A stretch of 64,000 nucleotides of DNA from Candidatus Saccharimonadota bacterium (GTDB lineage Bacteria; Patescibacteriota; Saccharimonadia; Saccharimonadales; Saccharimonadaceae), in contig JAFUEB010000004.1 of NCBI GenBank assembly GCA_017464135.1, positions 1 through 64,000 of the forward strand, given 5' to 3'. Both the position numbers and the translations under genes were made by a program. Under the pieces are notes generated by a model. The model searched no databases. It was given only the letters and a program-made list of their open reading frames with translations, and had not been told where the DNA came from. This document shows, piece by piece, positions 1 to 64,000 of this stretch (position 1 is its first letter; every line of letters starts with the position of its first letter).

Positions 1-1
1 T

Positions 2-478
2 TTAGGTAGAGTAATCGTTCTGCAAAGTTTGTATGAATACGAACTAAGAACTTTGGCGCATGACCCTGACGTCGATTTGGACATTATCGTTGCGAAGAAC
101 ATCGAGCCATACGAGAAAGCTCTCGGTGATACAGAATTTGTTTATAATCTGGCACATAAAGTGTCAGAAAATTTTGCGACGCTAGACGAGGCACTCACCC
201 CGATGGCGCCGGAATGGCCGATTAGCTCGATTGCAGCAATTGATCGCAATGTCCTACGGATGGGCCTATATGAATTATCCGAATGTCGGGACCAAGTCCC
301 GCCTAAGGTAGCCATTAACGAAGCGGTAGAGCTTGCGAAAGCATTTGGTTCTGAGAATTCATCCAAATTTATCAATGGCGTTCTCGGTACGGCTTACAAA
401 AAGCTCGGCATAGTAGAAGACAATGACAATGGAGCAAAATCAAAGTCCATCGGAGCCGATGGCAAGGAGAGCGCTTAA
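2..478 (+). CDS. nusB: Transcription antitermination factor NusB (5' truncated by window edge)
   Basis: NusB binds boxA RNA with S10 (NusE) in antitermination complexes on rRNA operons. The reading frame is open from base 2 and begins LGRVIVLQSLYEYE, matching the N-terminal helix of NusB (R..aLQ.LY..e), so the true start lies upstream of the window. The TTG at base 29 falls inside that helix and is not a start. Further family features are AAIDRNVLRMGLYEL, PPKVAINEAVELAKAFG and the C-terminal FINGVLGT. It is followed by a Glu/Lys/Ser-rich tail. The next gene overlaps its 3' end, indicating an operon with the Nudix gene and rnc. Confidence 0.93.
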   Translation, partial: LGRVIVLQSLYEYELRTLAHDPDVDLDIIVAKNIEPYEKALGDTEFVYNLAHKVSENFATLDEALTPMAPEWPISSIAAIDRNVLRMGLYELSECRDQVPPKVAINEAVELAKAFGSENSSKFINGVLGTAYKKLGIVEDNDNGAKSKSIGADGKESA

Positions 479-1007
479 AGTCCCTGAGGCATTGCCTGCG
501 GAGAGAATTAAAGAATCTCCTTTTAAGAAATTGACCTCTGCGGTATTTCGTAAGAAAGCCACAATTCAAGAGATTGTACGCGAACCGACTTCCGGCGGTA
601 TCATTTTTCGATTGACAAAAGATAAAAAAGATATTGAAATACTCTTGATTCAAGATTCGAAAGGTCGCTGGACGATCCCGAAAGGTCATATTGAGCCGGG
701 CGAAACGGCGAAAATGACCGCACGCCGCGAGATTGAAGAAGAAACGGGCCTTAGGAACGTCAACATTTTGACGTGGCTCGGGAAAATTCATTTTAAATAT
801 CGCCGCGCCGATAAACTCGTTCTCATGACTACGCAGATTTATCTGGTAGAGGCGATGGATACTCATGAAACGCCTACTCCAGAAAAGTGGATGAAGGGGA
901 TTCAGTGGTTTCCGTTTGCGGATGCCCTTGATCTCATCGAATATGACGATATTGAAAAGTTGATGTTGATTGCCAAGAAGCGTATTCGCTCTGGCGATTA
1001 TAAATAG
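423..1007 (+). CDS. Nudix hydrolase
   Basis: Nudix enzymes hydrolyse nucleoside diphosphates linked to another moiety; the substrate cannot be told from the sequence. A complete Nudix box (G-x5-E-x7-REUxEExGU) lies at residues 88-110, with REIEEETGL at its end. The frame overlaps nusB by 56 bases if translation starts at the ATG at 423. An ATG at 459 (MARRALK) has GGAG four to five bases upstream and would reduce the overlap to 20 bases, so the start is uncertain. The extra roughly 50 N-terminal residues are basic and probably unstructured. It sits between nusB and rnc in one operon. Confidence 0.9.
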   Translation: MTMEQNQSPSEPMARRALKVPEALPAERIKESPFKKLTSAVFRKKATIQEIVREPTSGGIIFRLTKDKKDIEILLIQDSKGRWTIPKGHIEPGETAKMTARREIEEETGLRNVNILTWLGKIHFKYRRADKLVLMTTQIYLVEAMDTHETPTPEKWMKGIQWFPFADALDLIEYDDIEKLMLIAKKRIRSGDYK

Positions 1008-1015
1008 GAGGTAAT

Positions 1016-1741
1016 ATGAATCAAATTGACACGACTCCCTATCAGGAGTTTGCAAAGGAGAAACTAGGTTTCTCGTTTAAGGATATTTCTTTACTAGTGA
1101 CGGCGCTTACGCACCGTAGCTATGTGAATGAGCATAAAAACACCGTACACGAGCACAATGAACGCTTGGAATTCCTCGGTGATGCGATTCTCGAATTAGT
1201 TACTTCAGATTTTTTGTACCGCAATTACAACGAACCTGAGGGAATTATGACCGCACTCCGCTCGGCACTCGTTCGCACCGAATCGATTGGTGATGCCGGG
1301 AAGGAACTGGGATATGAGCCACTGGTGCGCTTGTCACATGGTGAGAAGAATGGCTCGGATAGGGCGCATGATGTGATACTGGCCGACTGTTTTGAGGCTG
1401 TGATTGGGGCGATTTATCTAGATCAGGGCTATGACACGGCAAAGGATTTTATTTACAAGCACATTATTGTGAAGATTGATGAGATTATCGAGGAAGGCAC
1501 TTGGCGTGATCCGAAGTCTTATGTCCAGGAACTCGCGCAGAGGTTTGATGGTGTGACGCCGACTTATAAGACTCTTAAAGAAGAGGGGCCGGATCATGAT
1601 AAAACCTTTACAGTCGGGCTTTATGTGAAAGAACACCTGATGGGTACCGGTATTGGGCATTCGAAGCAGGAAGCTCAGACGGCGGCGGCGCGTGAAGGCG
1701 TCAAAAAATACCGCCAAAAAGAGAAAATTAAAGAGCTTTAA
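1016..1741 (+). CDS. rnc: Ribonuclease III
   Basis: RNase III cleaves double-stranded RNA, mainly in rRNA processing and mRNA decay. The signature NERLEFLGDAIL is at residues 48-59 and carries the first metal-binding Glu/Asp residues. A second acidic motif, DCFEAVIGAIYLD, follows in the helical nuclease domain. The C-terminal third (from PKSYVQELAQ to the QEAQTAAAREGVKKY helix) is a dsRNA-binding domain. Length (241 aa) is normal. An excellent Shine-Dalgarno, AGGAGGT, lies just before the ATG and only a few bases after the Nudix stop, consistent with a nusB-nudix-rnc operon. Confidence 0.96.
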   Translation: MNQIDTTPYQEFAKEKLGFSFKDISLLVTALTHRSYVNEHKNTVHEHNERLEFLGDAILELVTSDFLYRNYNEPEGIMTALRSALVRTESIGDAGKELGYEPLVRLSHGEKNGSDRAHDVILADCFEAVIGAIYLDQGYDTAKDFIYKHIIVKIDEIIEEGTWRDPKSYVQELAQRFDGVTPTYKTLKEEGPDHDKTFTVGLYVKEHLMGTGIGHSKQEAQTAAAREGVKKYRQKEKIKEL

Positions 1742-1766
1742 AGACGGCTTCTATAGGGGTGATATA

Positions 1767-1795
1767 TTGACTTTTTTGATAGTTTGTGCTATAAT
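1767..1795 (+). promoter_or_regulatory. Sigma70-type promoter for the 1840 gene
   Basis: TTGACT (1767-1772), a 17-base spacer and TATAAT (1790-1795). The run TTGACTTTTTT with the downstream TGCTATAATTAG closely resembles the promoter at 41208-41236. Transcription would start near 1802, giving a leader of about 38 nt with a G-rich ribosome site (AGGGGG) before ATG 1840. Confidence 0.8.
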
Positions 1796-1839
1796 TAGAG
1801 CATAGACCTGTTACTGCCAACAGATTAGGGGGTGTAGAA

Positions 1840-2454
1840 ATGGCAGAGAACCTTAATAGAAGTTATTTTGAAATCCTGGACGAGCTCTTTACTGGTCCGA
1901 ACGCGGCGCTCGAAAAGTACGCCAAAGTGCGGATTACCCAGTACGAGATGAATCTCTGGAGAAAGCATCATCTGCCTCTTAAAGAGGTGGACAAGAAGGC
2001 GAAACGTTATTTCAATGTGCGCTTTCTCGGCGAAGGTTCAAGGATCGACAAGGCTTCGCCTGAAGCCCTGAAAAAGGCCTTTGAATCACTGCACTTTGCG
2101 GTGGGCAAAGATTCCGGCGATCCTTCGCTTTGCTCCGGTTGCCACCAGAGATGCTTAAGGCTTGTAAATGAGCTGAACGAAGCGCTGAAGCGCGACGGTC
2201 TCGATGAGATCTCCGATGCGGAAAAGTTTCTCGATTTTATGACCTTTGACTATGAAGTCCGGACGGACGAAAATGGTCAGCCGATAGAGGAAAAACCCTA
2301 CGGTTTCCTGATTCGCACCTTCCATGATGCGGACAATCGGAAGGAATTCCGCGCTATGCTTCAGATGCTGAAGACCGAGAAACGCGAGATGTCCATGCAG
2401 GACATCTGGAAGATTATCGGTTTCAAGAAGAAGCACTCCAAGATTTCTAAATGA
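1840..2454 (+). CDS. Conserved-looking hypothetical protein with a Cys cluster
   Basis: I do not recognise this 204-residue protein. It is soluble, highly charged and helical, with no signal peptide or membrane segment. A compact cluster CSGCHQRC (about residues 98-105) has the spacing of a metal-binding or Fe-S-like knuckle; no second CxxC pair is present, so a full zinc ribbon is not supported. The C-terminus is Lys-rich. It is monocistronic: it has its own consensus promoter, a ribosome-binding G-run upstream of the ATG, a TGA stop and an immediate intrinsic terminator. It ends in TGA, which supports TGA as a stop codon in this genome. Confidence 0.75.
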   Translation: MAENLNRSYFEILDELFTGPNAALEKYAKVRITQYEMNLWRKHHLPLKEVDKKAKRYFNVRFLGEGSRIDKASPEALKKAFESLHFAVGKDSGDPSLCSGCHQRCLRLVNELNEALKRDGLDEISDAEKFLDFMTFDYEVRTDENGQPIEEKPYGFLIRTFHDADNRKEFRAMLQMLKTEKREMSMQDIWKIIGFKKKHSKISK

Positions 2455-2456
2455 CT

Positions 2457-2484
2457 AGAGCCCCCGAGCGGGGCTCTTTTCATT
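2457..2484 (+). terminator. Intrinsic terminator after the 1840 gene
   Basis: Perfect 8-bp stem AGAGCCCC (2457-2464) / GGGGCTCT (2470-2477) with a 5-nt loop, followed by a T-rich tract. Confidence 0.9.
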
Positions 2485-2535
2485 TCTTTAAAAATATGCT
2501 AAAATAGGGAAGTTAATAAATTTTAAGGAGAAAAA

Positions 2536-2919
2536 ATGCTAGCGATTCGCATGCAACGTAATGGCCGTACGCATTACCCTACGTACCGGATAGTCGTCCA
2601 AGAAGCGCAGCGCCACCCACTTTCGGGTCGTGTTGTAGCCGAGGTCGGCAATTACAACCCAGACACCAAAGCTCTTACTTTGGACAAGGAAGCGGTGGAA
2701 AAATATCTTAAAAACGGTGCTCAACCAAGCACTCGTGTTGCTTTCATCTTGAAGAAGAACGGTGTGAAGCTCCCAGATTGGGTTAAGCTCGCGCCAAAGA
2801 AGTCAGTTAAGGCTAAACACGCTGACAAACTTCGCAAGAACCAGCCAAAGGAAGAAGCCCCAGCTGAAGAAGCTGCTCCAGCTGAAGCACCGGCTGCCGA
2901 AGCACCAGCTGAAGCTTAA
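2536..2919 (+). CDS. rpsP: Small ribosomal subunit protein bS16 with Ala/Glu/Pro tail
   Basis: S16 is a primary assembly protein of the 30S subunit. The N-terminal 80 residues are canonical: MLAIRMQRNGRTHYPTYRIVV, then VVAEVGNYNP and the GAQPSTRVAFILKKNG segment. Residues from about 95 onward form a low-complexity tail of Lys followed by repeated PAEEAAPAE/APAAEAP units; bS16 is often only 80-90 residues, so this is an extension. The Shine-Dalgarno AAGGAG lies 6 bases upstream of the ATG. The gene precedes khpA, a common rpsP-khpA order, but a terminator separates the two here. Confidence 0.96.
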   Translation: MLAIRMQRNGRTHYPTYRIVVQEAQRHPLSGRVVAEVGNYNPDTKALTLDKEAVEKYLKNGAQPSTRVAFILKKNGVKLPDWVKLAPKKSVKAKHADKLRKNQPKEEAPAEEAAPAEAPAAEAPAEA

Positions 2920-2927
2920 AGATTTTC

Positions 2928-2960
2928 AAAAAATAGTCCTTACACGGGACTATTTTTTGT
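2928..2960 (+). terminator. Intrinsic terminator after rpsP
   Basis: Stem AAAATAGTCC (2930-2939) / GGACTATTTT (2947-2956) with a 7-nt loop and T run. The following TATAAT (2961-2966) is a probable -10 for khpA, placed directly against the terminator. Confidence 0.85.
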
Positions 2961-2997
2961 TATAATAAAGGTATATAACTTTAAAAATGGAGACAAT

Positions 2998-3438
2998 ATG
3001 GCTACTATTGACCAACAATTCGTAGAATATATCGTAAAAACCCTAGTCAACAATCCAGATAAAGTTGAGGTGGACCGCAAAATTGACGAAAAAGGCGTAC
3101 TACTTTCTTTAACTGTCGATCCAGACGATGTCGGTCGTGTAATTGGTAAGCGTGGCGTGACGGCTCAGTCTATCCGTATGCTACTCCGTGCTCTTGGTAC
3201 TAAGCAAGATGCTCGTTACAATCTTAAGATCGTAAACACTGATGAAGGCGAAGGTGAAGGCGAAGCTCATCACCATGAGAAACATGAGAAGCATGAAGAG
3301 CATGAAGAAGTTCATGAGGCTCCGACTGAAGAGGTTGATGATGGCGAAGACGAGGATTTTGAAGAAGAACAGGAATCTTCCGAACTCGCCGAAAAGACTC
3401 GCGCCGAGCTCGCTGACCTTGACGATTTAGATATATAA
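2998..3438 (+). CDS. khpA: KH-domain RNA-binding protein KhpA-like with His/Glu-rich tail
   Basis: KhpA is a small single-KH RNA-binding protein, usually paired with KhpB and encoded beside rpsP in many Gram-positives. Residues 1-80 match: EYIVKTLVNNPDKVEV, then the nucleic-acid-binding loop GKRG (50-53) in DVGRVIGKRGVTAQSIR. Usual family length is about 75-80 residues. Here roughly 65 extra residues follow, starting with an EGEGEGEAHHHEKHEKHEEH stretch and continuing strongly acidic. The His/Glu pattern is compatible with metal binding or disorder, but that is inference. khpB is not in the window. Confidence 0.9.
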   Translation: MATIDQQFVEYIVKTLVNNPDKVEVDRKIDEKGVLLSLTVDPDDVGRVIGKRGVTAQSIRMLLRALGTKQDARYNLKIVNTDEGEGEGEAHHHEKHEKHEEHEEVHEAPTEEVDDGEDEDFEEEQESSELAEKTRAELADLDDLDI

Positions 3439-3453
3439 TGTTATAAAATGTCC

Positions 3454-3482
3454 TTGACATTTTGCTTATGTTCGTGTAAACT
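3454..3482 (+). promoter_or_regulatory. First promoter upstream of rpoBC
   Basis: TTGACA (3454-3459), 17-base spacer, TAAACT (3477-3482). It fires toward the terminator at 3551-3580, so its product would be a short RNA of about 90 nt or an attenuated rpoB leader. Confidence 0.75.
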
Positions 3483-3550
3483 AAACTTAAGCTAACTAAC
3501 TGCGAGTTCGCTTAAAACATAGAATAATTGTTGAGAGCTTATATATGTTC

Positions 3551-3580
3551 AAAAAACGCCACGTTGAGGCGTTTTTTGGT
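3551..3580 (+). terminator. Terminator/attenuator in the rpoB upstream region
   Basis: Perfect 10-bp inverted repeat AAAAAACGCC (3551-3560) / GGCGTTTTTT (3568-3577), loop ACGTTGA. The A-run before and T-run after make it usable in both directions. It lies between two strong promoters. Confidence 0.85.
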
Positions 3581-3591
3581 GCAAAATTCTA

Positions 3592-3620
3592 TTGACAGGT
3601 TGACTTTATGGGAGTAAAAT
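3592..3620 (+). promoter_or_regulatory. Second promoter, proximal to rpoB
   Basis: TTGACA (3592-3597), 17-base spacer, TAAAAT (3615-3620). Transcription would start near 3627 and give a leader of about 117 nt before rpoB. Confidence 0.8.
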
Positions 3621-3626
3621 CGGTAG

Positions 3627-3743
3627 CAAGAAGTAGTGTGTCCTATTTTTGTATATATCTTTTGAGAGCTGGCGACTCTCTGGGGGCGATAGGACAGTAT
3701 TCTTCGGCGCTAAGAATAATAACACTAAAAAATAAGAGGTAGA
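3627..3743 (+). promoter_or_regulatory. Structured 5' leader of rpoBC
   Basis: The leader can fold into an outer helix TGTCCTAT (3639-3646) / ATAGGACA (3689-3696) enclosing a hairpin GAGAG (3664-3668) / CTCTC (3676-3680), followed by a second hairpin TATTCTT (3698-3704) / AAGAATA (3712-3718). The rpoB Shine-Dalgarno (AGAGGT) comes right after. I do not recognise it as a known riboswitch class. A role in autoregulation of RNA polymerase is inference. Together with the upstream promoter and terminator this fills the 305-base gap before rpoB. Confidence 0.6.
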
Positions 3744-6700
3744 ATGGCTACAAAACCAAAGACTGGTGAAAGAGTTTTTTTCACCGAAGGTGACCAAGCA
3801 CTCCCGATTCCTGATTTGACGGCACATCAAAAGGATTCGTGGAACGACTTTGTCAAAAACGGTCTAAGGGAAGTTTTTGCTGAGCTTAATCCGATTGACG
3901 ATTATACCGGCCAAAAACTCTCACTCCGTTTTAAAGATTACTATTTTAAAGAACCAAAGGAAACTGAAGCCCAGGCTAAATACAATTTGGCGACTTATGA
4001 AGCTCCACTTCATGTTTTAGTCGAGCTTGAGAATAAGGTGACCGGCGAGAAGAAAGAACAGGATATTTACTTCGGTGATTATCCTTGGATGACGAATCGC
4101 GCAACCTTTATTATTAACGGCACTGAACGTGTGATTGTGTCACAGCTCATTCGTTCGGCCGGCGTTTTCTTTAACGCTGAGACCATTGGTCTTCGTCGCT
4201 ACTACGGTGCTAAGGTAATTCCTGGCCGTGGTGCTTGGCTCGAATTTGAGACCGCATTAAATGGTTCAATTAACGTAAAGATTGACCGCCGTCGTAAAAT
4301 TCCTGTCACGACTTTCCTGCGTGCCCTCGGTATGTCTAAATCCGAGATTAAGGAGCGTTTCAAGGAAATTGATAACGGTGAAAAGAAATATATCGACATT
4401 ACGCTCGAGAAAGATACCACTTCAAGCCAAGGTGAGGCACTCCTTGAGGTTTACCGCAGAATTCGCCCAGGCGATCTTGCAACCGTCGATAACGCAAAAT
4501 CCATGATTGAGAAGATGTTCTTCGATCCAAAGCGTTACGACTACTCAAATGTTGGTCGTTTCAAGATGAACCGCAGACTCGGATTTGATACGAAGAACGA
4601 TCCAGAGCACCGCACTCTGCAAATGCAAGATGTGCTCAAGATTGTGGAAGAGATTATCCGTCTTAACAATACTCAAGAAGCTCCGGATGATATTGATTCA
4701 CTTTCGAATCGTCGCGTCAAACTCGTAGGTGAGCTCGTTCAGAGACAATTTCGTCTTGGTATGCTCCGCTTACAGCGTAATATTTTAGACCGTATGTCAA
4801 TGGCTAACGTAGAAGAAGTGACCCCGTCACAACTACTTAACTCCCGCCCAGTCGTGGCTGCCGTTAAGGAATTCTTCTCGACTTCACAGCTTTCACAGCT
4901 GATGGATGAAGTAAACCCATTCTCAGAGCTTGCACACAAGCGCCGTCTAAGCTCGATGGGTCCTGGTGGCCTGACGCGTGAGCGCGCCGGATTTGATGTC
5001 CGTGATGCTCACCCGACTCACTACGGCCGTATTTGTACGGTAGAAACCCCAGAAGGTGGTAACGTGGGTCTTGTGCTGAACTTTGCAACTTATGCTCGTA
5101 TCAATGAATACGGCTTCATCGAAGCGCCATACCGCGTCGTGAAGAACGGCAAAGTAACTGATGAAGTTGTTTACATGGATGCTGATACCGAAAACGATAT
5201 GATTATCGCTGACGCATCAGTGAAGCTAACCAAAGACGGCAAGTTTGCTGAAGACTGGGTATCTGCCCGTGTTCACGGTACTCCAGCTCAGGTAGAAGCC
5301 AAACGTGTGACGCACATCGATGCCGCACATAAGGAAATTCTGGGCGTCTCAGCAAGCCTCATTCCATTTGTTGAGAAAAACCGTGTGGACCGCTCACTCA
5401 TGGCCTGCGCCATGCAGAAACAGGCAGTGCCACTACTTCGCCAAGATAACCCAGTTGTTGGTACTGGTATCGAAGGTGAAGTGGCTAAGAATACTTCCCA
5501 ACTCGTGATGGCCGAATCCACTGGTGTAGTGAAGAAGGCTGATGGCGAATCCGTCATCGTGACTTACGAAAAACTCGGTGATCGCGAATATAAATTGCAA
5601 CACTTTGAAAAGACCAACGATGATCGTTGTTACAACCAACGCTGTGTCGTTTCTCGTGGTCAAAAAGTGAAGAAAGGTACCATCTTAATTGAAGGTGCAT
5701 CCATCAATAATGGCGAACTCGCTCTTGGCCGCGACCTTCTCGTCGCCTTCATGCCATGGCGTGGTTACAACATGGATGATGCTATCGTCATCTCGAATCG
5801 CCTAGTAGAAGATGATACGCTTACTTCGATTAATATTAAAGACTTTGATGTAGAAGTTCGCGAAACGAAGCTTGGTCCAGAGCAGGTTACGCGCGATATT
5901 CCAAACGTCAGCGAGCACTCACTCCGCCACCTTGGCGAAGATGGTATCGTGACGGTTGGTTCAGAAGTAAAGAACGGCGATATTCTTGTCGGTAAGATTA
6001 CGCCAAAGGGTGAGCAAGAGCTCAGCTCTGAGGAAAGACTGCTCCGCGCTATCTTCGGTGAAAAAGCCAAAGACGTACGCGATACTTCAGTCCGTATGAA
6101 TGGCTCTTCAACCGGCAAGGTCGTGGATGTTCGTATTTACACCCGTGAACAAGGTCACGAACTTAAAGCCGGCGTACTCATGCAGATTAAAATCTTTGTC
6201 GCCGAAATGCGTAAGATTGGCGTTGGCGATAAGCTCGCTGGTCGTCACGGTAACAAGGGTGTGGTCTCACGCGTACTCCCAATTGAAGATATGCCATTTA
6301 TGGCTGATGGTACCCCAATCGACATCATCTTGTCGCCAATGGGCGTGCCTTCACGTATGAACCTCGGTCAGCTCTTTGAAACTCACCTTGGTATGGCTGC
6401 ACGTGCACTCGGTTACAAAGTTGCAACGCCATCCTTTAACGGTGTGCCTGACGAAGTCATCTCTGATGAGCTCGAAAAAGCTGGTTACGCCCGCGATGGC
6501 CGTGTCCAACTTTACGATGGTCTCACTGGTGAGCCATTTAACGAACGCACCTCAGTAGGTGTAATGCACATGCTGAAGCTTCACCACATGGTGGAAGACA
6601 AGATTCACGCTCGTTCAACTGGTCCTTACACGATGGTGACCCAACAGCCACTCGGTGGTAAGGCACAGAATGGTGGTCAGCGTTTCGGAGAAATGGAGGT

Positions 6701-7172
6701 GTGGGCCCTCGAAGCTTATGGTGCTGCTACCACGCTCCAGGAAATGCTCACTATCAAGTCCGATGATGTTTACGGACGTGCTAAAGCATACGAATCGATT
6801 ATTAAACACGAACCGATTGAAGGTCCAAAGCTCCCAGAAGGCTTTAACGTGCTCGTTAAGGAACTTCAAGGTCTTGGTCTTAAGGTCGACCTCCTTGATC
6901 ACGGTGAATCTGCCGATGCAGGTGATGTGATTGAGAAGACCTCAAGAGAGATCGAAAAAGACAAGGATGATCAGTCGATTTACGATCAACATAAGAAAGA
7001 TACCGCGCCAACGATTGTTGACCTCGATGACGAGGAAGCCGTACAAATGATGGCTGAAGAAGGTATCGAAATCACTGATGGCGACGAGTCAGAAGATTTG
7101 GATGAATCCCCGGTAGAGGATGAGGAAGAATTAGACGACGGCACGGTCGACTTTGGTGGAGAGGAGTTCTAA
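3744..7172 (+). CDS. rpoB: RNA polymerase subunit beta
   Basis: Beta forms one half of the polymerase clamp and carries the rifampicin pocket. Recognised blocks in order: FFSTSQLSQLMDEVNPFSEL and HKRRLSSMGPGGLTRERAGF (fork loop and rifampicin region, with the D, H and S contact positions kept), ETPEGGNVGL (usual ETPEGPNIGL), MPWRGYNMDDA, GDKLAGRHGNKG with the active-site lysines, and the C-terminal GGQRFGEMEVWALEAYGAA. At 1,142 residues it is a compact beta without large lineage insertions. The last 90 residues are very acidic. rpoC follows two bases after the stop. Confidence 0.98.
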   Translation: MATKPKTGERVFFTEGDQALPIPDLTAHQKDSWNDFVKNGLREVFAELNPIDDYTGQKLSLRFKDYYFKEPKETEAQAKYNLATYEAPLHVLVELENKVTGEKKEQDIYFGDYPWMTNRATFIINGTERVIVSQLIRSAGVFFNAETIGLRRYYGAKVIPGRGAWLEFETALNGSINVKIDRRRKIPVTTFLRALGMSKSEIKERFKEIDNGEKKYIDITLEKDTTSSQGEALLEVYRRIRPGDLATVDNAKSMIEKMFFDPKRYDYSNVGRFKMNRRLGFDTKNDPEHRTLQMQDVLKIVEEIIRLNNTQEAPDDIDSLSNRRVKLVGELVQRQFRLGMLRLQRNILDRMSMANVEEVTPSQLLNSRPVVAAVKEFFSTSQLSQLMDEVNPFSELAHKRRLSSMGPGGLTRERAGFDVRDAHPTHYGRICTVETPEGGNVGLVLNFATYARINEYGFIEAPYRVVKNGKVTDEVVYMDADTENDMIIADASVKLTKDGKFAEDWVSARVHGTPAQVEAKRVTHIDAAHKEILGVSASLIPFVEKNRVDRSLMACAMQKQAVPLLRQDNPVVGTGIEGEVAKNTSQLVMAESTGVVKKADGESVIVTYEKLGDREYKLQHFEKTNDDRCYNQRCVVSRGQKVKKGTILIEGASINNGELALGRDLLVAFMPWRGYNMDDAIVISNRLVEDDTLTSINIKDFDVEVRETKLGPEQVTRDIPNVSEHSLRHLGEDGIVTVGSEVKNGDILVGKITPKGEQELSSEERLLRAIFGEKAKDVRDTSVRMNGSSTGKVVDVRIYTREQGHELKAGVLMQIKIFVAEMRKIGVGDKLAGRHGNKGVVSRVLPIEDMPFMADGTPIDIILSPMGVPSRMNLGQLFETHLGMAARALGYKVATPSFNGVPDEVISDELEKAGYARDGRVQLYDGLTGEPFNERTSVGVMHMLKLHHMVEDKIHARSTGPYTMVTQQPLGGKAQNGGQRFGEMEVWALEAYGAATTLQEMLTIKSDDVYGRAKAYESIIKHEPIEGPKLPEGFNVLVKELQGLGLKVDLLDHGESADAGDVIEKTSREIEKDKDDQSIYDQHKKDTAPTIVDLDDEEAVQMMAEEGIEITDGDESEDLDESPVEDEEELDDGTVDFGGEEF

Positions 7173-7173
7173 T

Positions 7174-10992
<3,819 letters not shown>

Positions 10993-11007
10993 TCTAAAAA
11001 ACGGCAG

Positions 11008-11035
11008 AAAAAAGTCCCTTCGGGGACTTTTTTTG
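11008..11035 (+). terminator. Intrinsic terminator after rpoC
   Basis: Stem AAAAAGTCCC / GGGACTTTTT closed by a TTCG tetraloop (11019-11022), followed by a T run. A TATAAT at 11048-11053 just downstream is a probable -10 for secY. Confidence 0.92.
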
Positions 11036-11073
11036 GTAAATATATGTTATAATGATTAGAGACAAGAGGTACT

Positions 11074-12507
11074 ATGCATTTCAAGACTATTTTCAAATCC
11101 CTAAAAAATAAAGACATGCTGAAGCGAGTATTGATTATTTTCGGCATTTTAGTTGCCTATAGATTACTTGCTCAGATTCCGGTTCCGATGGGCGATGCTT
11201 CCACATTTAAAGAAGCGGTCTCAAACTTAATGGAGAAATCTGATTTCTCGAGTTTCTTAAACTTGATTTCGGGTGGTGGGCTAGCCTCATTTAGTATTAT
11301 CTTGGTTGGTTTGTCACCATACATTACCGGTTCGATTGTGATTCAACTGCTTACTAAAGCGATTCCACGTCTTGAGGAACTTTCAAACGATGGCGAGTCT
11401 GGTCGTCGTAAGATTAATCAGTGGACTCGTATGCTCACAGTACCTCTAGCAATCGTGCAATCAATTGCCTATATCTTCATTCTTTATCAATCGGTGCTCT
11501 CGGCAAACATCTCGACTGATTTCGTACCAACGGCTGGTGACTGGGTACTTTCGGTAGTATCAATGACGGCTGGCTCGGTTATCTTGATGTGGATGGGTGA
11601 GCTTATCACTGAGCAGGGCATTGGTAATGGTATTTCAACCCTTATCTTTGCTTCAATTATTACGCAACTCCCGAACACAATGGGTGCACTTGGGGCAAGT
11701 CTCTTCGATACGAGCCAAGGTACGCTCAATTTGTTTGGTTGGCTTGAGCTACCGGTGAATCCAACTACATTCTGGATTGTGTTTGGCTTTGCAATTGCGA
11801 TGCTAATAGTCATATACTTCTTAGTAAAGCTGAACGAAGCACAACGAGTAATTACAATAAATTACGCGAAGCGTGTGCACGGTAACTCGTCGTACGGCGG
11901 GATTAAGTCAATTCTCCCGATTAAATTGATTGCGGCGGGTGTGGTGCCGGTGATTTTCGCAACGGCATTCTTATCGCTTCCGGCGCTGATTGGTCAGGTA
12001 GTAACGTCGGTTGATCCAGGTAATGAATTTGGTCAGTCATTAATCTCGACCTTCTCGGCTCCGTCAGCCAATAACTTTGCGTCGCTCTATCCGGATGGTA
12101 TTAATGGACGTTGGTTCGTGTACCCGGCTGTTTACTTCATCTTAGTATTTGCCTTTACTTATTTCTATACTTCGATTATTTTCAATACGAAGGAAATTGC
12201 AGACAATTTACAAAAGCAGGGTGGCTTTATTGAAGGTGTTCGTCCGGGCGCGAAAACGGCTGAATATCTTAGTAAGGTCGTGAATCGTCTTGATCTCTTT
12301 GGCGCACTCGCACTTGGTTTAATTGCGATGCTCCCATTTATCACGGATTATATTTTCATTGTAGTAACTGGTGCTCCGATTGGTCTTTCGATTTCGGGTA
12401 CTGGTCTTCTTATCGTAGTGACGGTGGCGTTAGAGAATCTAAGGTCGGTGGATTCCAGAGCTCTAATGATAACATACGATGATTTTTCAAATGAGCCTGA
12501 AGATTGA
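11074..12507 (+). CDS. secY: Protein translocase subunit SecY
   Basis: SecY is the ten-helix channel of the Sec translocon. The sequence has the expected pattern: LKRVLIIFGILVAYRLLAQIPVP (TM1), the ISGGGLASFSIILVGLSPYI plug/TM2 region, PRLEELSNDGESGRRKI in the first cytosolic loop, and FNTKEIADNLQKQGGFIEGVRPG in a late loop. Length 477 aa is slightly above average. Shine-Dalgarno AGAGGT precedes the ATG. The downstream sortase gene overlaps its 3' end; adk and map, which often follow secY in Gram-positive spc operons, are absent here. Confidence 0.96.
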   Translation: MHFKTIFKSLKNKDMLKRVLIIFGILVAYRLLAQIPVPMGDASTFKEAVSNLMEKSDFSSFLNLISGGGLASFSIILVGLSPYITGSIVIQLLTKAIPRLEELSNDGESGRRKINQWTRMLTVPLAIVQSIAYIFILYQSVLSANISTDFVPTAGDWVLSVVSMTAGSVILMWMGELITEQGIGNGISTLIFASIITQLPNTMGALGASLFDTSQGTLNLFGWLELPVNPTTFWIVFGFAIAMLIVIYFLVKLNEAQRVITINYAKRVHGNSSYGGIKSILPIKLIAAGVVPVIFATAFLSLPALIGQVVTSVDPGNEFGQSLISTFSAPSANNFASLYPDGINGRWFVYPAVYFILVFAFTYFYTSIIFNTKEIADNLQKQGGFIEGVRPGAKTAEYLSKVVNRLDLFGALALGLIAMLPFITDYIFIVVTGAPIGLSISGTGLLIVVTVALENLRSVDSRALMITYDDFSNEPED

Positions 12508-13180
12508 TACTAGTCCAAAACAAGTTGCAAAATGGGTGGTAGTCGGCCTACTCGGCATCTTTGTAATTGTTTTCTTTGTGCGCGTAGCAATTTATGAAGC
12601 CGATTATTACACAAGGATGGATGGTAGCGAAAGAGCAATTTCTTCGGTTGAGACGATTGAGCGCGAAGAATTGGTTGAAGAGAAGCCAGCTGAAACTGAG
12701 GTTAAGAGCTATTCGGTACCGGCGGATCGACCAAAATATCTACATATTCCAAAGCTTGAAATCTATAACGCTAGAGTGATTGGTGTGGGTGTTGATTCGA
12801 ACGGCGCATTGGCGACACCACGTAATATTTATGATGTGGGTTGGTACACGAGTTCCGGCAAACCGGGTGAAGGTAAAACTATCGTGATTGATGGCCATAA
12901 TGGTGGACCAACAAAACATGGCGTGTTTAAAGACTTGCCAAATTTGGCTCCGGGCGATCAATTCGTGATCCAGCGTGGTGACGATGTTGAATATACCTAT
13001 TCTGTATACGACAATGTGACGGTGCCGCTCGCGGAAGCGGATAAGTACATGGTGAAAGCAATGCATTCACCGGTATCTGGTGTAGAATCAGTGACTTTAA
13101 TTACTTGCACTGGCGAGTGGTCACAAACGAAGGGAACTTATTTATCGCGTCAGTTCCTAAGAGCCATTCTTGTTAAATAA
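12491..13180 (+). CDS. Membrane-anchored sortase, overlapping secY
   Basis: Sortases are extracytoplasmic cysteine transpeptidases that attach secreted proteins to the surface. An N-terminal helix (VVVGLLGIFVIVFFVRVAIY) is followed by a Glu-rich stalk and a catalytic domain with YLHIPKLEIYNA..., His136 in VIDGHNGG, Cys206 in TLITCTGEW and Arg220 in YLSRQFLR. An ATG at 12479 in the same frame is also possible; I prefer 12491 (MSLKIDTS). Either way the start lies inside secY, implying translational coupling to the translocon. The class (E/F-like) cannot be fixed by eye. No LPXTG-type substrate is encoded in the window. Confidence 0.9.
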   Translation: MSLKIDTSPKQVAKWVVVGLLGIFVIVFFVRVAIYEADYYTRMDGSERAISSVETIEREELVEEKPAETEVKSYSVPADRPKYLHIPKLEIYNARVIGVGVDSNGALATPRNIYDVGWYTSSGKPGEGKTIVIDGHNGGPTKHGVFKDLPNLAPGDQFVIQRGDDVEYTYSVYDNVTVPLAEADKYMVKAMHSPVSGVESVTLITCTGEWSQTKGTYLSRQFLRAILVK

Positions 13181-13197
13181 TTTGATAAAAATATCTC

Positions 13198-13226
13198 TTT
13201 ACAATCCTTTATTTTTGTGCTAAACT
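13198..13226 (+). promoter_or_regulatory. Promoter of the infA-rpsI operon
   Basis: TTTACA (13198-13203), 17-base spacer, TAAACT (13221-13226), 13 bases before ATG 13240 with AAGG in between. Confidence 0.7.
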
Positions 13227-13239
13227 TGTAAGGTAATTT

Positions 13240-13464
13240 ATGGCTAGTCAAAAGGAAGTGATTAAACTCACAGGCACCGTTGTTGAGGCGTTGCCTAATA
13301 CCCAGTTTCGGGTTGAACTCGAGAATGGTCATATTATTGTTGCCCATATGAGTGGGAAGATGCGAAAAAACTATATTCGTCTCGTCCCGGGCGACAGAGT
13401 TGAGGTTGAGTTAACCCCCTACGATCTTACAAAGGGCAGAATCAGCTTCCGACTCAAGGATTAA
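13240..13464 (+). CDS. infA: Translation initiation factor IF-1
   Basis: IF-1 is a single OB-fold that occupies the ribosomal A site during initiation. The 74 residues cover the whole family: [54 protein letters not shown], ending GRISFRLKD (usual GRI.yR.k). It heads a run infA-rpmJ-rpsM-rpsK-rpsD-rpoA-rplQ-rplM-rpsI with short or overlapping junctions, so one operon is likely. Confidence 0.97.
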
Positions 13465-13520
13465 TATTAAACTGTTGTATTTTTTACATACAACGTAATA
13501 GGAAAGGATATTTTGACACT

Positions 13521-13637
13521 ATGAAAGTACGTGCAAGTGTTAAAAAAATCTCCCCAGATGACATCATTGTGCGCCGCAAAGGTGTGCTTCGTGTTATCAA
13601 CAAGAAAAAACCTAAGAATAAGCAAAGGCAGGGTTAA
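13521..13637 (+). CDS. rpmJ: Large ribosomal subunit protein bL36, zinc-less form
   Basis: A 38-codon gene between infA and rpsM. It begins [10 protein letters not shown] and ends with the diagnostic KQRQG. In zinc-binding L36 the ligands are three cysteines and one histidine (about positions 11, 14, 27 and 33); here these positions are Ser, Asp, Asn and Asn, so this is a C-minus form that cannot build the ribbon. Shine-Dalgarno GGAAAGGA lies upstream. rpsM begins 5 bases after the stop. Confidence 0.95.
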
Positions 13638-13642
13638 AATAT

Positions 13643-14029
13643 ATGGCTAGAATAGCTAGCGTTGTGATTCCTTCCGATAAGCAAGTGTGGATTGCACTGA
13701 CTTATGTTTACGGTATTGGACGCACAACATCTAAAGCCATCCTTGCGGAGGCTAAAATCGAGCCTACCACTCGGGTGAAAGATCTCACCGAGGCTGACGA
13801 ACAAAAAATCAACGACATTATTTCCGCGAAATATCATGTTGAAGGTGATTTGAGGCGCCTCGTGAGCAACAATATTAAACGTTTAAAGGATATCAATTCA
13901 TATAAAGGTATCCGCCACAAGGCTAAATTACCAGTCAACGGCCAACGTACTCGTACGAATGCACGTACTCGTAAGGGTAAGGCGATCGCGGTCGGTGGTA
14001 CGCAACCTAAAGCAGCAAGTAAGACCTAG
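13643..14029 (+). CDS. rpsM: Small ribosomal subunit protein uS13
   Basis: S13 contacts the P-site tRNA and the head-to-50S bridges. Recognisable are [20 protein letters not shown], the [12 protein letters not shown] helix-hairpin-helix, [23 protein letters not shown] and the basic tail [15 protein letters not shown]. Length 128 aa is normal. It lies in the canonical rpmJ-rpsM-rpsK order. Confidence 0.97.
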
Positions 14030-14038
14030 GAGTAAAAT

Positions 14039-14479
14039 ATGGCAGAAGAAGAAATTAAAACTACGACTGCTACTGAAGCCCCTGAAGCTCAGGCTCCAAA
14101 GGCTAAAGCAGCAAAAAAAGGCAAAAGGATTGTTAACAGCGGTGCTGTTCACATCCAAGCAACTTTTAACAATACTATTATCAGTGTCACCGACAAAACT
14201 GGTGCTGTACTTTCAGCATCATCGGCTGGAGCTAACGGTTTCCGTGGCTCAAAGAAAGGCACCGCTTTCGCAGCTGGTGTAGCAGCCGAAAAGGCACTTG
14301 ACCTCGCTAAGAAGAATCACGCTCTTAATTCTGTAGACGTGTTTGTTTCTGGCATTGGACTTGGTCGTGATGCCGCGATCCGCGCTATCTCTACTGTTGG
14401 TATCAAGATTGATAGTATTACTGATGTAACCCCGATTGCACATGGTGGTGTGCGCCCTAAGGGAGAAAGGAAACCATAA
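14039..14479 (+). CDS. rpsK: Small ribosomal subunit protein uS11
   Basis: S11 lies on the 30S platform beside the mRNA exit. The core is canonical: GAVHIQATFNNTIISVTDKTGAVLSASSAGANGFRGSKKGTAFAA, then GIGLGRDAAIRAISTVGIKIDSITDVTPIAHGGVRPKGERKP. About 25 residues of Glu/Ala/Lys-rich sequence precede the core. Its last base overlaps the first base of rpsD (TAATG-type junction), a sign of translational coupling. Confidence 0.97.
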   Translation: MAEEEIKTTTATEAPEAQAPKAKAAKKGKRIVNSGAVHIQATFNNTIISVTDKTGAVLSASSAGANGFRGSKKGTAFAAGVAAEKALDLAKKNHALNSVDVFVSGIGLGRDAAIRAISTVGIKIDSITDVTPIAHGGVRPKGERKP

Positions 14480-15096
14480 TGGCACGTGATAATTCTCCAA
14501 TTGTAAAACAAAGTCGCCGTGAAGGTTATGCACTCGCTCCAAAAGCCCACAAAGTGATGGCTAAGAAGTCTGGCATTCCAGGTGAACATGGTGATATGCG
14601 CGTACGCGGTGGTAGCCTTTACCTTACCCAGTTACGCGAGAAGCAAAAAGTACGCCGTACTTACGGTCTTCTCGAAAAACAATTTGCAAAACTAATGAAG
14701 GAAGCTCAGAAGAGCGATGGCCTTACCGGCGAGAAGCTCCTTGAGTTCTTGGAACGTAGAGCAGACAACGTCGTCTTTCGTGCCGGCTTTGCTCTTACTC
14801 GTCGCCAAGCCCGTCAATTAGTGTCGCATGGACATTTTCTATTGAATGGTCGTAGAATTGATATTCCATCAATTCGTTTGAACCCGGGTGATGTTCTAGA
14901 AGTTCGTCCAATTTCACAAAAGTCCGAATACTTCAAGAATCTCGCCAATGTAATGGGTGCCGCATCTACGACTCCTCTTTCATGGCTTAAAGCCGATGGC
15001 AAGAAGATGAAGATTGAAATCACTGGCCTTCCGAAGCGCGAAGAAGCGGAAGCTGGTATTAATGAACAATTAATCGTTGAGTATTACTCACGCTAA
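14479..15096 (+). CDS. rpsD: Small ribosomal subunit protein uS4, zinc-less form
   Basis: S4 is a primary 16S rRNA binder. The S4 RNA-binding domain is clear (LEFLERRADNVVFRAGFALTRRQARQLVSHGHFLLNGRRIDIPS). The N-terminal 45 residues, which carry a four-Cys zinc knuckle in C-plus versions, contain no cysteine. It is inserted between rpsK and rpoA as in many bacteria. Length 205 aa is typical. Upstream coupling is by the rpsK overlap, and GGAGG precedes the following rpoA. Confidence 0.96.
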   Translation: MARDNSPIVKQSRREGYALAPKAHKVMAKKSGIPGEHGDMRVRGGSLYLTQLREKQKVRRTYGLLEKQFAKLMKEAQKSDGLTGEKLLEFLERRADNVVFRAGFALTRRQARQLVSHGHFLLNGRRIDIPSIRLNPGDVLEVRPISQKSEYFKNLANVMGAASTTPLSWLKADGKKMKIEITGLPKREEAEAGINEQLIVEYYSR

Positions 15097-15106
15097 GGAG
15101 GACTAA

Positions 15107-16060
15107 ATGACAACTAAAAATATTCACGAAGCAAATCTCGCCGAAGTACACGACCTTAGCGATACTAGTGCTGAGTTTGTGATCAAGCCACTTTACTATG
15201 GCTACGGTAACACTCTCGGTAATTCACTTCGTAGAGTTCTCCTTTCTAGTGTGAAGGGTGCTGCAATTACTGCTTTCTCAATTGAAGGCACGACGCACGA
15301 GTTCACTGCAATTCCTGGCGTTCGCGAGGATGTAGTTGACATTATGCTTAATCTCAAGAACATTCGTTTCAAGATGCATACTGACAACCCAGTTGAACTT
15401 ACTCTCGAAATGAAGGGTGACAAGCAATCATCTGAAAAAGATGGTGAAAAGCGTGTCATCGCTGGCGATATCAAACTTCCAGCTGAAGTCGAAATCGCTA
15501 ATCCAAACCAGGTAATCTGCCACATTGACGATCCTAAGTATGTCCTCAAGATGCGTCTCGTGGTTGAGTCTGGTCGTGGTTATCTCACCGTTGAGCGTTC
15601 CGCCGAAGATCGCATTCATTCTGATATGATTGCTATTGACGCAGTGTTTACGCCAGTCCTTCGCGTTCGTTACAAAGTTGAGAACACCCGTGTTGGTCAA
15701 GATACTAATTTGCAACAACTTACGATTACCGTCGATACCGATGGCACTATCACGCCACGTGATGCCTTTGAAGAGGCTGCTGCAATTCTCGTCAACCAAT
15801 ACACTGCACTCGCTGGTAGCACCAGAGTAGAATCTACTCCAGCTCCTGGCACTAATAAAGAGGAGGACGATTCAGGTTTAATGCTTCCTATCGAAGAACT
15901 TGATCTTTCTGCTCGTACGGCTAATGCACTTATCAATAATGATATTAAAACTGTACGTGACCTCGTCACTTTGTCTGAGACTGATCTCAGAGATTTGAAA
16001 GGTTTTGGTCAGAAAGCATTAGACGAAGTTAAAGAAAAGTTAACGGAGTTAAATATTTAA
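15107..16060 (+). CDS. rpoA: RNA polymerase subunit alpha
   Basis: Alpha dimerises to scaffold beta and beta'. The N-terminal domain shows GYGNTLGNSLRRVLLSS and the IPGVREDVVDIMLNLK helix. The C-terminal domain (about 251-317) is intact: PIEELDLSARTANALINNDIKTVRDL and GFGQKALDEVKEKL, with the 265-type Arg region used for UP-element contact. Length 317 aa is normal. Shine-Dalgarno AAGGAGG lies 6 bases from the ATG. rplQ starts after a one-base gap. Confidence 0.97.
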   Translation: MTTKNIHEANLAEVHDLSDTSAEFVIKPLYYGYGNTLGNSLRRVLLSSVKGAAITAFSIEGTTHEFTAIPGVREDVVDIMLNLKNIRFKMHTDNPVELTLEMKGDKQSSEKDGEKRVIAGDIKLPAEVEIANPNQVICHIDDPKYVLKMRLVVESGRGYLTVERSAEDRIHSDMIAIDAVFTPVLRVRYKVENTRVGQDTNLQQLTITVDTDGTITPRDAFEEAAAILVNQYTALAGSTRVESTPAPGTNKEEDDSGLMLPIEELDLSARTANALINNDIKTVRDLVTLSETDLRDLKGFGQKALDEVKEKLTELNI

Positions 16061-16061
16061 T

Positions 16062-16526
16062 ATGCATCGCCACGGATATAAAGGCCGCAAGTTCGGCCGT
16101 GAAACCGATCAGAGACTGGCGCTCACTCGTGGGTTGATGTGCTCTCTGATTCGATACCAATCGATCACGACGACTCTTGCCCGTGCGAAGGAAATTCGCC
16201 GTGGTCTTGAGAAGTTGATCACGTTGGCGAAGAAAGGTGACCTCCACAGTCGTCGCCTCATCATCGCCAGACTTAACGACATTGAAGCTGCTACACTCCT
16301 CGTTGATGTGATTGCACCACAAATCAAGCGCAACTCCGGCTACCTCAGAATTGAGCATGCTGGATACCGCCGTGGAGATAACTCAGAGATGGGAACGATT
16401 AGTTTCGTCGATGAAATCTCTTATGACGTTAAGAAACCAGAAGAAAAATCAGCTAAAGCCGAGAAAAAAGCTGAGGCTAAGAAACCAGCTGCCAAAAAGC
16501 CAGCTGCTAAGAAGGAGGACAAGTAA
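16062..16526 (+). CDS. rplQ: Large ribosomal subunit protein bL17 with Lys/Ala tail
   Basis: L17 lies near the polypeptide exit. The core is standard: MHRHGYKGRKFGRETDQRLALTRGLMCSLIRYQSITTTLARAKEIRRGLEKLITLAKKGDLHSRR. From about residue 125 there is a repetitive tail of Lys, Ala, Pro and Glu (KKPAAKKPAAKK), absent from the usual bL17. The stop overlaps the rplM start by one base. Confidence 0.96.
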   Translation: MHRHGYKGRKFGRETDQRLALTRGLMCSLIRYQSITTTLARAKEIRRGLEKLITLAKKGDLHSRRLIIARLNDIEAATLLVDVIAPQIKRNSGYLRIEHAGYRRGDNSEMGTISFVDEISYDVKKPEEKSAKAEKKAEAKKPAAKKPAAKKEDK

Positions 16527-16951
16527 TGAAAACTTATTCTCAAAAGTCTAGCGAAATTTCTCGCGAATGGTGGTTAATTGACGCTTCTACTTTGCCACTT
16601 GGCAAATTAGCAGTTGTCATTGCTGATAAGCTCATGGGTAAATCAAAAGTTACTTACACTCCACACATTGACAATGGTGACTATGTTGTCGTTGTGAATG
16701 CGAAGAATCTCAAGGTAACCGGCGAGAAAATGACCCAGAAGAAATATTATCGCCATAGTGGATTCCCAGGTGGTCTTACCGAACTTAAACTTGAAGAAGT
16801 CATTGAAAAAGATCCTTCAGTCGCAATTCGTGAAGCCGTCAAGGGAATGCTCCCGAAGAACAAACTATCTGCTGACAGACTTGCTCGTCTTCGTGTCTTT
16901 GAAGGTGCTGAGCATGCTCACGCAGCACAAAATCCAAAGGAGATTAAGTAA
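16526..16951 (+). CDS. rplM: Large ribosomal subunit protein uL13
   Basis: L13 is an early 23S-binding assembly protein. Key blocks: REWWLIDASTLPLGKLAVVIADKLMGK, HIDNGDYVVVVNAKNLKVTGEKMTQKKYYRHSGFPGGL and VKGMLPKNKLSADRLARLRVFEGAEHAHAAQNP. Length 141 aa is typical. It overlaps rplQ and rpsI by one base at each end, forming the tight rplQ-rplM-rpsI tail of the operon. Confidence 0.97.
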   Translation: MKTYSQKSSEISREWWLIDASTLPLGKLAVVIADKLMGKSKVTYTPHIDNGDYVVVVNAKNLKVTGEKMTQKKYYRHSGFPGGLTELKLEEVIEKDPSVAIREAVKGMLPKNKLSADRLARLRVFEGAEHAHAAQNPKEIK

Positions 16952-17352
16952 TGGTTGCTACGAAGAAATATATTTACGGCCTTGGTCGTCGCAAATCTGC
17001 GACTGCAACCGCTCGTCTTTACAAAGGCAAGGGTGAGATTACGATTAACGGTAAGCCAGCTCTTGAATACCTTTCTGGTAACAAGACTTATCTTGCTGAA
17101 ATCACCGATCCGCTCGCACTTGCTGAAAAGCAAAAGGAATACGATATTACGATTCTTGTTAAAGGCGGTGGTCTAGCAGGCCAAGTTGACGCAATTAAGC
17201 TTGCTGTATCAAAAGCACTCGTGCTTGAGGCTCCGGACCTACGTCCAGTACTCAAGAAGGCTGGATTCACCTCACGTGATCCACGCGAAAAAGAGCGCAA
17301 AAAATACGGTCTTCGTTCCGCTCGCAAAAAAGAGCAGTTCTCAAAGCGTTAA
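16951..17352 (+). CDS. rpsI: Small ribosomal subunit protein uS9
   Basis: S9 reaches the P site with its C-terminal tail. Present are YGLGRRKSATATARLYKGKGEITINGKPA, KGGGLAGQVDAIKLAVSKAL and the basic C-terminus DPREKERKKYGLRSARKKEQFSKR with the terminal KR that contacts tRNA. It is the last gene of the operon and is followed by a strong terminator. Confidence 0.97.
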   Translation: MVATKKYIYGLGRRKSATATARLYKGKGEITINGKPALEYLSGNKTYLAEITDPLALAEKQKEYDITILVKGGGLAGQVDAIKLAVSKALVLEAPDLRPVLKKAGFTSRDPREKERKKYGLRSARKKEQFSKR

Positions 17353-17362
17353 TACAAGAAAA

Positions 17363-17394
17363 AGTCCCCGAGTTAACACTCGGGGATTTTTGTT
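17363..17394 (+). terminator. Intrinsic terminator after rpsI
   Basis: Nine-bp stem TCCCCGAGT (17365-17373) / ACTCGGGGA (17378-17386) with a TAAC loop and a following T run. The convergent gene ends at 17393, so the hairpin separates the two transcripts. Confidence 0.92.
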
Positions 17395-17836
17395 ATTCTC
17401 TGACGATGATAAGTTCGTCAAAGGTATCGAGTATGGGCGGATTAGCCTGGTAACAATCATTGATTGGTTGTGAACTTTGGTTCACTGTCCCTGTAACTTG
17501 AATAGCGCAGACGCCAACTACTATTCTTGCACCTAATGTTTTAAGTGCATTTATAATGGCCCTTCTTTTAGTCAAGTTTAAGTGGCGATTGCCCACAATA
17601 ATGAGTGCGTTTTTACGATCTTTGAATGCTGTTTTTGTGCGTTCACCCAAATCGTCCGAGCTATTATATACAACACAGTTAGCGATTTCTTTAACTTTCG
17701 TGATGATTTCGTCACATACTCGATTTTTTAAGGTGCCTTCTGCTCCGAAAAGTATAATTCCGACCGGACGCGCAATTTGATTGATACTTTGGATTGCTTC
17801 GTATGGCGTGACATACTTTTGAAGTTCTAAGCTCAT
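17393..17836 (-). CDS. Hypothetical protein, possible degenerate P-loop kinase-like fold
   Basis: I do not recognise a defined family. The pattern IILFGAEGTLKNRV near residue 28 resembles a degraded Walker A loop (GxxGxxK with the final Ser/Thr changed to Asn). The later LIIVGNRHLNLTKRRAIINALKTLGARIVV resembles the 'NTNLTRKERRR' lid segment of polynucleotide-kinase-like P-loop proteins. This is an eye-level resemblance only. I chose the start at 17836 because AAAGGGGGG lies just upstream; an in-frame ATG at 17857 is possible. A minus-strand promoter lies at 17872-17900. It is a single gene between the ribosomal operon and a giant surface protein. Confidence 0.6.
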   Translation of the reverse strand: MSLELQKYVTPYEAIQSINQIARPVGIILFGAEGTLKNRVCDEIITKVKEIANCVVYNSSDDLGERTKTAFKDRKNALIIVGNRHLNLTKRRAIINALKTLGARIVVGVCAIQVTGTVNQSSQPINDCYQANPPILDTFDELIIVRE

Positions 17837-17871
17837 TTTTAACCCCCCTTTCGACAATGATCTTACTATAT

Positions 17872-17900
17872 ATTATATCATATTTATGCTAATTTGTAAA
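17872..17900 (-). promoter_or_regulatory. Promoter of the minus-strand 17393 gene
   Basis: On the minus strand TTTACA (17900-17895), 17-base spacer, TATAAT (17877-17872). Confidence 0.7.
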
Positions 17901-17973
17901 TATAAGAGTTTTGCACAAGATTTTTATGTTTAAATCCCCATTATTGTTATGTTTTATGTTAGAATTAAAGGGT

Positions 17974-20900
17974 ATGATGTTACGGGGAAGAAGAGGTACG
18001 GGAGTACGTGGTTTACTTTTGTTCATACGCTATTATCCGGAAAGGGTTTTGATTCCGTTACTTTTTCTTGTCACATTTTTCACAGTCTTTTACTATGGGC
18101 AGAATTCACGGATTCACTCGATTAGTGACGATACTCTGCAGGTTTCCGGTGATGCCGAGACTTGCGCATTTACCTCTAGCGTGACTGCAGCTCACACTAA
18201 GACGATTAATCCTGGTTCAACTCAGAGTGGCATTGGCACGACCAAAATTACCACTAAATGTACGAATTCAATTGAGCACAAAGTCTATGCGATTGGCTAT
18301 TCAAACAATACGGATGGTAATACTGGTCTGATCAATTCAACTGACAATGTGACGATTGCTACTGGGACGGCGACTTCTGGCGATGTCTCAAACTGGGCGA
18401 TGTTGATTGCAAAGGATACTTCTTCGTATGAGCCAAGTAACCTGACGATTACAAATAGTTTCGGCTCTTATCATGTGGTACCAAGCACTTCGACGCAGGT
18501 TTCGGGATATTCTGGTGCTACGGATGCTACCACTGGTTCGTCGATTACGACGACTTACAGAGCGAAGCTTTCCAGTTCGCAACTAGCGGGAACTTATGTA
18601 GGCAAGGTGAAATACACGCTTACGGCGACGATGTTCTACACTGTCACGATTAAGACTGCAACTGGTATTTCAAAAGTAACTCTTAATGGGGTAGAATGTA
18701 CGAGTGCTTCTGGATGTCAGGTGACAAATCTCACTGAAGGCGAAACCTATACTCTTGTTGCTACATTGGCAACTGGCTACAACTTTAGCACTTGGTCTAC
18801 GCCGGAAAATGGCACGATTGCGGGTGCGACGACTGCTAGCACAACTTTCACTGTCGGTGGTGGTGATACAACGATTACCCCTTCGGCAACGCCAAAGACT
18901 TATACTATTACCTTAAACAAGAATGGAGCAACGACGGCTGGCTCTAGTTCAACAACTGTAACTTATGGCGCAACGACGTTCGCTGCGATTACTAGGCCAC
19001 AAAGGAAATACAACATTTCCGGCTTCACTCTGCCGGCTTCAAATGGCGCAACTGGGGCAGAGGTTTCGAGTACCAACACGGTTACTAGTACTTACACGTT
19101 TAATGGTTGGTACAAGGAAGCTGGTGCGACTAATAAGATTGCTTCAAATGCCGCGACACCGGTTCTAGCCGCTAGTACTTCGTATACAACTTCTAATGGT
19201 ACTTGGAGTTATGACGGAGCGCGCACGCTTTACGCTGGTTGGACTGCTCAGATGGTATCACTTCCAACCATTACAAAGCAAGGTTACGATTGTGGTTGGA
19301 CGGAAACGGCGACGAATGCGACTGCAAAAGATTTTCAGACTGGCGATTCGTTAACTCCGACTCGAGACTACACACTTTATGGTGTTTGTATCCCGATTGA
19401 TTATACTATTACGATTGATGCTGGGGCAGGTACGACCGCCCTTACACTTTCAGGTTGGAGTGGTACTGGCACTGCTACTCTCACGAAGACTTTCCATATC
19501 GGTGACACGATTGATTTATCAGCCATAACTCCTACATATAGAACTGGGTATAGTGGTGCTACGTATGTAGTGAACGATTCGTATGGTTCAATTAGCGGCT
19601 CCACATATACAGTGGGTGCAGGGAATGGGCATATTATTATTAAGGCCAGCACGCTTGCAACGCCGACCTGTACAATGCAAGGCGGTACCACGAAAGTTTA
19701 TAACCGTTCGGCTACTACTCTTACTGCTACGGATACCTCGAGCCTATATGAGGCTAATAGTGTTGATATCACCTACTCGTTTGGCTATGCAACGGCGGCG
19801 GATGGTACGCTTGGTGACTTTAGCTCCCCACAGTCTGGGAACACATTCTCGATTGCGAAGGCATTATTCTATGGAACAAGGTATTATGGTGTAACCGTCA
19901 ATGTAGTCAGCGTGGATGATAGTTCACTCACGGCAACCTGTACGTCTGGAACTGGCTCTAGTACGGGTACAACGGTCGCAAACAGGACTACAATGGCATT
20001 GATCAATTCCAGAGTGCAATTAAATGCTGGCGATGGAACTTTGAGTGGTACGGCTTATTTCTACGTTGCCTATGGTAAGGCTAACAAATATAGTTCAAGA
20101 ACTAGCACTTCAGCATATACGTTACCAACAGTAACACCCCCAGAAGACTACGTGCTTGATGGTTGGTATACGGCCGCCGAGGGTGGATCTAAAGTGATGA
20201 ATGCCGACTTCTCTTTGACAGGTACGGCTGTTTCAGGATGGTCTAACGCCTCGTCTAACTGGGTGAAGACTGGCACGAGCAATTCCGCTACTGCTACCGC
20301 CAACATACTTTATGCACACTATACATTTAATGGCACTTACATCCAGAATTTACCGAGCGCTTCTTGTACATCTACTCCACTTAAAGTTTATGATAGTCGT
20401 GACATGCAATCGTATCATGTAAAACGTCTTGCGGATGGGAACTGCTGGATGATGGATAATTTGAATCTTGGCGCAACGGATTTAACGGTTGAACTGAGCA
20501 GTACTAATTCCAATTTCGTGTCGCCACTTACAGCTGAAGTATTTAATAGTTGGCGCGTTACGACTGGTTCAAATACCTTGACCGATGGTGAGTTCTTTAA
20601 TTATACTGGCAATGATCCGACTTCAGAAGGTAGATATGGTACACTCTATAACTATTATGCTGCGACTGCGACTTATTTCTCTGGAAGCACGGCGACGCAA
20701 AACTCAAAGAATGACATTTGTCCGGCTGGTTGGAGGCTCCCGACTGGTGGTCAATATGGCGAATACGATGAGCTAACGAAGCTTCCAGCTTTTGACACGG
20801 TTGCGGAACTTAGGACTCCAGCTATGAGTGGTGGTTTTGGTTTGGCGTTTGCTGGGTATGGTGGCGTAGGCAACGTAGCATATACCAATCAGCTTGGAAC

Positions 20901-23043
20901 CTATTGGACTTCTACAAGAGTTAATGATACAAATATGTATTATATGTCTGTGAACTCGTCCACGATTAGTGCTACATATTCGATTTCTCGTGGATATATG
21001 CAATCGATTCGTTGTGTCATGAAAAAGACTGCGCATCAAGTAACTGTTTCATACGATTCAGGCATAGTCAGCGTAACGCTTAATGGTACGAGCGTAGCAA
21101 ATGGTTCAAGTGTGCAACTTGAAGACAATGCTTATTATCAGATTGAAGCTACGGCTGCTTCGGGTTATAATTTCGGAGGCTATACGGCGACTGTTGGTAG
21201 TTTCGTATCTTCTTCTACGGCATCGACATACTATAAGACTGGAGCTGCCGCCGGTACGATTACCGTTACTTCGGCAGCTGCCACTTTCACATGTACAAAA
21301 CAGTTCCGTTTGCAAAATGCCGATGGAACCTATCCAAGTACCTATACTGTTGATAGCGTTGAAACCCTTCCTGCCGGTAGTATTTGTGACTACGTGAAGT
21401 CTTATACAAACTATCAGACGCAATCTGATAACCAGATGCCACTTGACGCTACCGACGTAACCCTCTCGCTTGATCTCCCTAGGAATACTTATACGCTTAC
21501 TGTTTATAAATATTCGTCGATTTCTACCGTTGGATATAGTGGGACATATAGATGGGGACAAGAAATCCAGTTGACGGCAACGCCAAATCTTGCAGAGGGA
21601 TACAGGTTTTACCAGTGGGCACATTATAATTCGGAAAATGAAGGCACTTTTTCGTCGACTACTATTACTAATCCGACCTACACGATGCCGATTGGGAATG
21701 CTAGTATCGTTGCTTCCGGCAGAAAGAATTATTTCCAGGAGCGTCAATATTCATATTGCGGTTATCCAATGTGGGATTATCGTACGAATACTATGTATAA
21801 GACGGTAATTATTAGTACTTGGTGTTATATGGCTGAAAACTTGGACCTTCCGGGCGGGACAACAGTTGAGCCAACGCATTCGCACGTGACTTCAAGCTAT
21901 ACATTGCCGTCATCATCGACTGGCGCTTCAACTGGTGTTTATAACTCCGGCACTAGAGACTGTTCATCTGGTGGCCCATGCTATAGCTATTATAACTGGA
22001 CTGTAGCAACGGCTGGGACAAACCCGACGTTTGGTATGGCAGAATCAGATATTTGTCCGAGATATTGGCGCTTGCTGCAGCAGAATGATCTAGATAGAAT
22101 TTCGTCTTATCATTATACGAACCAGATACCGTTAACTTCTGCGCCATTTGAAGGAAATGCATCCGGATTATACTCTACGGCTGGAAGTTACAACAATTCG
22201 AATACGATTATGTTCTGGGCGGGTGCTAACCATTATGTAGGTTCTGGTAATGCACGTAGTGGCTATGCCTATAATGCAACATCTGCTACTTATTTCGGTA
22301 ATGCACAGTATATGAAGGATGTTAGGGCTGGCGTGCGTTGCGTGATGGCAAACACAAATACATTATCTTCGGCTACGACGATGCAAAGTGTAGCACCAGA
22401 CATGATTCTAAATTCGGCCAATGGTGCGACTGCGACTCTTACAGATAGCCGGAACACCTCGGTTTCTTATGGTGTGCTTAAGGCGGCAAATAGTTTGTGG
22501 ATGACAGATAACCTTAAGGTTCTAGGTGGTGCAACTATTTCAAACACGGCATCGAATATAACTTCAAGTACATCCTATACTTTGCCGGCTAGCGTGACCA
22601 GTCCTGCTTATTGGACTAATAGTAATACTTCGGCGGTGCTTTACACTGGGACTGTATCAACCACTGGTGGATACTACAATCATGTTGCGGCGACGGCCAC
22701 GATTCAAAACACGACAGCCGCTAATAATGCTTCAGTGATGAATCAACCAATGCAGAGTATTTGCCCACGCCCGTGGCGCATACCGACATACCATGAGCTT
22801 GCTGATTTGGTCTCAAGTTATGGCACGCAGATGATCAATCTACTTGGTCTTGCCAAGAATGGCTATATTGCTGCAGGCGGTTTATCGATGAGCGGTTCTT
22901 ATGGGTTCTGGTGGACAATGACGACTAGTGCAACTGACGCGACGAAGGCTTATATCTTAACTGAAAATCCGTCGAATGCGCTTACATTGCAACTTGTTGA
23001 TAAGTTTTATGGCGCTAATATTCGCTGTATCTATAATAGTTAA
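17974..23043 (+). CDS. Giant secreted FISUMP-domain protein 1
   Basis: About 1,689 residues. A basic N-terminus and hydrophobic segment (VLIPLLFLVTFFTVFYYG) form a signal peptide or anchor. Then comes a Cys-containing beta domain, InlB/Listeria-Bacteroides-type beta repeats (for example YTFNGWYKEAGATNK...TLYAGW), and three FISUMP domains (Fibrobacter succinogenes major paralogous domain) at roughly 20360-21030, 21730-22355 and 22430-23040, each with the C-P-x-x-W-R motif and a terminal RC. The chain ends seven residues or so after the last RC; there is no LPXTG or C-terminal anchor. ATG 17974 or 17977 both follow AAAGGG; an in-frame TTG at 17911 is less likely. FISUMP function is unknown; adhesion is inference. 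Confidence 0.88.
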   Translation: MMLRGRRGTGVRGLLLFIRYYPERVLIPLLFLVTFFTVFYYGQNSRIHSISDDTLQVSGDAETCAFTSSVTAAHTKTINPGSTQSGIGTTKITTKCTNSIEHKVYAIGYSNNTDGNTGLINSTDNVTIATGTATSGDVSNWAMLIAKDTSSYEPSNLTITNSFGSYHVVPSTSTQVSGYSGATDATTGSSITTTYRAKLSSSQLAGTYVGKVKYTLTATMFYTVTIKTATGISKVTLNGVECTSASGCQVTNLTEGETYTLVATLATGYNFSTWSTPENGTIAGATTASTTFTVGGGDTTITPSATPKTYTITLNKNGATTAGSSSTTVTYGATTFAAITRPQRKYNISGFTLPASNGATGAEVSSTNTVTSTYTFNGWYKEAGATNKIASNAATPVLAASTSYTTSNGTWSYDGARTLYAGWTAQMVSLPTITKQGYDCGWTETATNATAKDFQTGDSLTPTRDYTLYGVCIPIDYTITIDAGAGTTALTLSGWSGTGTATLTKTFHIGDTIDLSAITPTYRTGYSGATYVVNDSYGSISGSTYTVGAGNGHIIIKASTLATPTCTMQGGTTKVYNRSATTLTATDTSSLYEANSVDITYSFGYATAADGTLGDFSSPQSGNTFSIAKALFYGTRYYGVTVNVVSVDDSSLTATCTSGTGSSTGTTVANRTTMALINSRVQLNAGDGTLSGTAYFYVAYGKANKYSSRTSTSAYTLPTVTPPEDYVLDGWYTAAEGGSKVMNADFSLTGTAVSGWSNASSNWVKTGTSNSATATANILYAHYTFNGTYIQNLPSASCTSTPLKVYDSRDMQSYHVKRLADGNCWMMDNLNLGATDLTVELSSTNSNFVSPLTAEVFNSWRVTTGSNTLTDGEFFNYTGNDPTSEGRYGTLYNYYAATATYFSGSTATQNSKNDICPAGWRLPTGGQYGEYDELTKLPAFDTVAELRTPAMSGGFGLAFAGYGGVGNVAYTNQLGTYWTSTRVNDTNMYYMSVNSSTISATYSISRGYMQSIRCVMKKTAHQVTVSYDSGIVSVTLNGTSVANGSSVQLEDNAYYQIEATAASGYNFGGYTATVGSFVSSSTASTYYKTGAAAGTITVTSAAATFTCTKQFRLQNADGTYPSTYTVDSVETLPAGSICDYVKSYTNYQTQSDNQMPLDATDVTLSLDLPRNTYTLTVYKYSSISTVGYSGTYRWGQEIQLTATPNLAEGYRFYQWAHYNSENEGTFSSTTITNPTYTMPIGNASIVASGRKNYFQERQYSYCGYPMWDYRTNTMYKTVIISTWCYMAENLDLPGGTTVEPTHSHVTSSYTLPSSSTGASTGVYNSGTRDCSSGGPCYSYYNWTVATAGTNPTFGMAESDICPRYWRLLQQNDLDRISSYHYTNQIPLTSAPFEGNASGLYSTAGSYNNSNTIMFWAGANHYVGSGNARSGYAYNATSATYFGNAQYMKDVRAGVRCVMANTNTLSSATTMQSVAPDMILNSANGATATLTDSRNTSVSYGVLKAANSLWMTDNLKVLGGATISNTASNITSSTSYTLPASVTSPAYWTNSNTSAVLYTGTVSTTGGYYNHVAATATIQNTTAANNASVMNQPMQSICPRPWRIPTYHELADLVSSYGTQMINLLGLAKNGYIAAGGLSMSGSYGFWWTMTTSATDATKAYILTENPSNALTLQLVDKFYGANIRCIYNS

Positions 23044-23073
23044 GTATTACCATTATTCTGCACATAGTCAAGA

Positions 23074-23101
23074 TTGAACATATGCTTAACTTATATATAA
23101 T
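23074..23101 (+). promoter_or_regulatory. Promoter of giant FISUMP protein 2
   Basis: TTGAAC (23074-23079), 16-base spacer, TATAAT (23096-23101). The region through the start codon closely matches the one upstream of the 58297 gene. Confidence 0.75.
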
Positions 23102-23122
23102 AATATATGAAGGAGTGTAGTT

Positions 23123-26100
23123 TTGTTGGAAGTAAAAAGCTTTAAACAGATGCGAGTAGTTCGTATTGGTGGACAATTGTCTGCTGGTTTGCTTTTTATT
23201 CTGTTGGCTCTTTCTACTGTTCCGTTTAGCTTCGGAAGTAATAATGTGGAAGCTGAGACCAACTCTAGCGTGCCTAGCACGATTACGCTTACGGCGGCTA
23301 ATGCTAATGCTACTGTCACAATTAATCCTTCTGATGCCGGAACATTCGGTACGACCTCTGGGAATGCTAATATTAGATTTACAATTACGACAAGTAACAG
23401 TAGTGGCTATACACTAACTGCTAAATCATCGAAGACCACACTCGATCGCTCGGGTTCCGGACAGTTGTTATCTCTTGCTTCCGCCGTTTCTCAGTCACAA
23501 TTTAGTAATGCTTCAAATACAACACTTAATAATCGTTGGGGATATAAACCAAATTATTATAATTCTTCTTCTAATAACAATTATCGTCCGGCTCCTTCTA
23601 CTTCTGGCGTTGTGCTCGATAAGACGACGGTCGCAAATCCTACTGCTAAATCGTATACGATTGCCCTAGGCGCCAGAATTAATTATGATGTGCCGGCCGG
23701 TTCCTATGTCAACGATACTTTAGAACTACAATATGTTGCCAATCCTGTGCCATACACGATTACCTTTGACAATAATGCACCGGATGATATTGTGACAAAT
23801 ATGCCGACGAATTTGACCGGTTCATCTTCGTCGCCAGAAACGATTACTTTACCGTCCAGAGTGCCACAGCGTACGAATTATACTTTTGTTGGTTGGTGTA
23901 CGGTACAACCGACCGAGGTCGCCGGTGGACAGAGCTGTTCAGGTACGACTTATTCAACTAGTTCGCAATACGGTTTGGACTATACTGCTAATAACTCTTC
24001 TAATACTCTTTATGCGATTTGGACCTCTAGCCGTGGATGCAACAAGGCTGCTACTACGATTGGTACCGGAGTGACTGCTACTGATGCGGTTTGTATGCAA
24101 GATATTAATGATACCGTGATTGCTTCGATGACGGCCAATGCGCAACATACGCTTATTGACATGCGTGATGGGAAATCATATTTCATTACTAAGCTTGTTG
24201 ATGGCAAAGTATGGATGACGCAAAACTTGAATTATAATTTAAACACTTCCACAACTTTGACGCACAATAATACCGATCTCGGTTACGAAACGAATGATGA
24301 GACAAAGACTTGGACACCGAGTAGGGCTACTTTAACAAATGTCGCAAATTGGTCTGATGATACTTCAATTCCGATGTCGTATGACGCCGGGTCGTGGTAT
24401 TACACTTCTTCCGGAACGACTTCGGCAGATACGGCTTCGCAAGTATGCTCTGACTCTTCTACGTGTGGTCATTTTAATGCTGGAACTTATTACAACTGGC
24501 TAGCTGCTATTGCCGAAAATGAAACTAATAGCAACGATCACGAAATGGTTCCGGACTCGGTTTGCCCGGCTGGATGGAGATTGCAAGATGCTTATGATGA
24601 AATAACGTATGGCGAATTAAACTACATCTTTTTCCAAAGAGGCTATGTCGATGAATTCGTCAATTCTGGTAATGCGTCGCTTCAGAGCGGTGCACTTAAT
24701 GCTATGCGTAGCGCCCCGCTATATATCGTGAGAGCTTCTCGTGTAACTAATGGCGCAATCTCTAGTAACGGCACTTTCGCGAGTTATTGGGCGAGAACTA
24801 CTAAGGATTCAAATAGTTCTTATGCTCCTTATATTAATAACACTACTATGTATGCAATTAGTTCAACTAATAAAGGGATTGGGACTTCGGTAAGATGTAT
24901 TGCAAGAATGACGACTGGAACCACTAGTGTTGCATTCCATGGAAACGGAGCAACTTCTGGTGTAGATTTTACCGTTACAACGGATAGCGGCCGTGCGGTT
25001 AGTTTGCATCATACTGATAGTTTTGTTAAGCCTGGATATAAAATTACTTCTTGGAATACGAAAGCGGATGGCTCCGGTAATACATATTTAGATACTAGCG
25101 CTATGATTGTACCGGCCACCGATACATCTACTTTAAATTTGTTTGCACAGTGGGAACCGTCTTACAACATTACTTATAATGGCAATGGTGCAAATAGTGC
25201 TCTTACTATGACGGTCGGTCATAATGTGTTGGATGGCGACAATATTACGCTTTATGCTCCGAATTATTTTAGAACAGGCTATGGTTTTGCGGGTTGGTCT
25301 ACGACACAGATTAATCCAGATGCTTCAAATGCTGCAACGTTGATGGCTAATGCTAAAATCTTTGGACCAAATCAGACGATTACGGCTAATTATGAAACAT
25401 TTGGGGTGAATGTCCCGACTTCAGTTACGCTATATGCAGTCTGGGTAAAATCTTCTGGCAACATGCAAGATTGGAAGGGTTGTGAATCATTGACTGCTAC
25501 TACGCGTGAAGGTGATGCTTTTACTCCAGGTAGTATAATTGCACTTACCGATACTCGCGATGGTGACACTTATGCAATTGCAAGATTAGCCGATGGTAAC
25601 TGTTGGATGATTGAAAACTTTAGACTGGATAGTACCAACTCGTCAGATGCTAGCAAAGCTCAGCATTTTGGTGATTATTTCGTTGGACTTGCAAATCCTG
25701 AAGATATCTTTACGAGTGACACTACGGCGAATTCGCTATATAGTACGTCTAATATTACAGGCGAGAATATTGCTAGTCGTATTCCGCGTTATAGTAATAA
25801 TAATACGAACACTACCGGCCAAAGTGCAAGTGGGGCTGCTTTGACTCCTGATCCGAGCAATTCTAGCATCTATCACCAGTGGTATGGCTATGGCAATATG
25901 TATAATTGGCCGGCCGCTATTGCAGATGCATCAGATGTGGGATCAACGTTTACAGGAATTGGCACTATGACGTCGATTTGTCCAAGTGGATGGATGCTTC
26001 CAGTATCTTCCAGTACGGTGACAGTTGACTATTCATTTATGAAGTTACTCAATTCTGTTACGGGTACTTCGCACACGCAATTAACAGCTTCTACCAATCC

Positions 26101-29100
26101 AACTGCCGCTACTATTTCGTCACGGTTTCGAACTTATCCATATAATTATGTTGGTTCTGGCTATCAGTCCAATTCTCAAGTTACTGGACGCGGAACCAAT
26201 ACGTACTTATGGGAATCGGCATCAGGGACCAACCACCAGTATGCGGCTATGTTTTATGTCTCTCCAGCTTCAGTCAGCGGGCTTTCTGTCTTGAGAACGG
26301 TCGGTGCCGCAATTAGATGCGTCGCAGATAAAGATTACCGGATTATATATGACGGAAATGGCGCTGATGCTGGTCATGATATGCGAATTACTACGCCTGT
26401 AAGTTCCGGAAGCCCAGTTACCCTCGCTGCGTCGAATTATGTGCGTAGTGGATATGGGTTTGCGGGTTGGTCAACGACGCAGATTAATCCGGATGCATCG
26501 AATGCTTCTACGTTAATAGCTAATGCTACTATTTATGGGCCAAATGAATCTGTAACTTTTGAAAATGTAACCGGTAATATTAAACTCTATGCAGTATGGA
26601 TAAAACCAGCTGGTAATTTGCAAGATTGGTCTGGCTGCTCTTCGCTTGCACAAGGTAGTGTTACTGCGCTTAAAGATACGCGTGATAATCAAGTTTATAC
26701 TGTTGCTAAATTGGCAGATGGCGAGTGTTGGATGATAGAAAACCTAAGATTGAATGATGATCATTCTGCTGATTATTCAAAGATGCAGGGTGTTGGCGGT
26801 GTATTTAGTGGACTTGGAGATAGCACAACAAACTTTGGAACGTCAGCTACGACGACTGTTGTAATTCCTTCGAATACATCACTCTATACAGCGTATCCTA
26901 GAAATACTGATTTACAGTATATTTCTGGTGATTATCAACAACATCGTTTCCCTAAATACAATAATCAAAATACTGCACTAACCGTTGATCATATGATGAG
27001 TTTATCTCAGAATGTTTATTCGTATGGGAACTATTATAATTGGCCTGCAGCAATGGCAAATACTAGCATAATGAATACGTCAAACTTTTCAGAGTATGCC
27101 GGCTCATCACTCTGTCCAGCTGGATGGAGGCTACCGACCGGTGGAACTGCTGCAAGTGGAAAGGACTATAATACTTTAGTAACCGCGCTTAATGTCCCAA
27201 CTAATGATTCTACTAATCTACGTAAATACCCAAATAATTTTATTTATAGTGGTATATATTCATCTTCTAATGCACAGTCTCAAGGCACTACGGGTGTATA
27301 TGCATCTAGCTCTGCAAACAACGATAGTAGTTACTATTCACTTAATTTCTACGATACTTCGACTCAACATAGTTCTACTGTAGCAACTAGACAAAAAGTT
27401 GTAGGAACCGTGATTAGGTGTATCAAAGACGATAGAATGGAAGTGATTCTTGATGCGAATGACGGAAGCGGAAGATTTGAAAGGGTATATGGTGATTCCG
27501 GTTTTGCCACTTCCATTCCGCTTGCTGTAGCGTTTATGAATGATGATTCTGTAGTGACATCTTGGAATACTAAACCAGATGGAAGTGGCACAAGCTATAC
27601 AACTGCATACAGCGGTGGGACTTCGACTACTCTTTATGCGCAATGGACTTCGTCTTATAAGATTATTTACGACGGTAATAATGCTACTTCTATACCTACT
27701 ATGAATGCGTATGGTCATTCTGGTATTGCTTCTGGTGCTAAAGTATTACTATATGCTAGCAATGTATTGAGAGATGGATATGGTTTTGTTGGTTGGTCTT
27801 ATACGCAAATTGATCCGGATTCTGCCAATGCAGCAACGCAAATTGCGAATGCTAAAATTCTTGGCCCAAATGAAACTATAACTGCTAATGCTACAACTCT
27901 AGGCGTAGATGCGCCAGCTACAGTAACTCTTTATGCAGTTTGGATTAAACCTTCGGGTAATTTGCAGAGTTGGAATGGATGCGAAAGCCTTACAGCCACA
28001 ACTTACTCTAATGGCGTAATTACACCTGGTGGTGTAATAGGCCTAACTGATACTCGTGACAACAAAGTGTATGCGGTTGCGAGACTCTCGGATGGAAATT
28101 GTTGGATAATAGATAATCTTCGTCTTCTAGGCTCTAATACGAATGTATCAGCGGATACAACTAATCATCCGACTAATGATTATATTTCGAAAATCGGCTC
28201 TTCTTATAATTGGTGCTATACAAATAGTGCTGACTGTTTTGAGAGAATATTATATACATGGTCAACAACACCACTTTCAGCCTCATATTATAACTGGTAT
28301 ACTGCGACAGCTGGGAACGGTACATACTCTACGTCGACTGGTATAGTGGCGGGAGATATTTGTCCTAAAGGTTGGCACTTGCCAAACGCGTTACTGAATA
28401 GTACTAGTGATTATTTCAAGTTAGCCGTTTCACTGGGTGGATCATATGCGACTATGACAGGAACTACCGGGTCATTAATTTCTGAAAGACTACGTGCTTA
28501 TCCAAATAATTTCGGTTATTATGGCTATGGCTATAGCACCGCGAATACTCCTAATATTTATAATCTAAGACAATATGGTTATTATGCCGGTGCTAATGCT
28601 TATTCTCAAAATCAATTTTCCGCACTTTATATTGGCGATAATCTTGTAATTACGAGTCAGTACTATAAGTATTATGGCACTTCAGTAAGATGTGTTAAAA
28701 ATCCGAAGACAGTTTATTATGACGGTAATGGGGCCGATAATCCTTCGGCTATGGGTATTACCTATCCGGCGACGGCTGGTTCTACGGTTACTTTATCCCC
28801 ATCTAATTATAAACGTTCTGGTTATGGTTTTCTTGGTTGGTCTTATACGCAAATTGATCCGGATTCTGCCAATGCAGCAACGCAAATTGCAAATGCTACA
28901 ATTTACGGTCCAAATGAGACGATTACCCTTCCAAGCTCGATTCCTGGAGACTTAGTGATTTATGCTGTTTGGGCGAAATCTGCGGGTAATATGCAAGATT
29001 GGACCGGCTGTTCATCGCTTGCTGATGGCGGCGTTACCGCCCTTAAGGATACTCGTGATAATCAAGTTTACGCAGTGGCGAAACTTGCGGATGGTAATTG

Positions 29101-32100
29101 CTGGATGATTGAGAATCTTCGCCTTGACTCTGCGAATTCAACCGATAATACTAAAGCTCAAGGCTTTGGCGGAGTTTTTGCAGGTTTGCCGAATTCCGAA
29201 TTAGCATCATTCAACTCATCTATGATTGCAAATTCGTTATATACTACTGATACTGCATCTTCTTCTTTGAATATTATTGCTGGCGGCGATAATCTTCAGT
29301 ATAGAATTCCAAGATTTAATGATGCTTCCTCTGGGTCCATTTCAACTCTAACTGCAAATACCCAAGTTGCTTATTCTTATGGTAATTATTATAATTTTGC
29401 CGCCATTAAAGCAAATACTGGAGAAATGGATACAACTGCTACTTCTGAATGGTCCGGCACTTCAATTTGTCCGAAAGGCTGGAGATTGCCAACCGGTGGC
29501 GCTTCCGGTTCCGGAAAGGAATATGAGAGTCTTAATACCGCAGCGAACTCTGGTTCTACGACCTCTTCAGCTGGAATTAGAAGTTATCCAAATAACTTTA
29601 TTTACTCGGGTTATATTTGGAGTGGCGCAGCGTCGGCGCGTGGACAATATGGTCAATATATGTCTGGTAGTTCAAATGGTGGTACTGGATTCTTTGAATA
29701 TCAGTTTACTTCAAGTGCCGTAAATGTTGGACGTTCCGTCTTTAGGAGTATTGGTGATTCCGTACGATGTATTGCAAAAACCGGTGTCACTATCACGCTA
29801 GATTCTAATGATGGAAGCGATAAGGTTGCCCATGTATACGTTGCTAGTGGTACAGCTGTAACTCTTTCGGATGTATTGTTCGAGAATGAAAATCATAGTA
29901 TTGCTTCGTGGAATACGTCTCCTAGCGGTACTGGCACTAGCTATACAACTACAATTACTGCTTCTTCGGATGTGACACTATATGCACAATGGATTCCGGC
30001 ATATACGATCGTTTATAACGGTAATAATGCCACTGGAACAACCAATATGAACTTATCTAGGCATACTGGTGTTGTGGATGGCGATTCTATAATGCTATTT
30101 TCTAACAATTACATTAGAGACGGCTATGGATTCCTTGGCTGGTCAACGACGCAGATTGATCCGGATGCATCGAATGCTTCTACACTAATTTCTAATGCTA
30201 AAATCTGGGGTCCAAATCAAACTATTGTAGCCAATTCGACTAATCTTGGCGTTAGTACTCCTGCAAACGTAACTCTATATGCCGTTTGGGTAAAGGCTAC
30301 CGGTACATTCCAGAATTGGAAGGGGTGTAGCTCTCTTACGACAACGACTTATAATAGTAGTACTGGCACAATTACACCGGGTAGTTTTGTTGCATTGACC
30401 GATACTCGTGGTACCACCGCGAATACGTATGCGATTGCAAGATTGCCGGGTGGTAATTGTTGGATGATTGAAGATGCAAGGTTTGATCTTGCCAACGATA
30501 ACATCACAAAGCTTAATACTAACAATCCGACCGATACTTTCTTGACAAATATGAGAAATACTCCTTCTACTTGTACTAGTACAGCGCAGTCTTGTGTTGA
30601 ATCGACTATTTACTCTGAGGGTAATGGTTTGTCGAGGGGTATTTATTATGGTTGGTGGACGGCAACGGCAGGAAATGGTGCATATAATTCAAATAATTCG
30701 TACGACAGTGATATCTGTCCAACAGGCTGGCATATACCGAATGGCGGATCGTCTGCTAGTGAATTCGCTACCCTCCTTTCCAATATAGGAGCTTCCAATG
30801 CCAATTACACTAGCACATCTTCGCCGACTAGTATGGTATTATCTGCGAGATTACGTAGTTTTCCATTGAATTTTCAATATTCAGGTGACACTCAAGGTTC
30901 CAATATTTATTCCTATAGAGAACAGGGTTATTATAACGTTGGTAACGGATGGGCGAACGGCTCAACGTATTATAGATATTATTTCGGTCTAAGTGAAGAT
31001 TTTGTCAGGGTAACATATGGCTGGAGTAAATATATGGGCTTCAGATTAAGATGTGTATATGCTCCACTAATAAAATACGATGGCAATGGTGCGACTTCCG
31101 GCAGCATGACTACTGTATCAAGGCTTGCTACTGGCGCATCCGTCACTCTTCGTACTTCCAACTTTGAGAAGACTGGCTACGGCTTTCTTGGCTGGAGTCC
31201 GGTAGCGGATGGCTCGGGACCAATCTATGGGCAGAATGAAACTATTTCAGCTTCAGAGCTTAGTTCGCACGCTGATGCGGTTGGTAATGTAACGATGTAC
31301 GCGATTTGGGTACAATCTACTGGCAATCTTCAGAATTGGAGCGGGTGCGATAGCCTAACCAAACCAACTGTTAACGGTGTTATGACGGCAAAAGAAAATG
31401 TGACGGCGCTTACCGATACTCGTGATAATAGGACATACACAGTTGCTAGATTGGCAGATGGTAACTGTTATATGAATGAAAACTTAAGACTCGGAGCATC
31501 GGAGATTTCGACGGACCTTACGAGTGGCAATACGAACGTATCAACTACGGTTACTGCTGCAACATTTAACGGATGGAGAACCACTGCCGCAACTGCAACT
31601 GCAACTGCTGGATTTGTTTATACGGGCTTTTCGAATTACGAAAAGAACACCATCAATTATAATTATTGTGCAGCGACGGCTGGTACGATTTGTGTTGATT
31701 CTACTACTGAGAGTGCAACTTACGATATTTGCCCGGCGGGTTGGAGATTGTCCACCGGTGGCTATATGTCTGGTGATATAGCCGGTTTGTATAATCTTGG
31801 CTATAATACGAGTGCGCTTGCTAGAAAATCGGTTGTGAACGGTGGTTTGGGCCTTACAATGAATGCCAATGTTGGGGCTAGCGATATAAGTGCGCAGTAC
31901 CTTACTTCTGCCGCTGCTTCGGCTTCTGTCTATGCTCCGTATTTGACTTCATCTGTATTTTCTGGCACTTATCAAGTTAGCAGATCTTACCATGGTCCTG
32001 TTAGATGCGTATACGATAAGCCGCGTGTGAATTTAACTGTTAGTTATGGTTCCGGTGTCTCTTCGGTCACTGTTAATGGGTCTTCTGTGCCAAGTGGGAG

Positions 32101-34666
32101 GGCATTACGCCTTGATCAGGGTTCGACGGTTACTGTTGTTATGTATTTAAAAGAGGATTACGCTTTTAACTCATGGAATACTTCCGGTGGTACCCTCGGC
32201 GTTTCGGCTCAAACAACTACCTTTACGCTTGGAACCGGCACATCTGCCTCCATCACCGGCTATGCGTCTTTCACTGGAACTTATATCCAGAATATGAGTG
32301 ATACACTTTGTACGACTACGGCAAGAAAAGTCTATGATAGCCGCGATATGCAGTCGTATTATGTGAAAAGGCTTTCGGATGGTAATTGTTGGATGGTAAC
32401 TAATTTGAACCTTGGCGCAGTGAATTTTTATAATAATTTAACCAGCGCTAATTCGAATTTATCGACTACTGTTACATATTCGACATTCAATGGCTGGAAA
32501 AAGACAGCAAGCGCTTCGACGTATACTGATGGTGAGTTCATGGTATTGACCGGTAATGACGCTACTACCGGTACACCGTATGGTACTCTGTATAATTATT
32601 ATGCAGCAACTGGTGGTACGATTTCGGGTGATTCTAATTCAACTAATGCGACTTATGATATTTGCCCGGCCGGATGGAGGTTGCCAACCGGTGGTAATGG
32701 TAATTATGAATACTATAATCTCTATAATTATTATAATTCCTACTCGTTGATGCGCGCATCATATAATAATGGTGGTGCAGCCTTTAATCAGCCGGGCTGG
32801 TTCGGTGGTGGTGCTTCATCAACATCTAATGTAAACCTCGGTCTTTCTGGTAGTTTCTGGTCTTCAACTACTTACAATTATAATTATCGTTACGGTATGT
32901 ATGTGGCGACTTCTGGTTCAACGGTTCAGAGAGATGCACCAATGATTCGAAATGGTGGTCATTCAATTAGGTGCATAAAGAAGCCAGACGGTGTAACGCT
33001 TAATGTAAATTATTCTAGAGGCGTAACAGCTGTTTATGTGAATGGTAATTATATAGCAAATGGTTCTTCGGCGAATGTTGCGCTCGGCAATTCTGTTTCA
33101 ATTATTGCTTATGTAAAAGATGGCTATTCTTTCTATGGTTGGACGGTTGGGAAAGGTTCTATTTCTAGCTCATCAGCCTACAGTACTACGTATACTGCGC
33201 CTTCGTCTTCCGTCACTACCACTTTAAATGCTGACGCGAGGTTCTTGGGTACTACTATCCAGGGTATGCCGGCTAGTTATTGTACTTCAACACCGCGTAC
33301 GGTTTACGACAATCGCGACGATCAGGCATATACTGTAGCAAGGCTAAAAGATGGTCGCTGTTGGATGATTGACGATTTGAGACTGGGATATAACACCATA
33401 TATACGGATCTTACTAGCACGAACACAAATTTGTCATCAACAATTACCGCTGCCACATTCAGTAGTTGGAAGAATCAGGCAGGTAGTGTATCATCTGGTG
33501 GATTTACAACCCCTTCTACCGGTACTGATCCGACTTCCGGCAGGGCATATGGTGTAACCTACAATTACTATGCAGCATCTGCTGGTACGATTTCGGGAGA
33601 TTCTAATAGTAGCAATGCTACGTATGATATTTGTCCGGTCGGATGGAGACTACCAACTGGTGTCAGCACGACGGGTGATTTCGCTAAATTGTTTGCTGTT
33701 TATAATACCTATTCCTTGATTAAATCGCCGGTTACTGATGGCGGTGCGGCAATGAATGACTATAATTCATCTTCTGGCGTATCGGAATATTGGTCTTCAT
33801 CCTATAGCAGCCCAACCAATATGAATGTAACCTATGTTACTCCATCATACCAATATCCTAGCTTTAATACGCAACGCCAATACAAGAATACGATTCGTTG
33901 TGTTATGAAGAATGATAGTTATAATATTTCTAATCTAACCTATTTACAGGATTGGAACTCATTATCTAGTACAAATAAAACGAATGTACTTAGCAGTATG
34001 TATGATAGCGTACTTTATCACTTGAAGGACAATCGTGATAACCAGACTTATGATGTAGCGAAGCTGAAAGATGGTCATATTTGGATTACGCAGAATCTCA
34101 ATCTCGGTAGTGCAAATATTTCAGTCAATCTTACGAGTGCTAATACCAATATTGCATCGACCGTAACATCCTCAACATTTAACTCTTGGCGAAAGTCTTC
34201 GATTACTCCAACACTTACTTCCGGTGAGCTTATGTATGTTAACGGAACAGATTCGACTTCCGGTACACCGTATGGCGTAATGTATAATTATTGTGCTGCT
34301 TCTGGAGGTACATATTGCTCGAGTTCTAGCACCGCTAATGCATCATACGACTTGTGCCCGGCCGGTTGGAGAATGCCGACGTCCGGTATGGGATCTTCAT
34401 ACGACATTTATAATTTCGGCTTGAATTATCAAACTGCTGCTCAAATGTTTGGTCCGGTTACTTCTGGTGGTGCAGCCTTTACACTTGCTGGAAGGGCCAC
34501 GGGTGGTAATTTGATTTCATATTCCGGCACTTATGGTGACTATTGGAGTTCTAATAATTCCGGTAGCACAACATGGATGAAGACGTGGAATTTCAACTCT
34601 TCTTCAGTGGCCGATGCTCAGGCGAACCGTGGATATGCTATTAATGTACGCTGTATTGGTAAATAG
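23123..34666 (+). CDS. Giant secreted FISUMP-domain protein 2 (about 3,850 residues)
   Basis: Start is TTG 23123 (or TTG 23126), chosen because AGGAG sits 7 bases upstream and the same arrangement recurs in the 58297 paralogue. A hydrophobic signal segment (LSAGLLFILLALSTVPFSFG) is followed by a beta domain with NNRWGYKPNYYNSS, shared with the other two paralogues. Then ten FISUMP domains alternate with InlB/Flg_new-type repeats (GYGFLGWS...LYAVW). The ten C-P-x-x-W cores start near 24559, 25975, 27112, 28357, 29462, 30710, 31725, 32657, 33626 and 34353. It ends VRCIGK with no sorting signal. Length is about 420 kDa; composition is rich in Ser, Thr, Asn, Tyr and Gly. Confidence 0.92.
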   Translation: MLEVKSFKQMRVVRIGGQLSAGLLFILLALSTVPFSFGSNNVEAETNSSVPSTITLTAANANATVTINPSDAGTFGTTSGNANIRFTITTSNSSGYTLTAKSSKTTLDRSGSGQLLSLASAVSQSQFSNASNTTLNNRWGYKPNYYNSSSNNNYRPAPSTSGVVLDKTTVANPTAKSYTIALGARINYDVPAGSYVNDTLELQYVANPVPYTITFDNNAPDDIVTNMPTNLTGSSSSPETITLPSRVPQRTNYTFVGWCTVQPTEVAGGQSCSGTTYSTSSQYGLDYTANNSSNTLYAIWTSSRGCNKAATTIGTGVTATDAVCMQDINDTVIASMTANAQHTLIDMRDGKSYFITKLVDGKVWMTQNLNYNLNTSTTLTHNNTDLGYETNDETKTWTPSRATLTNVANWSDDTSIPMSYDAGSWYYTSSGTTSADTASQVCSDSSTCGHFNAGTYYNWLAAIAENETNSNDHEMVPDSVCPAGWRLQDAYDEITYGELNYIFFQRGYVDEFVNSGNASLQSGALNAMRSAPLYIVRASRVTNGAISSNGTFASYWARTTKDSNSSYAPYINNTTMYAISSTNKGIGTSVRCIARMTTGTTSVAFHGNGATSGVDFTVTTDSGRAVSLHHTDSFVKPGYKITSWNTKADGSGNTYLDTSAMIVPATDTSTLNLFAQWEPSYNITYNGNGANSALTMTVGHNVLDGDNITLYAPNYFRTGYGFAGWSTTQINPDASNAATLMANAKIFGPNQTITANYETFGVNVPTSVTLYAVWVKSSGNMQDWKGCESLTATTREGDAFTPGSIIALTDTRDGDTYAIARLADGNCWMIENFRLDSTNSSDASKAQHFGDYFVGLANPEDIFTSDTTANSLYSTSNITGENIASRIPRYSNNNTNTTGQSASGAALTPDPSNSSIYHQWYGYGNMYNWPAAIADASDVGSTFTGIGTMTSICPSGWMLPVSSSTVTVDYSFMKLLNSVTGTSHTQLTASTNPTAATISSRFRTYPYNYVGSGYQSNSQVTGRGTNTYLWESASGTNHQYAAMFYVSPASVSGLSVLRTVGAAIRCVADKDYRIIYDGNGADAGHDMRITTPVSSGSPVTLAASNYVRSGYGFAGWSTTQINPDASNASTLIANATIYGPNESVTFENVTGNIKLYAVWIKPAGNLQDWSGCSSLAQGSVTALKDTRDNQVYTVAKLADGECWMIENLRLNDDHSADYSKMQGVGGVFSGLGDSTTNFGTSATTTVVIPSNTSLYTAYPRNTDLQYISGDYQQHRFPKYNNQNTALTVDHMMSLSQNVYSYGNYYNWPAAMANTSIMNTSNFSEYAGSSLCPAGWRLPTGGTAASGKDYNTLVTALNVPTNDSTNLRKYPNNFIYSGIYSSSNAQSQGTTGVYASSSANNDSSYYSLNFYDTSTQHSSTVATRQKVVGTVIRCIKDDRMEVILDANDGSGRFERVYGDSGFATSIPLAVAFMNDDSVVTSWNTKPDGSGTSYTTAYSGGTSTTLYAQWTSSYKIIYDGNNATSIPTMNAYGHSGIASGAKVLLYASNVLRDGYGFVGWSYTQIDPDSANAATQIANAKILGPNETITANATTLGVDAPATVTLYAVWIKPSGNLQSWNGCESLTATTYSNGVITPGGVIGLTDTRDNKVYAVARLSDGNCWIIDNLRLLGSNTNVSADTTNHPTNDYISKIGSSYNWCYTNSADCFERILYTWSTTPLSASYYNWYTATAGNGTYSTSTGIVAGDICPKGWHLPNALLNSTSDYFKLAVSLGGSYATMTGTTGSLISERLRAYPNNFGYYGYGYSTANTPNIYNLRQYGYYAGANAYSQNQFSALYIGDNLVITSQYYKYYGTSVRCVKNPKTVYYDGNGADNPSAMGITYPATAGSTVTLSPSNYKRSGYGFLGWSYTQIDPDSANAATQIANATIYGPNETITLPSSIPGDLVIYAVWAKSAGNMQDWTGCSSLADGGVTALKDTRDNQVYAVAKLADGNCWMIENLRLDSANSTDNTKAQGFGGVFAGLPNSELASFNSSMIANSLYTTDTASSSLNIIAGGDNLQYRIPRFNDASSGSISTLTANTQVAYSYGNYYNFAAIKANTGEMDTTATSEWSGTSICPKGWRLPTGGASGSGKEYESLNTAANSGSTTSSAGIRSYPNNFIYSGYIWSGAASARGQYGQYMSGSSNGGTGFFEYQFTSSAVNVGRSVFRSIGDSVRCIAKTGVTITLDSNDGSDKVAHVYVASGTAVTLSDVLFENENHSIASWNTSPSGTGTSYTTTITASSDVTLYAQWIPAYTIVYNGNNATGTTNMNLSRHTGVVDGDSIMLFSNNYIRDGYGFLGWSTTQIDPDASNASTLISNAKIWGPNQTIVANSTNLGVSTPANVTLYAVWVKATGTFQNWKGCSSLTTTTYNSSTGTITPGSFVALTDTRGTTANTYAIARLPGGNCWMIEDARFDLANDNITKLNTNNPTDTFLTNMRNTPSTCTSTAQSCVESTIYSEGNGLSRGIYYGWWTATAGNGAYNSNNSYDSDICPTGWHIPNGGSSASEFATLLSNIGASNANYTSTSSPTSMVLSARLRSFPLNFQYSGDTQGSNIYSYREQGYYNVGNGWANGSTYYRYYFGLSEDFVRVTYGWSKYMGFRLRCVYAPLIKYDGNGATSGSMTTVSRLATGASVTLRTSNFEKTGYGFLGWSPVADGSGPIYGQNETISASELSSHADAVGNVTMYAIWVQSTGNLQNWSGCDSLTKPTVNGVMTAKENVTALTDTRDNRTYTVARLADGNCYMNENLRLGASEISTDLTSGNTNVSTTVTAATFNGWRTTAATATATAGFVYTGFSNYEKNTINYNYCAATAGTICVDSTTESATYDICPAGWRLSTGGYMSGDIAGLYNLGYNTSALARKSVVNGGLGLTMNANVGASDISAQYLTSAAASASVYAPYLTSSVFSGTYQVSRSYHGPVRCVYDKPRVNLTVSYGSGVSSVTVNGSSVPSGRALRLDQGSTVTVVMYLKEDYAFNSWNTSGGTLGVSAQTTTFTLGTGTSASITGYASFTGTYIQNMSDTLCTTTARKVYDSRDMQSYYVKRLSDGNCWMVTNLNLGAVNFYNNLTSANSNLSTTVTYSTFNGWKKTASASTYTDGEFMVLTGNDATTGTPYGTLYNYYAATGGTISGDSNSTNATYDICPAGWRLPTGGNGNYEYYNLYNYYNSYSLMRASYNNGGAAFNQPGWFGGGASSTSNVNLGLSGSFWSSTTYNYNYRYGMYVATSGSTVQRDAPMIRNGGHSIRCIKKPDGVTLNVNYSRGVTAVYVNGNYIANGSSANVALGNSVSIIAYVKDGYSFYGWTVGKGSISSSSAYSTTYTAPSSSVTTTLNADARFLGTTIQGMPASYCTSTPRTVYDNRDDQAYTVARLKDGRCWMIDDLRLGYNTIYTDLTSTNTNLSSTITAATFSSWKNQAGSVSSGGFTTPSTGTDPTSGRAYGVTYNYYAASAGTISGDSNSSNATYDICPVGWRLPTGVSTTGDFAKLFAVYNTYSLIKSPVTDGGAAMNDYNSSSGVSEYWSSSYSSPTNMNVTYVTPSYQYPSFNTQRQYKNTIRCVMKNDSYNISNLTYLQDWNSLSSTNKTNVLSSMYDSVLYHLKDNRDNQTYDVAKLKDGHIWITQNLNLGSANISVNLTSANTNIASTVTSSTFNSWRKSSITPTLTSGELMYVNGTDSTSGTPYGVMYNYCAASGGTYCSSSSTANASYDLCPAGWRMPTSGMGSSYDIYNFGLNYQTAAQMFGPVTSGGAAFTLAGRATGGNLISYSGTYGDYWSSNNSGSTTWMKTWNFNSSSVADAQANRGYAINVRCIGK
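27789..27846 (+). repeat. 58-bp exact intragenic repeat, copy 1
   Basis: Identical to 28833-28890 within the same gene. It encodes the GWSYTQIDPDSANAATQIA part of the beta-repeat between FISUMP domains. Confidence 0.9.
28833..28890 (+). repeat. 58-bp exact intragenic repeat, copy 2
   Basis: Identical to 27789-27846, 1,044 bases apart (a multiple of three), while flanking repeat sequence differs. Suggests recent gene conversion or duplication. Confidence 0.9.
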
Positions 34667-34683
34667 AAAAACTGTGTTATAAT
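34656..34683 (+). promoter_or_regulatory. Promoter of tRNA-Ala(CGC)
   Basis: TTGGTA (34656-34661) inside the end of the giant gene, 16-base spacer, TATAAT (34678-34683), about 10 bases before the tRNA. Confidence 0.6.
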
Positions 34684-34693
34684 AATACCTGTT

Positions 34694-34769
34694 GGGGTAG
34701 TAGCTCATCTGGTAGAGCGCAGCATTCGCATTGCTGAGGTGGACGGTTCGAGTCCGTTCTACTCCACCA
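34694..34769 (+). tRNA. tRNA-Ala (anticodon CGC)
   Basis: Cloverleaf with acceptor GGGGTAG / CTACTCC including the alanine identity pair G3-U70, D arm GCTC...GAGC, anticodon stem CAGCA/TGCTG around loop TTCGCAT (anticodon CGC), T arm GACGG-TTCGAGT-CCGTT (one wobble/mismatch), discriminator A and encoded CCA. 76 nt. Confidence 0.95.
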
Positions 34770-34781
34770 GATGGATCATAT

Positions 34782-34813
34782 CCCGAAAATTACACTAATT
34801 TTTCGGGTTTTTT
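34782..34813 (+). terminator. Intrinsic terminator after tRNA-Ala(CGC)
   Basis: Stem CCCGAAAA (34782-34789) / TTTTCGGG (34800-34807) followed by TTTTTT. Confidence 0.9.
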
Positions 34814-34933
34814 CGTTATAACAGGGAAGAAAATGCATTTTCCTAAATGCGGAAAAATCAAAAAAGATGTTTGGAAAAACCGGATTTTACCACTTTCGAA
34901 CCCCTCACATTTAGAGCTTTTTATCTGTTAAGT

Positions 34934-34945
34934 CCGGAAAAATAG
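34934..34945 (+). repeat. IS terminal inverted repeat core, left
   Basis: CCGGAAAAATAG, inverted match to 36155-36166. Confidence 0.85.
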
Positions 34946-34957
34946 CGTATAATTTGT

Positions 34958-36142
34958 TTAGTTTGGCAGGTTTAAGACCTGCCTTTTTACTAATTTAGAG
35001 GATGCTCTTAAAATGGATTCAAATTCCTTTGGAGAATGGTCATTTAGGGACCTGTGAATCCTTTTTTCGTTGTAGAACGTTATATATTCTTTTAATTCTT
35101 TGAATAACTGTCGCTCCGAAGTAAAGTTCTTGCTGTACAGGAATTCTTTTTTAAGAGTAGCATTAAATGATTCCACGGTTGGGTTATCCGTTGGGTGGGC
35201 TGGTCTTGAGAACGAGTGTGTAATATGACATTTTGAATATACTCGTCTCATAGACCACGAATCATATTGCGAGCCGCCGTCGGTATGCAAGATTAACTGT
35301 TTTCCTGGTTTTCTTTCTTTATATGCACGAATTAATCCTCTTTTTACGAGTTGGGTGCTGCCGCTTCTTGCTATATCGTAAGCCAAAACCATTCTAGAAT
35401 AGAGGTCTAGATAGACTGAAATGTAATATGTCCGGCCATGAAGAAAGAAAGCGGTAATATCTGCTACCCAAACCTCATTAATGTTAGTTACGGAATATCC
35501 TTTTAATAGCAGATTAGTTTTTCTGGTATTCCACCCGGCAGTGGATCTTTCTCTTTTAGGACGAATCACTGATATACCCATTTCTTTTGCCAGATTTGAA
35601 ATATACTTTGTGCAGGCATATATTCCTTTCTTTTTGAGAGCCGCCTGGATACGACCCGGGCCGTATGTGCCGTGAGATTCATCGAAAATACGTTTAATTT
35701 CATTACAGAGGATGGCTTTTCTCGCTTCTTTCTTTAAGGATCTATCTTTATTCCTGAGATGGTTATAATACGTTCCACGGTCTACTTGCAATGCATCACA
35801 TAATTCACGTATGGTGTAATTAGTGCCACTCTTGTCCATGTATGGGTATTTAACATTATTTGGGAGGTCTAGGTATTTAATAAAATCACTCATGATACAT
35901 AGCATGGCTTCTTCTTTGCGGAGTTTTTCGGTTAGGTTACGATTAACTGTTTCATCTGAAGTGAATTTGGATCCTCTTTGGTATGGTCTATATTCTTTGA
36001 TCCAACCACTAAAAGTGCTAGGTGGTATACGGTATCTCTCGCAGATATATGTCTCGCTTAGGCCGCTATAATACATTTTTAGAAGTTTTTCTTTTTTACT
36101 GTTCAGTATTCTTTTCCGTTTTGCTTTTTTATTTTCCTTCAT
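34958..36142 (-). CDS. IS3-family transposase, single-frame OrfAB type
   Basis: 394 residues that combine in one uninterrupted frame the N-terminal helix-turn-helix (LKMYYSGLSETYICERYRIPPSTFSGWIKEY), a central HTH_21-like segment (RIFDESHGTYGPGRIQAALKKKGI) and an rve integrase core. Catalytic triad: D in NEVWVADITAFF, D in LILHTDGGSQYDS, E in NPTVESFNATLKKEF. Most IS3 elements need a -1 frameshift between orfA and orfB; none is needed here. The gene appears intact. Its ATG lies exactly 6 nt after a TAAAAT -10 box (36154-36149), so the transcript could be leaderless. Confidence 0.93.
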   Translation of the reverse strand: MKENKKAKRKRILNSKKEKLLKMYYSGLSETYICERYRIPPSTFSGWIKEYRPYQRGSKFTSDETVNRNLTEKLRKEEAMLCIMSDFIKYLDLPNNVKYPYMDKSGTNYTIRELCDALQVDRGTYYNHLRNKDRSLKKEARKAILCNEIKRIFDESHGTYGPGRIQAALKKKGIYACTKYISNLAKEMGISVIRPKRERSTAGWNTRKTNLLLKGYSVTNINEVWVADITAFFLHGRTYYISVYLDLYSRMVLAYDIARSGSTQLVKRGLIRAYKERKPGKQLILHTDGGSQYDSWSMRRVYSKCHITHSFSRPAHPTDNPTVESFNATLKKEFLYSKNFTSERQLFKELKEYITFYNEKRIHRSLNDHSPKEFESILRASSKLVKRQVLNLPN

Positions 36143-36154
36143 TGTTATATTTTA

Positions 36155-36166
36155 CTATTTTTCCGG
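36155..36166 (-). repeat. IS terminal inverted repeat core, right
   Basis: CTATTTTTCCGG on the plus strand, the reverse complement of the left core at 34934-34945. It lies just upstream of the transposase -10 box. Confidence 0.85.
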
Positions 36167-36240
36167 GAATAAACGTGATATATTATTAGTGCAAGCTTGA
36201 TTTTAAAAAAATCATAAGCCTACAGGGTACTATTAAAAAA

Positions 36241-36276
36241 ATGACACATCCATGGAAATGTGTCACGATGTGTCAT
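36241..36276 (+). promoter_or_regulatory. Operator-like triple element
   Basis: TGACACAT (36242-36249) is followed by its inverted copy ATGTGTCA (36258-36265) and a direct copy of the latter (36268-36275), 10 bp apart, about one helical turn. It lies about 75 bases upstream of the promoter of the 36431 gene. A regulator-binding site is inferred; the protein is unknown. Confidence 0.5.
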
Positions 36277-36350
36277 TTATACAATATTTCTTTGAAAAAA
36301 GATAGAATTACATCATAATTGCGTCAATTTGACATTTTTATGCCCCTAGA

Positions 36351-36379
36351 TTGACATTTTAGTGTAAGTATGATATAAT
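36351..36379 (+). promoter_or_regulatory. Consensus promoter of the 36431 gene
   Basis: TTGACA (36351-36356), 17-base spacer, TATAAT (36374-36379). A second TTGACATTTT lies 22 bases upstream (36329-36338). The 5' leader has AAGGGGG before the ATG. Confidence 0.85.
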
Positions 36380-36430
36380 AATAAGAAATAGGGACTTTTT
36401 TATTGTTCTTTAATATAAGGGGGAATCAAA

Positions 36431-37021
36431 ATGGAGAGAAAACGGCGAGGAAAAAGGCTGTTTCAAGAGCTTTTTATTTCGTTCGGTCTTAGTATTGCAA
36501 TGGTTTTGGCGATTTTTATCCTTGGTGAGCAGGCGTTGTATCTGTTGACGGATTCAGCGTTTGGCACACATGGGGGATTATCGATCCCGACACTCGGAAT
36601 TGATGTGGCAGTTTACAATGCTGAGGGACAAAATTCGCAGACAATTGTAGACAATCTTGATTCAGCGGTTTTTATACGCTGGAAAGGGCAAAACGCAATC
36701 GTGGATCATCGTTCACAAAGCTTTTACCTACTTCCAGAAGCAATTCCTGGCACTACTACTGCATGCTTGGTAACTCCATTTTATACAGATTACTATGTGT
36801 GCACGTATTCAGGTATCGGTAAAATCATTTACGGTGAAAACCATAAGTGTAAGTTTATCGATGATCAGGGAGAAGCAGTGAACCTCGCAAACCAAGGTGG
36901 TATTTGTATGTATACTTGCCAAGGCGAAATGATTAATAATGAGGTTCCAGTATATGTTACTTATTGGCGATTATCGAGTATTGATCCACTCCATTTTTTA
37001 GAGAGAGTTCTATCGATTTAA
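36431..37021 (+). CDS. Putative sortase-like membrane protein
   Basis: 196 residues: very basic N-terminus (MERKRRGKR), one TM helix (ISFGLSIAMVLAIFILGEQALYLL), then an extracytoplasmic beta domain. IPTLGIDVAVY resembles the first strand of sortases. His93 in AIVDHRSQSF, Cys163 in GGICMYTCQG and Arg180 in VYVTYWR are in the order and context of a sortase-superfamily catalytic triad. Extra cysteines are present at about 112, 124, 140 and 158. The assignment is from motif order only. It has its own strong promoter, upstream operator-like repeats and a terminator. Confidence 0.6.
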   Translation: MERKRRGKRLFQELFISFGLSIAMVLAIFILGEQALYLLTDSAFGTHGGLSIPTLGIDVAVYNAEGQNSQTIVDNLDSAVFIRWKGQNAIVDHRSQSFYLLPEAIPGTTTACLVTPFYTDYYVCTYSGIGKIIYGENHKCKFIDDQGEAVNLANQGGICMYTCQGEMINNEVPVYVTYWRLSSIDPLHFLERVLSI

Positions 37022-37025
37022 AAAT

Positions 37026-37050
37026 AGCTCCGGCAGTGCCGGAGCTTTTT
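37026..37050. terminator. Bidirectional terminator
   Basis: Perfect 9-bp stem AGCTCCGGC (37026-37034) / GCCGGAGCT (37038-37046). T runs occur on both sides when read on each strand, so it can serve the convergent genes at 36431 and 37052. Confidence 0.9.
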
Positions 37051-37051
37051 C

Positions 37052-38209
37052 TTATTCAGCGACTCGTTCGACTTTGACGTAGTTGTAGGTGTTATTTTTG
37101 TTTAGCTTAAAGACGAAGCGATAAAGTGCTGCGCCATCTAGGTCAGAAGATTCAACTTTTTTGTTACTATAATCAAGTGATGTTTGATTTTTTTGGTCAT
37201 CGTAGTTGACGAAGCCGTCGTAGAGTGCGCCTTCGACGGCGAGAGTTTTTACGCGGGAATAGACGTAGGCGTAATCATCTTGTTTGGTGTATTTGTCTTT
37301 TCTAAGATAGAGGGTTGACCAGCCAGTGCCACCACAACCATCCGCTACATTGGTGTATCCGTCCAATTCTGAAAGATACATGTATTGTTCGCCACAAGTA
37401 CCAGACAACAGCTCTTTAGCGATATTAGTTTCTGAGTCAAATAGGTTGTGATACGAATCGTTAGCGCGCTGATATGACACAAAACTAATTTCGAAACCAT
37501 TTGGGTAGTTGTAGCCACTACTCTTTGGATAGGATTTAGAGAAATGGTCTTCAATTTGTTTGATAGAGGTTTGATTCCTGGTTTGATCAAGGGTAATAGT
37601 CTCGCTACTAATCATGCCTTTCATCGAGATGATGGCTTTTTGGGCGGCAGTCAGACTGTTTTTGTAAAGACTATTCATTGAATTATAAGCAATGATATGG
37701 TTGATGAATGGCGATTCTTCATCTTTGTAAACGTCGTTTAGCCAGGATACTTTTTGGCTGAGTCTTTTTACGATGGCGGCATCTTCTATGGTTGTTTCTT
37801 TATCAGAGGTTTCTACTGGAGTGTCGTCTTTTGGTTCATCGCTGGATGGGGCTGGAGCTGGAGATGGGGATGGATTCTGGCTTTGCCACCATTGATATGC
37901 TCCGAAAGTAGCGACGCCAAGAAGCACTACGATTAGTAATGCGATGATAATTTTCATGGCATTTGACTTGGCTGCTTTTTCGCTAGCTTCTTCTGAAGCG
38001 ATTGGTGGTTCAGTGGCATCCGGCGTTGGTGTTGGTGTCGGCGTTGGCTCTACAGCTGGCTCCGTTGCTGGGATTGGCTCTGGAGCTGGTGCTGGTGTCG
38101 GCTCCGGTGCTGGTGTCGGGGCTGATTCTCCGACTGGCTTTGGTGTTGAGCCCGCAACTGGTTCAGGCGTCGGTGTTGGTGCCGGATTGTTATCTAATGA
38201 TCCTTCCAT
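37052..38209 (-). CDS. TM-anchored protein with Pro-rich cytoplasmic N-terminus
   Basis: 385 residues, no recognised family. The first 85 residues are a PTPEP/PAPEP-type low-complexity region, followed by one TM helix (IIIALLIVVLLGVATFGAYQWW), a short Pro/Ser linker and a globular domain of about 260 residues with at least two cysteines in the CGEQ and GCGG regions. With no signal peptide before the Pro-rich part, the N-terminus should be inside and the globular part outside. The 48395 gene has the same layout and may be a distant relative. A minus-strand TATAAT lies at 38251-38246 and GAGGT precedes the ATG. Confidence 0.75.
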   Translation of the reverse strand: MEGSLDNNPAPTPTPEPVAGSTPKPVGESAPTPAPEPTPAPAPEPIPATEPAVEPTPTPTPTPDATEPPIASEEASEKAAKSNAMKIIIALLIVVLLGVATFGAYQWWQSQNPSPSPAPAPSSDEPKDDTPVETSDKETTIEDAAIVKRLSQKVSWLNDVYKDEESPFINHIIAYNSMNSLYKNSLTAAQKAIISMKGMISSETITLDQTRNQTSIKQIEDHFSKSYPKSSGYNYPNGFEISFVSYQRANDSYHNLFDSETNIAKELLSGTCGEQYMYLSELDGYTNVADGCGGTGWSTLYLRKDKYTKQDDYAYVYSRVKTLAVEGALYDGFVNYDDQKNQTSLDYSNKKVESSDLDGAALYRFVFKLNKNNTYNYVKVERVAE

Positions 38210-38255
38210 TATTTTTACCTCAAAAAGTTAGTTATCCTTATGCTTATTATAGCAC

Positions 38256-38283
38256 AAAAAGACGCCTTGGTGGGCGTCTTTTT
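38256..38283. terminator. Terminator between glyA and the 37052 gene
   Basis: Stem AAAAAGACGCC (38256-38266) / GGCGTCTTTTT (38273-38283). It lies downstream of glyA on the minus strand and reads as a terminator in both directions. Confidence 0.85.
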
Positions 38284-38292
38284 AGGTCAGTT

Positions 38293-39678
38293 TTAGATAG
38301 CTGGAACTGGGAATTTCAGAGCTAGTTCTTTCACTTCGGCGTGAATTTTCTCGAGTTCTTTTTCGAACTTCGGCAGGCCTTCTTCGTCTTTAGCTTTGAC
38401 GCAGATGTCGGCAACCTCTTTCATCCAGCCAGCGAGGATTTTCATCTCGGCTTTGCCAAGACCGCGAGTGGTGATGGCTGGAGTGCCGAGACGAACACCA
38501 GACGGACGGAAGGCGGCGCCTTTGTCGGTCGGGAGGGAATTAGCGTTTAGAGTTAGGCCAACCATATCGAGGGCCTTTTCGTAGACTTTACCGTCAAAGC
38601 CAAAACTATCTTTGACATTTACGAGAATTAGATGGTTTTCGGTGCCACCGCCTTGAAGAATGAAGCCATGCTTCTTTAGCTCATCGGCGAGAGTTTTGGC
38701 GTTTTCAACGATGTTTTTAGCGTAAGTTTTGAATTCTGGTTTCAAATCTTCGCCGAAGGCGACGGCTTTTGCTGCGATGACGTGCTCGAGTGGGCCACCC
38801 TGGGTGCCAGGGAAGACAGCACGATCAATTAAGATTGGGATATTCTCGAGAGTTTTCTCTGGTTTCTTGAGCGGGGAAGCGACGTTGCCCTTTGAGAGAA
38901 TAAGACCACCGCGTGGACCACGGAGTGTCTTATGGGTAGTAGTGGTAACGACATGGAAGCCAAAATCGAGTGGATTTGGATGAACGCCACCAGCGATAAG
39001 ACCAGCGACGTGAGCCATATCGGCCATCAAGAGACAGTTTGGGATCTTCTTGCCGATTTCAGCGACGCGCTTGAAATCTGGAATCTTCATAAAGGCGGAA
39101 TAGCCGACTAGGATAATGCGTGGCTTCTCAGTGAGAGCCTTTTTCTCAAGCTCGTCATAGTCAATGTCGCCATCTTCCGTCACGCCATAAGAGATGAAAT
39201 TGTAAATCTTCGCGGAACGGGTGACTGGGGAACCGTGGGTGAGATGGCCGCCGGCCGGCAAGCTCATGGCGAGAATCTTATCGCCTGGTTCGCACCAAGC
39301 AAAATAGACGGCTTCGTTGGCGTTCGCGCCAGAGTGTGGTTGCACGTTGGCGTGGTCAGCATTAAAGAGGCGACAAGCGCGGTCAATGCAGAGACGCTCG
39401 ATACGGTCGACGTTAATTTGACCACCGTAATAGCGGTAATTGCCGAGGACTTCTTTACCGATTTTCGCTTCGTCCCACTCTTCGAAATCTTTCTTGTCGC
39501 CACGGCCGACACCGACACCGTCAAAATGTGGGTAGCCTTCGGAATATTTATTGGTTAAAACTGAGCCCATGGCCTTTAAAACTTCCGGCGAAACGTAGTT
39601 TTCGCTTGGAATTAATTCTAAACCTTCGCTTTGGCGAACTTTTTCACTGTCAATCAGACCAAAAACTAAATCTTTCAT
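38293..39678 (-). CDS. glyA: Serine hydroxymethyltransferase with an insertion
   Basis: SHMT converts serine and tetrahydrofolate to glycine and 5,10-methylene-tetrahydrofolate. Clear blocks: SEGLELIPSENYVSPEVL, NVQPHSGANANEAVYFA, DMAHVAGLIAGG, the PLP lysine in TTTTHKTLRGPRGG and FPGTQGGPLEHVIAAKA. At 461 residues it exceeds the usual 410-420, mainly because about 30 extra residues separate EGYP from RYYGG (about 50-80), rich in Gly, Asp and Glu. AAGGAG precedes the ATG. It is the last gene of the thyA-folA-glyA operon, eight bases after folA. Confidence 0.96.
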   Translation of the reverse strand: MKDLVFGLIDSEKVRQSEGLELIPSENYVSPEVLKAMGSVLTNKYSEGYPHFDGVGVGRGDKKDFEEWDEAKIGKEVLGNYRYYGGQINVDRIERLCIDRACRLFNADHANVQPHSGANANEAVYFAWCEPGDKILAMSLPAGGHLTHGSPVTRSAKIYNFISYGVTEDGDIDYDELEKKALTEKPRIILVGYSAFMKIPDFKRVAEIGKKIPNCLLMADMAHVAGLIAGGVHPNPLDFGFHVVTTTTHKTLRGPRGGLILSKGNVASPLKKPEKTLENIPILIDRAVFPGTQGGPLEHVIAAKAVAFGEDLKPEFKTYAKNIVENAKTLADELKKHGFILQGGGTENHLILVNVKDSFGFDGKVYEKALDMVGLTLNANSLPTDKGAAFRPSGVRLGTPAITTRGLGKAEMKILAGWMKEVADICVKAKDEEGLPKFEKELEKIHAEVKELALKFPVPAI

Positions 39679-39686
39679 AATTCTCC

Positions 39687-40160
39687 TTATTTTAATGAAT
39701 ATTTCGCGAAGGCATAGATTAGATCATGGCTCTCTCCTTTCTTAATGATGGTTTTATCATAGCGGGATTTATCAAAATCAGGGAAATATGTATCCGCATC
39801 AGCGGAAGCTTCGATTTCGGTGAGATAAATAGTCTTGGCATAAGGAGCAAAGGCTTCGTAAATTTGGCCACCACCAATGATGAAGATTTCTTCGTCGGTG
39901 TCCTTATTGTCAGCGATAAATTGCTCTAAATCATGGATAGTTTTGTCGGCACCTTCGACGTCGTGGCGGGAAATCACGATATTTTCGCGATGCGGGAGTT
40001 TACCTGGTAGACTTTCCCAGGTTTTTCGACCCATCACGACTTTGTGACCTCTGGTAGTGTCACGGAAAAATTGCATGTCTTCTTTGATATGGAAAATCAG
40101 CTCGCCGTGTAACCCAAGTTCGCCATTTTTTCCGACTGCTGCAATTAAACTAAAACTCAT
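39687..40160 (-). CDS. folA: Dihydrofolate reductase
   Basis: DHFR reduces dihydrofolate, the by-product of ThyA, to tetrahydrofolate. Start chosen at MSFSLIAAVGKNGELG because that is the standard N-terminus and it follows the thyA stop by one base, with GGAG inside the thyA end; a longer frame to 40202 overlaps thyA and is unlikely. Further motifs: KEDMQFFRDTT, HKVVMGRKTWESLP, NIVISR, IFIIGGGQIYEAF and IYLTEI. Length 157 aa is typical. Confidence 0.95.
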   Translation of the reverse strand: MSFSLIAAVGKNGELGLHGELIFHIKEDMQFFRDTTRGHKVVMGRKTWESLPGKLPHRENIVISRHDVEGADKTIHDLEQFIADNKDTDEEIFIIGGGQIYEAFAPYAKTIYLTEIEASADADTYFPDFDKSRYDKTIIKKGESHDLIYAFAKYSLK

Positions 40161-40161
40161 T

Positions 40162-41127
40162 TTACTCCGTAACTGGCATCTTAATCGTGCCGAGATTTTC
40201 ATAATTTTCTAGTTTGATATCTTTAAGGGCGCGGGAATTGTCGAAATCATAGAAGTCCTTAATCTCTGGGTTCAGCCAGAGGGTTGGGGCTTTTGGCAGG
40301 GTGCCATTCTTCTTAGCTTCGTCGTAGCGAGCGATTTGCTCCTTGATACCGTCAATCTGATTCTCATAGATGTGGGCGTCGTTCGTGATAAAGGTGAATT
40401 GGCCCGGTTTCGCGCCGACGACGTGGGCGATTAAATGACAGAGAACGGCGTACTGTACCACATTGAATGGTAAACCTAGCGGCACATCAGATGAACGGGA
40501 AGTAACAAGGATATTGAGCTTGCCGTCAATCAGATTCCATTGGGAATTCCAGACGCAGGAAGGTAAAGCGGCGGTCTCGAGCCACTCGTTTTGCCAGAGC
40601 GAAAGTACCATACGGCGGTTGCCGGGGTTATTTTTCAGTGTTTCAATTAAATTTTCGATGAGATAGTAGCGTTTTACAATCCAGCCATAGGCAGTACCGA
40701 TGGTGTGGGCGAAGTCTTCTGGTGGCAAATCTGGGTGGTTTTTCTTGAAAATTTCGTTCAGATTGCGACCGAGGTAGACACCGTTATCATCGGCTTCCCA
40801 TTCGTCCCAGATTTTGACGTTTCTTTCGTGTAAATCACGGACGTCATTTGAGGCCATCTGATAAATCCAAAGCATTTCGAGGACAGCGGTCTTAAAACCA
40901 ACTTTTTTCGAGACTAGAATAGGGAATTCTTCTGATAAATCAAATTGAAGGACTTGGTGCGGTAAACGAATGGTTTTTGCGCTAGAAGCGCCCTGGGCAG
41001 CGTGATCGGGAATTGCCGAAGCGACCGAGGCTTTTCTGGTATCGGTCTTCTTATAATTGGTAACTTTTTCGCCGTGTTCTAGAATTCTTCGACATAAGTC
41101 GATGTATTGATCATCAAACTTGCTCAT
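40162..41127 (-). CDS. thyA: Thymidylate synthase ThyA
   Basis: ThyA methylates dUMP to dTMP using methylene-tetrahydrofolate. The catalytic cysteine is in ALPSCVWNSQW (commonly LPPCH); NRRMVLSLW, SRSSDVPLGLPFNVVQYAVL and the dUMP-binding H-x-Y in NDAHIYENQI follow. The C-terminus ends with the expected small hydrophobic residues (MPVTE). 321 residues is longer than the common 264, mainly by an extended N-terminal half. GGAGGT precedes the ATG, and a minus-strand TATAAT lies at 41152-41147. First gene of the thyA-folA-glyA operon. Confidence 0.95.
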   Translation of the reverse strand: MSKFDDQYIDLCRRILEHGEKVTNYKKTDTRKASVASAIPDHAAQGASSAKTIRLPHQVLQFDLSEEFPILVSKKVGFKTAVLEMLWIYQMASNDVRDLHERNVKIWDEWEADDNGVYLGRNLNEIFKKNHPDLPPEDFAHTIGTAYGWIVKRYYLIENLIETLKNNPGNRRMVLSLWQNEWLETAALPSCVWNSQWNLIDGKLNILVTSRSSDVPLGLPFNVVQYAVLCHLIAHVVGAKPGQFTFITNDAHIYENQIDGIKEQIARYDEAKKNGTLPKAPTLWLNPEIKDFYDFDNSRALKDIKLENYENLGTIKMPVTE

Positions 41128-41207
41128 TTAACCTCCGTTCTAGACAATTATAGCATGTTTTAAGAGGCGAAAAGTCGTGAAATAAGGTGTTTTTAATGCT
41201 CTTATAC

Positions 41208-41236
41208 TTGACTTTTTTAAGCATATGTGCTATAAT
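41208..41236 (+). promoter_or_regulatory. Promoter of the secreted sortase-like gene
   Basis: TTGACT (41208-41213), 17-base spacer, TATAAT (41231-41236); closely resembles the promoter at 1767-1795. Confidence 0.8.
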
Positions 41237-41266
41237 TAGTAGTAATTAGGTCTATTGGAGTTTATT

Positions 41267-42049
41267 ATGAGTATAGGAAAACGCCTGATTATTATTTTTT
41301 TATCTAGTTTTATTGGTATTACAACGGTGCCAGACATTTTGGTTTCGGCCGATGCTGCACCGATTTCGGATGTAAAATTCGCGGAGGTGAAGGCTTCGGT
41401 GACTACTGAAACCCCTGTCAAGACCACAGTAGCTACGACTCCGGTGGCTACGAAAACTACGACTACGCAGACGAAACCTACTACTCAAGCGATTAAGCCA
41501 GCCGCTCAGACTCAGACTCAAACTGCACCAGTTACCCAAAAGCCAGTTCAGGCTGCTCCGACTACTCAAACTCCGGCTACTCCAGCCGTAACTCCTGCTC
41601 CTGTGGTGAAACCAAACCAGATTGTGATTGGTGGCCGTACGATTTCGATGACCATCGTAAAAGATACCCGTGCTGATGCGGGTAACCATGTGAATATGTA
41701 TTGTGGTAGTAATGCGGCTTGTAATAAGTTTATTTATGGTCACAACTCGGCTGCCGTCTTTGGTAATCTCAAGAATCTTCGCGTGGGTGTCGACACTTTT
41801 ACTGTTACTCTTAACGGTGTAACTTCGACCTATCGTATCGTGAACAAGGTGATTTATGACTACGAACTGGGTGGTAATGGCGCTCTTCGTTTGAACGGCG
41901 ATACGAGTACTAACTATATGAACCGTACTGCTAAGGCTAAGGACAATAATAACGTCCAATACGATCTTGCCCTGATGACCTGTCATGGTCAATCACTTGG
42001 TAGTGGCAACGCTACCCAGCGTCTAGTGCTTTTTGCAAATAAGATATAA
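41267..42049 (+). CDS. Secreted sortase-like protein with Thr/Gln/Pro linker
   Basis: 260 residues: signal peptide (LIIIFLSSFIGITTVPDILVSADA), a 75-residue linker of Thr, Gln, Pro, Ala and Val, then a sortase-like domain. His159 in FIYGHNSAAVFG, Cys239 in LALMTCHGQ and Arg252 in ATQRLVLFA give the His-Cys-Arg order of sortases. Start ATG 41267 was preferred over an in-frame TTG at 41255 because GGAG lies 6 bases before the ATG. A released or wall-bound sortase would be unusual, since most are membrane anchored; whether the signal peptide is cleaved is not known. Confidence 0.75.
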   Translation: MSIGKRLIIIFLSSFIGITTVPDILVSADAAPISDVKFAEVKASVTTETPVKTTVATTPVATKTTTTQTKPTTQAIKPAAQTQTQTAPVTQKPVQAAPTTQTPATPAVTPAPVVKPNQIVIGGRTISMTIVKDTRADAGNHVNMYCGSNAACNKFIYGHNSAAVFGNLKNLRVGVDTFTVTLNGVTSTYRIVNKVIYDYELGGNGALRLNGDTSTNYMNRTAKAKDNNNVQYDLALMTCHGQSLGSGNATQRLVLFANKI

Positions 42050-42067
42050 GTCTGATAGAATGGGGAC

Positions 42068-43348
42068 ATGGTAAAGTGGAGGAAAACGTTATTTTTGGCC
42101 CTGTTTATTCTGGTCTTAAGTACGTTTTTTGTAGTAAATTCGATTGTCGTTACTGGTCACGAGGTACAGCCAATCACGCCGACTATACCGAAGATTGAAT
42201 TGTCAGCGGCCCCATCGATTGAGGAGATGGTTCAGAATGGCAAAGAGACGCGCTATGAGGGTGCGGTGTTTTTTGTAAACGAAGATTTATATAGGGACGT
42301 CGAAGTGAAGGGGCGGGGCAATTCGACTTTTCGCAGCGAAAAGATGCCGTTTCAGATTAAGTTTTCGGAAAAGATTGATCTTTATGGTATGGGGAAATCC
42401 AAGAAATGGATTCTGCTTGCAAATTATTACGATAGTACGCAAGTTAGAAATAGCGTAGCGTTTTATATTGAACGTTTGCTTGGCGAGCAGTATGCTCTAA
42501 ATGGCAAATTTGTAGAGCTATATTATAACAACGAAAACTTGGGGCTATATTACCTGACGCCAAAGGTTGAGATTGGTAAAGCGCGCGTGGATTTACGCGA
42601 TCCTTTGGGCGTTATTGCCGAATATGACTCGGTTCATAATAAGAATAAAAAATGCTATGTGCCAAAATCTGGAGGTTGTATTACGGTGTCAGATTTAGTG
42701 TCGAAGGATAATGAAAGTGCAGCGATGGCAGATTTCATGAAGTCGTTTGATAATTTAATGTCGGCGGCGAAACGTGGCGACTATGCGAACGTTTCGAAAA
42801 TGGCCGACGTCGAGTCGCTTGCGATTTATTACATTCTCAGTGAATTTTCGGTCAATCCGGATGCGTATATTTCGAGTTTCTATTTCTATAAGGATGGGCC
42901 GGAGGATAAGATTCATGCGGGACCGGGTTGGGATTTCGATTTCGCCTTTGGCAATCGCCGGTGGTCTTTTGCCAAGGAAGACGAATTTTACTCGCCGTCA
43001 TTTAAGCAATTCCAGCGTCGCTGGGCGTTTGGTGGCTCAGAATATTTTGATAAAGTCAGTGGTACAACCCGCGTGATGGAGTCGGATGATGCGATTTCGA
43101 AATTACTATATTATATGATTGATATGCCAGAGTTTTTGAGCCAAGTCAAAACGATTTATCGCGAAAAATTGATGGGTAAAAAAGACGAAATAATTGGCTT
43201 AATTAAAGATGAAGTTGCTATGATTAAGGACTACGCTCTAAGTGATAACAGCCGGCTTCAATTTGACGATTTTTACACGGAACTCGATGAACTGATGATT
43301 TGGATTACGGAACGTTTTAAACACTTCGATACTGAATACGGTACATAA
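42068..43348 (+). CDS. CotH-kinase-family secreted protein
   Basis: CotH proteins are atypical secreted kinases first found in spore coats. After an N-terminal TM/signal segment (LFLALFILVLSTFFVVNSIVV) come the family blocks: VEVKGRGNSTF (82-87 GRGNST), MPFQIKFSEKIDLYGMGKSKKWILLANYYD, the RNSVAFYI helix, FVELYYNNENLGLYYLTPKVE, and the metal-binding GPGWDFDFAFGNRRW. The substrate is unknown. ATG 42068 is exactly 6 nt downstream of TAGAAT (42056-42061), with TTGCAA 17 bases before that, pointing to a leaderless transcript. Confidence 0.85.
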   Translation: MVKWRKTLFLALFILVLSTFFVVNSIVVTGHEVQPITPTIPKIELSAAPSIEEMVQNGKETRYEGAVFFVNEDLYRDVEVKGRGNSTFRSEKMPFQIKFSEKIDLYGMGKSKKWILLANYYDSTQVRNSVAFYIERLLGEQYALNGKFVELYYNNENLGLYYLTPKVEIGKARVDLRDPLGVIAEYDSVHNKNKKCYVPKSGGCITVSDLVSKDNESAAMADFMKSFDNLMSAAKRGDYANVSKMADVESLAIYYILSEFSVNPDAYISSFYFYKDGPEDKIHAGPGWDFDFAFGNRRWSFAKEDEFYSPSFKQFQRRWAFGGSEYFDKVSGTTRVMESDDAISKLLYYMIDMPEFLSQVKTIYREKLMGKKDEIIGLIKDEVAMIKDYALSDNSRLQFDDFYTELDELMIWITERFKHFDTEYGT

Positions 43349-43377
43349 ATTAAGCGTAATTATGATATAATTTTTAT

Positions 43378-44112
43378 ATGCATAAAAAACTATTCAAGTA
43401 TTTATTCATCATAGTGATAATTGCTGGTTTAGTTTGGCTAGGTTACACTGGCTTTAAGGAACGTTGGTTTAATATTAACGGTTGGTTTGTTGGTGGTAAT
43501 CCTTTTGGTGTAGATGTTTCGTCATATCAGGAACGCACCGATTTTAATAAACTAAAGGATCAAGGTGTCGAATTTGCCTACATCAAGGCGACGGAAGGTA
43601 GCACTCACGTAGATCCAAGTTTTAGGCAAAAATGGAAAGATGCGGCCGATGCCGGAATGCTAGTCGGCGCTTATCATTTCTTCTCGTATGAAAGCAGTGG
43701 TACGAAGCAGGCGAAGAACTACATTGAAACAGTCGGGAAATTAAAAGGGAAACTTATACCGGCGGTCGATATGGAACTTTCAATGACGGAGGTTTACAAC
43801 CCACCAGAAAAAGAAGATGTGGTTCGTGGACTCAAAGCATTTATTGCCGTGGTGGAAGAAGAATATGGCGTAAAACCTCTGATATATGCTCAAAAAGATT
43901 ATTTTGATAAATACCTCGCGGATGATTTTAAAGACTATCCAAAATGGGTGCGTAATGTCTTTTATCCGGTTTGGATTGACATGGGTGATGATTGGACTGT
44001 CTGGCAATACAATGATCACGGCCAACTCAAAGGTTATCAGGGTGAGACTTATATCGACTACAATGTCGTAAATATGACTAAGGGTGGCCTTGATGCCATC
44101 AAAGTGAAGTAG
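43378..44112 (+). CDS. GH25 lysozyme-family muramidase, membrane anchored
   Basis: GH25 enzymes cleave the MurNAc-GlcNAc bond of peptidoglycan. An N-terminal TM (FKYLFIIVIIAGLVWLGYTGF) precedes the catalytic barrel: FGVDVSSYQERTDF, EFAYIKATEGSTHVDPSF, GAYHFFSY, LIPAVDMELSM with the active acidic residues, and VWQYNDHG near the end. All key motifs are present. In a host-dependent bacterium it may act on its own wall or a host's; that is inference. TATAAT (43366-43371) ends 6 nt before the ATG, so the mRNA is probably leaderless. Confidence 0.93.
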   Translation: MHKKLFKYLFIIVIIAGLVWLGYTGFKERWFNINGWFVGGNPFGVDVSSYQERTDFNKLKDQGVEFAYIKATEGSTHVDPSFRQKWKDAADAGMLVGAYHFFSYESSGTKQAKNYIETVGKLKGKLIPAVDMELSMTEVYNPPEKEDVVRGLKAFIAVVEEEYGVKPLIYAQKDYFDKYLADDFKDYPKWVRNVFYPVWIDMGDDWTVWQYNDHGQLKGYQGETYIDYNVVNMTKGGLDAIKVK

Positions 44113-44143
44113 TGTATAATTATAAAAAATAATAGGAGGTAAA

Positions 44144-44626
44144 ATGGCAAAAGAAAAAGGTAATAAGGCGCTCTATATTGGTATCGGTGTGGTTGCGGTG
44201 ATTGCGGTTGTCGTTGGTATTATTATCGCCGTAACACGTGGTGGTGGTAACAGTGACAATGGCGGTGATGGAGGCAGCTCATCTGTTTACACGGCGAGTG
44301 ATTTTTCGCCAGTGAGTGAGACGATTAAACTTGGTGATTACGATGCGATGTTTACTTTGGCGAAGGCTATTCAAAATGGTGAAGCGATTGGTAAAATCGT
44401 GGAAATTGATGGTTATGTTTCGCATCCTGGCTCCAAATATAGCATCGTTGAAAGAAATGCTGATGGTAGTAAGAGTATCGGTACTGAATTTGTGATTGAA
44501 AGCGACAATCCAAATTATCCAAAAGATGGTGACCACGTGATTATGGTTGCAAAAGTTGTGGAAAGATCGGCACTTTATTGGAATTATGCGACCATTCAAG
44601 AACTCGTTAGTGTTGTCAATGATTAG
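44144..44626 (+). CDS. Hypothetical membrane-anchored protein, OB-like outer domain
   Basis: 160 residues: basic start, one TM helix (ALYIGIGVVAVIAVVVGIIIAV), a Gly/Ser/Asp linker and a small beta-rich domain (IGKIVEIDGYVSHPGSKYSIVE... HVIMVAKVVERSALYWNYATIQEL). The '...VEIDGYV' and later strands suggest an OB-type barrel, but the family is not identified. Strong Shine-Dalgarno AGGAGG at 44134-44139 and TATAAT at 44115-44120: a leadered gene among leaderless neighbours. Confidence 0.7.
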   Translation: MAKEKGNKALYIGIGVVAVIAVVVGIIIAVTRGGGNSDNGGDGGSSSVYTASDFSPVSETIKLGDYDAMFTLAKAIQNGEAIGKIVEIDGYVSHPGSKYSIVERNADGSKSIGTEFVIESDNPNYPKDGDHVIMVAKVVERSALYWNYATIQELVSVVND

Positions 44627-44651
44627 TTAATATGGTAAAATAACGAATGGC

Positions 44652-44727
44652 GGGGCATTAGCTCATTTGGTAGAGCGCTTCCATGGCATGGAAGAGGTGA
44701 CGAGTTCGAATCTCGTATGCTCCACCA
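44652..44727 (+). tRNA. tRNA-Ala (anticodon GGC)
   Basis: Acceptor GGGGCAT / ATGCTCC with the G3-U70 pair, anticodon stem CTTCC/GGAAG around ATGGCAT (anticodon GGC), T arm ACGAG-TTCGAAT-CTCGT, discriminator A and encoded CCA. TAAAAT at 44636-44641 is the probable -10. Confidence 0.95.
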
Positions 44728-44839
44728 CATCTAGGAACGAACATACTGCAAAGCACGATTGCATATTGGTCAAAGACGCGTTAAGAAACTACTGTGGATA
44801 TTTGCGTTATCGCTTGAATTGATATGATACAATATAGAT

Positions 44840-45850
44840 ATGAAAACGATTTTAACTGGAATTAGATCAAACTCGGTGCTAACGCTCGGGAATTATCTTG
44901 GGGCCCTTCTGCCAATGGTGCGTTTAGCAAATGAACATTCAAAAGACTCAAATGTAAACATTTTTGTACCAGATCTCCATTCGATTATTTCGGACGTAGA
45001 CGGCGATCTTCGCGAGAACACGATTCGCACGCTCAAATATTATTTGGCCGCTGGTCTTGAGATTAATGAGAATGTTCATATTTATCGTCAGAGTTATGTG
45101 CCGGCGCATTCTGAGCTTTGTTGGATTCTTGATTGTGTCGCAACGATGGGCGAAACTTCGCGTATGATTCAGTTTAAAGAGAAATCAAAAGGCCAGGAAT
45201 CTTGCAATGTTGGTATCTTTAACTATCCGATTTTGATGGCAGCGGATATTCTACTTTATGATGCAGAATACATTCCACTGGGCGAAGACCAATTCCAACA
45301 CATCGAACTAGCTCGTAATATTGCAATTCGTTTTAATAATCGTTTTGGGGAAATCTTTACCGTTCCAGCGAAGACTGCTGACCAGGTAAAGTTTATGGAG
45401 GTTGATAATGCAATCCGTATTCGCGATCTTCTAAACCCAGAAAAGAAGATGAGTAAGTCGACACTTGCCGAAGGCTCGAAGATTATGCTTGATGACGATC
45501 CATCGAGAGCAGCAAAGAAAATTATGTCTGCAACGACTGATTCGCTCGGAAAAGTGAAGTTTGATATGTTTAACCAGCCAGGGATTTCGAACTTGCTTCA
45601 AATAGAAGCTTTAGTTACCAACACTCCGCTTCAAGATGTGATTGCAACTTGGAATGGCGAAACTCGCTATGGCGAGTTGAAGACCAAGGTGGCGTCGAGC
45701 GTTTCCGAAATGTTGACCGTGTTTCAGAGTAAGATGGCTGGAATTTCGGATGGCGATGTTTACGATTTGTTAGCGGCTGGCGAAAAGTATGCTAACGATG
45801 TTGCGAATAAGAAACTACTCGAAGTGCAAAAAGCATTTCATTTGAGGTAA
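44840..45850 (+). CDS. trpS: Tryptophanyl-tRNA synthetase
   Basis: TrpRS charges tRNA-Trp. The class I HIGH-equivalent is LTLGNYLGA (residues 14-22), preceded by TGIRSNSV instead of the usual TGIQPTGxLH, a noticeable local change. GEDQFQHIELARNIAIRFN and the KMSKS loop (KKMSKSTLAEGSKIML) are intact. 336 residues is normal. TACAAT (44828-44833) lies exactly 6 nt before the ATG and there is no Shine-Dalgarno, so the mRNA is probably leaderless. The RluA-type gene begins one base after its stop. Confidence 0.95.
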   Translation: MKTILTGIRSNSVLTLGNYLGALLPMVRLANEHSKDSNVNIFVPDLHSIISDVDGDLRENTIRTLKYYLAAGLEINENVHIYRQSYVPAHSELCWILDCVATMGETSRMIQFKEKSKGQESCNVGIFNYPILMAADILLYDAEYIPLGEDQFQHIELARNIAIRFNNRFGEIFTVPAKTADQVKFMEVDNAIRIRDLLNPEKKMSKSTLAEGSKIMLDDDPSRAAKKIMSATTDSLGKVKFDMFNQPGISNLLQIEALVTNTPLQDVIATWNGETRYGELKTKVASSVSEMLTVFQSKMAGISDGDVYDLLAAGEKYANDVANKKLLEVQKAFHLR

Positions 45851-45851
45851 T

Positions 45852-46730
45852 ATGTTTATCACGGGGAAGAAGTTTAGTAAACCGGAAATGTCGCGGGTGA
45901 TTAATGGCGACATTGAATTGAAAGGCGAGGAAGAAAAGGAAGAAAAGTTTCGCCTAGACCTTTTGATGGTCGAGAAATATAAGAGCTATAATCGTTCATC
46001 ACTTCAGAAATTTATTGAGAGTGGTTTTGTGAAAGTGGACGGGGAATTAGCAAAGAAACCAAACCAGAAGTTTACTAAGGATGCAAAAATTGAGTTAAAC
46101 GTACCAAGTGATTTAAAGAATTCAGATTTGAAGCCAGCAGTATTATATGAAGATGATGATGTCATTGTGCTGGATAAGCCGGCGGGATTGCTGTCGATGG
46201 CAAAAGGTGAGTATTGCCCGGAAGTGACGCTTGAGAATTATGGTTTATTAGTACATCGACTAGACCGCGATACTTCGGGTGTTGTTATCTTGGCTAAGAA
46301 TCCAGAAGTACAGTCATTCCTTCGCCGTCAGTTCCAGGATCGTACTACACACAAGACTTATTATGCGGTTATCGAAGGTCGACCGAAACTTGATAAAGCA
46401 AAGATTGATCTCCCAATCGCGCGCGATTTGAAGCGCCCAACGACCTTCCGGGTGGATGCGAATGGTAAACCATCTGAAACGGACTATGAGGTGATTAAAT
46501 CTGATGATAAACATTCCCTAGTGGAGCTGAAACCGAAGACTGGTCGTACTCATCAACTTAGGGTCCATATGAAATACATTGGCCATCCGATTGTTGGTGA
46601 TGAAGTATATGGTGATGAAAAGGCAAAGCGGCTGTTTCTCCATGCTGGTAAACTAGAAATTACGCTTCCGGGTGGTAAGCGCACAACTTTTGAATCTAAA
46701 ACACCAAAGGAATTCATGGATGTTTTTTAA
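45852..46730 (+). CDS. RluA-family pseudouridine synthase
   Basis: RluA-type enzymes isomerise uridine in rRNA or tRNA. An S4 RNA-binding domain (RLDLLMVEKYKSYNRSSLQKFIESGFVKVDGELAKKPNQ) is followed by the catalytic domain with HRLDRDTSGVVILAKN (catalytic Asp) and KPKTGRTHQLRVHMKYIGHPIVGDEVYG. This order suits the RluD/RluC-like subgroup; the exact target site cannot be told. An N-terminal acidic extension of about 30 residues is present. It overlaps the downstream holB-like gene by 11 bases. Confidence 0.92.
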   Translation: MFITGKKFSKPEMSRVINGDIELKGEEEKEEKFRLDLLMVEKYKSYNRSSLQKFIESGFVKVDGELAKKPNQKFTKDAKIELNVPSDLKNSDLKPAVLYEDDDVIVLDKPAGLLSMAKGEYCPEVTLENYGLLVHRLDRDTSGVVILAKNPEVQSFLRRQFQDRTTHKTYYAVIEGRPKLDKAKIDLPIARDLKRPTTFRVDANGKPSETDYEVIKSDDKHSLVELKPKTGRTHQLRVHMKYIGHPIVGDEVYGDEKAKRLFLHAGKLEITLPGGKRTTFESKTPKEFMDVF

Positions 46731-47382
46731 TTCGGTAGAAGAAATCCAGCCAATTGCTTCGCGGGTTGGGTGCTCAATTTTTGTACTGCCAAAACTCACC
46801 AAGTTCGAGATAAAAAATGCCATTATTTTGACGCCAGAAACCAAGTCGGTGATTACGATTGAACAAGTACAAGATATGTTGAAACTGCTTGGTACGAAGC
46901 AAAAATCGGATCGTTATATTATTATTCGTCCGGCAGAGCTTTTGGGCCTTGAAGCGGCGAATGCGCTACTTAAAAATCTTGAGGAGCCAAAGGATAATAT
47001 CCATTTTGTATTAGTAACGGATGTACCATCAAAATTACTGCCGACAATTCTGAGCCGTGCTTCGGTTTATTTCCTTAAGACAAAGCCCGCAATTGAAAGT
47101 GGGATCGAAGCAGACGAGAAGATTAAGGATTTAGCCAAACGATTGATGGTGGCGAAACCAGCCGAACTCCCGGCACTTGCCGATGAAATTGTGAAATCTA
47201 AGGATAATGTGAAGGCGAGAACACTTGAGATTGTTGGTACCGCGATTGAGATGCTCTATAAGTCGTATTTCATTACGAAAAAAGAAGTTTTTATCAAAAA
47301 GATTCCGAATTTTTTGACACTTTATGAGAGCATTGAACGGAACGGTCATATTAAAACACACATTGTGGCTGATTTGCTATGA
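46720..47382 (+). CDS. DNA polymerase III delta'-like (HolB-type) protein
   Basis: Delta' is the stator of the clamp loader. The segment RPAELLGLEAANALLKNLEEPKDNIHFVLVTDVPSKLLPTILSRA matches the conserved HolB/DnaX core with its sensor-1 region. The protein lacks a Walker A loop, as delta' commonly does. At 220 residues it is shorter than typical HolB (about 300). I chose ATG 46720 (MFFNSVEEIQ) with AAGGA upstream; an in-frame GTG at 46672 overlaps the pseudouridine synthase by 59 bases. Confidence 0.8.
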   Translation: MFFNSVEEIQPIASRVGCSIFVLPKLTKFEIKNAIILTPETKSVITIEQVQDMLKLLGTKQKSDRYIIIRPAELLGLEAANALLKNLEEPKDNIHFVLVTDVPSKLLPTILSRASVYFLKTKPAIESGIEADEKIKDLAKRLMVAKPAELPALADEIVKSKDNVKARTLEIVGTAIEMLYKSYFITKKEVFIKKIPNFLTLYESIERNGHIKTHIVADLL

Positions 47383-47408
47383 TTTTTAAATCATGCTAAA
47401 ATTGGGTC

Positions 47409-48179
47409 ATGATTGCAATTTTTGCTATTCTTATTTTCGTGGTTTATCTTTCTTTCTTTTTCCCGGTTGAAGAGAAGGTTAAAGAGAAGGAAGAGCGCTC
47501 ACCGAAATACAATGCACAGATGCGTAAGCTTTGGCAGGTTGCTCAGACTTCAATGAAAGAACGCAAACCTTTTCGCGCTGAGAAAGCTTTGCTTACGATT
47601 CTAAAGTTTGACGAAAAGAATGCAGCAGCCTATAACCGTCTTGGAATTCTTTATGCAAAGGATCAGAAATACGATGAAGCGGTCGAGTGTTTTGAAATTG
47701 CACAGTCGCTCGATAATAATCCGGCCTCAATTCATAACGCAGGCCTTATTTATCTAGAAACTGGTGAATACGAGAAAGCAGAGATGGCATTTTTGCAAGC
47801 AATTCAACTTGAAGGCGATGTACCGTCTCGATATATGGCGCTCGCGAAGGCTGAAGAGAAGATGGGGAACATGAAGAAAGCCGTGGAAGCACTTGAGAAT
47901 TCTTACGAGCTTGACCCGAATGTAGCGACGCTACGTCAAATTTTGGCAATTTACGAGACGACCGGTGATACTGAAGCCGCGACGGCAGTAACGGCAAGAA
48001 TTGAAGAGCAAATCGTGAAAGACAACGAAGCGAAGAAAAAACATGCCGCTAGAACCACTGTTGAGGCTAAGAAAAAACTCCCGATTCGCAAGGCGACTAA
48101 AGCGGTAGTAAAAGCACCAAGCAAGGTTGTAAGTTCTACCAAATCGGCGGTTAAGAGCATCAAGCGCAAACGAATTTAG
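47409..48179 (+). CDS. Membrane-anchored TPR protein
   Basis: 256 residues: an N-terminal TM (IAIFAILIFVVYLSFFFPV), then at least three to four TPR units (for example AAAYNRLGILYAKDQKYDEAVECFEIAQSL and ASIHNAGLIYLETGEYEKAEMAFLQAI), and a very basic C-terminus (KKKLPIRKATKAVVKAPSK...KRKRI) that could bind nucleic acid or phospholipid. TPRs mediate protein contacts; the partner is unknown. TAAAAT (47397-47402) ends 6 nt before the ATG, giving a likely leaderless mRNA. Confidence 0.85.
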   Translation: MIAIFAILIFVVYLSFFFPVEEKVKEKEERSPKYNAQMRKLWQVAQTSMKERKPFRAEKALLTILKFDEKNAAAYNRLGILYAKDQKYDEAVECFEIAQSLDNNPASIHNAGLIYLETGEYEKAEMAFLQAIQLEGDVPSRYMALAKAEEKMGNMKKAVEALENSYELDPNVATLRQILAIYETTGDTEAATAVTARIEEQIVKDNEAKKKHAARTTVEAKKKLPIRKATKAVVKAPSKVVSSTKSAVKSIKRKRI

Positions 48180-48208
48180 TTGATTTTTAACTATTACTAG
48201 TGTATAAT
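48180..48208 (+). promoter_or_regulatory. Promoter of tRNA-Tyr
   Basis: TTGATT (48180-48185), 17-base spacer, TATAAT (48203-48208), 9 bases before the tRNA. Confidence 0.75.
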
Positions 48209-48217
48209 AAGTTTACT

Positions 48218-48302
48218 GCTGGAATCGTCTAGTGGCAATGACAAGAGACTGTAAATCTCTCGCCTTCGGGCTTCGTAGGTTCGAGTCCTACTTCCAGCAC
48301 CA
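48218..48302 (+). tRNA. tRNA-Tyr (anticodon GTA)
   Basis: Class II tRNA with a long variable arm. Acceptor GCTGGAA / TTCCAGC, anticodon stem GAGA.../...TCTC around CTGTAAA (anticodon GTA), variable stem GCC-TTC-GGGC region, T arm GTAGG-TTCGAGT-CCTAC, discriminator A and encoded CCA. Confidence 0.94.
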
Positions 48303-48328
48303 TGACTCTTAGGGAGTCTTTTTTTACG
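48282..48328 (+). repeat. tRNA-Tyr 3' end plus terminator, copy 1
   Basis: 47 bases comprising the last 21 nt of tRNA-Tyr and the terminator hairpin GACTC-TTAGG-GAGTC-TTTTTTT. Copy 2 lies at 48346-48392 (45 of 47 identical, period 64). Confidence 0.92.
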
Positions 48329-48345
48329 GACTCGCGCTACGCGAG

Positions 48346-48392
48346 CGAGTCCTACTTCCAGCACCACGACTCTTAGTGAGTCTTTTTTTACG
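48346..48392 (+). repeat. tRNA-Tyr 3' end plus terminator, copy 2
   Basis: Second copy of the 47-base unit. The 17-base joint between copies lets GGACTCGC pair with GCGAG(C)GAGTCC. Attachment-site-like scar or local duplication. Confidence 0.9.
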
Positions 48393-48394
48393 TA

Positions 48395-49267
48395 TTATTT
48401 GGACTCTAGTTTTGATACACTCGACAAAACGTATTTACCTGATTCTTTATGGAAGAGTAGCTCGTAGCGATGAAGGCGGGTGGAGTATTCATTTAAGATA
48501 TTTTCGGCGGCAGAGTTTTGAGCTTTTTTGCTAGAAATTGTATTATCATTATTTGCTGGGAAATCAATGATTTCTCCATCTACAAGTTCGATTTTCCATT
48601 TTTCCTGGCCTTCAACATATTTAGCAACATCGTGATCGAAAACTATTTTTAAATCATCGCCATTTAGTTGATAAGAGACTTGTTTAGTTAACCAATAAAT
48701 ACCGCTACATCCGGCTCCGTACGGTTGATAGAGAAAGGTTTTTGAGTCATTATCTGGCGTGAAAGATACGCCGCCCTTAGATACAGTTAGATTAATAAAG
48801 CTTAAATCCTTAGCTACGCCAAATAATTCTTTATATTTATTGTTTAATTCGTCATAATCAATTGTAGTAGCGTTTTCGGTGCCTCTAGCTTGACCGGTTG
48901 GTGTGTTTATGAAAGCGATATAAGCTTTCAGGGCTTCACCGGTTGCGTCGTATTTTGTTTCGAAAATTGTTTCACCACAAACATTCGCTTTAGTATATTT
49001 TTCGGCTAGCACTTTTACTGCCCAGTCTAGTTCCACTTTTTCGTCGTTGGATGATTTTTCTTTAGGCTCGGAGCCTTGGCTCTTCGGCTGAAGTAGTTCA
49101 TAGATTCCGAAGGCAAATCCGGACACAGCCAAGATGGCAAGAAAAACAATTGTCGTAATAAGCGCTTTTAGGGTAGTATTTTCTTTTGATGGGTTTGTCG
49201 GAACGATATTTAATGTCACATCATTTTCATTTTTTATTTGTGAATCTTGTGAAGTTGTATTATTCAT
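48395..49267 (-). CDS. Hypothetical single-TM outer protein
   Basis: 290 residues with no recognised family: a polar Asn/Ser/Thr-rich N-terminus, one TM helix (ITTIVFLAILAVSGFAFGIYELL), a charged linker and an outer domain of about 200 residues with cysteines in NVCGETIF and GAGCSGIYWL. The layout (unstructured inside, TM, globular outside, conserved 'CGE' and 'GCxG') parallels the 37052 protein, suggesting a divergent pair. TAGAAT (49279-49274, minus strand) ends 6 nt before the ATG, so the mRNA is probably leaderless. Confidence 0.72.
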   Translation of the reverse strand: MNNTTSQDSQIKNENDVTLNIVPTNPSKENTTLKALITTIVFLAILAVSGFAFGIYELLQPKSQGSEPKEKSSNDEKVELDWAVKVLAEKYTKANVCGETIFETKYDATGEALKAYIAFINTPTGQARGTENATTIDYDELNNKYKELFGVAKDLSFINLTVSKGGVSFTPDNDSKTFLYQPYGAGCSGIYWLTKQVSYQLNGDDLKIVFDHDVAKYVEGQEKWKIELVDGEIIDFPANNDNTISSKKAQNSAAENILNEYSTRLHRYELLFHKESGKYVLSSVSKLESK

Positions 49268-49328
49268 ATGCTTATTCTAGCATGATTCGTCAGATATGAA
49301 ATACTTTTATCCATGGTATAATATTGTT

Positions 49329-49976
49329 ATGGAACGGAGCAAGGTGATTGTCAAATCTGGTGTGATTTTTATCTTGGTAAATTTTTTGCTGGCTGTTTTT
49401 AATCTTGTGATTGGACTAATTTCTGGCTCCATTGCGATTTCTTCTGATGCAGTGCATAGTTTAATTGATGCGATTTCGGGTTTTATTATTGTTGGTTGTG
49501 AGCGACTATTAAAGTATGGAAAATTTAGCAAGAGCCGTAAAAAGATTGAGCGAATTGCAACTAGTATTATTGCTATGATTATTATCGCGGCTGGGGTACA
49601 TATTTCGGTGGAATCGGTCGAGAAAATAATTACACCAGATGAAGTTGAATATTCGATTTGGACGGTGGTTGTTTTGGTCGGCTCAATCGCTGCAAAGCTT
49701 TGGCTTGCGCTTTATCTAAAGAACAATGGCAAGAAATATGATTCTGATGTACTCACTGCGTCATCGGCAGAAACTTTCAACGATATGTTGATTTCGGTAG
49801 CGGTATTTATTTCAATTCTCATTTATATGCTCTTTAAGGTTGATATCGAAGCTTATATTTCACTCGGTGTGGCTTTGATAATTTTTAAGATTGGCTTTGA
49901 ATTCTTGTTCCCAGACATGTCGCATCATCACCATCATCCACTTGAGTCCGATCATTCACACGGCGCCAAGATCTAG
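49329..49976 (+). CDS. Cation diffusion facilitator (CDF) transporter
   Basis: CDF proteins export divalent metals by proton exchange. Residues carry the family motif SGSIAISSDAVHSLIDAISG in TM2, with Asp and His metal ligands, and a second SSAETFNDMLISV in TM5. About six TM helices are predicted, and the C-terminus is His-rich (SHHHHHPLESDHSHG). The cytoplasmic domain of many CDFs is missing, so the protein is short (215 aa). Start 49329 is preferred because TATAAT (49317-49322) ends 6 nt before it; an in-frame ATG at 49296 has no Shine-Dalgarno and would precede the -10. Confidence 0.88.
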   Translation: MERSKVIVKSGVIFILVNFLLAVFNLVIGLISGSIAISSDAVHSLIDAISGFIIVGCERLLKYGKFSKSRKKIERIATSIIAMIIIAAGVHISVESVEKIITPDEVEYSIWTVVVLVGSIAAKLWLALYLKNNGKKYDSDVLTASSAETFNDMLISVAVFISILIYMLFKVDIEAYISLGVALIIFKIGFEFLFPDMSHHHHHPLESDHSHGAKI

Positions 49977-50023
49977 TTGCTTGTGTTTATCTAGCAAAAT
50001 GCTAAAATAATCATAAGTAGGTT

Positions 50024-53000
50024 ATGGATACACACTGGATAAATAGGAAAGTGCGATTATTCAAATTGAGATTTAAATCTCTCGGTTTTTTGAATACTTG
50101 TGCTTCTTTCGCGTTGGTAATACTTTCCATTGGTGTATTTTTCCCATTTACAAATATTTTCAAGACAACTGATGCGCATTTGGATCTTACTGGTGACTCG
50201 TCTATTACGATGACATCGACTAAGAGCACTGCGTCCGTTACGATTCAACCGTCGCTCACTGGTGTTTTTGAAACAACTTCAGGTAGTGGCGATATCGCAT
50301 TTACAGTGTCGACGAACAACTATACAGGCTATGAGTTGTCTGTTCATAGTACAAATACAACTTTGGACCATAACAGCAGTTCGTTTTTGCCACTTGTTTC
50401 TGCGGTGACAGCGGCACAATTTGCGAATGGCGGTAATACTACGCTCAACAATCGTTGGGGTTACAAACCGAATTATTACAACTCAGAAACCAATACTAAG
50501 TACTATGGCTCGACGACTTCATCGGTGGTGCTTGATAGGACTTCGGTGGCGAACACTACGGCTAAACAGTACACGATTTCGCTGGGTGCAAGAGCGGATG
50601 CATCAATACCAATGGGTACGTATGTTAACGATAGCTTTACTTTGGAAGCGGTCGCCAACGTGGTGCCTTCTTCGATTCTAACCGTAGCGTATACAACTGG
50701 CATTATTGGCGTTTCGATTGATGGTCATGCGGTTGCGGATGGTGAAACTGTCGAATTGATTAGGGATATTCCGTATACGATTGCGGTGACTTATAATTCG
50801 CCGGCCTATGCATTTAGTTCGTGGTCGGCCACTTCTGGTACGCTTGGTTCGACTTCTTCCGAGTCGACAACTTATACGATTGGTGCGACGAACGCAACGC
50901 TCACGGCTAATGCGGTACCAAATCAATATGACATTACAATTAAGACTGCTACTGGCGTCAGTAAAGTTAGCCTCAACGGTGTAGAGTGTACGAGTACTTC
51001 TGGCTGCGTAGTGACGGCTTTGACATATGGTAGTACTTATAATTTAATTGCAACTCTTGCGACTGGGTATAATTTTTCGGCTTGGTCAAACAGCAGTAAT
51101 AAGGGTTATATTGCGGCGAACTCTGCTTCGACTTCCTTTACAGTTGGGAATGGTACGACGACACTCGCGCCTTCGACTACTCCTAAAACATATACAATTA
51201 CGCTGAACGGAAACGGTGCCACTACGGCTGGTTCTGCCTCGGCTACTGCGACATATAATTCCACGACACTTTCCGCGATTACGCGTCCGCAGAGGAAATA
51301 TACGGTTTCTGGTTTTAGTACTGCGAATAACCGTGCATCAGGTGCTAGCGTTACTTCTACTTCTACGCTTACGAGTACCTATACATTTAATGGTTGGTAT
51401 AAAGAATCTGGCGCAACTAATAAAATTGCTTCGAATGCGGCAACCCCAGTGCTTCAGGCTAGCACCAGTTATACCGATTCTACTGGACATTGGACCTCGA
51501 CTTCCGCTCAAACGCTTTACGCGGGGTGGTCGTCTGCTCCTGTAACGCTTCCGAGTATTAGCAAAAATGATTATACTTGTGGTTGGACTACTGTTCAGTC
51601 TGGTGCTACTTCTATCATGTATTATTCTGGTGATCCGGTCACCCCAACCAGCAATATGACTCTTTACGGCGTCTGCATTCCTCCAGCAATGCAGAATTTG
51701 GCTGCCAATAAATGTACTACTACGGTTAAAGAAGTTCGTGATACCCGTGATGGCCATATCTATACTATCAAGAGAATGAATGATGGTGTTTGTTGGATGA
51801 CAGAAAATCTTGAACTAGGCGCAACAGATCTTAGTGTTGCCTTAACTTCTGCAAATTCCAATCTTTATACCACTATTCCGGCTGCAACCTTTAATGGTTG
51901 GCGAAAGACATCTGGGTCGAATACATATACGGCTGGCGAGTATATTCAAGTTTCGGGTAATGATGCGGTTAACGGCTCGCCTTATGGTGTTTTGTACAAC
52001 TATTATGCCGCTTCTGGCGGTACAATTTCCGGCTCAACTAATACAGGTGATTCGACATATGATATTTGTCCAGCTGGATGGAGATTGCCATCAGGTACGA
52101 GGAACACAGGCGAGTTCCATGACTTCGCGAACTATTACAGTACGAATACTGTGCTCCAACAAGCAGTTTCTAGTGGTGGTGCCGGAATGACGCTCAGCGG
52201 TATCTTTACTAGTTCGACGCCGACTTCTAAAGACTGGCTGTCTAGTTATTGGTCTTCAAGTGTAGCGGATTCTGGATGTTTCTCACGTAATGGTAAAATG
52301 CTTGGTTTCGAGTTTACTAATAATAGTTCTACGGTTTATGCTGATGCTTGTAATGATCGTGCTAGCGGCCATTTGATTCGATGCGTGCTTGATGAATCAA
52401 AGATTTCTGACCTGACATATCTACAAGACTTTGCGTCGCTTACGAATGCTGGTCGTAAGGGTGTGATTGCTTCGATGGGTCTTGGCACACAGTATCAATT
52501 AACTGACATTCGCGATAACAAGAAATATTACATTGCGAAACTGGCTGATGGCAATGTTTGGATGACGCAGAACCTTGATCTTGATCTTGAGACATCACCG
52601 GTTAGCGTTGTAGCATTGACGCCGGCCAATACAGATATTCCGTCGAACTGGACTCCTTCTTCGGCCACTCGCACTAACACCTCGTGGACATTCACAACTA
52701 CGGCTCCACAATCCTATAACCCTGGTACTAAGTATTGGAATGGCAATACGCATGATGGTAGTGGCACGAGCACTTCTTATATTAGTAATTCTGGCACGGC
52801 GCAGTACCATCTTGGCAACTATTACAACTGGACGGCGGCGGTAGCCCTTAATGATAGCTCTAGCTACACGACGGCTGGCGTGTTGCTTGACCAGTCTATT
52901 TGTCCGGCTGGCTGGACGCTTCCGCGTGGTGGTTATGGCGCATCGACTTATTATACTTTGTCTTATCAATATTCTGGCAATATCTGGCTCTCACCGACTT

Positions 53001-53215
53001 ACTTTGCACTTTCGGGTACTTGGGGCGGTTCTTATGATAGTGTTGGCTTTACGGCTATGTACTGGGCGACTGGCGCCAAGAATGCCGATCGTGCCTACTA
53101 TGCCGATTTCTCTTCCGATGGTTCTCGTAACGTTGGTACTGGTGGTTATGATCGTGATATGGGCCTTCCTGTGCGCTGTATCGCTCGCCCGGCTGCCGCT
53201 TATATTACACAATAA
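50024..53215 (+). CDS. Secreted FISUMP-domain protein 3 (mosaic)
   Basis: 1,063 residues. A basic start and hydrophobic segment (FALVILSIGVFFPFTNIF) precede the beta domain with NNRWGYKPNYYNSE, as in the 23123 and 58297 genes. The middle (about 50929-51685) matches the beta-repeat block of protein 1 (18646-19393), including ATLATGYNFS, ITRPQRKY, FNGWYKE and LYGVCIP. Two FISUMP domains follow (cores near 52063 and 52900), the first of the Cys-paired class and the second of the Cys-less class. It ends RCIARPAAAYITQ with no sorting signal. AGTAGG precedes ATG 50024; TAAAAT lies at 50003-50008. Confidence 0.9.
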   Translation: MDTHWINRKVRLFKLRFKSLGFLNTCASFALVILSIGVFFPFTNIFKTTDAHLDLTGDSSITMTSTKSTASVTIQPSLTGVFETTSGSGDIAFTVSTNNYTGYELSVHSTNTTLDHNSSSFLPLVSAVTAAQFANGGNTTLNNRWGYKPNYYNSETNTKYYGSTTSSVVLDRTSVANTTAKQYTISLGARADASIPMGTYVNDSFTLEAVANVVPSSILTVAYTTGIIGVSIDGHAVADGETVELIRDIPYTIAVTYNSPAYAFSSWSATSGTLGSTSSESTTYTIGATNATLTANAVPNQYDITIKTATGVSKVSLNGVECTSTSGCVVTALTYGSTYNLIATLATGYNFSAWSNSSNKGYIAANSASTSFTVGNGTTTLAPSTTPKTYTITLNGNGATTAGSASATATYNSTTLSAITRPQRKYTVSGFSTANNRASGASVTSTSTLTSTYTFNGWYKESGATNKIASNAATPVLQASTSYTDSTGHWTSTSAQTLYAGWSSAPVTLPSISKNDYTCGWTTVQSGATSIMYYSGDPVTPTSNMTLYGVCIPPAMQNLAANKCTTTVKEVRDTRDGHIYTIKRMNDGVCWMTENLELGATDLSVALTSANSNLYTTIPAATFNGWRKTSGSNTYTAGEYIQVSGNDAVNGSPYGVLYNYYAASGGTISGSTNTGDSTYDICPAGWRLPSGTRNTGEFHDFANYYSTNTVLQQAVSSGGAGMTLSGIFTSSTPTSKDWLSSYWSSSVADSGCFSRNGKMLGFEFTNNSSTVYADACNDRASGHLIRCVLDESKISDLTYLQDFASLTNAGRKGVIASMGLGTQYQLTDIRDNKKYYIAKLADGNVWMTQNLDLDLETSPVSVVALTPANTDIPSNWTPSSATRTNTSWTFTTTAPQSYNPGTKYWNGNTHDGSGTSTSYISNSGTAQYHLGNYYNWTAAVALNDSSSYTTAGVLLDQSICPAGWTLPRGGYGASTYYTLSYQYSGNIWLSPTYFALSGTWGGSYDSVGFTAMYWATGAKNADRAYYADFSSDGSRNVGTGGYDRDMGLPVRCIARPAAAYITQ

Positions 53216-53247
53216 ATAATTTCTTACTATTATGTTACAATAAAAAT

Positions 53248-53988
53248 ATGAATAAGTATGTTAAACGCGGTTTTAGCGTCTGGTTAATCTTTATCAAGAA
53301 TAAAATTGCTTCAGCCATCATGATGCTCATGGGTGGCGTGATGATGTTTATGGGGGCACTGCAAGGGAAGGGTAATGATACGAAAACTTTGCCACTAGTA
53401 ATCACTTTAATCGGTGCAGGTTTGGCGTTTTGGGCTTTATTCCGTCTAGGCTATTTGAAATCGAATCTCGATAACCTAAGTAGTAGCGAGCGTGAGGAGA
53501 AAGTAGTTGGGAAAAAGCTTTTTTGGCTTCAAATTGCGGAATCGGCGCTTTACTGTGCAGTGGCAGGGCTTGGCATTTTCTTGCTCATGAATACAGACTT
53601 TACGAACATTTGTTTGAATTTGATGTCCGGCTTCTTTACGACATTAAACGGTGTTTTGAACTTAATCTCGACGATTAAGAATCGCGATAAGAAGGATTTT
53701 CGCTGGAAGTTTATGATCTGTGTGATGATTTGTGAACTTATTCTCGGGCCATACTTCTTGATTTGTTGTAATTCGATTGATATCAATGGTTATATCATTA
53801 TGGGTGCGCTAACGTCGGTGGCTGGCGTGATTGAGGTAATTAATGCGCTCACACGCGAGAATGTCCATAATACGATTAATGATGGTAAGGAGATTGTCCA
53901 CACCATTAAAGGCGATAAGAAGGTGGAAGAAGCCGAGATTGATGAGCCAGAAGAAGTCGCCAAGATTGATAAATCGGTTGAAGAGTAG
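53248..53988 (+). CDS. Multi-TM membrane protein, DUF308-like
   Basis: 246 residues with about six hydrophobic segments in pairs (IASAIMMLMGGVMMFMGAL, LVITLIGAGLAFWALF, ALYCAVAGLGIFLLM, LNLMSGFFTTLNGVLNLI, FMICVMICELILGPYFLI, YIIMGALTSVAGVIEVINAL), then a charged Glu/Lys tail. The repeated two-helix pattern with a GxxxxxxG spacing resembles the HdeD/DUF308 superfamily, but that is tentative and no enzymatic motif is visible. TACAAT (53236-53241) ends 6 nt before the ATG with no Shine-Dalgarno. Confidence 0.7.
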   Translation: MNKYVKRGFSVWLIFIKNKIASAIMMLMGGVMMFMGALQGKGNDTKTLPLVITLIGAGLAFWALFRLGYLKSNLDNLSSSEREEKVVGKKLFWLQIAESALYCAVAGLGIFLLMNTDFTNICLNLMSGFFTTLNGVLNLISTIKNRDKKDFRWKFMICVMICELILGPYFLICCNSIDINGYIIMGALTSVAGVIEVINALTRENVHNTINDGKEIVHTIKGDKKVEEAEIDEPEEVAKIDKSVEE

Positions 53989-53991
53989 TGG

Positions 53992-54020
53992 TTGATAATT
54001 ACCGGTTGATGTGGTAGAAT
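53992..54020 (+). promoter_or_regulatory. Promoter of tRNA-Thr
   Basis: TTGATA (53992-53997), 17-base spacer, TAGAAT (54015-54020), 9 bases before the tRNA. Confidence 0.75.
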
Positions 54021-54029
54021 ATTTTTAGT

Positions 54030-54105
54030 GCCGCGATAGCTCAGTCGGTAGAGCGCATCCATGGTAAGGATGAGGTCACGAGTTCAAATCTCGTTCGCGG
54101 CTCCA
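54030..54105 (+). tRNA. tRNA-Thr (anticodon GGT)
   Basis: Acceptor GCCGCGA / TCGCGGC, D arm GCTC...GAGC, anticodon stem CATCC/GGATG around ATGGTAA (anticodon GGT), T arm CACGAG-TTCAAAT-CTCGT region, discriminator T and encoded CCA. Confidence 0.94.
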
Positions 54106-54123
54106 TTTTAGAATAATAAGAGG

Positions 54124-54156
54124 ACTGCTCTGGCATAAAAGCCAGGGCAGTTTTTG
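54124..54156 (+). terminator. Intrinsic terminator after tRNA-Thr
   Basis: Eleven-bp stem ACTGCTCTGGC (54124-54134) / GCCAGGGCAGT (54141-54151), one G-U pair, 6-nt loop, T run. Confidence 0.9.
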
Positions 54157-54185
54157 TTTTAGTTTTGTTTTTCTAGATCCACTAA

Positions 54186-54535
54186 GTGCAATCTTTTCGT
54201 AGCAGCTTTGTGGTCAGAGTGGAAACCCCACTTGTACCTCGATCCTAATATTAAACCTAATAAGAAAGGATTGCTGCTATATCTTGAGAATAGTGCTTTG
54301 CCGTATTTGCTCCGGCTTAACCAATCGAGCCAAGGTAATTACTCCACTAAAAATTATATTGTTGTCGTGAGGTTGAGCCGGAACATGATAGAAGCTTTAT
54401 CCGGATCGATAAGTGCCGCAATTGAATTTTAGGCATAAATTCAAAGCATCCAGCACTTTATCTGCCGAACAATTTGAGGTTTTCCTCGCAAATCTTGTCG
54501 ATCCAGATACTGCTTCTATCTGCTATAATTAAATT
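54186..54535 (+). pseudogene. Possible decayed coding remnant
   Basis: No intact gene is convincing here. Three short plus-strand stretches in different frames look protein-like: VQSFRSSFVVRVETPLVPRS (54186-54248), a 74-codon frame from TTG 54208, and a stretch from about 54413 reading LSAEQFEVFLANLVDPDTA, ending in TAA at 54530-54532. Their shifting frames suggest a gene degraded by indels; the family is not identified. Alternatively it is non-coding. Confidence 0.3.
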
Positions 54536-54646
54536 ATGCCGATTTTAGTTATTACTATTATCGTTGTCGCCGCGATTATCGCGGTTGCATTCCTTGTCAG
54601 CTTCGGTAAGGATTTATCGAAGATTTTTAAGAAGAAAAAGAAATGA
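54536..54646 (+). CDS. 36-residue single-TM small protein
   Basis: A hydrophobic helix (ILVITIIVVAAIIAVAFLV) followed by SFGKDLSKIF and a poly-Lys end (KKKKK), so a membrane micro-protein with a basic cytoplasmic tail. The ATG lies exactly 6 nt after TATAAT (54524-54529), the same arrangement seen at other genes in this window, which is the main reason to accept such a short frame. It converges with the 54648 gene. Function is unknown. Confidence 0.6.
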   Translation: MPILVITIIVVAAIIAVAFLVSFGKDLSKIFKKKKK

Positions 54647-54647
54647 T

Positions 54648-55409
54648 TTATTGCTGATCTTTTAATTTTGCTATTCCGTATAGCAAGTGGCCTAGCGCTT
54701 CGAATGGCTTAATTGAGTAGATATGCCCTAATCTGCGCTCGTAAAATAGTTTACCGTTTTCGTATTGCTCATATTGCCACGCAGTACCATCAAGGGCCTC
54801 TATTTTATGATCTTCTTTCGCGCCGTCCTTTAATAATGAAAAGATCTTTTTATACTCGTCGTCTGAAATCGCAGTCTTAGTTCTCGTAAATTTTTCACCC
54901 CAATTTCTATATAGCACTTCCATTGTTTTGTCGGTATAGATTTTCCATATAGTTTTATCCCAGTTACCAGGCCCAAGCATGGCCCAACATTGGTGCTGTA
55001 CGATTAGGGATATCTCTTTAGACTCATCTATATCCTCGTCGAGCGAATAGAGGAATGCTTTTGGCAGAACCACATTTTTAGTTCTATCTTCAAAATACAT
55101 TGCAATTTCATCAGGGCTATATCCAGCAATACCGCAACCGATTTCAGTCACTAGAAAAGTCAGCTCGGGATGTTTTTTGGCAAATTGTAGAAAGCGGTAT
55201 ATTTGGTCGACCATTTCATCTTCTGAGTCCATGGTATTGATCGCATAACTTTGGCCTTGTAGGCCCTCTGCTTGTCCTATTTTTGCACCAAATTTATGTA
55301 CGGCGGTTGCAGCTGCTCCGCCAAAATGGGCGCCTTGGCCATTACTACCAAATACGATGATTTCGTCTTTGTCTAATTCCGTAATAAATCCGTTGTTGTC
55401 GTATTTGGC
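54648..55409 (-). CDS. Macro-domain-like protein (phage-associated A1S_2505-type)
   Basis: 253 residues. The N-terminal half contains ELDKDEIIVFGSNGQGAHFGGAAATAVHKFGAKIGQAEGLQGQSYAI and later FLVTEIGCGIAGYSPDEIAMYF, the pattern of a family of phage-related macro-like proteins (VFGSN-x-G-x-HG-GAA...GLQG-SYAI...IGCG-AGY). Macro domains bind or hydrolyse ADP-ribose derivatives; activity here is not shown. The C-terminal half has no recognised domain. Start chosen at MAKYDNNG, two bases past the stop of the zinc-ribbon gene; longer frames overlap that gene. Confidence 0.75.
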   Translation of the reverse strand, partial: AKYDNNGFITELDKDEIIVFGSNGQGAHFGGAAATAVHKFGAKIGQAEGLQGQSYAINTMDSEDEMVDQIYRFLQFAKKHPELTFLVTEIGCGIAGYSPDEIAMYFEDRTKNVVLPKAFLYSLDEDIDESKEISLIVQHQCWAMLGPGNWDKTIWKIYTDKTMEVLYRNWGEKFTRTKTAISDDEYKKIFSLLKDGAKEDHKIEALDGTAWQYEQYENGKLFYERRLGHIYSIKPFEALGHLLYGIAKLKDQQ

Positions 55410-55411
55410 CA

Positions 55412-55639
55412 TTATTCTACTCCAGGATCTGGCTCGTAGGTTTTCTTTAAATCTCTCGAATAATCCATATTGCAATTTTTGCAATGATATTTTGGATCGT
55501 CGCCAGAAAGGCAACATCCGCCAAGTATTACTTCGCCTCGTTCTTCGGCTTCAAACAATTCGGAGCCGGGCATTCCATAAATAATCTCGATGAGATTTTC
55601 GCCACATTTTGGGCATTTTTTAGTCGTCTGGGAACTCAT
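55412..55639 (-). CDS. Small zinc-ribbon protein
   Basis: 75 residues with two CxxC pairs, KKCPKCGENL and YHCKNCNMDY, separated by IEIIYGMPGSELFEAEERGEVILGGCCLSGDDPKY. The IxYGxP...GxVxLGGC pattern recurs in a small uncharacterised family. The four cysteines should bind one zinc. It overlaps the upstream nuclease-like gene by 20 bases and is adjacent to the macro-like gene, so the three are probably one transcript. Confidence 0.8.
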   Translation of the reverse strand: MSSQTTKKCPKCGENLIEIIYGMPGSELFEAEERGEVILGGCCLSGDDPKYHCKNCNMDYSRDLKKTYEPDPGVE

Positions 55640-56081
55640 TTTTCATCCTTTGCCAATTATATTCTTCTACATTGCCTCTTTTGTCTACAAAAAAGAAATA
55701 AAGGTTCAGCTGTCTGCATACAGTCCAGTGAACCTTTTTTAAATGACGGTCTTTAAAATAATCGGGATATGCTACGCCATATTTATTGCTACCTTTGCTT
55801 GCTGTTGGCATAATTTTGGAATGAATACGCGTTATGATCTGAGCTAACCCTACTAAGAAATTAGATACATCGGCTGAGCTTGCGTTTTTTGCATTCCTGG
55901 CTCCGCCTTTACACTCCACTAACCAGTATCTACTATAGTTTTCATTGCATACCCTAATGTCGACGCCATGCTCGTGGAGTCCTTTTGAGACTATGTTTTT
56001 AGAGTATCCTTTATCCGCCAAATATTTGGCAACAGAATCCTGGATAAATGGTTCATAAGGATAGCCGCAATCTTTGAACAT
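55620..56081 (-). CDS. PD-(D/E)XK nuclease-like protein
   Basis: 153 residues. HGVDIRVCNENYSRYWLVECKGG matches the core of restriction-endonuclease-like folds, with Asp in GVDI and Glu-x-Lys in VECKG. An N-terminal helix pair (EPFIQDSVAKYLADKGYSKNIVSKGL) fits this fold. The rest (LVGLAQIITRIHSK, KKVHWTVCRQLNLYFFFVD) forms the remaining strands and helices. Start is ATG 56081, 6 nt after TATAAT (56093-56088, minus strand); a longer frame to 56117 is not needed. First gene of a three-gene operon. DNA or RNA target unknown. Confidence 0.7.
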   Translation of the reverse strand: MFKDCGYPYEPFIQDSVAKYLADKGYSKNIVSKGLHEHGVDIRVCNENYSRYWLVECKGGARNAKNASSADVSNFLVGLAQIITRIHSKIMPTASKGSNKYGVAYPDYFKDRHLKKVHWTVCRQLNLYFFFVDKRGNVEEYNWQRMKNEFPDD

Positions 56082-56098
56082 ATTTATATTATAACATT

Positions 56099-56469
56099 TT
56101 AGGCCGTTCTTTTCCACATATAGACCGTAATGTATGGCTGTCGGTTTTTGTGTGATTCACCACCACCAGTATTTTGGTTTGTAGCGGTCGTTCCGCCGGT
56201 GTAGTCTTGTTGATAGCCATCTTGCGCCCAATTATTCGCCGGAGAAGTGTAGCCATAGCCGGACAGGTTGCCACCACCGTAAGAGTTCCATCTGTTGTAA
56301 GTTGTATGTGAGTGTGAGTTTTGTGTATGTGTGTGACTCGGCATTTCGGCTATGGTCAAGGTATGTTTCTCCTCGCCACCGGTCGCTTCTACGGTTGAGT
56401 AATTTGTAGTTCCGTTTGAGCCATATTTGTGATAAAAAATAGGGGTCTACCTCCGCTTTTTACATGCAT
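56099..56469 (-). pseudogene. Phage tail-collar/fibre C-terminal remnant
   Basis: The frame ending at 56099 reads TGGEEKHTLTIAEMPSHTHT, then a His/Asn/Gly/Thr-rich stretch and HKNRQPYITVYMWKR, the standard C-terminus of phage tail-collar or fibre proteins. Upstream it is open only to 56446. An ATG at 56469 begins in another frame (MHVKSGGRPLFF) that would join it by a one-base change in the T6 run at 56434-56439 (minus strand reading). So the gene looks frameshifted or is a short fragment; an ATT start at 56440 after GGAGGT is a less likely alternative. Confidence 0.55.
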
Positions 56470-56543
56470 TATTTCAGCATGCAGAGGGACTATCTTGACT
56501 TATTATAGTACGAGAAGTCATTGTGTAGGTTGTACTAATCTAT

Positions 56544-57407
56544 CTATTTCCTGAGCTTATATAGTTCAGAATAGGGAATATGTTTCTTGCCGTCTTTTGC
56601 TATCTTAATCACTATAGCTTTCTTTGTAGCACAATAGCCGAAGTCTGCCTTAATATCCGCACACACTTCAATTAGTTTTCCTTTTGCGAGATCTGATAAG
56701 GCGAACAATTTTTTACTTGCTACGATCGGTAATAATCCAAAGAAGGTATTTGCGTAAATAATTGAGAAATCAAGCGCAGAGTTGAGGAGTCTAGTATGGA
56801 CGTCGACGACTTTTTCTACGGTGCCTAAAAAGTATGTATATGGAGCTTTCGTATCGTTATCCGCCGGCATCGCAAATGTATCAGCAAAGCCAGTTACCTT
56901 GCCGGCTTTGGAATCGATTGGAAAATTATCTAGTTTCGAATTATATTCATCAATGCTATCATGGATGTTAATTTTGAACGCAAACGCTGATAGATTGGGA
57001 TTCATCTTTTTATCTTCTATATTATCATCCCAAACCGCATGGCGATTCACTGTCTCTATTATGAAATGGGTTCCATCATCGGTTTCGGCCATATAGTATT
57101 CGTTAGCCCCGCCAGAGGCAGGGAGACGTTCGAGAATATGGATATTGTCTGTTTTTGGATTTTTGATTGTCATGTCTAAATCCATTAATTCAAGGTGTAT
57201 CTTTTCTTCGTTAACTTTCAGCAGGGAAAAAAGAAAGCCATAATATATACCGGTCTTTTTGTCTTTTAGCTCAAACTCATTCATGAAAAAATTGGCGTTT
57301 TTTGAACTAAATACCAATTCGCCGCGCTTTGTAGTAAAAGTTATTGCATCACTAAGAAACTTAGTTTGATCTTTTTCTTTAAAATAGGATTCTTGTCGTA
57401 ATGGCAT
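56544..57407 (-). CDS. Hypothetical protein, 287 residues
   Basis: No family recognised. It is soluble, with no signal or TM segment, and alternates strands and helices (for example GIYYGFLFSLLKVNEEKIHLELMDLDMT and HFIIETVNRHAVWDDN). It ends in a short basic helix (GKKHIPYSELYKLRK). Codon use looks more AT-rich than in the core genes. TATAAT (57419-57414, minus strand) ends 6 nt before the ATG, with TTTGTA 17 bases further upstream, so the transcript is probably leaderless. It lies between the tail-collar remnant and the CdiA-tRNase-like gene, in the accessory zone. Confidence 0.65.
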   Translation of the reverse strand: MPLRQESYFKEKDQTKFLSDAITFTTKRGELVFSSKNANFFMNEFELKDKKTGIYYGFLFSLLKVNEEKIHLELMDLDMTIKNPKTDNIHILERLPASGGANEYYMAETDDGTHFIIETVNRHAVWDDNIEDKKMNPNLSAFAFKINIHDSIDEYNSKLDNFPIDSKAGKVTGFADTFAMPADNDTKAPYTYFLGTVEKVVDVHTRLLNSALDFSIIYANTFFGLLPIVASKKLFALSDLAKGKLIEVCADIKADFGYCATKKAIVIKIAKDGKKHIPYSELYKLRK

Positions 57408-57518
57408 AAGTATATTATAGCGTACTGGACATTATTTACAAAAAATGTCCGTTTATTATCTATAACGGTTGTCTAGAGGCTACTTTGCGTTTTCATTATT
57501 TTTTACGGTTTTCATAAT

Positions 57519-57548
57519 AAAAAAAGAACCTCTCATACGAGATGGTTC
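57519..57548 (-). terminator. Terminator of the CdiA-tRNase-like gene
   Basis: On the minus strand GAACC (57548-57544) pairs with GGTTC (57530-57526) around an inner TCTC/GAGA pairing, followed by TTTTTTT. Confidence 0.8.
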
Positions 57549-57555
57549 ATTCCGC

Positions 57556-57600
57556 GGAAGTAGGTAGTTGATACAATTCAGTATCTTATGCCTTACTTCC
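57556..57600. ncRNA. Nested hairpin in the 3' region of the CdiA-tRNase-like gene
   Basis: Outer arms GGAAGTAGG (57556-57564) and CCTTACTTCC (57591-57600, one bulge) enclose an inner GATAC (57570-57574) / GTATC (57581-57585) stem. It lies between the stop codon and the terminator, so it would be part of the 3' UTR. The 57408-57622 gap otherwise holds the promoter of the 56544 gene and this terminator. Function unknown. Confidence 0.4.
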
Positions 57601-57622
57601 TCTACATATAATTTTATTCTAT

Positions 57623-58012
57623 TTATCCTTTTATGTCAAGGACTGTTCCATTTTTCTGCACTATTTTGAGGCGTTTAATACGAGAACTCTCCTTTGATAA
57701 GAATTCCTTTGTTCTTGATATGCCTTGTTCATCTGTTAGCTTACTACGCGAAAGGTCTATAATTACATTTTCGGATTGTCTATCAATACTTCTGAGATTA
57801 TTTTGGATAGTGTGTTTACCGCCGCCTTCTGGGGATTTGAGCCCCCAGCGAATATTGGTTTTTAGAACATACAGATCTGGCGTTTTACTGCTATAACGGC
57901 GAAGAAAAATAATGTCGCTCTTAAAATGCCCGGTAAGTAGTTCAGCTATTCTCCTTTCATGAGGACGTGGTCTTGATTCACCAGATTCTTCGTAGCGTAC
58001 TTTATATTTCAT
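57623..58012 (-). CDS. CdiA C-terminal tRNase-like protein
   Basis: 129 residues. HERRIAELLTGHFKSDIIFLRRYSSKTPDLYVLKTNIRWGLKSPEGGGKHTIQNNLRSIDRQSENVIIDLS follows the pattern of the CdiA-type PD-(D/E)XK tRNase domain (HE...LA, TPD, W-E-x-KSP-x-G, TI..NL..A..QS.N..iDL). Here the W-E-x-K Glu appears to be Gly (WGLKSP), which could impair catalysis. There is no delivery region, so it is stand-alone. Start MKYKVRYEE is 7 nt after TATAAT (58025-58020, minus strand); two upstream in-frame ATGs overlap or precede the -10. Confidence 0.7.
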   Translation of the reverse strand: MKYKVRYEESGESRPRPHERRIAELLTGHFKSDIIFLRRYSSKTPDLYVLKTNIRWGLKSPEGGGKHTIQNNLRSIDRQSENVIIDLSRSKLTDEQGISRTKEFLSKESSRIKRLKIVQKNGTVLDIKG

Positions 58013-58025
58013 ACTCATGATTATA

Positions 58026-58248
58026 GCACGAATAACAGGGAAGAAACAAAGTGACACATTCCGCTTATTCTTGGTGCAAACGACCGAAGTGAAAGCTCGG
58101 GCAAGGGAACGGGTGCTATACTGCTTATTCTAACTGAGTCGCCTTTGACCTCGTAGGACATTTTTATTTGATGGTTTTGTTATATTATTTCTGCGATTAT
58201 AGGTTAGTGTATAGATTGCTCGTCTTACCATATGACATATTTAATTCA
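58026..58248. other. Intergenic region with no gene seen
   Basis: I find no convincing gene. It contains two CYGCTTATTCT words (near 58072 and 58122), otherwise AT-rich sequence leading into the promoter of the 58297 gene. Confidence 0.5.
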
Positions 58249-58276
58249 TTGAGTTAATGTTTAATTTATGTATAAT
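58249..58276 (+). promoter_or_regulatory. Promoter of giant FISUMP protein 4
   Basis: TTGAGT (58249-58254), 16-base spacer, TATAAT (58271-58276). Sequence through the TTG start closely parallels 23073-23130. Confidence 0.75.
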
Positions 58277-58296
58277 TGTATGTGTAGGAGTGTATT

Positions 58297-61200
58297 TTGT
58301 TGGAGGCAATGTCAATTAGGAATACGCGAAAGATTAGGTTTAGTTTTCAATTGTCTATTATTTTGTTGTTATTTATTACGATATTAAGCATTGTTCCATA
58401 TGACGCAGAAAAAGACGATGTCGAAGCGGTAGATGATCATACCACACCCGCCTCATTGTCATTTATTTCCGCTAATGACCATGCAACCGTCGCGATTAAC
58501 CCATCTACAGCTGGTACATTTGGCGCCTCTTCAGGCGATTCTGATATTAGGTTTACCGTTTCTACTAATAATTATACTGGCTATACATTGACGGTCAAAG
58601 CGACAAAAACTACTCTTGATTCCACGACTGATGGTGTCATTTCCACTTTAGCATCTTCGGTAACTACTTCTCAATTTAGTAATGCATCGAATACTCCACT
58701 TAGCAATCGTTGGGGATATAAGCCGAATTACTATAATTCATCAACCAACAGTGACAGATTCTATCCTGCTACATCGGACTCTGTAATACTAGACAAAACA
58801 GTTGCAGCAAATACTACTGCAAAAGCTTACATTATTTCTCTTGGCGCAAGAGTTAATTACGAAATTCCTTCCGGAACTTATGAAAATAATACGCTTATGC
58901 TCCAATATGTAGCCAATCCAGTACCGTATACGGTTTCTTTTAATGATAATGTTGTTGATGATATCGTAAATAATATGCCGTCCAGTCTAACTGGTAACTC
59001 ATCTTCGCCCGATACTGTCACCCTTCCTAGTAGAATACCAACTAGAGATTATTATGCGTTTGCTGGTTGGTGCACGGTTAAACCGATAGAGGTAGCGGGA
59101 GGCCAACTATGTCCTGGAACTGCATATTCAGCGAATGGGTCGTATGGTCTGAATTATACTGTCAGTAATTCGAATAATGTACTTTATGCGATTTGGACTT
59201 CGAATAGAGGATGTAATAAGGCTGCGACCACGATTGGAACTGGTGTTTCTTCAACCGATGCCGTATGTATGCAAGATATTAATAACAGCGTTATTTCTTC
59301 TATGGTTACTGGTGTGCAACATTCTTTGGTCGACATGCGTGACGGTAAATCTTATTTTATTGCAAAACAATCCGATGGAAAAGTATGGATGACACAGAAT
59401 CTTGATTATGTATTAAGCACTTCTACCACCTTAACTCACCATTCTACAGATATTGGCTATACTGATGTGAATCTCGATAAGACTTTTTCTCCTAGTACTA
59501 ATACCATTACGACTGAAAGCGAGTGGTCAATGAGTGAAAACACTTTACCTTTTTCGTATGATCCCGGTGATATTTATTATTATTCTTCTGGCACGACCGA
59601 TGATGACACGCCGTCTACGGCCTGCAATGATACGAGTACATGTAAACATTATCATGTAGGCAATTATTACACTTGGACTGCTGCTGTTGCATCGAACGAT
59701 ACTTCTTCTATGGTTGATACCTATTCGATAGCGCCCGACTCGATTTGCCCAGCTAATTGGCGGCTTCCTAGTGGGACTAATAATGATACTTATAACGAGT
59801 TTAACCGTTTATTGGTTAAGTCTGGTGTAGTGACTGAATATGCATCTAAGACTAAATTATTAAGTTATACGACTAACGGTTTTACTCTTTTAAGAAGTGC
59901 GCCATTATATATTACTCGATCCGGTGCAATTTGGACTCCTACGCTGAGCTACTCAGGTAAAAATGGTTATCTATGGAATGATACTATAACTAGTTCTACT
60001 GCGGCTGGAACTTTCAATATGAATAAGAATTATTTAAACTATAGTGCTACTCTTACGAGACGAAATGGTTTTCCTATTCGCTGTGTTGCTCGAATGAACG
60101 CTGGCTCATCCTTGGTTAACTATTATGGTAATGGTGCAACCGATGGCGTTCAAAAGAGCGTTACTATAAAGAAGGGGAATACATTGCGTTTTCCAACCGA
60201 TATTTTTACTAGGCAGAATTATATTTTATCTGGATGGAATTCTAAGGCAGATGGTACCGGGTTATATTATGATTTTGACAGTATCTATGATGTTGAATAT
60301 AATAGCCCGGCTGTCATTGATTTTTATGCAGTTTGGACTCCGGCTTACAGTATTGTTTACAATGGGAACGGATCATCGAATGACTCTGCGATGGGTGTAA
60401 ATAATATCGTGAAAAACGGAGACGAAACTCGTCTTTTTGCTTCTAATTATAGACGAGATGGCTACGGTTTTGTTGGATGGTCCGTTACGCAAATTGATCC
60501 TGATGCGGCGAATGCGAAAAATTTGATCTCTAATGCAAAAATATTTGGTCCAAACGAGAAAATCATTGCAAATAATGTCAACCTTGGCAGTAATGCGCCT
60601 GCTAATATAACGCTATATGCGGTCTGGATTAAATCTGAAGGTGACATGCAAAACTGGGTGGGATGTCCTTCTATGAATATAGGAGATTTGACTGCTAGAA
60701 AAGATATTAGAGACAACCAGGTATATGCTATTGCGAAACTAGCAGATGGCAAATGCTGGATGATAGAAAATTTAAGATTAGATGCAAACGGCGCGGACAA
60801 TAAAGCTGACGCTCAAGGTTTTGATACTGGTTTTTTGGGTCTTGCCACCGCTGAGTCTGAGTCGAATTTTACGTATAGCGTCATCGCAAGTAATTCTTTA
60901 TATACTACGTCTAATATTACGGGTGAAAATCAAGCGTACAGGTTCCCTCGTTACAATAATCGTAATACTAATGATACGGTTGAAATAATGACTAGTGTGA
61001 ATGAAAACATTTATTCATATGGCAATTATTATTCTTGGCCGGCCGCGAAAGCTAGTATTTATAATTTCACTTTTAATGATAATTCGATTACAGTGAATAG
61101 TTCGATTTGTCCTAAAGGCTGGAAGCTACCGTCTGCAAACAACTCCGGTACGGACACTAGTACATTAATTAGTAGTTTGAGATCTGAATCAAAAATGCTT

Positions 61201-64000
61201 TACCATTTCCCAAATAATTTCGTCTATTCTGGTACGATTAATAATCGTAACTCTTACGGAGACATTGCTCTACTTTGGGCCGATAATTATAACGGCGCGC
61301 AGCTTTATCCGCATCATGCACACACGATTTATAGTTCAGCGACTTACAATACTGATAGCGCTATAGAATCATATCCTACTTATTACGGTTTGCCAGTTCG
61401 CTGTATATCTACTAATAATGTGACGATTGCAGACGTCTCTTATCTCCAGAGTTTCAAAAACTATTCTTCCTCTGAGGTTGACTCAATTGCTGCCTCCATG
61501 CCTTACAATACGACTTATAATCTTGTTGATAATCGTGACAATAAAACATATAAGATTGCAAAACTAAAAGACGACAATATTTGGATGGTCGAAAATCTTG
61601 ACCTTGGCCGTACTACGCTGACTACTAGCCTTACAAGTTCAAATACGAATCTTTCTACTTCAATTTCTGCCTCCACTTTTAACAGCTGGAAGAAAACAAC
61701 TGGTTCAAGAACATTTAATAATGGAGAATTTATTAATGTTGATGGTACAGACTCGTTTAATGGAGTCGCATATGGTACGTTATATAATTATTTTGCTGCT
61801 TCTGCAGGTACAGTCTCTGGACAATCCTATGACTTCATTTATACGACTAATGATATTTGCCCAGCCGGGTGGCGACTTCCGGCTGAAGGGATATATGCAA
61901 ACTACTACACTCTATTTAAAATTTACAATAATGAGGATAGTGCTAATTATTTTTCAAATATAAGATCTCCCGTTGCTTCTGGTGGTGCTGCACTTAACCT
62001 TTCTGGAACTTTTTATAGTTCTCCTACTGGAATTGGTAGCACTGGTAGTTATTGGGCAGCAGGATGGAGCAGCAGCAATGCAATGCGTTGTCCAACTCTC
62101 GATACTTCCAACACGGCTTTCTACCCGAATTTGGAAAAGCAGCGTGACCTTGGCGCTTCAATACGTTGTGTAGCTAAACGAACACTTTATCCGCTGACAG
62201 TTAAATATGGCGAAGGTGTTGTGGACGTAAAAGTTAATGGCGTGTCAGTTCAAGATGGTGGAATAATCAACATTGAGAAAAACACAGCATATCCAATTTC
62301 TGCAACTGTTTCAGATGGCTATGCATTTTATAGGTGGTCTAAACTTGCCAAACCTGGACTCATTAATAATTTTCGAAGACAGTCGACAACTCTCACGATG
62401 AGCGATGAAAGAGAGGTTTTGACGGCCACTGCATTACCGAAGATGCAATATCTTGATACGGGAGTATGTACGTCTGCTTCAAGTAAAGTGATTGATGAAC
62501 GTGATAACCACGTATATACTATAAAGCGTCTTAATGACGGTAATTGCTGGATGATGGAAGACTTAGACCTCGGTCGCACAGCTCTTACGACAGATTTAAC
62601 ATCTAATAATACTAATCTTTCAGCAACGATAACAGCTGCAACTTTTAATGGCTGGAAGAATACGACTGGGATAATTTCTTATACTACTGGTGTTTTCGTT
62701 CCTCTTTCGGGCACTGATTCGGCTTCCGGTACCCCATATGGCGTTCTTTATAACTATCACGCTGCTTCTGCTGGCACAATTACAGGGAATAGTAATAGTG
62801 CCAATGCCAGTTTTGACATTTGTCCATCTGGGTGGAAATTGCCAACCAGTGGAAACGGTGGCGAGTTCCAGACTCTCTATGAGCATTACAATTCGAACGC
62901 TCTTCTTACGGCTCCTATATCCCAAAATGGCGCTGCATTTGCTTATAATGGATCCTTCTATAATACTGTGCCGTCCGGGTTGGGTACAGCTGGTGGGTAC
63001 TGGTCTTCAACCGTAAGCAATAATTCAAATATGTATTTTATTGGCTTTAATACATCGACTATTTACCCATCCAACTCGACTTTTCGTACTACTGGACATG
63101 GTATACGATGTATTATGAAAAACTCTACTCGCACTCTCACCATTTCATATGGTGCTGGAGTAGCGAGTGTAAAGGTTAATTCTGTCAGTATTCTTAATGG
63201 CAATACAATTGATCTCGAGCCAGGCGTCTCATACACTATCGAAATGACGCCGTCTACTGGTTATGTGTTTGATTATTGGTCTGCAACTTCTGGAACGATT
63301 GGTTCTACCACTACACAAACAACAACTTATTCGATTGGATCAAATAATGCCACTTTAACAGTTGTCGCAGCTAGTACTGCTCCTGTCATACAAAATCTTC
63401 CATCAGCTAGTTGCACCACTACTGCATCTCTTGCAAGAGATAATCGCGATGACCATATTTATACCGTTCAACGTTTAGCGGATGGTAGATGTTGGATAAT
63501 GGAAAACCTTGATCTTGGTCGTACTACACTTACTGCGAATCTTACTTCTGCGAATACGAATCTCGTCTCTACAGTTTCCGCTACAACATTTAATGGCTGG
63601 AAGAAGACTTCTGGAACACAAACATACGATGCTGGTGAATTTATCAGTGTTTCTGGTTCGGACACTACTTCTCAAACTCCGTATGGAACTCTATATAATT
63701 ACTATGCCGCATCTGCTGGCACCATTACTGGTAGCTCTAATAGTGTTGACGCATCTTACGATATTTGTCCGGCTGGCTGGAGGCTTCCAACTGGTAGTAC
63801 TAACGGTGAGTTTAAAAAACTTTATGATCAGTATAATTCGCTCGAACGAATTCGTGCATCGATTGCAAACAATGGAGCCGCTTTTGCTTTTGCAGGCTAC
63901 TTTACTAGTGGTGTTCCGGCTGGTCAGGATAATAGTGGTGATTATTGGGCTTCCACAAGACATAATGATACGGTGGTAGGTCGTTTGGTTCTTAATACGT
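58297..64000 (+). CDS. Giant secreted FISUMP-domain protein 4 (3' end outside window)
   Basis: The frame starting TTG 58297 is open to the window edge, more than 1,900 codons. Start chosen by AGGAG 58287-58291 and the matching TTG arrangement of the 23123 gene. N-terminus LEAMSIRNTRKIRFSFQ, then a hydrophobic signal (LSIILLLFITILSIV), the beta domain with NRWGYKPNYYNSS, a repeat segment (FAGWCTV...LYAIWTS) and FISUMP domains at about 59215-60105, 60650-61420, 61430-62180, 62440-63120 and 63385 onward (last truncated). It is the closest paralogue of protein 2. Cys-less FISUMP domains are the first and third. Confidence 0.9.
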   Translation, partial: MLEAMSIRNTRKIRFSFQLSIILLLFITILSIVPYDAEKDDVEAVDDHTTPASLSFISANDHATVAINPSTAGTFGASSGDSDIRFTVSTNNYTGYTLTVKATKTTLDSTTDGVISTLASSVTTSQFSNASNTPLSNRWGYKPNYYNSSTNSDRFYPATSDSVILDKTVAANTTAKAYIISLGARVNYEIPSGTYENNTLMLQYVANPVPYTVSFNDNVVDDIVNNMPSSLTGNSSSPDTVTLPSRIPTRDYYAFAGWCTVKPIEVAGGQLCPGTAYSANGSYGLNYTVSNSNNVLYAIWTSNRGCNKAATTIGTGVSSTDAVCMQDINNSVISSMVTGVQHSLVDMRDGKSYFIAKQSDGKVWMTQNLDYVLSTSTTLTHHSTDIGYTDVNLDKTFSPSTNTITTESEWSMSENTLPFSYDPGDIYYYSSGTTDDDTPSTACNDTSTCKHYHVGNYYTWTAAVASNDTSSMVDTYSIAPDSICPANWRLPSGTNNDTYNEFNRLLVKSGVVTEYASKTKLLSYTTNGFTLLRSAPLYITRSGAIWTPTLSYSGKNGYLWNDTITSSTAAGTFNMNKNYLNYSATLTRRNGFPIRCVARMNAGSSLVNYYGNGATDGVQKSVTIKKGNTLRFPTDIFTRQNYILSGWNSKADGTGLYYDFDSIYDVEYNSPAVIDFYAVWTPAYSIVYNGNGSSNDSAMGVNNIVKNGDETRLFASNYRRDGYGFVGWSVTQIDPDAANAKNLISNAKIFGPNEKIIANNVNLGSNAPANITLYAVWIKSEGDMQNWVGCPSMNIGDLTARKDIRDNQVYAIAKLADGKCWMIENLRLDANGADNKADAQGFDTGFLGLATAESESNFTYSVIASNSLYTTSNITGENQAYRFPRYNNRNTNDTVEIMTSVNENIYSYGNYYSWPAAKASIYNFTFNDNSITVNSSICPKGWKLPSANNSGTDTSTLISSLRSESKMLYHFPNNFVYSGTINNRNSYGDIALLWADNYNGAQLYPHHAHTIYSSATYNTDSAIESYPTYYGLPVRCISTNNVTIADVSYLQSFKNYSSSEVDSIAASMPYNTTYNLVDNRDNKTYKIAKLKDDNIWMVENLDLGRTTLTTSLTSSNTNLSTSISASTFNSWKKTTGSRTFNNGEFINVDGTDSFNGVAYGTLYNYFAASAGTVSGQSYDFIYTTNDICPAGWRLPAEGIYANYYTLFKIYNNEDSANYFSNIRSPVASGGAALNLSGTFYSSPTGIGSTGSYWAAGWSSSNAMRCPTLDTSNTAFYPNLEKQRDLGASIRCVAKRTLYPLTVKYGEGVVDVKVNGVSVQDGGIINIEKNTAYPISATVSDGYAFYRWSKLAKPGLINNFRRQSTTLTMSDEREVLTATALPKMQYLDTGVCTSASSKVIDERDNHVYTIKRLNDGNCWMMEDLDLGRTALTTDLTSNNTNLSATITAATFNGWKNTTGIISYTTGVFVPLSGTDSASGTPYGVLYNYHAASAGTITGNSNSANASFDICPSGWKLPTSGNGGEFQTLYEHYNSNALLTAPISQNGAAFAYNGSFYNTVPSGLGTAGGYWSSTVSNNSNMYFIGFNTSTIYPSNSTFRTTGHGIRCIMKNSTRTLTISYGAGVASVKVNSVSILNGNTIDLEPGVSYTIEMTPSTGYVFDYWSATSGTIGSTTTQTTTYSIGSNNATLTVVAASTAPVIQNLPSASCTTTASLARDNRDDHIYTVQRLADGRCWIMENLDLGRTTLTANLTSANTNLVSTVSATTFNGWKKTSGTQTYDAGEFISVSGSDTTSQTPYGTLYNYYAASAGTITGSSNSVDASYDICPAGWRLPTGSTNGEFKKLYDQYNSLERIRASIANNGAAFAFAGYFTSGVPAGQDNSGDYWASTRHNDTVVGRLVLNT

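Follow-up and report, generated by a model that had tools for sequence, protein, structure and literature searches.

A macrodomain gene with changing partners in prophage-derived cargo beside a tRNA-Thr(GGT) gene of Saccharibacteria: a candidate ADP-ribose-linked conflict cassette

We analysed a 64-kb window of DNA, by which we mean the whole of positions 1-64,000 of contig JAFUEB010000004.1 from Candidatus Saccharimonadota bacterium (assembly GCA_017464135.1). The genome it belongs to (G000, contig C2 in our numbering) comprises 668,675 bases, is 72% complete, and has Saccharibacteria as its nearest named relatives. Three open reading frames lie head to tail on its minus strand, in the order 56081 to 54648, and encode a candidate nuclease, a small zinc-ribbon protein and a macrodomain protein. 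The features at the locus are as follows:

54648..55412, minus strand: 254-aa macro protein (NF049995, phrog_2072, macro fold, dN/dS)
55412..55639, minus strand: 75-aa protein with two CxxC pairs, a zinc ribbon (sequence; weak ribbon matches)
55620..56081, minus strand: 153-aa candidate PD-(D/E)XK nuclease, Mrr-like (motif, matches below cut-off, homologue in L016)
56088..56096, minus strand: extended -10 promoter element TGTTATAAT (conserved in relatives)
56102..56422, minus strand: phage tail stub, last 107 codons, Gp10 C-terminal domain (89% identity to the L018 protein)
54030..54105, plus strand: tRNA-Thr(GGT), integration hotspot (ARAGORN; beside every testable macro locus)
57623..58018, minus strand: stand-alone CdiA_C-type (nuclease-like) protein, upstream in the same island (PF18451, 1.5e-11)

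The nuclease and ribbon frames have 20 bp in common, TAATG is the joint stop and start of the ribbon and macro genes, and TGTTATAAT sits 6 nt before the nuclease ATG. Coordinates, frames and the one extended -10 element thus agree with the first-pass annotation of this DNA, which had described three overlapping or adjacent ORFs on one strand under a single promoter. The macro start at 55412 is backed by the MA(K/N/T)YD start common to five relatives; a 289-aa ORF considered for the same gene was rejected as too long, since the relatives start at this motif. Comparison of the nuclease with its homologue in L016 (90% identical) gave a pS of 0.78 and a pN of 0.06, and the dN/dS of the macro N-terminal domain was 0.06 against L018 and 0.10 against L133. 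By these measures the frames are genes under purifying selection, not chance ORFs. The nuclease, ribbon and macro genes are real and form one operon.

The N-terminal part of the macro protein, residues 1 to about 124, is an A1S_2505-type macrodomain. Residues 18-120 matched NF049995, the "A1S_2505 family phage non-structural protein", at 131.5 bits against a cut-off of 45 and across model positions 1-109 of 109; the protein also matched phrog_2072. An AlphaFold2 model built from 22 sequences was confident for the N-terminal domain and unreliable for the C-terminal domain. Compared by Foldseek and VIA-align 2, it matched macrodomains including TARG1 with ADP-ribose, alphavirus macrodomains, DarG and YmdB, with fold Z scores of up to 10.4 (TARG1 and viral macrodomains), which exceeds the level the tool calls common, and of 9.7 for DarG. 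The predicted fold places the N-terminal part within the macrodomain superfamily, and the earlier description of the protein as macro-like was borne out by family match and modelled fold. Beyond NF049995 the assignment rests on the fold, because a profile of the macro alignment searched against PDB sequences returned nothing convincing. A Pfam search of the macro protein gave no match, its C-terminal domain included. That extra domain, residues about 125-254, has an unassigned fold; it was found alone in a few other Saccharibacteria, near a glycohydrolase in L136, and a search of plasmids for it found none.

The Saccharibacteria clade of this family departs from most phage members at two motifs, carrying Met in place of the Lys of the (P)TK motif and HxGG in place of HxxG. 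We suspect that the lysine of the phage members is the catalytic lysine of TARG1 and DarG. Because of these two replacements, the activity of the Saccharibacteria macro proteins is uncertain and may differ from that of their phage relatives. An alignment of the A1S_2505 family separated two motif classes, HGxGAA with T-K and HxGGAA with T-M or T-L, and the Saccharibacteria sequences belong to the second.

The 153-aa protein is a candidate Mrr-like PD-(D/E)XK nuclease, judged from its sequence. Its motif residues are D41 and E56-x-K58, and the succession GVDI - VECKGG - GLAQIITR follows the order of PD-(D/E)XK proteins. The match to Mrr_cat reached 15.6 bits for a cut-off of 21 and that to MTES_1575 was likewise below cut-off, while an AlphaFold2 model from only two sequences (pLDDT 48) was too poor to use. 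Searches of viral contigs and phage records for the nuclease found none, and a search of plasmids found one distant protein (25%) among pilus genes, which is uninformative. A distant homologue in G340, in which the match has one stop codon, adjoins a type IIG restriction enzyme and a methyltransferase. The ribbon protein has two CxxC pairs and weak matches to library ribbons. The first-pass description of the two proteins is right: the CxxC pairs and the nuclease motif residues are present. The nuclease matches lie below cut-off and the protein is kept as a candidate.

In other Saccharibacteria the ribbon family is often joined to a second domain, HAD-like by eye and without a Pfam match. What adjoins it differs by locus: in L012 an oligonucleotide cyclase paired with a SLATT effector, in L013 a GmrSD C-terminal domain, and in L010 a DrmD-like helicase. 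At L012 1-2097, a gene for a ribbon with the HAD-like domain (by eye), without a library name, starts 6 bp behind the CBASS-like cyclase/SLATT pair. Among Lachnospiraceae prophage records, five of the seven with the ribbon family have it within 250 bases of the record end, as att-site cargo would be.

Phage origin is recorded directly upstream of the nuclease gene. The tail stub there corresponds, at 89% identity, to residues 627-733 of a tail protein that is intact (733 aa) in Nanosyncoccus alces (L018), and it matches Gp10_C at 1.3e-08; the intact protein is phrog_372. In N. alces the tail gene comes after a tape-measure gene and other tail genes, and IMG/VR lists the stretch as a virus (L040) that ends just behind the tail gene. 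The tail gene of L129 keeps only its last 14 codons. In the window, L016, L018 and L129 the tail stop codon is followed by the element TGNTATAAT, which lies 6-10 nt ahead of the first gene of the cargo; the same extended -10 element precedes the glycohydrolase gene of L017. With 15 occurrences in the window, the extended -10 element is therefore a promoter mark and not a special one. Prophage moron, or lysogenic-conversion, cargo is made up of genes that are not structural, have a promoter to themselves and adjoin the structural genes of a phage. The operon is cargo of this type, and all that is left of the phage in the window is this operon and a tail-gene stub. The stub and the CdiA_C-type protein also confirm the phage- and toxin-like neighbours noted in the first reading. 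A rival reading takes the operon itself for a functionless, decaying prophage remnant: the tail gene is truncated and the macro gene is rare, occurring in 6 of 392 genomes of the class. This is very improbable, in that the three frames are open, conserved and under strong purifying selection, and the promoter is kept.

We compared the window with the other genomes carrying the macro gene, eight in all with the window included, a small set of related genomes. The genes at each locus are:

Window: nuclease, ribbon, macro with the extra C-terminal domain
L016: tail gene, nuclease (90% identical), ADP-ribosylglycohydrolase, 145-aa protein, macro; ribbon absent
L017: glycohydrolase, 111-aa protein, macro
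L019: two genes McrBC-like by eye, glycohydrolase, macro
L018 (Nanosyncoccus alces): tail gene, 3-methyladenine DNA glycosylase, macro
L129 (G411): 109-aa protein, HD protein, 493-aa macro-glycohydrolase fusion, FtsK_gamma-type protein
L133: macro, with none of the partners above
L015: macro gene 98% identical to that of the window; the contig begins inside it

The trio is not conserved: nuclease and macro occur together in two of the eight genomes and all three genes in the window only (1/8). The macro gene is the constant part and its partners change. For the L019 pair an McrBC identity was rejected, as the first gene matches only type II restriction enzymes and the second matches nothing. 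The trio's absence elsewhere counts against a conflict module defined by these three genes, and the macro fold and nuclease motif residues, both present, count in its favour. The change of partners from locus to locus is what tells against a toxin-antitoxin pair, one of the functions that the first-pass annotation had offered. In such a pair the nuclease would be the toxin and the macro or ribbon protein its antitoxin. Overlapping frames, small genes and a mobile setting would suit such a pair; yet the nuclease is found in only two of the eight macro loci, the ribbon is absent from L016, and a DarT partner was found in none of 12 genomes searched. We regard it as highly unlikely.

Among the changing partners, an ADP-ribosylglycohydrolase recurs. 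It lies in the macro operon (L016, L017 and L019) or is fused to the macro domain (L129/G411) in four of the eight genomes. The family is PF03747 (1.9e-62 for the copy in the window's own genome, 9e-64 for the fusion) and is related to Tri1 (4.7e-54) and to DraG below the equivalog cut-offs, for Tri1 far below. It also matches solved ADP-ribosylglycohydrolases (2cwc, 1e-45) and keeps the TDDT and GDTDT motifs. A close or fused glycohydrolase was present in 5/8 macro genomes, compared with any match at all in 22/199 sampled genomes of the family. The window's genome has its copy at C2:67243-68319. This copy shares the strand of the macro gene, is 12 kb away from it, and forms a row with HD_4 (SpoT-like) and uracil-DNA-glycosylase-family genes. 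The sibling G225 has the same macro gene without a glycohydrolase, so the macro operon is independent of it. In relatives, restriction or GmrSD genes adjoin such glycohydrolases. Together with the macro-glycohydrolase operons and fusion, this supports both the conflict module that the first reading had proposed and its ADP-ribose link. The search for DarT (PF14487) gave no match in the 12 genomes, with a positive control in Deinobacterium and the window's own genome 72% complete; a search for PF01129 transferases found no match anywhere, controls included, and is thus uninformative.

The row of glycohydrolase, HD_4 and uracil-DNA-glycosylase-family genes occupies L138 1828-5144 (G000:C2, about 65.8-69.1 kb), just past the window. 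Further along the same strand we noted, by eye, vWA-like, kinase-like and adenylosuccinate-synthetase-like proteins.

The kinship of the hydrolase with Tri1 raises a reading in which phages play no part. Saccharibacteria live attached to other bacteria, and the macro protein and the hydrolase might neutralise ADP-ribosylating toxins from neighbour or host bacteria, as Tri1 does. The restriction-type partners and the prophage setting suit a phage conflict better, and we consider immunity of this kind unlikely.

The slot that the cargo occupies is fixed. The window operon ends 0.54 kb from tRNA-Thr(GGT), and all seven macro loci with enough flank (7/7, the window included) lie 0.4-2.2 kb from a tRNA-Thr(GGT) identified by ARAGORN. 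The hotspot applies to the macro loci and to the close hydrolase locus L136, since the distant glycohydrolase loci (L170-L176) do not adjoin a tRNA-Thr. In L015, L017, L018 and L129 the tRNA-Thr is cut in the anticodon loop, its 5' half ending in CCATGGTAAG, and a complete, different tRNA-Thr(GGT) follows 50-60 bp after the cut copy. The split and complete tRNAs are at L015 1279-1468, L017 5780-5951, L018 5763-5934, and L129 7877-8046 and 11079-11122. L129 keeps both halves of the cut tRNA, 3.2 kb apart and with matching acceptor stems. Along its length the cut half of L017 is identical to the complete tRNA of L015 and L129, and the insertions were therefore serial. Between the cut and complete tRNAs, a motif like CCTACCCCTG-GCGAAA-GTGGC is common to the relatives. 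The window's own tRNA-Thr is unsplit and native-type (within 54000-54260), and the same island, 98% identical, lies beside a split tRNA and a foreign copy in L015 (1200-1500).

These four relatives thus pair a split host tRNA with a complete, element-borne tRNA of the same isotype. In this they match tRNA-dependent lysogeny, so far described in actinobacterial phages (Guerrero-Bustamante and Hatfull 2024, PMC10865867), where, as here, a short core in the anticodon loop is the site at which the host tRNA is cut, and the element supplies a complete tRNA of the same isotype. The present case differs in concerning tRNA-Thr(GGT) and Saccharibacteria and in the unsplit tRNA of the window; neither an integrase nor an attP was seen in the stretches read. 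Tentatively, the site may be a swap-in conflict locus at one tRNA, in which a modular ADP-ribose "shield" sits between the tail gene and a complementing tRNA-Thr, with the macro gene or macro-glycohydrolase as its constant part. Such cargo would be locked in even after the phage decays, because the element's tRNA would become essential once the host copy is split. We hold this reading to be doubtful.

The cassette is of a known kind; what is new is its setting, the macro-glycohydrolase fusion and the prophage slot at tRNA-Thr. The closest description is that of the ARG-centric host conflict systems (Iyer et al. 2022, PMC9503650, section 3.8). These are loci in which an ADP-ribosylglycohydrolase has no transferase paired with it, and to which genes for Macro, for an HD phosphatase and for variable restriction endonucleases may be added; over 42% of the systems include a sensor regulator, Nudix or WYL (PMC9503650). 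L016, L017, L019 and L129 likewise have a glycohydrolase in the gene neighbourhood and no transferase beside it. In the window, by contrast, the glycohydrolase lies 12 kb off, outside the operon, and the setting is Saccharibacteria prophage cargo, whereas the main text of PMC9503650 names no CPR or Patescibacteria. The annotated neighbours showed neither a Nudix/WYL regulator nor a rhodanese-phosphatase or TY-chaperone. Relative to the A1S_2505 family (NF049995/phrog_2072), the window's macro domain is a full-length member, but the protein has the extra C-terminal domain and combines HxGG with T-M, against HxxG with T-K in the phage majority. With DarTG systems the locus has in common a macro model close to DarG, but DarT is absent from the operon and from the genomes searched and an unrelated nuclease is there instead.

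The locus is probably prophage cargo that handles ADP-ribose in a conflict. The trio would then be a lysogenic-conversion ("moron") operon, and the Saccharibacteria prophage carrying it at its tail end would be one that uses tRNA-Thr(GGT). Its macro domain may bind or hydrolyse either an ADP-ribose adduct on a macromolecule or a soluble ADP-ribose signal. In concert with the DraG/Tri1-like hydrolase encoded 12 kb away, it might undo ADP-ribosylation imposed by an outside enzyme, which could be an incoming phage's transferase or a neighbour's toxin. Where present, the glycohydrolase would remove ADP-ribose from another linkage than the macro protein does. The Mrr-like protein would serve as a nucleic-acid effector and the ribbon as its nucleic-acid-binding partner. 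We favour removal of ADP-ribosylation imposed from outside because DarT is absent from the 12 genomes searched and Macro, HD and restriction accessories have been described in ARG-centric systems. That the cargo serves defence in particular, protecting the lysogen, is a serious possibility that we put forward with less assurance than ADP-ribose handling itself.

The main rival to defence is phage counter-defence, in which the macro protein would destroy ADP-ribose-derived alarm signals or reverse host ADP-ribosylation and so serve the phage and not the host. The macro family belongs mainly to phages (353 phage records; phrog_2072), a Nudix gene adjoins the macro gene in two viral contigs, and phage macro domains have been argued to target mostly soluble ADP-ribose signals (Iyer et al. 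2022, PMC9503650). The macro gene nevertheless keeps its own promoter and remains under purifying selection in decayed prophages, and restriction-type partners would harm a phage. Counter-defence is possible, though we would not expect it; of the two roles, we think protection of the lysogen likelier than service to the phage.

Little is known about the way in which reduced, parasitic bacteria, Saccharibacteria among them, handle phages. The locus offers a concrete, testable candidate in prophage-borne cargo that combines ADP-ribose removal with restriction-type nucleases at one fixed chromosomal site, where the cargo genes are exchanged. The A1S_2505 proteins are a common but uncharacterised family in phages, and the fusion of their macro domain to a glycohydrolase is a strong hint of what they do.

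Around the operon, the CdiA_C-type gene has an element of its own (TGCTATAAT at 58028), and whether its protein is a member of the cassette is uncertain. Two homologues (36%) in G094, at L170 3572-3973 and 7256-7657, are identical over their first 100 residues and flank a glycohydrolase gene and a transposase-like gene. On either side of the island, at 50024-53215 and 58297-64000, the plus strand of the window encodes large repetitive surface-type proteins with similar repeats.
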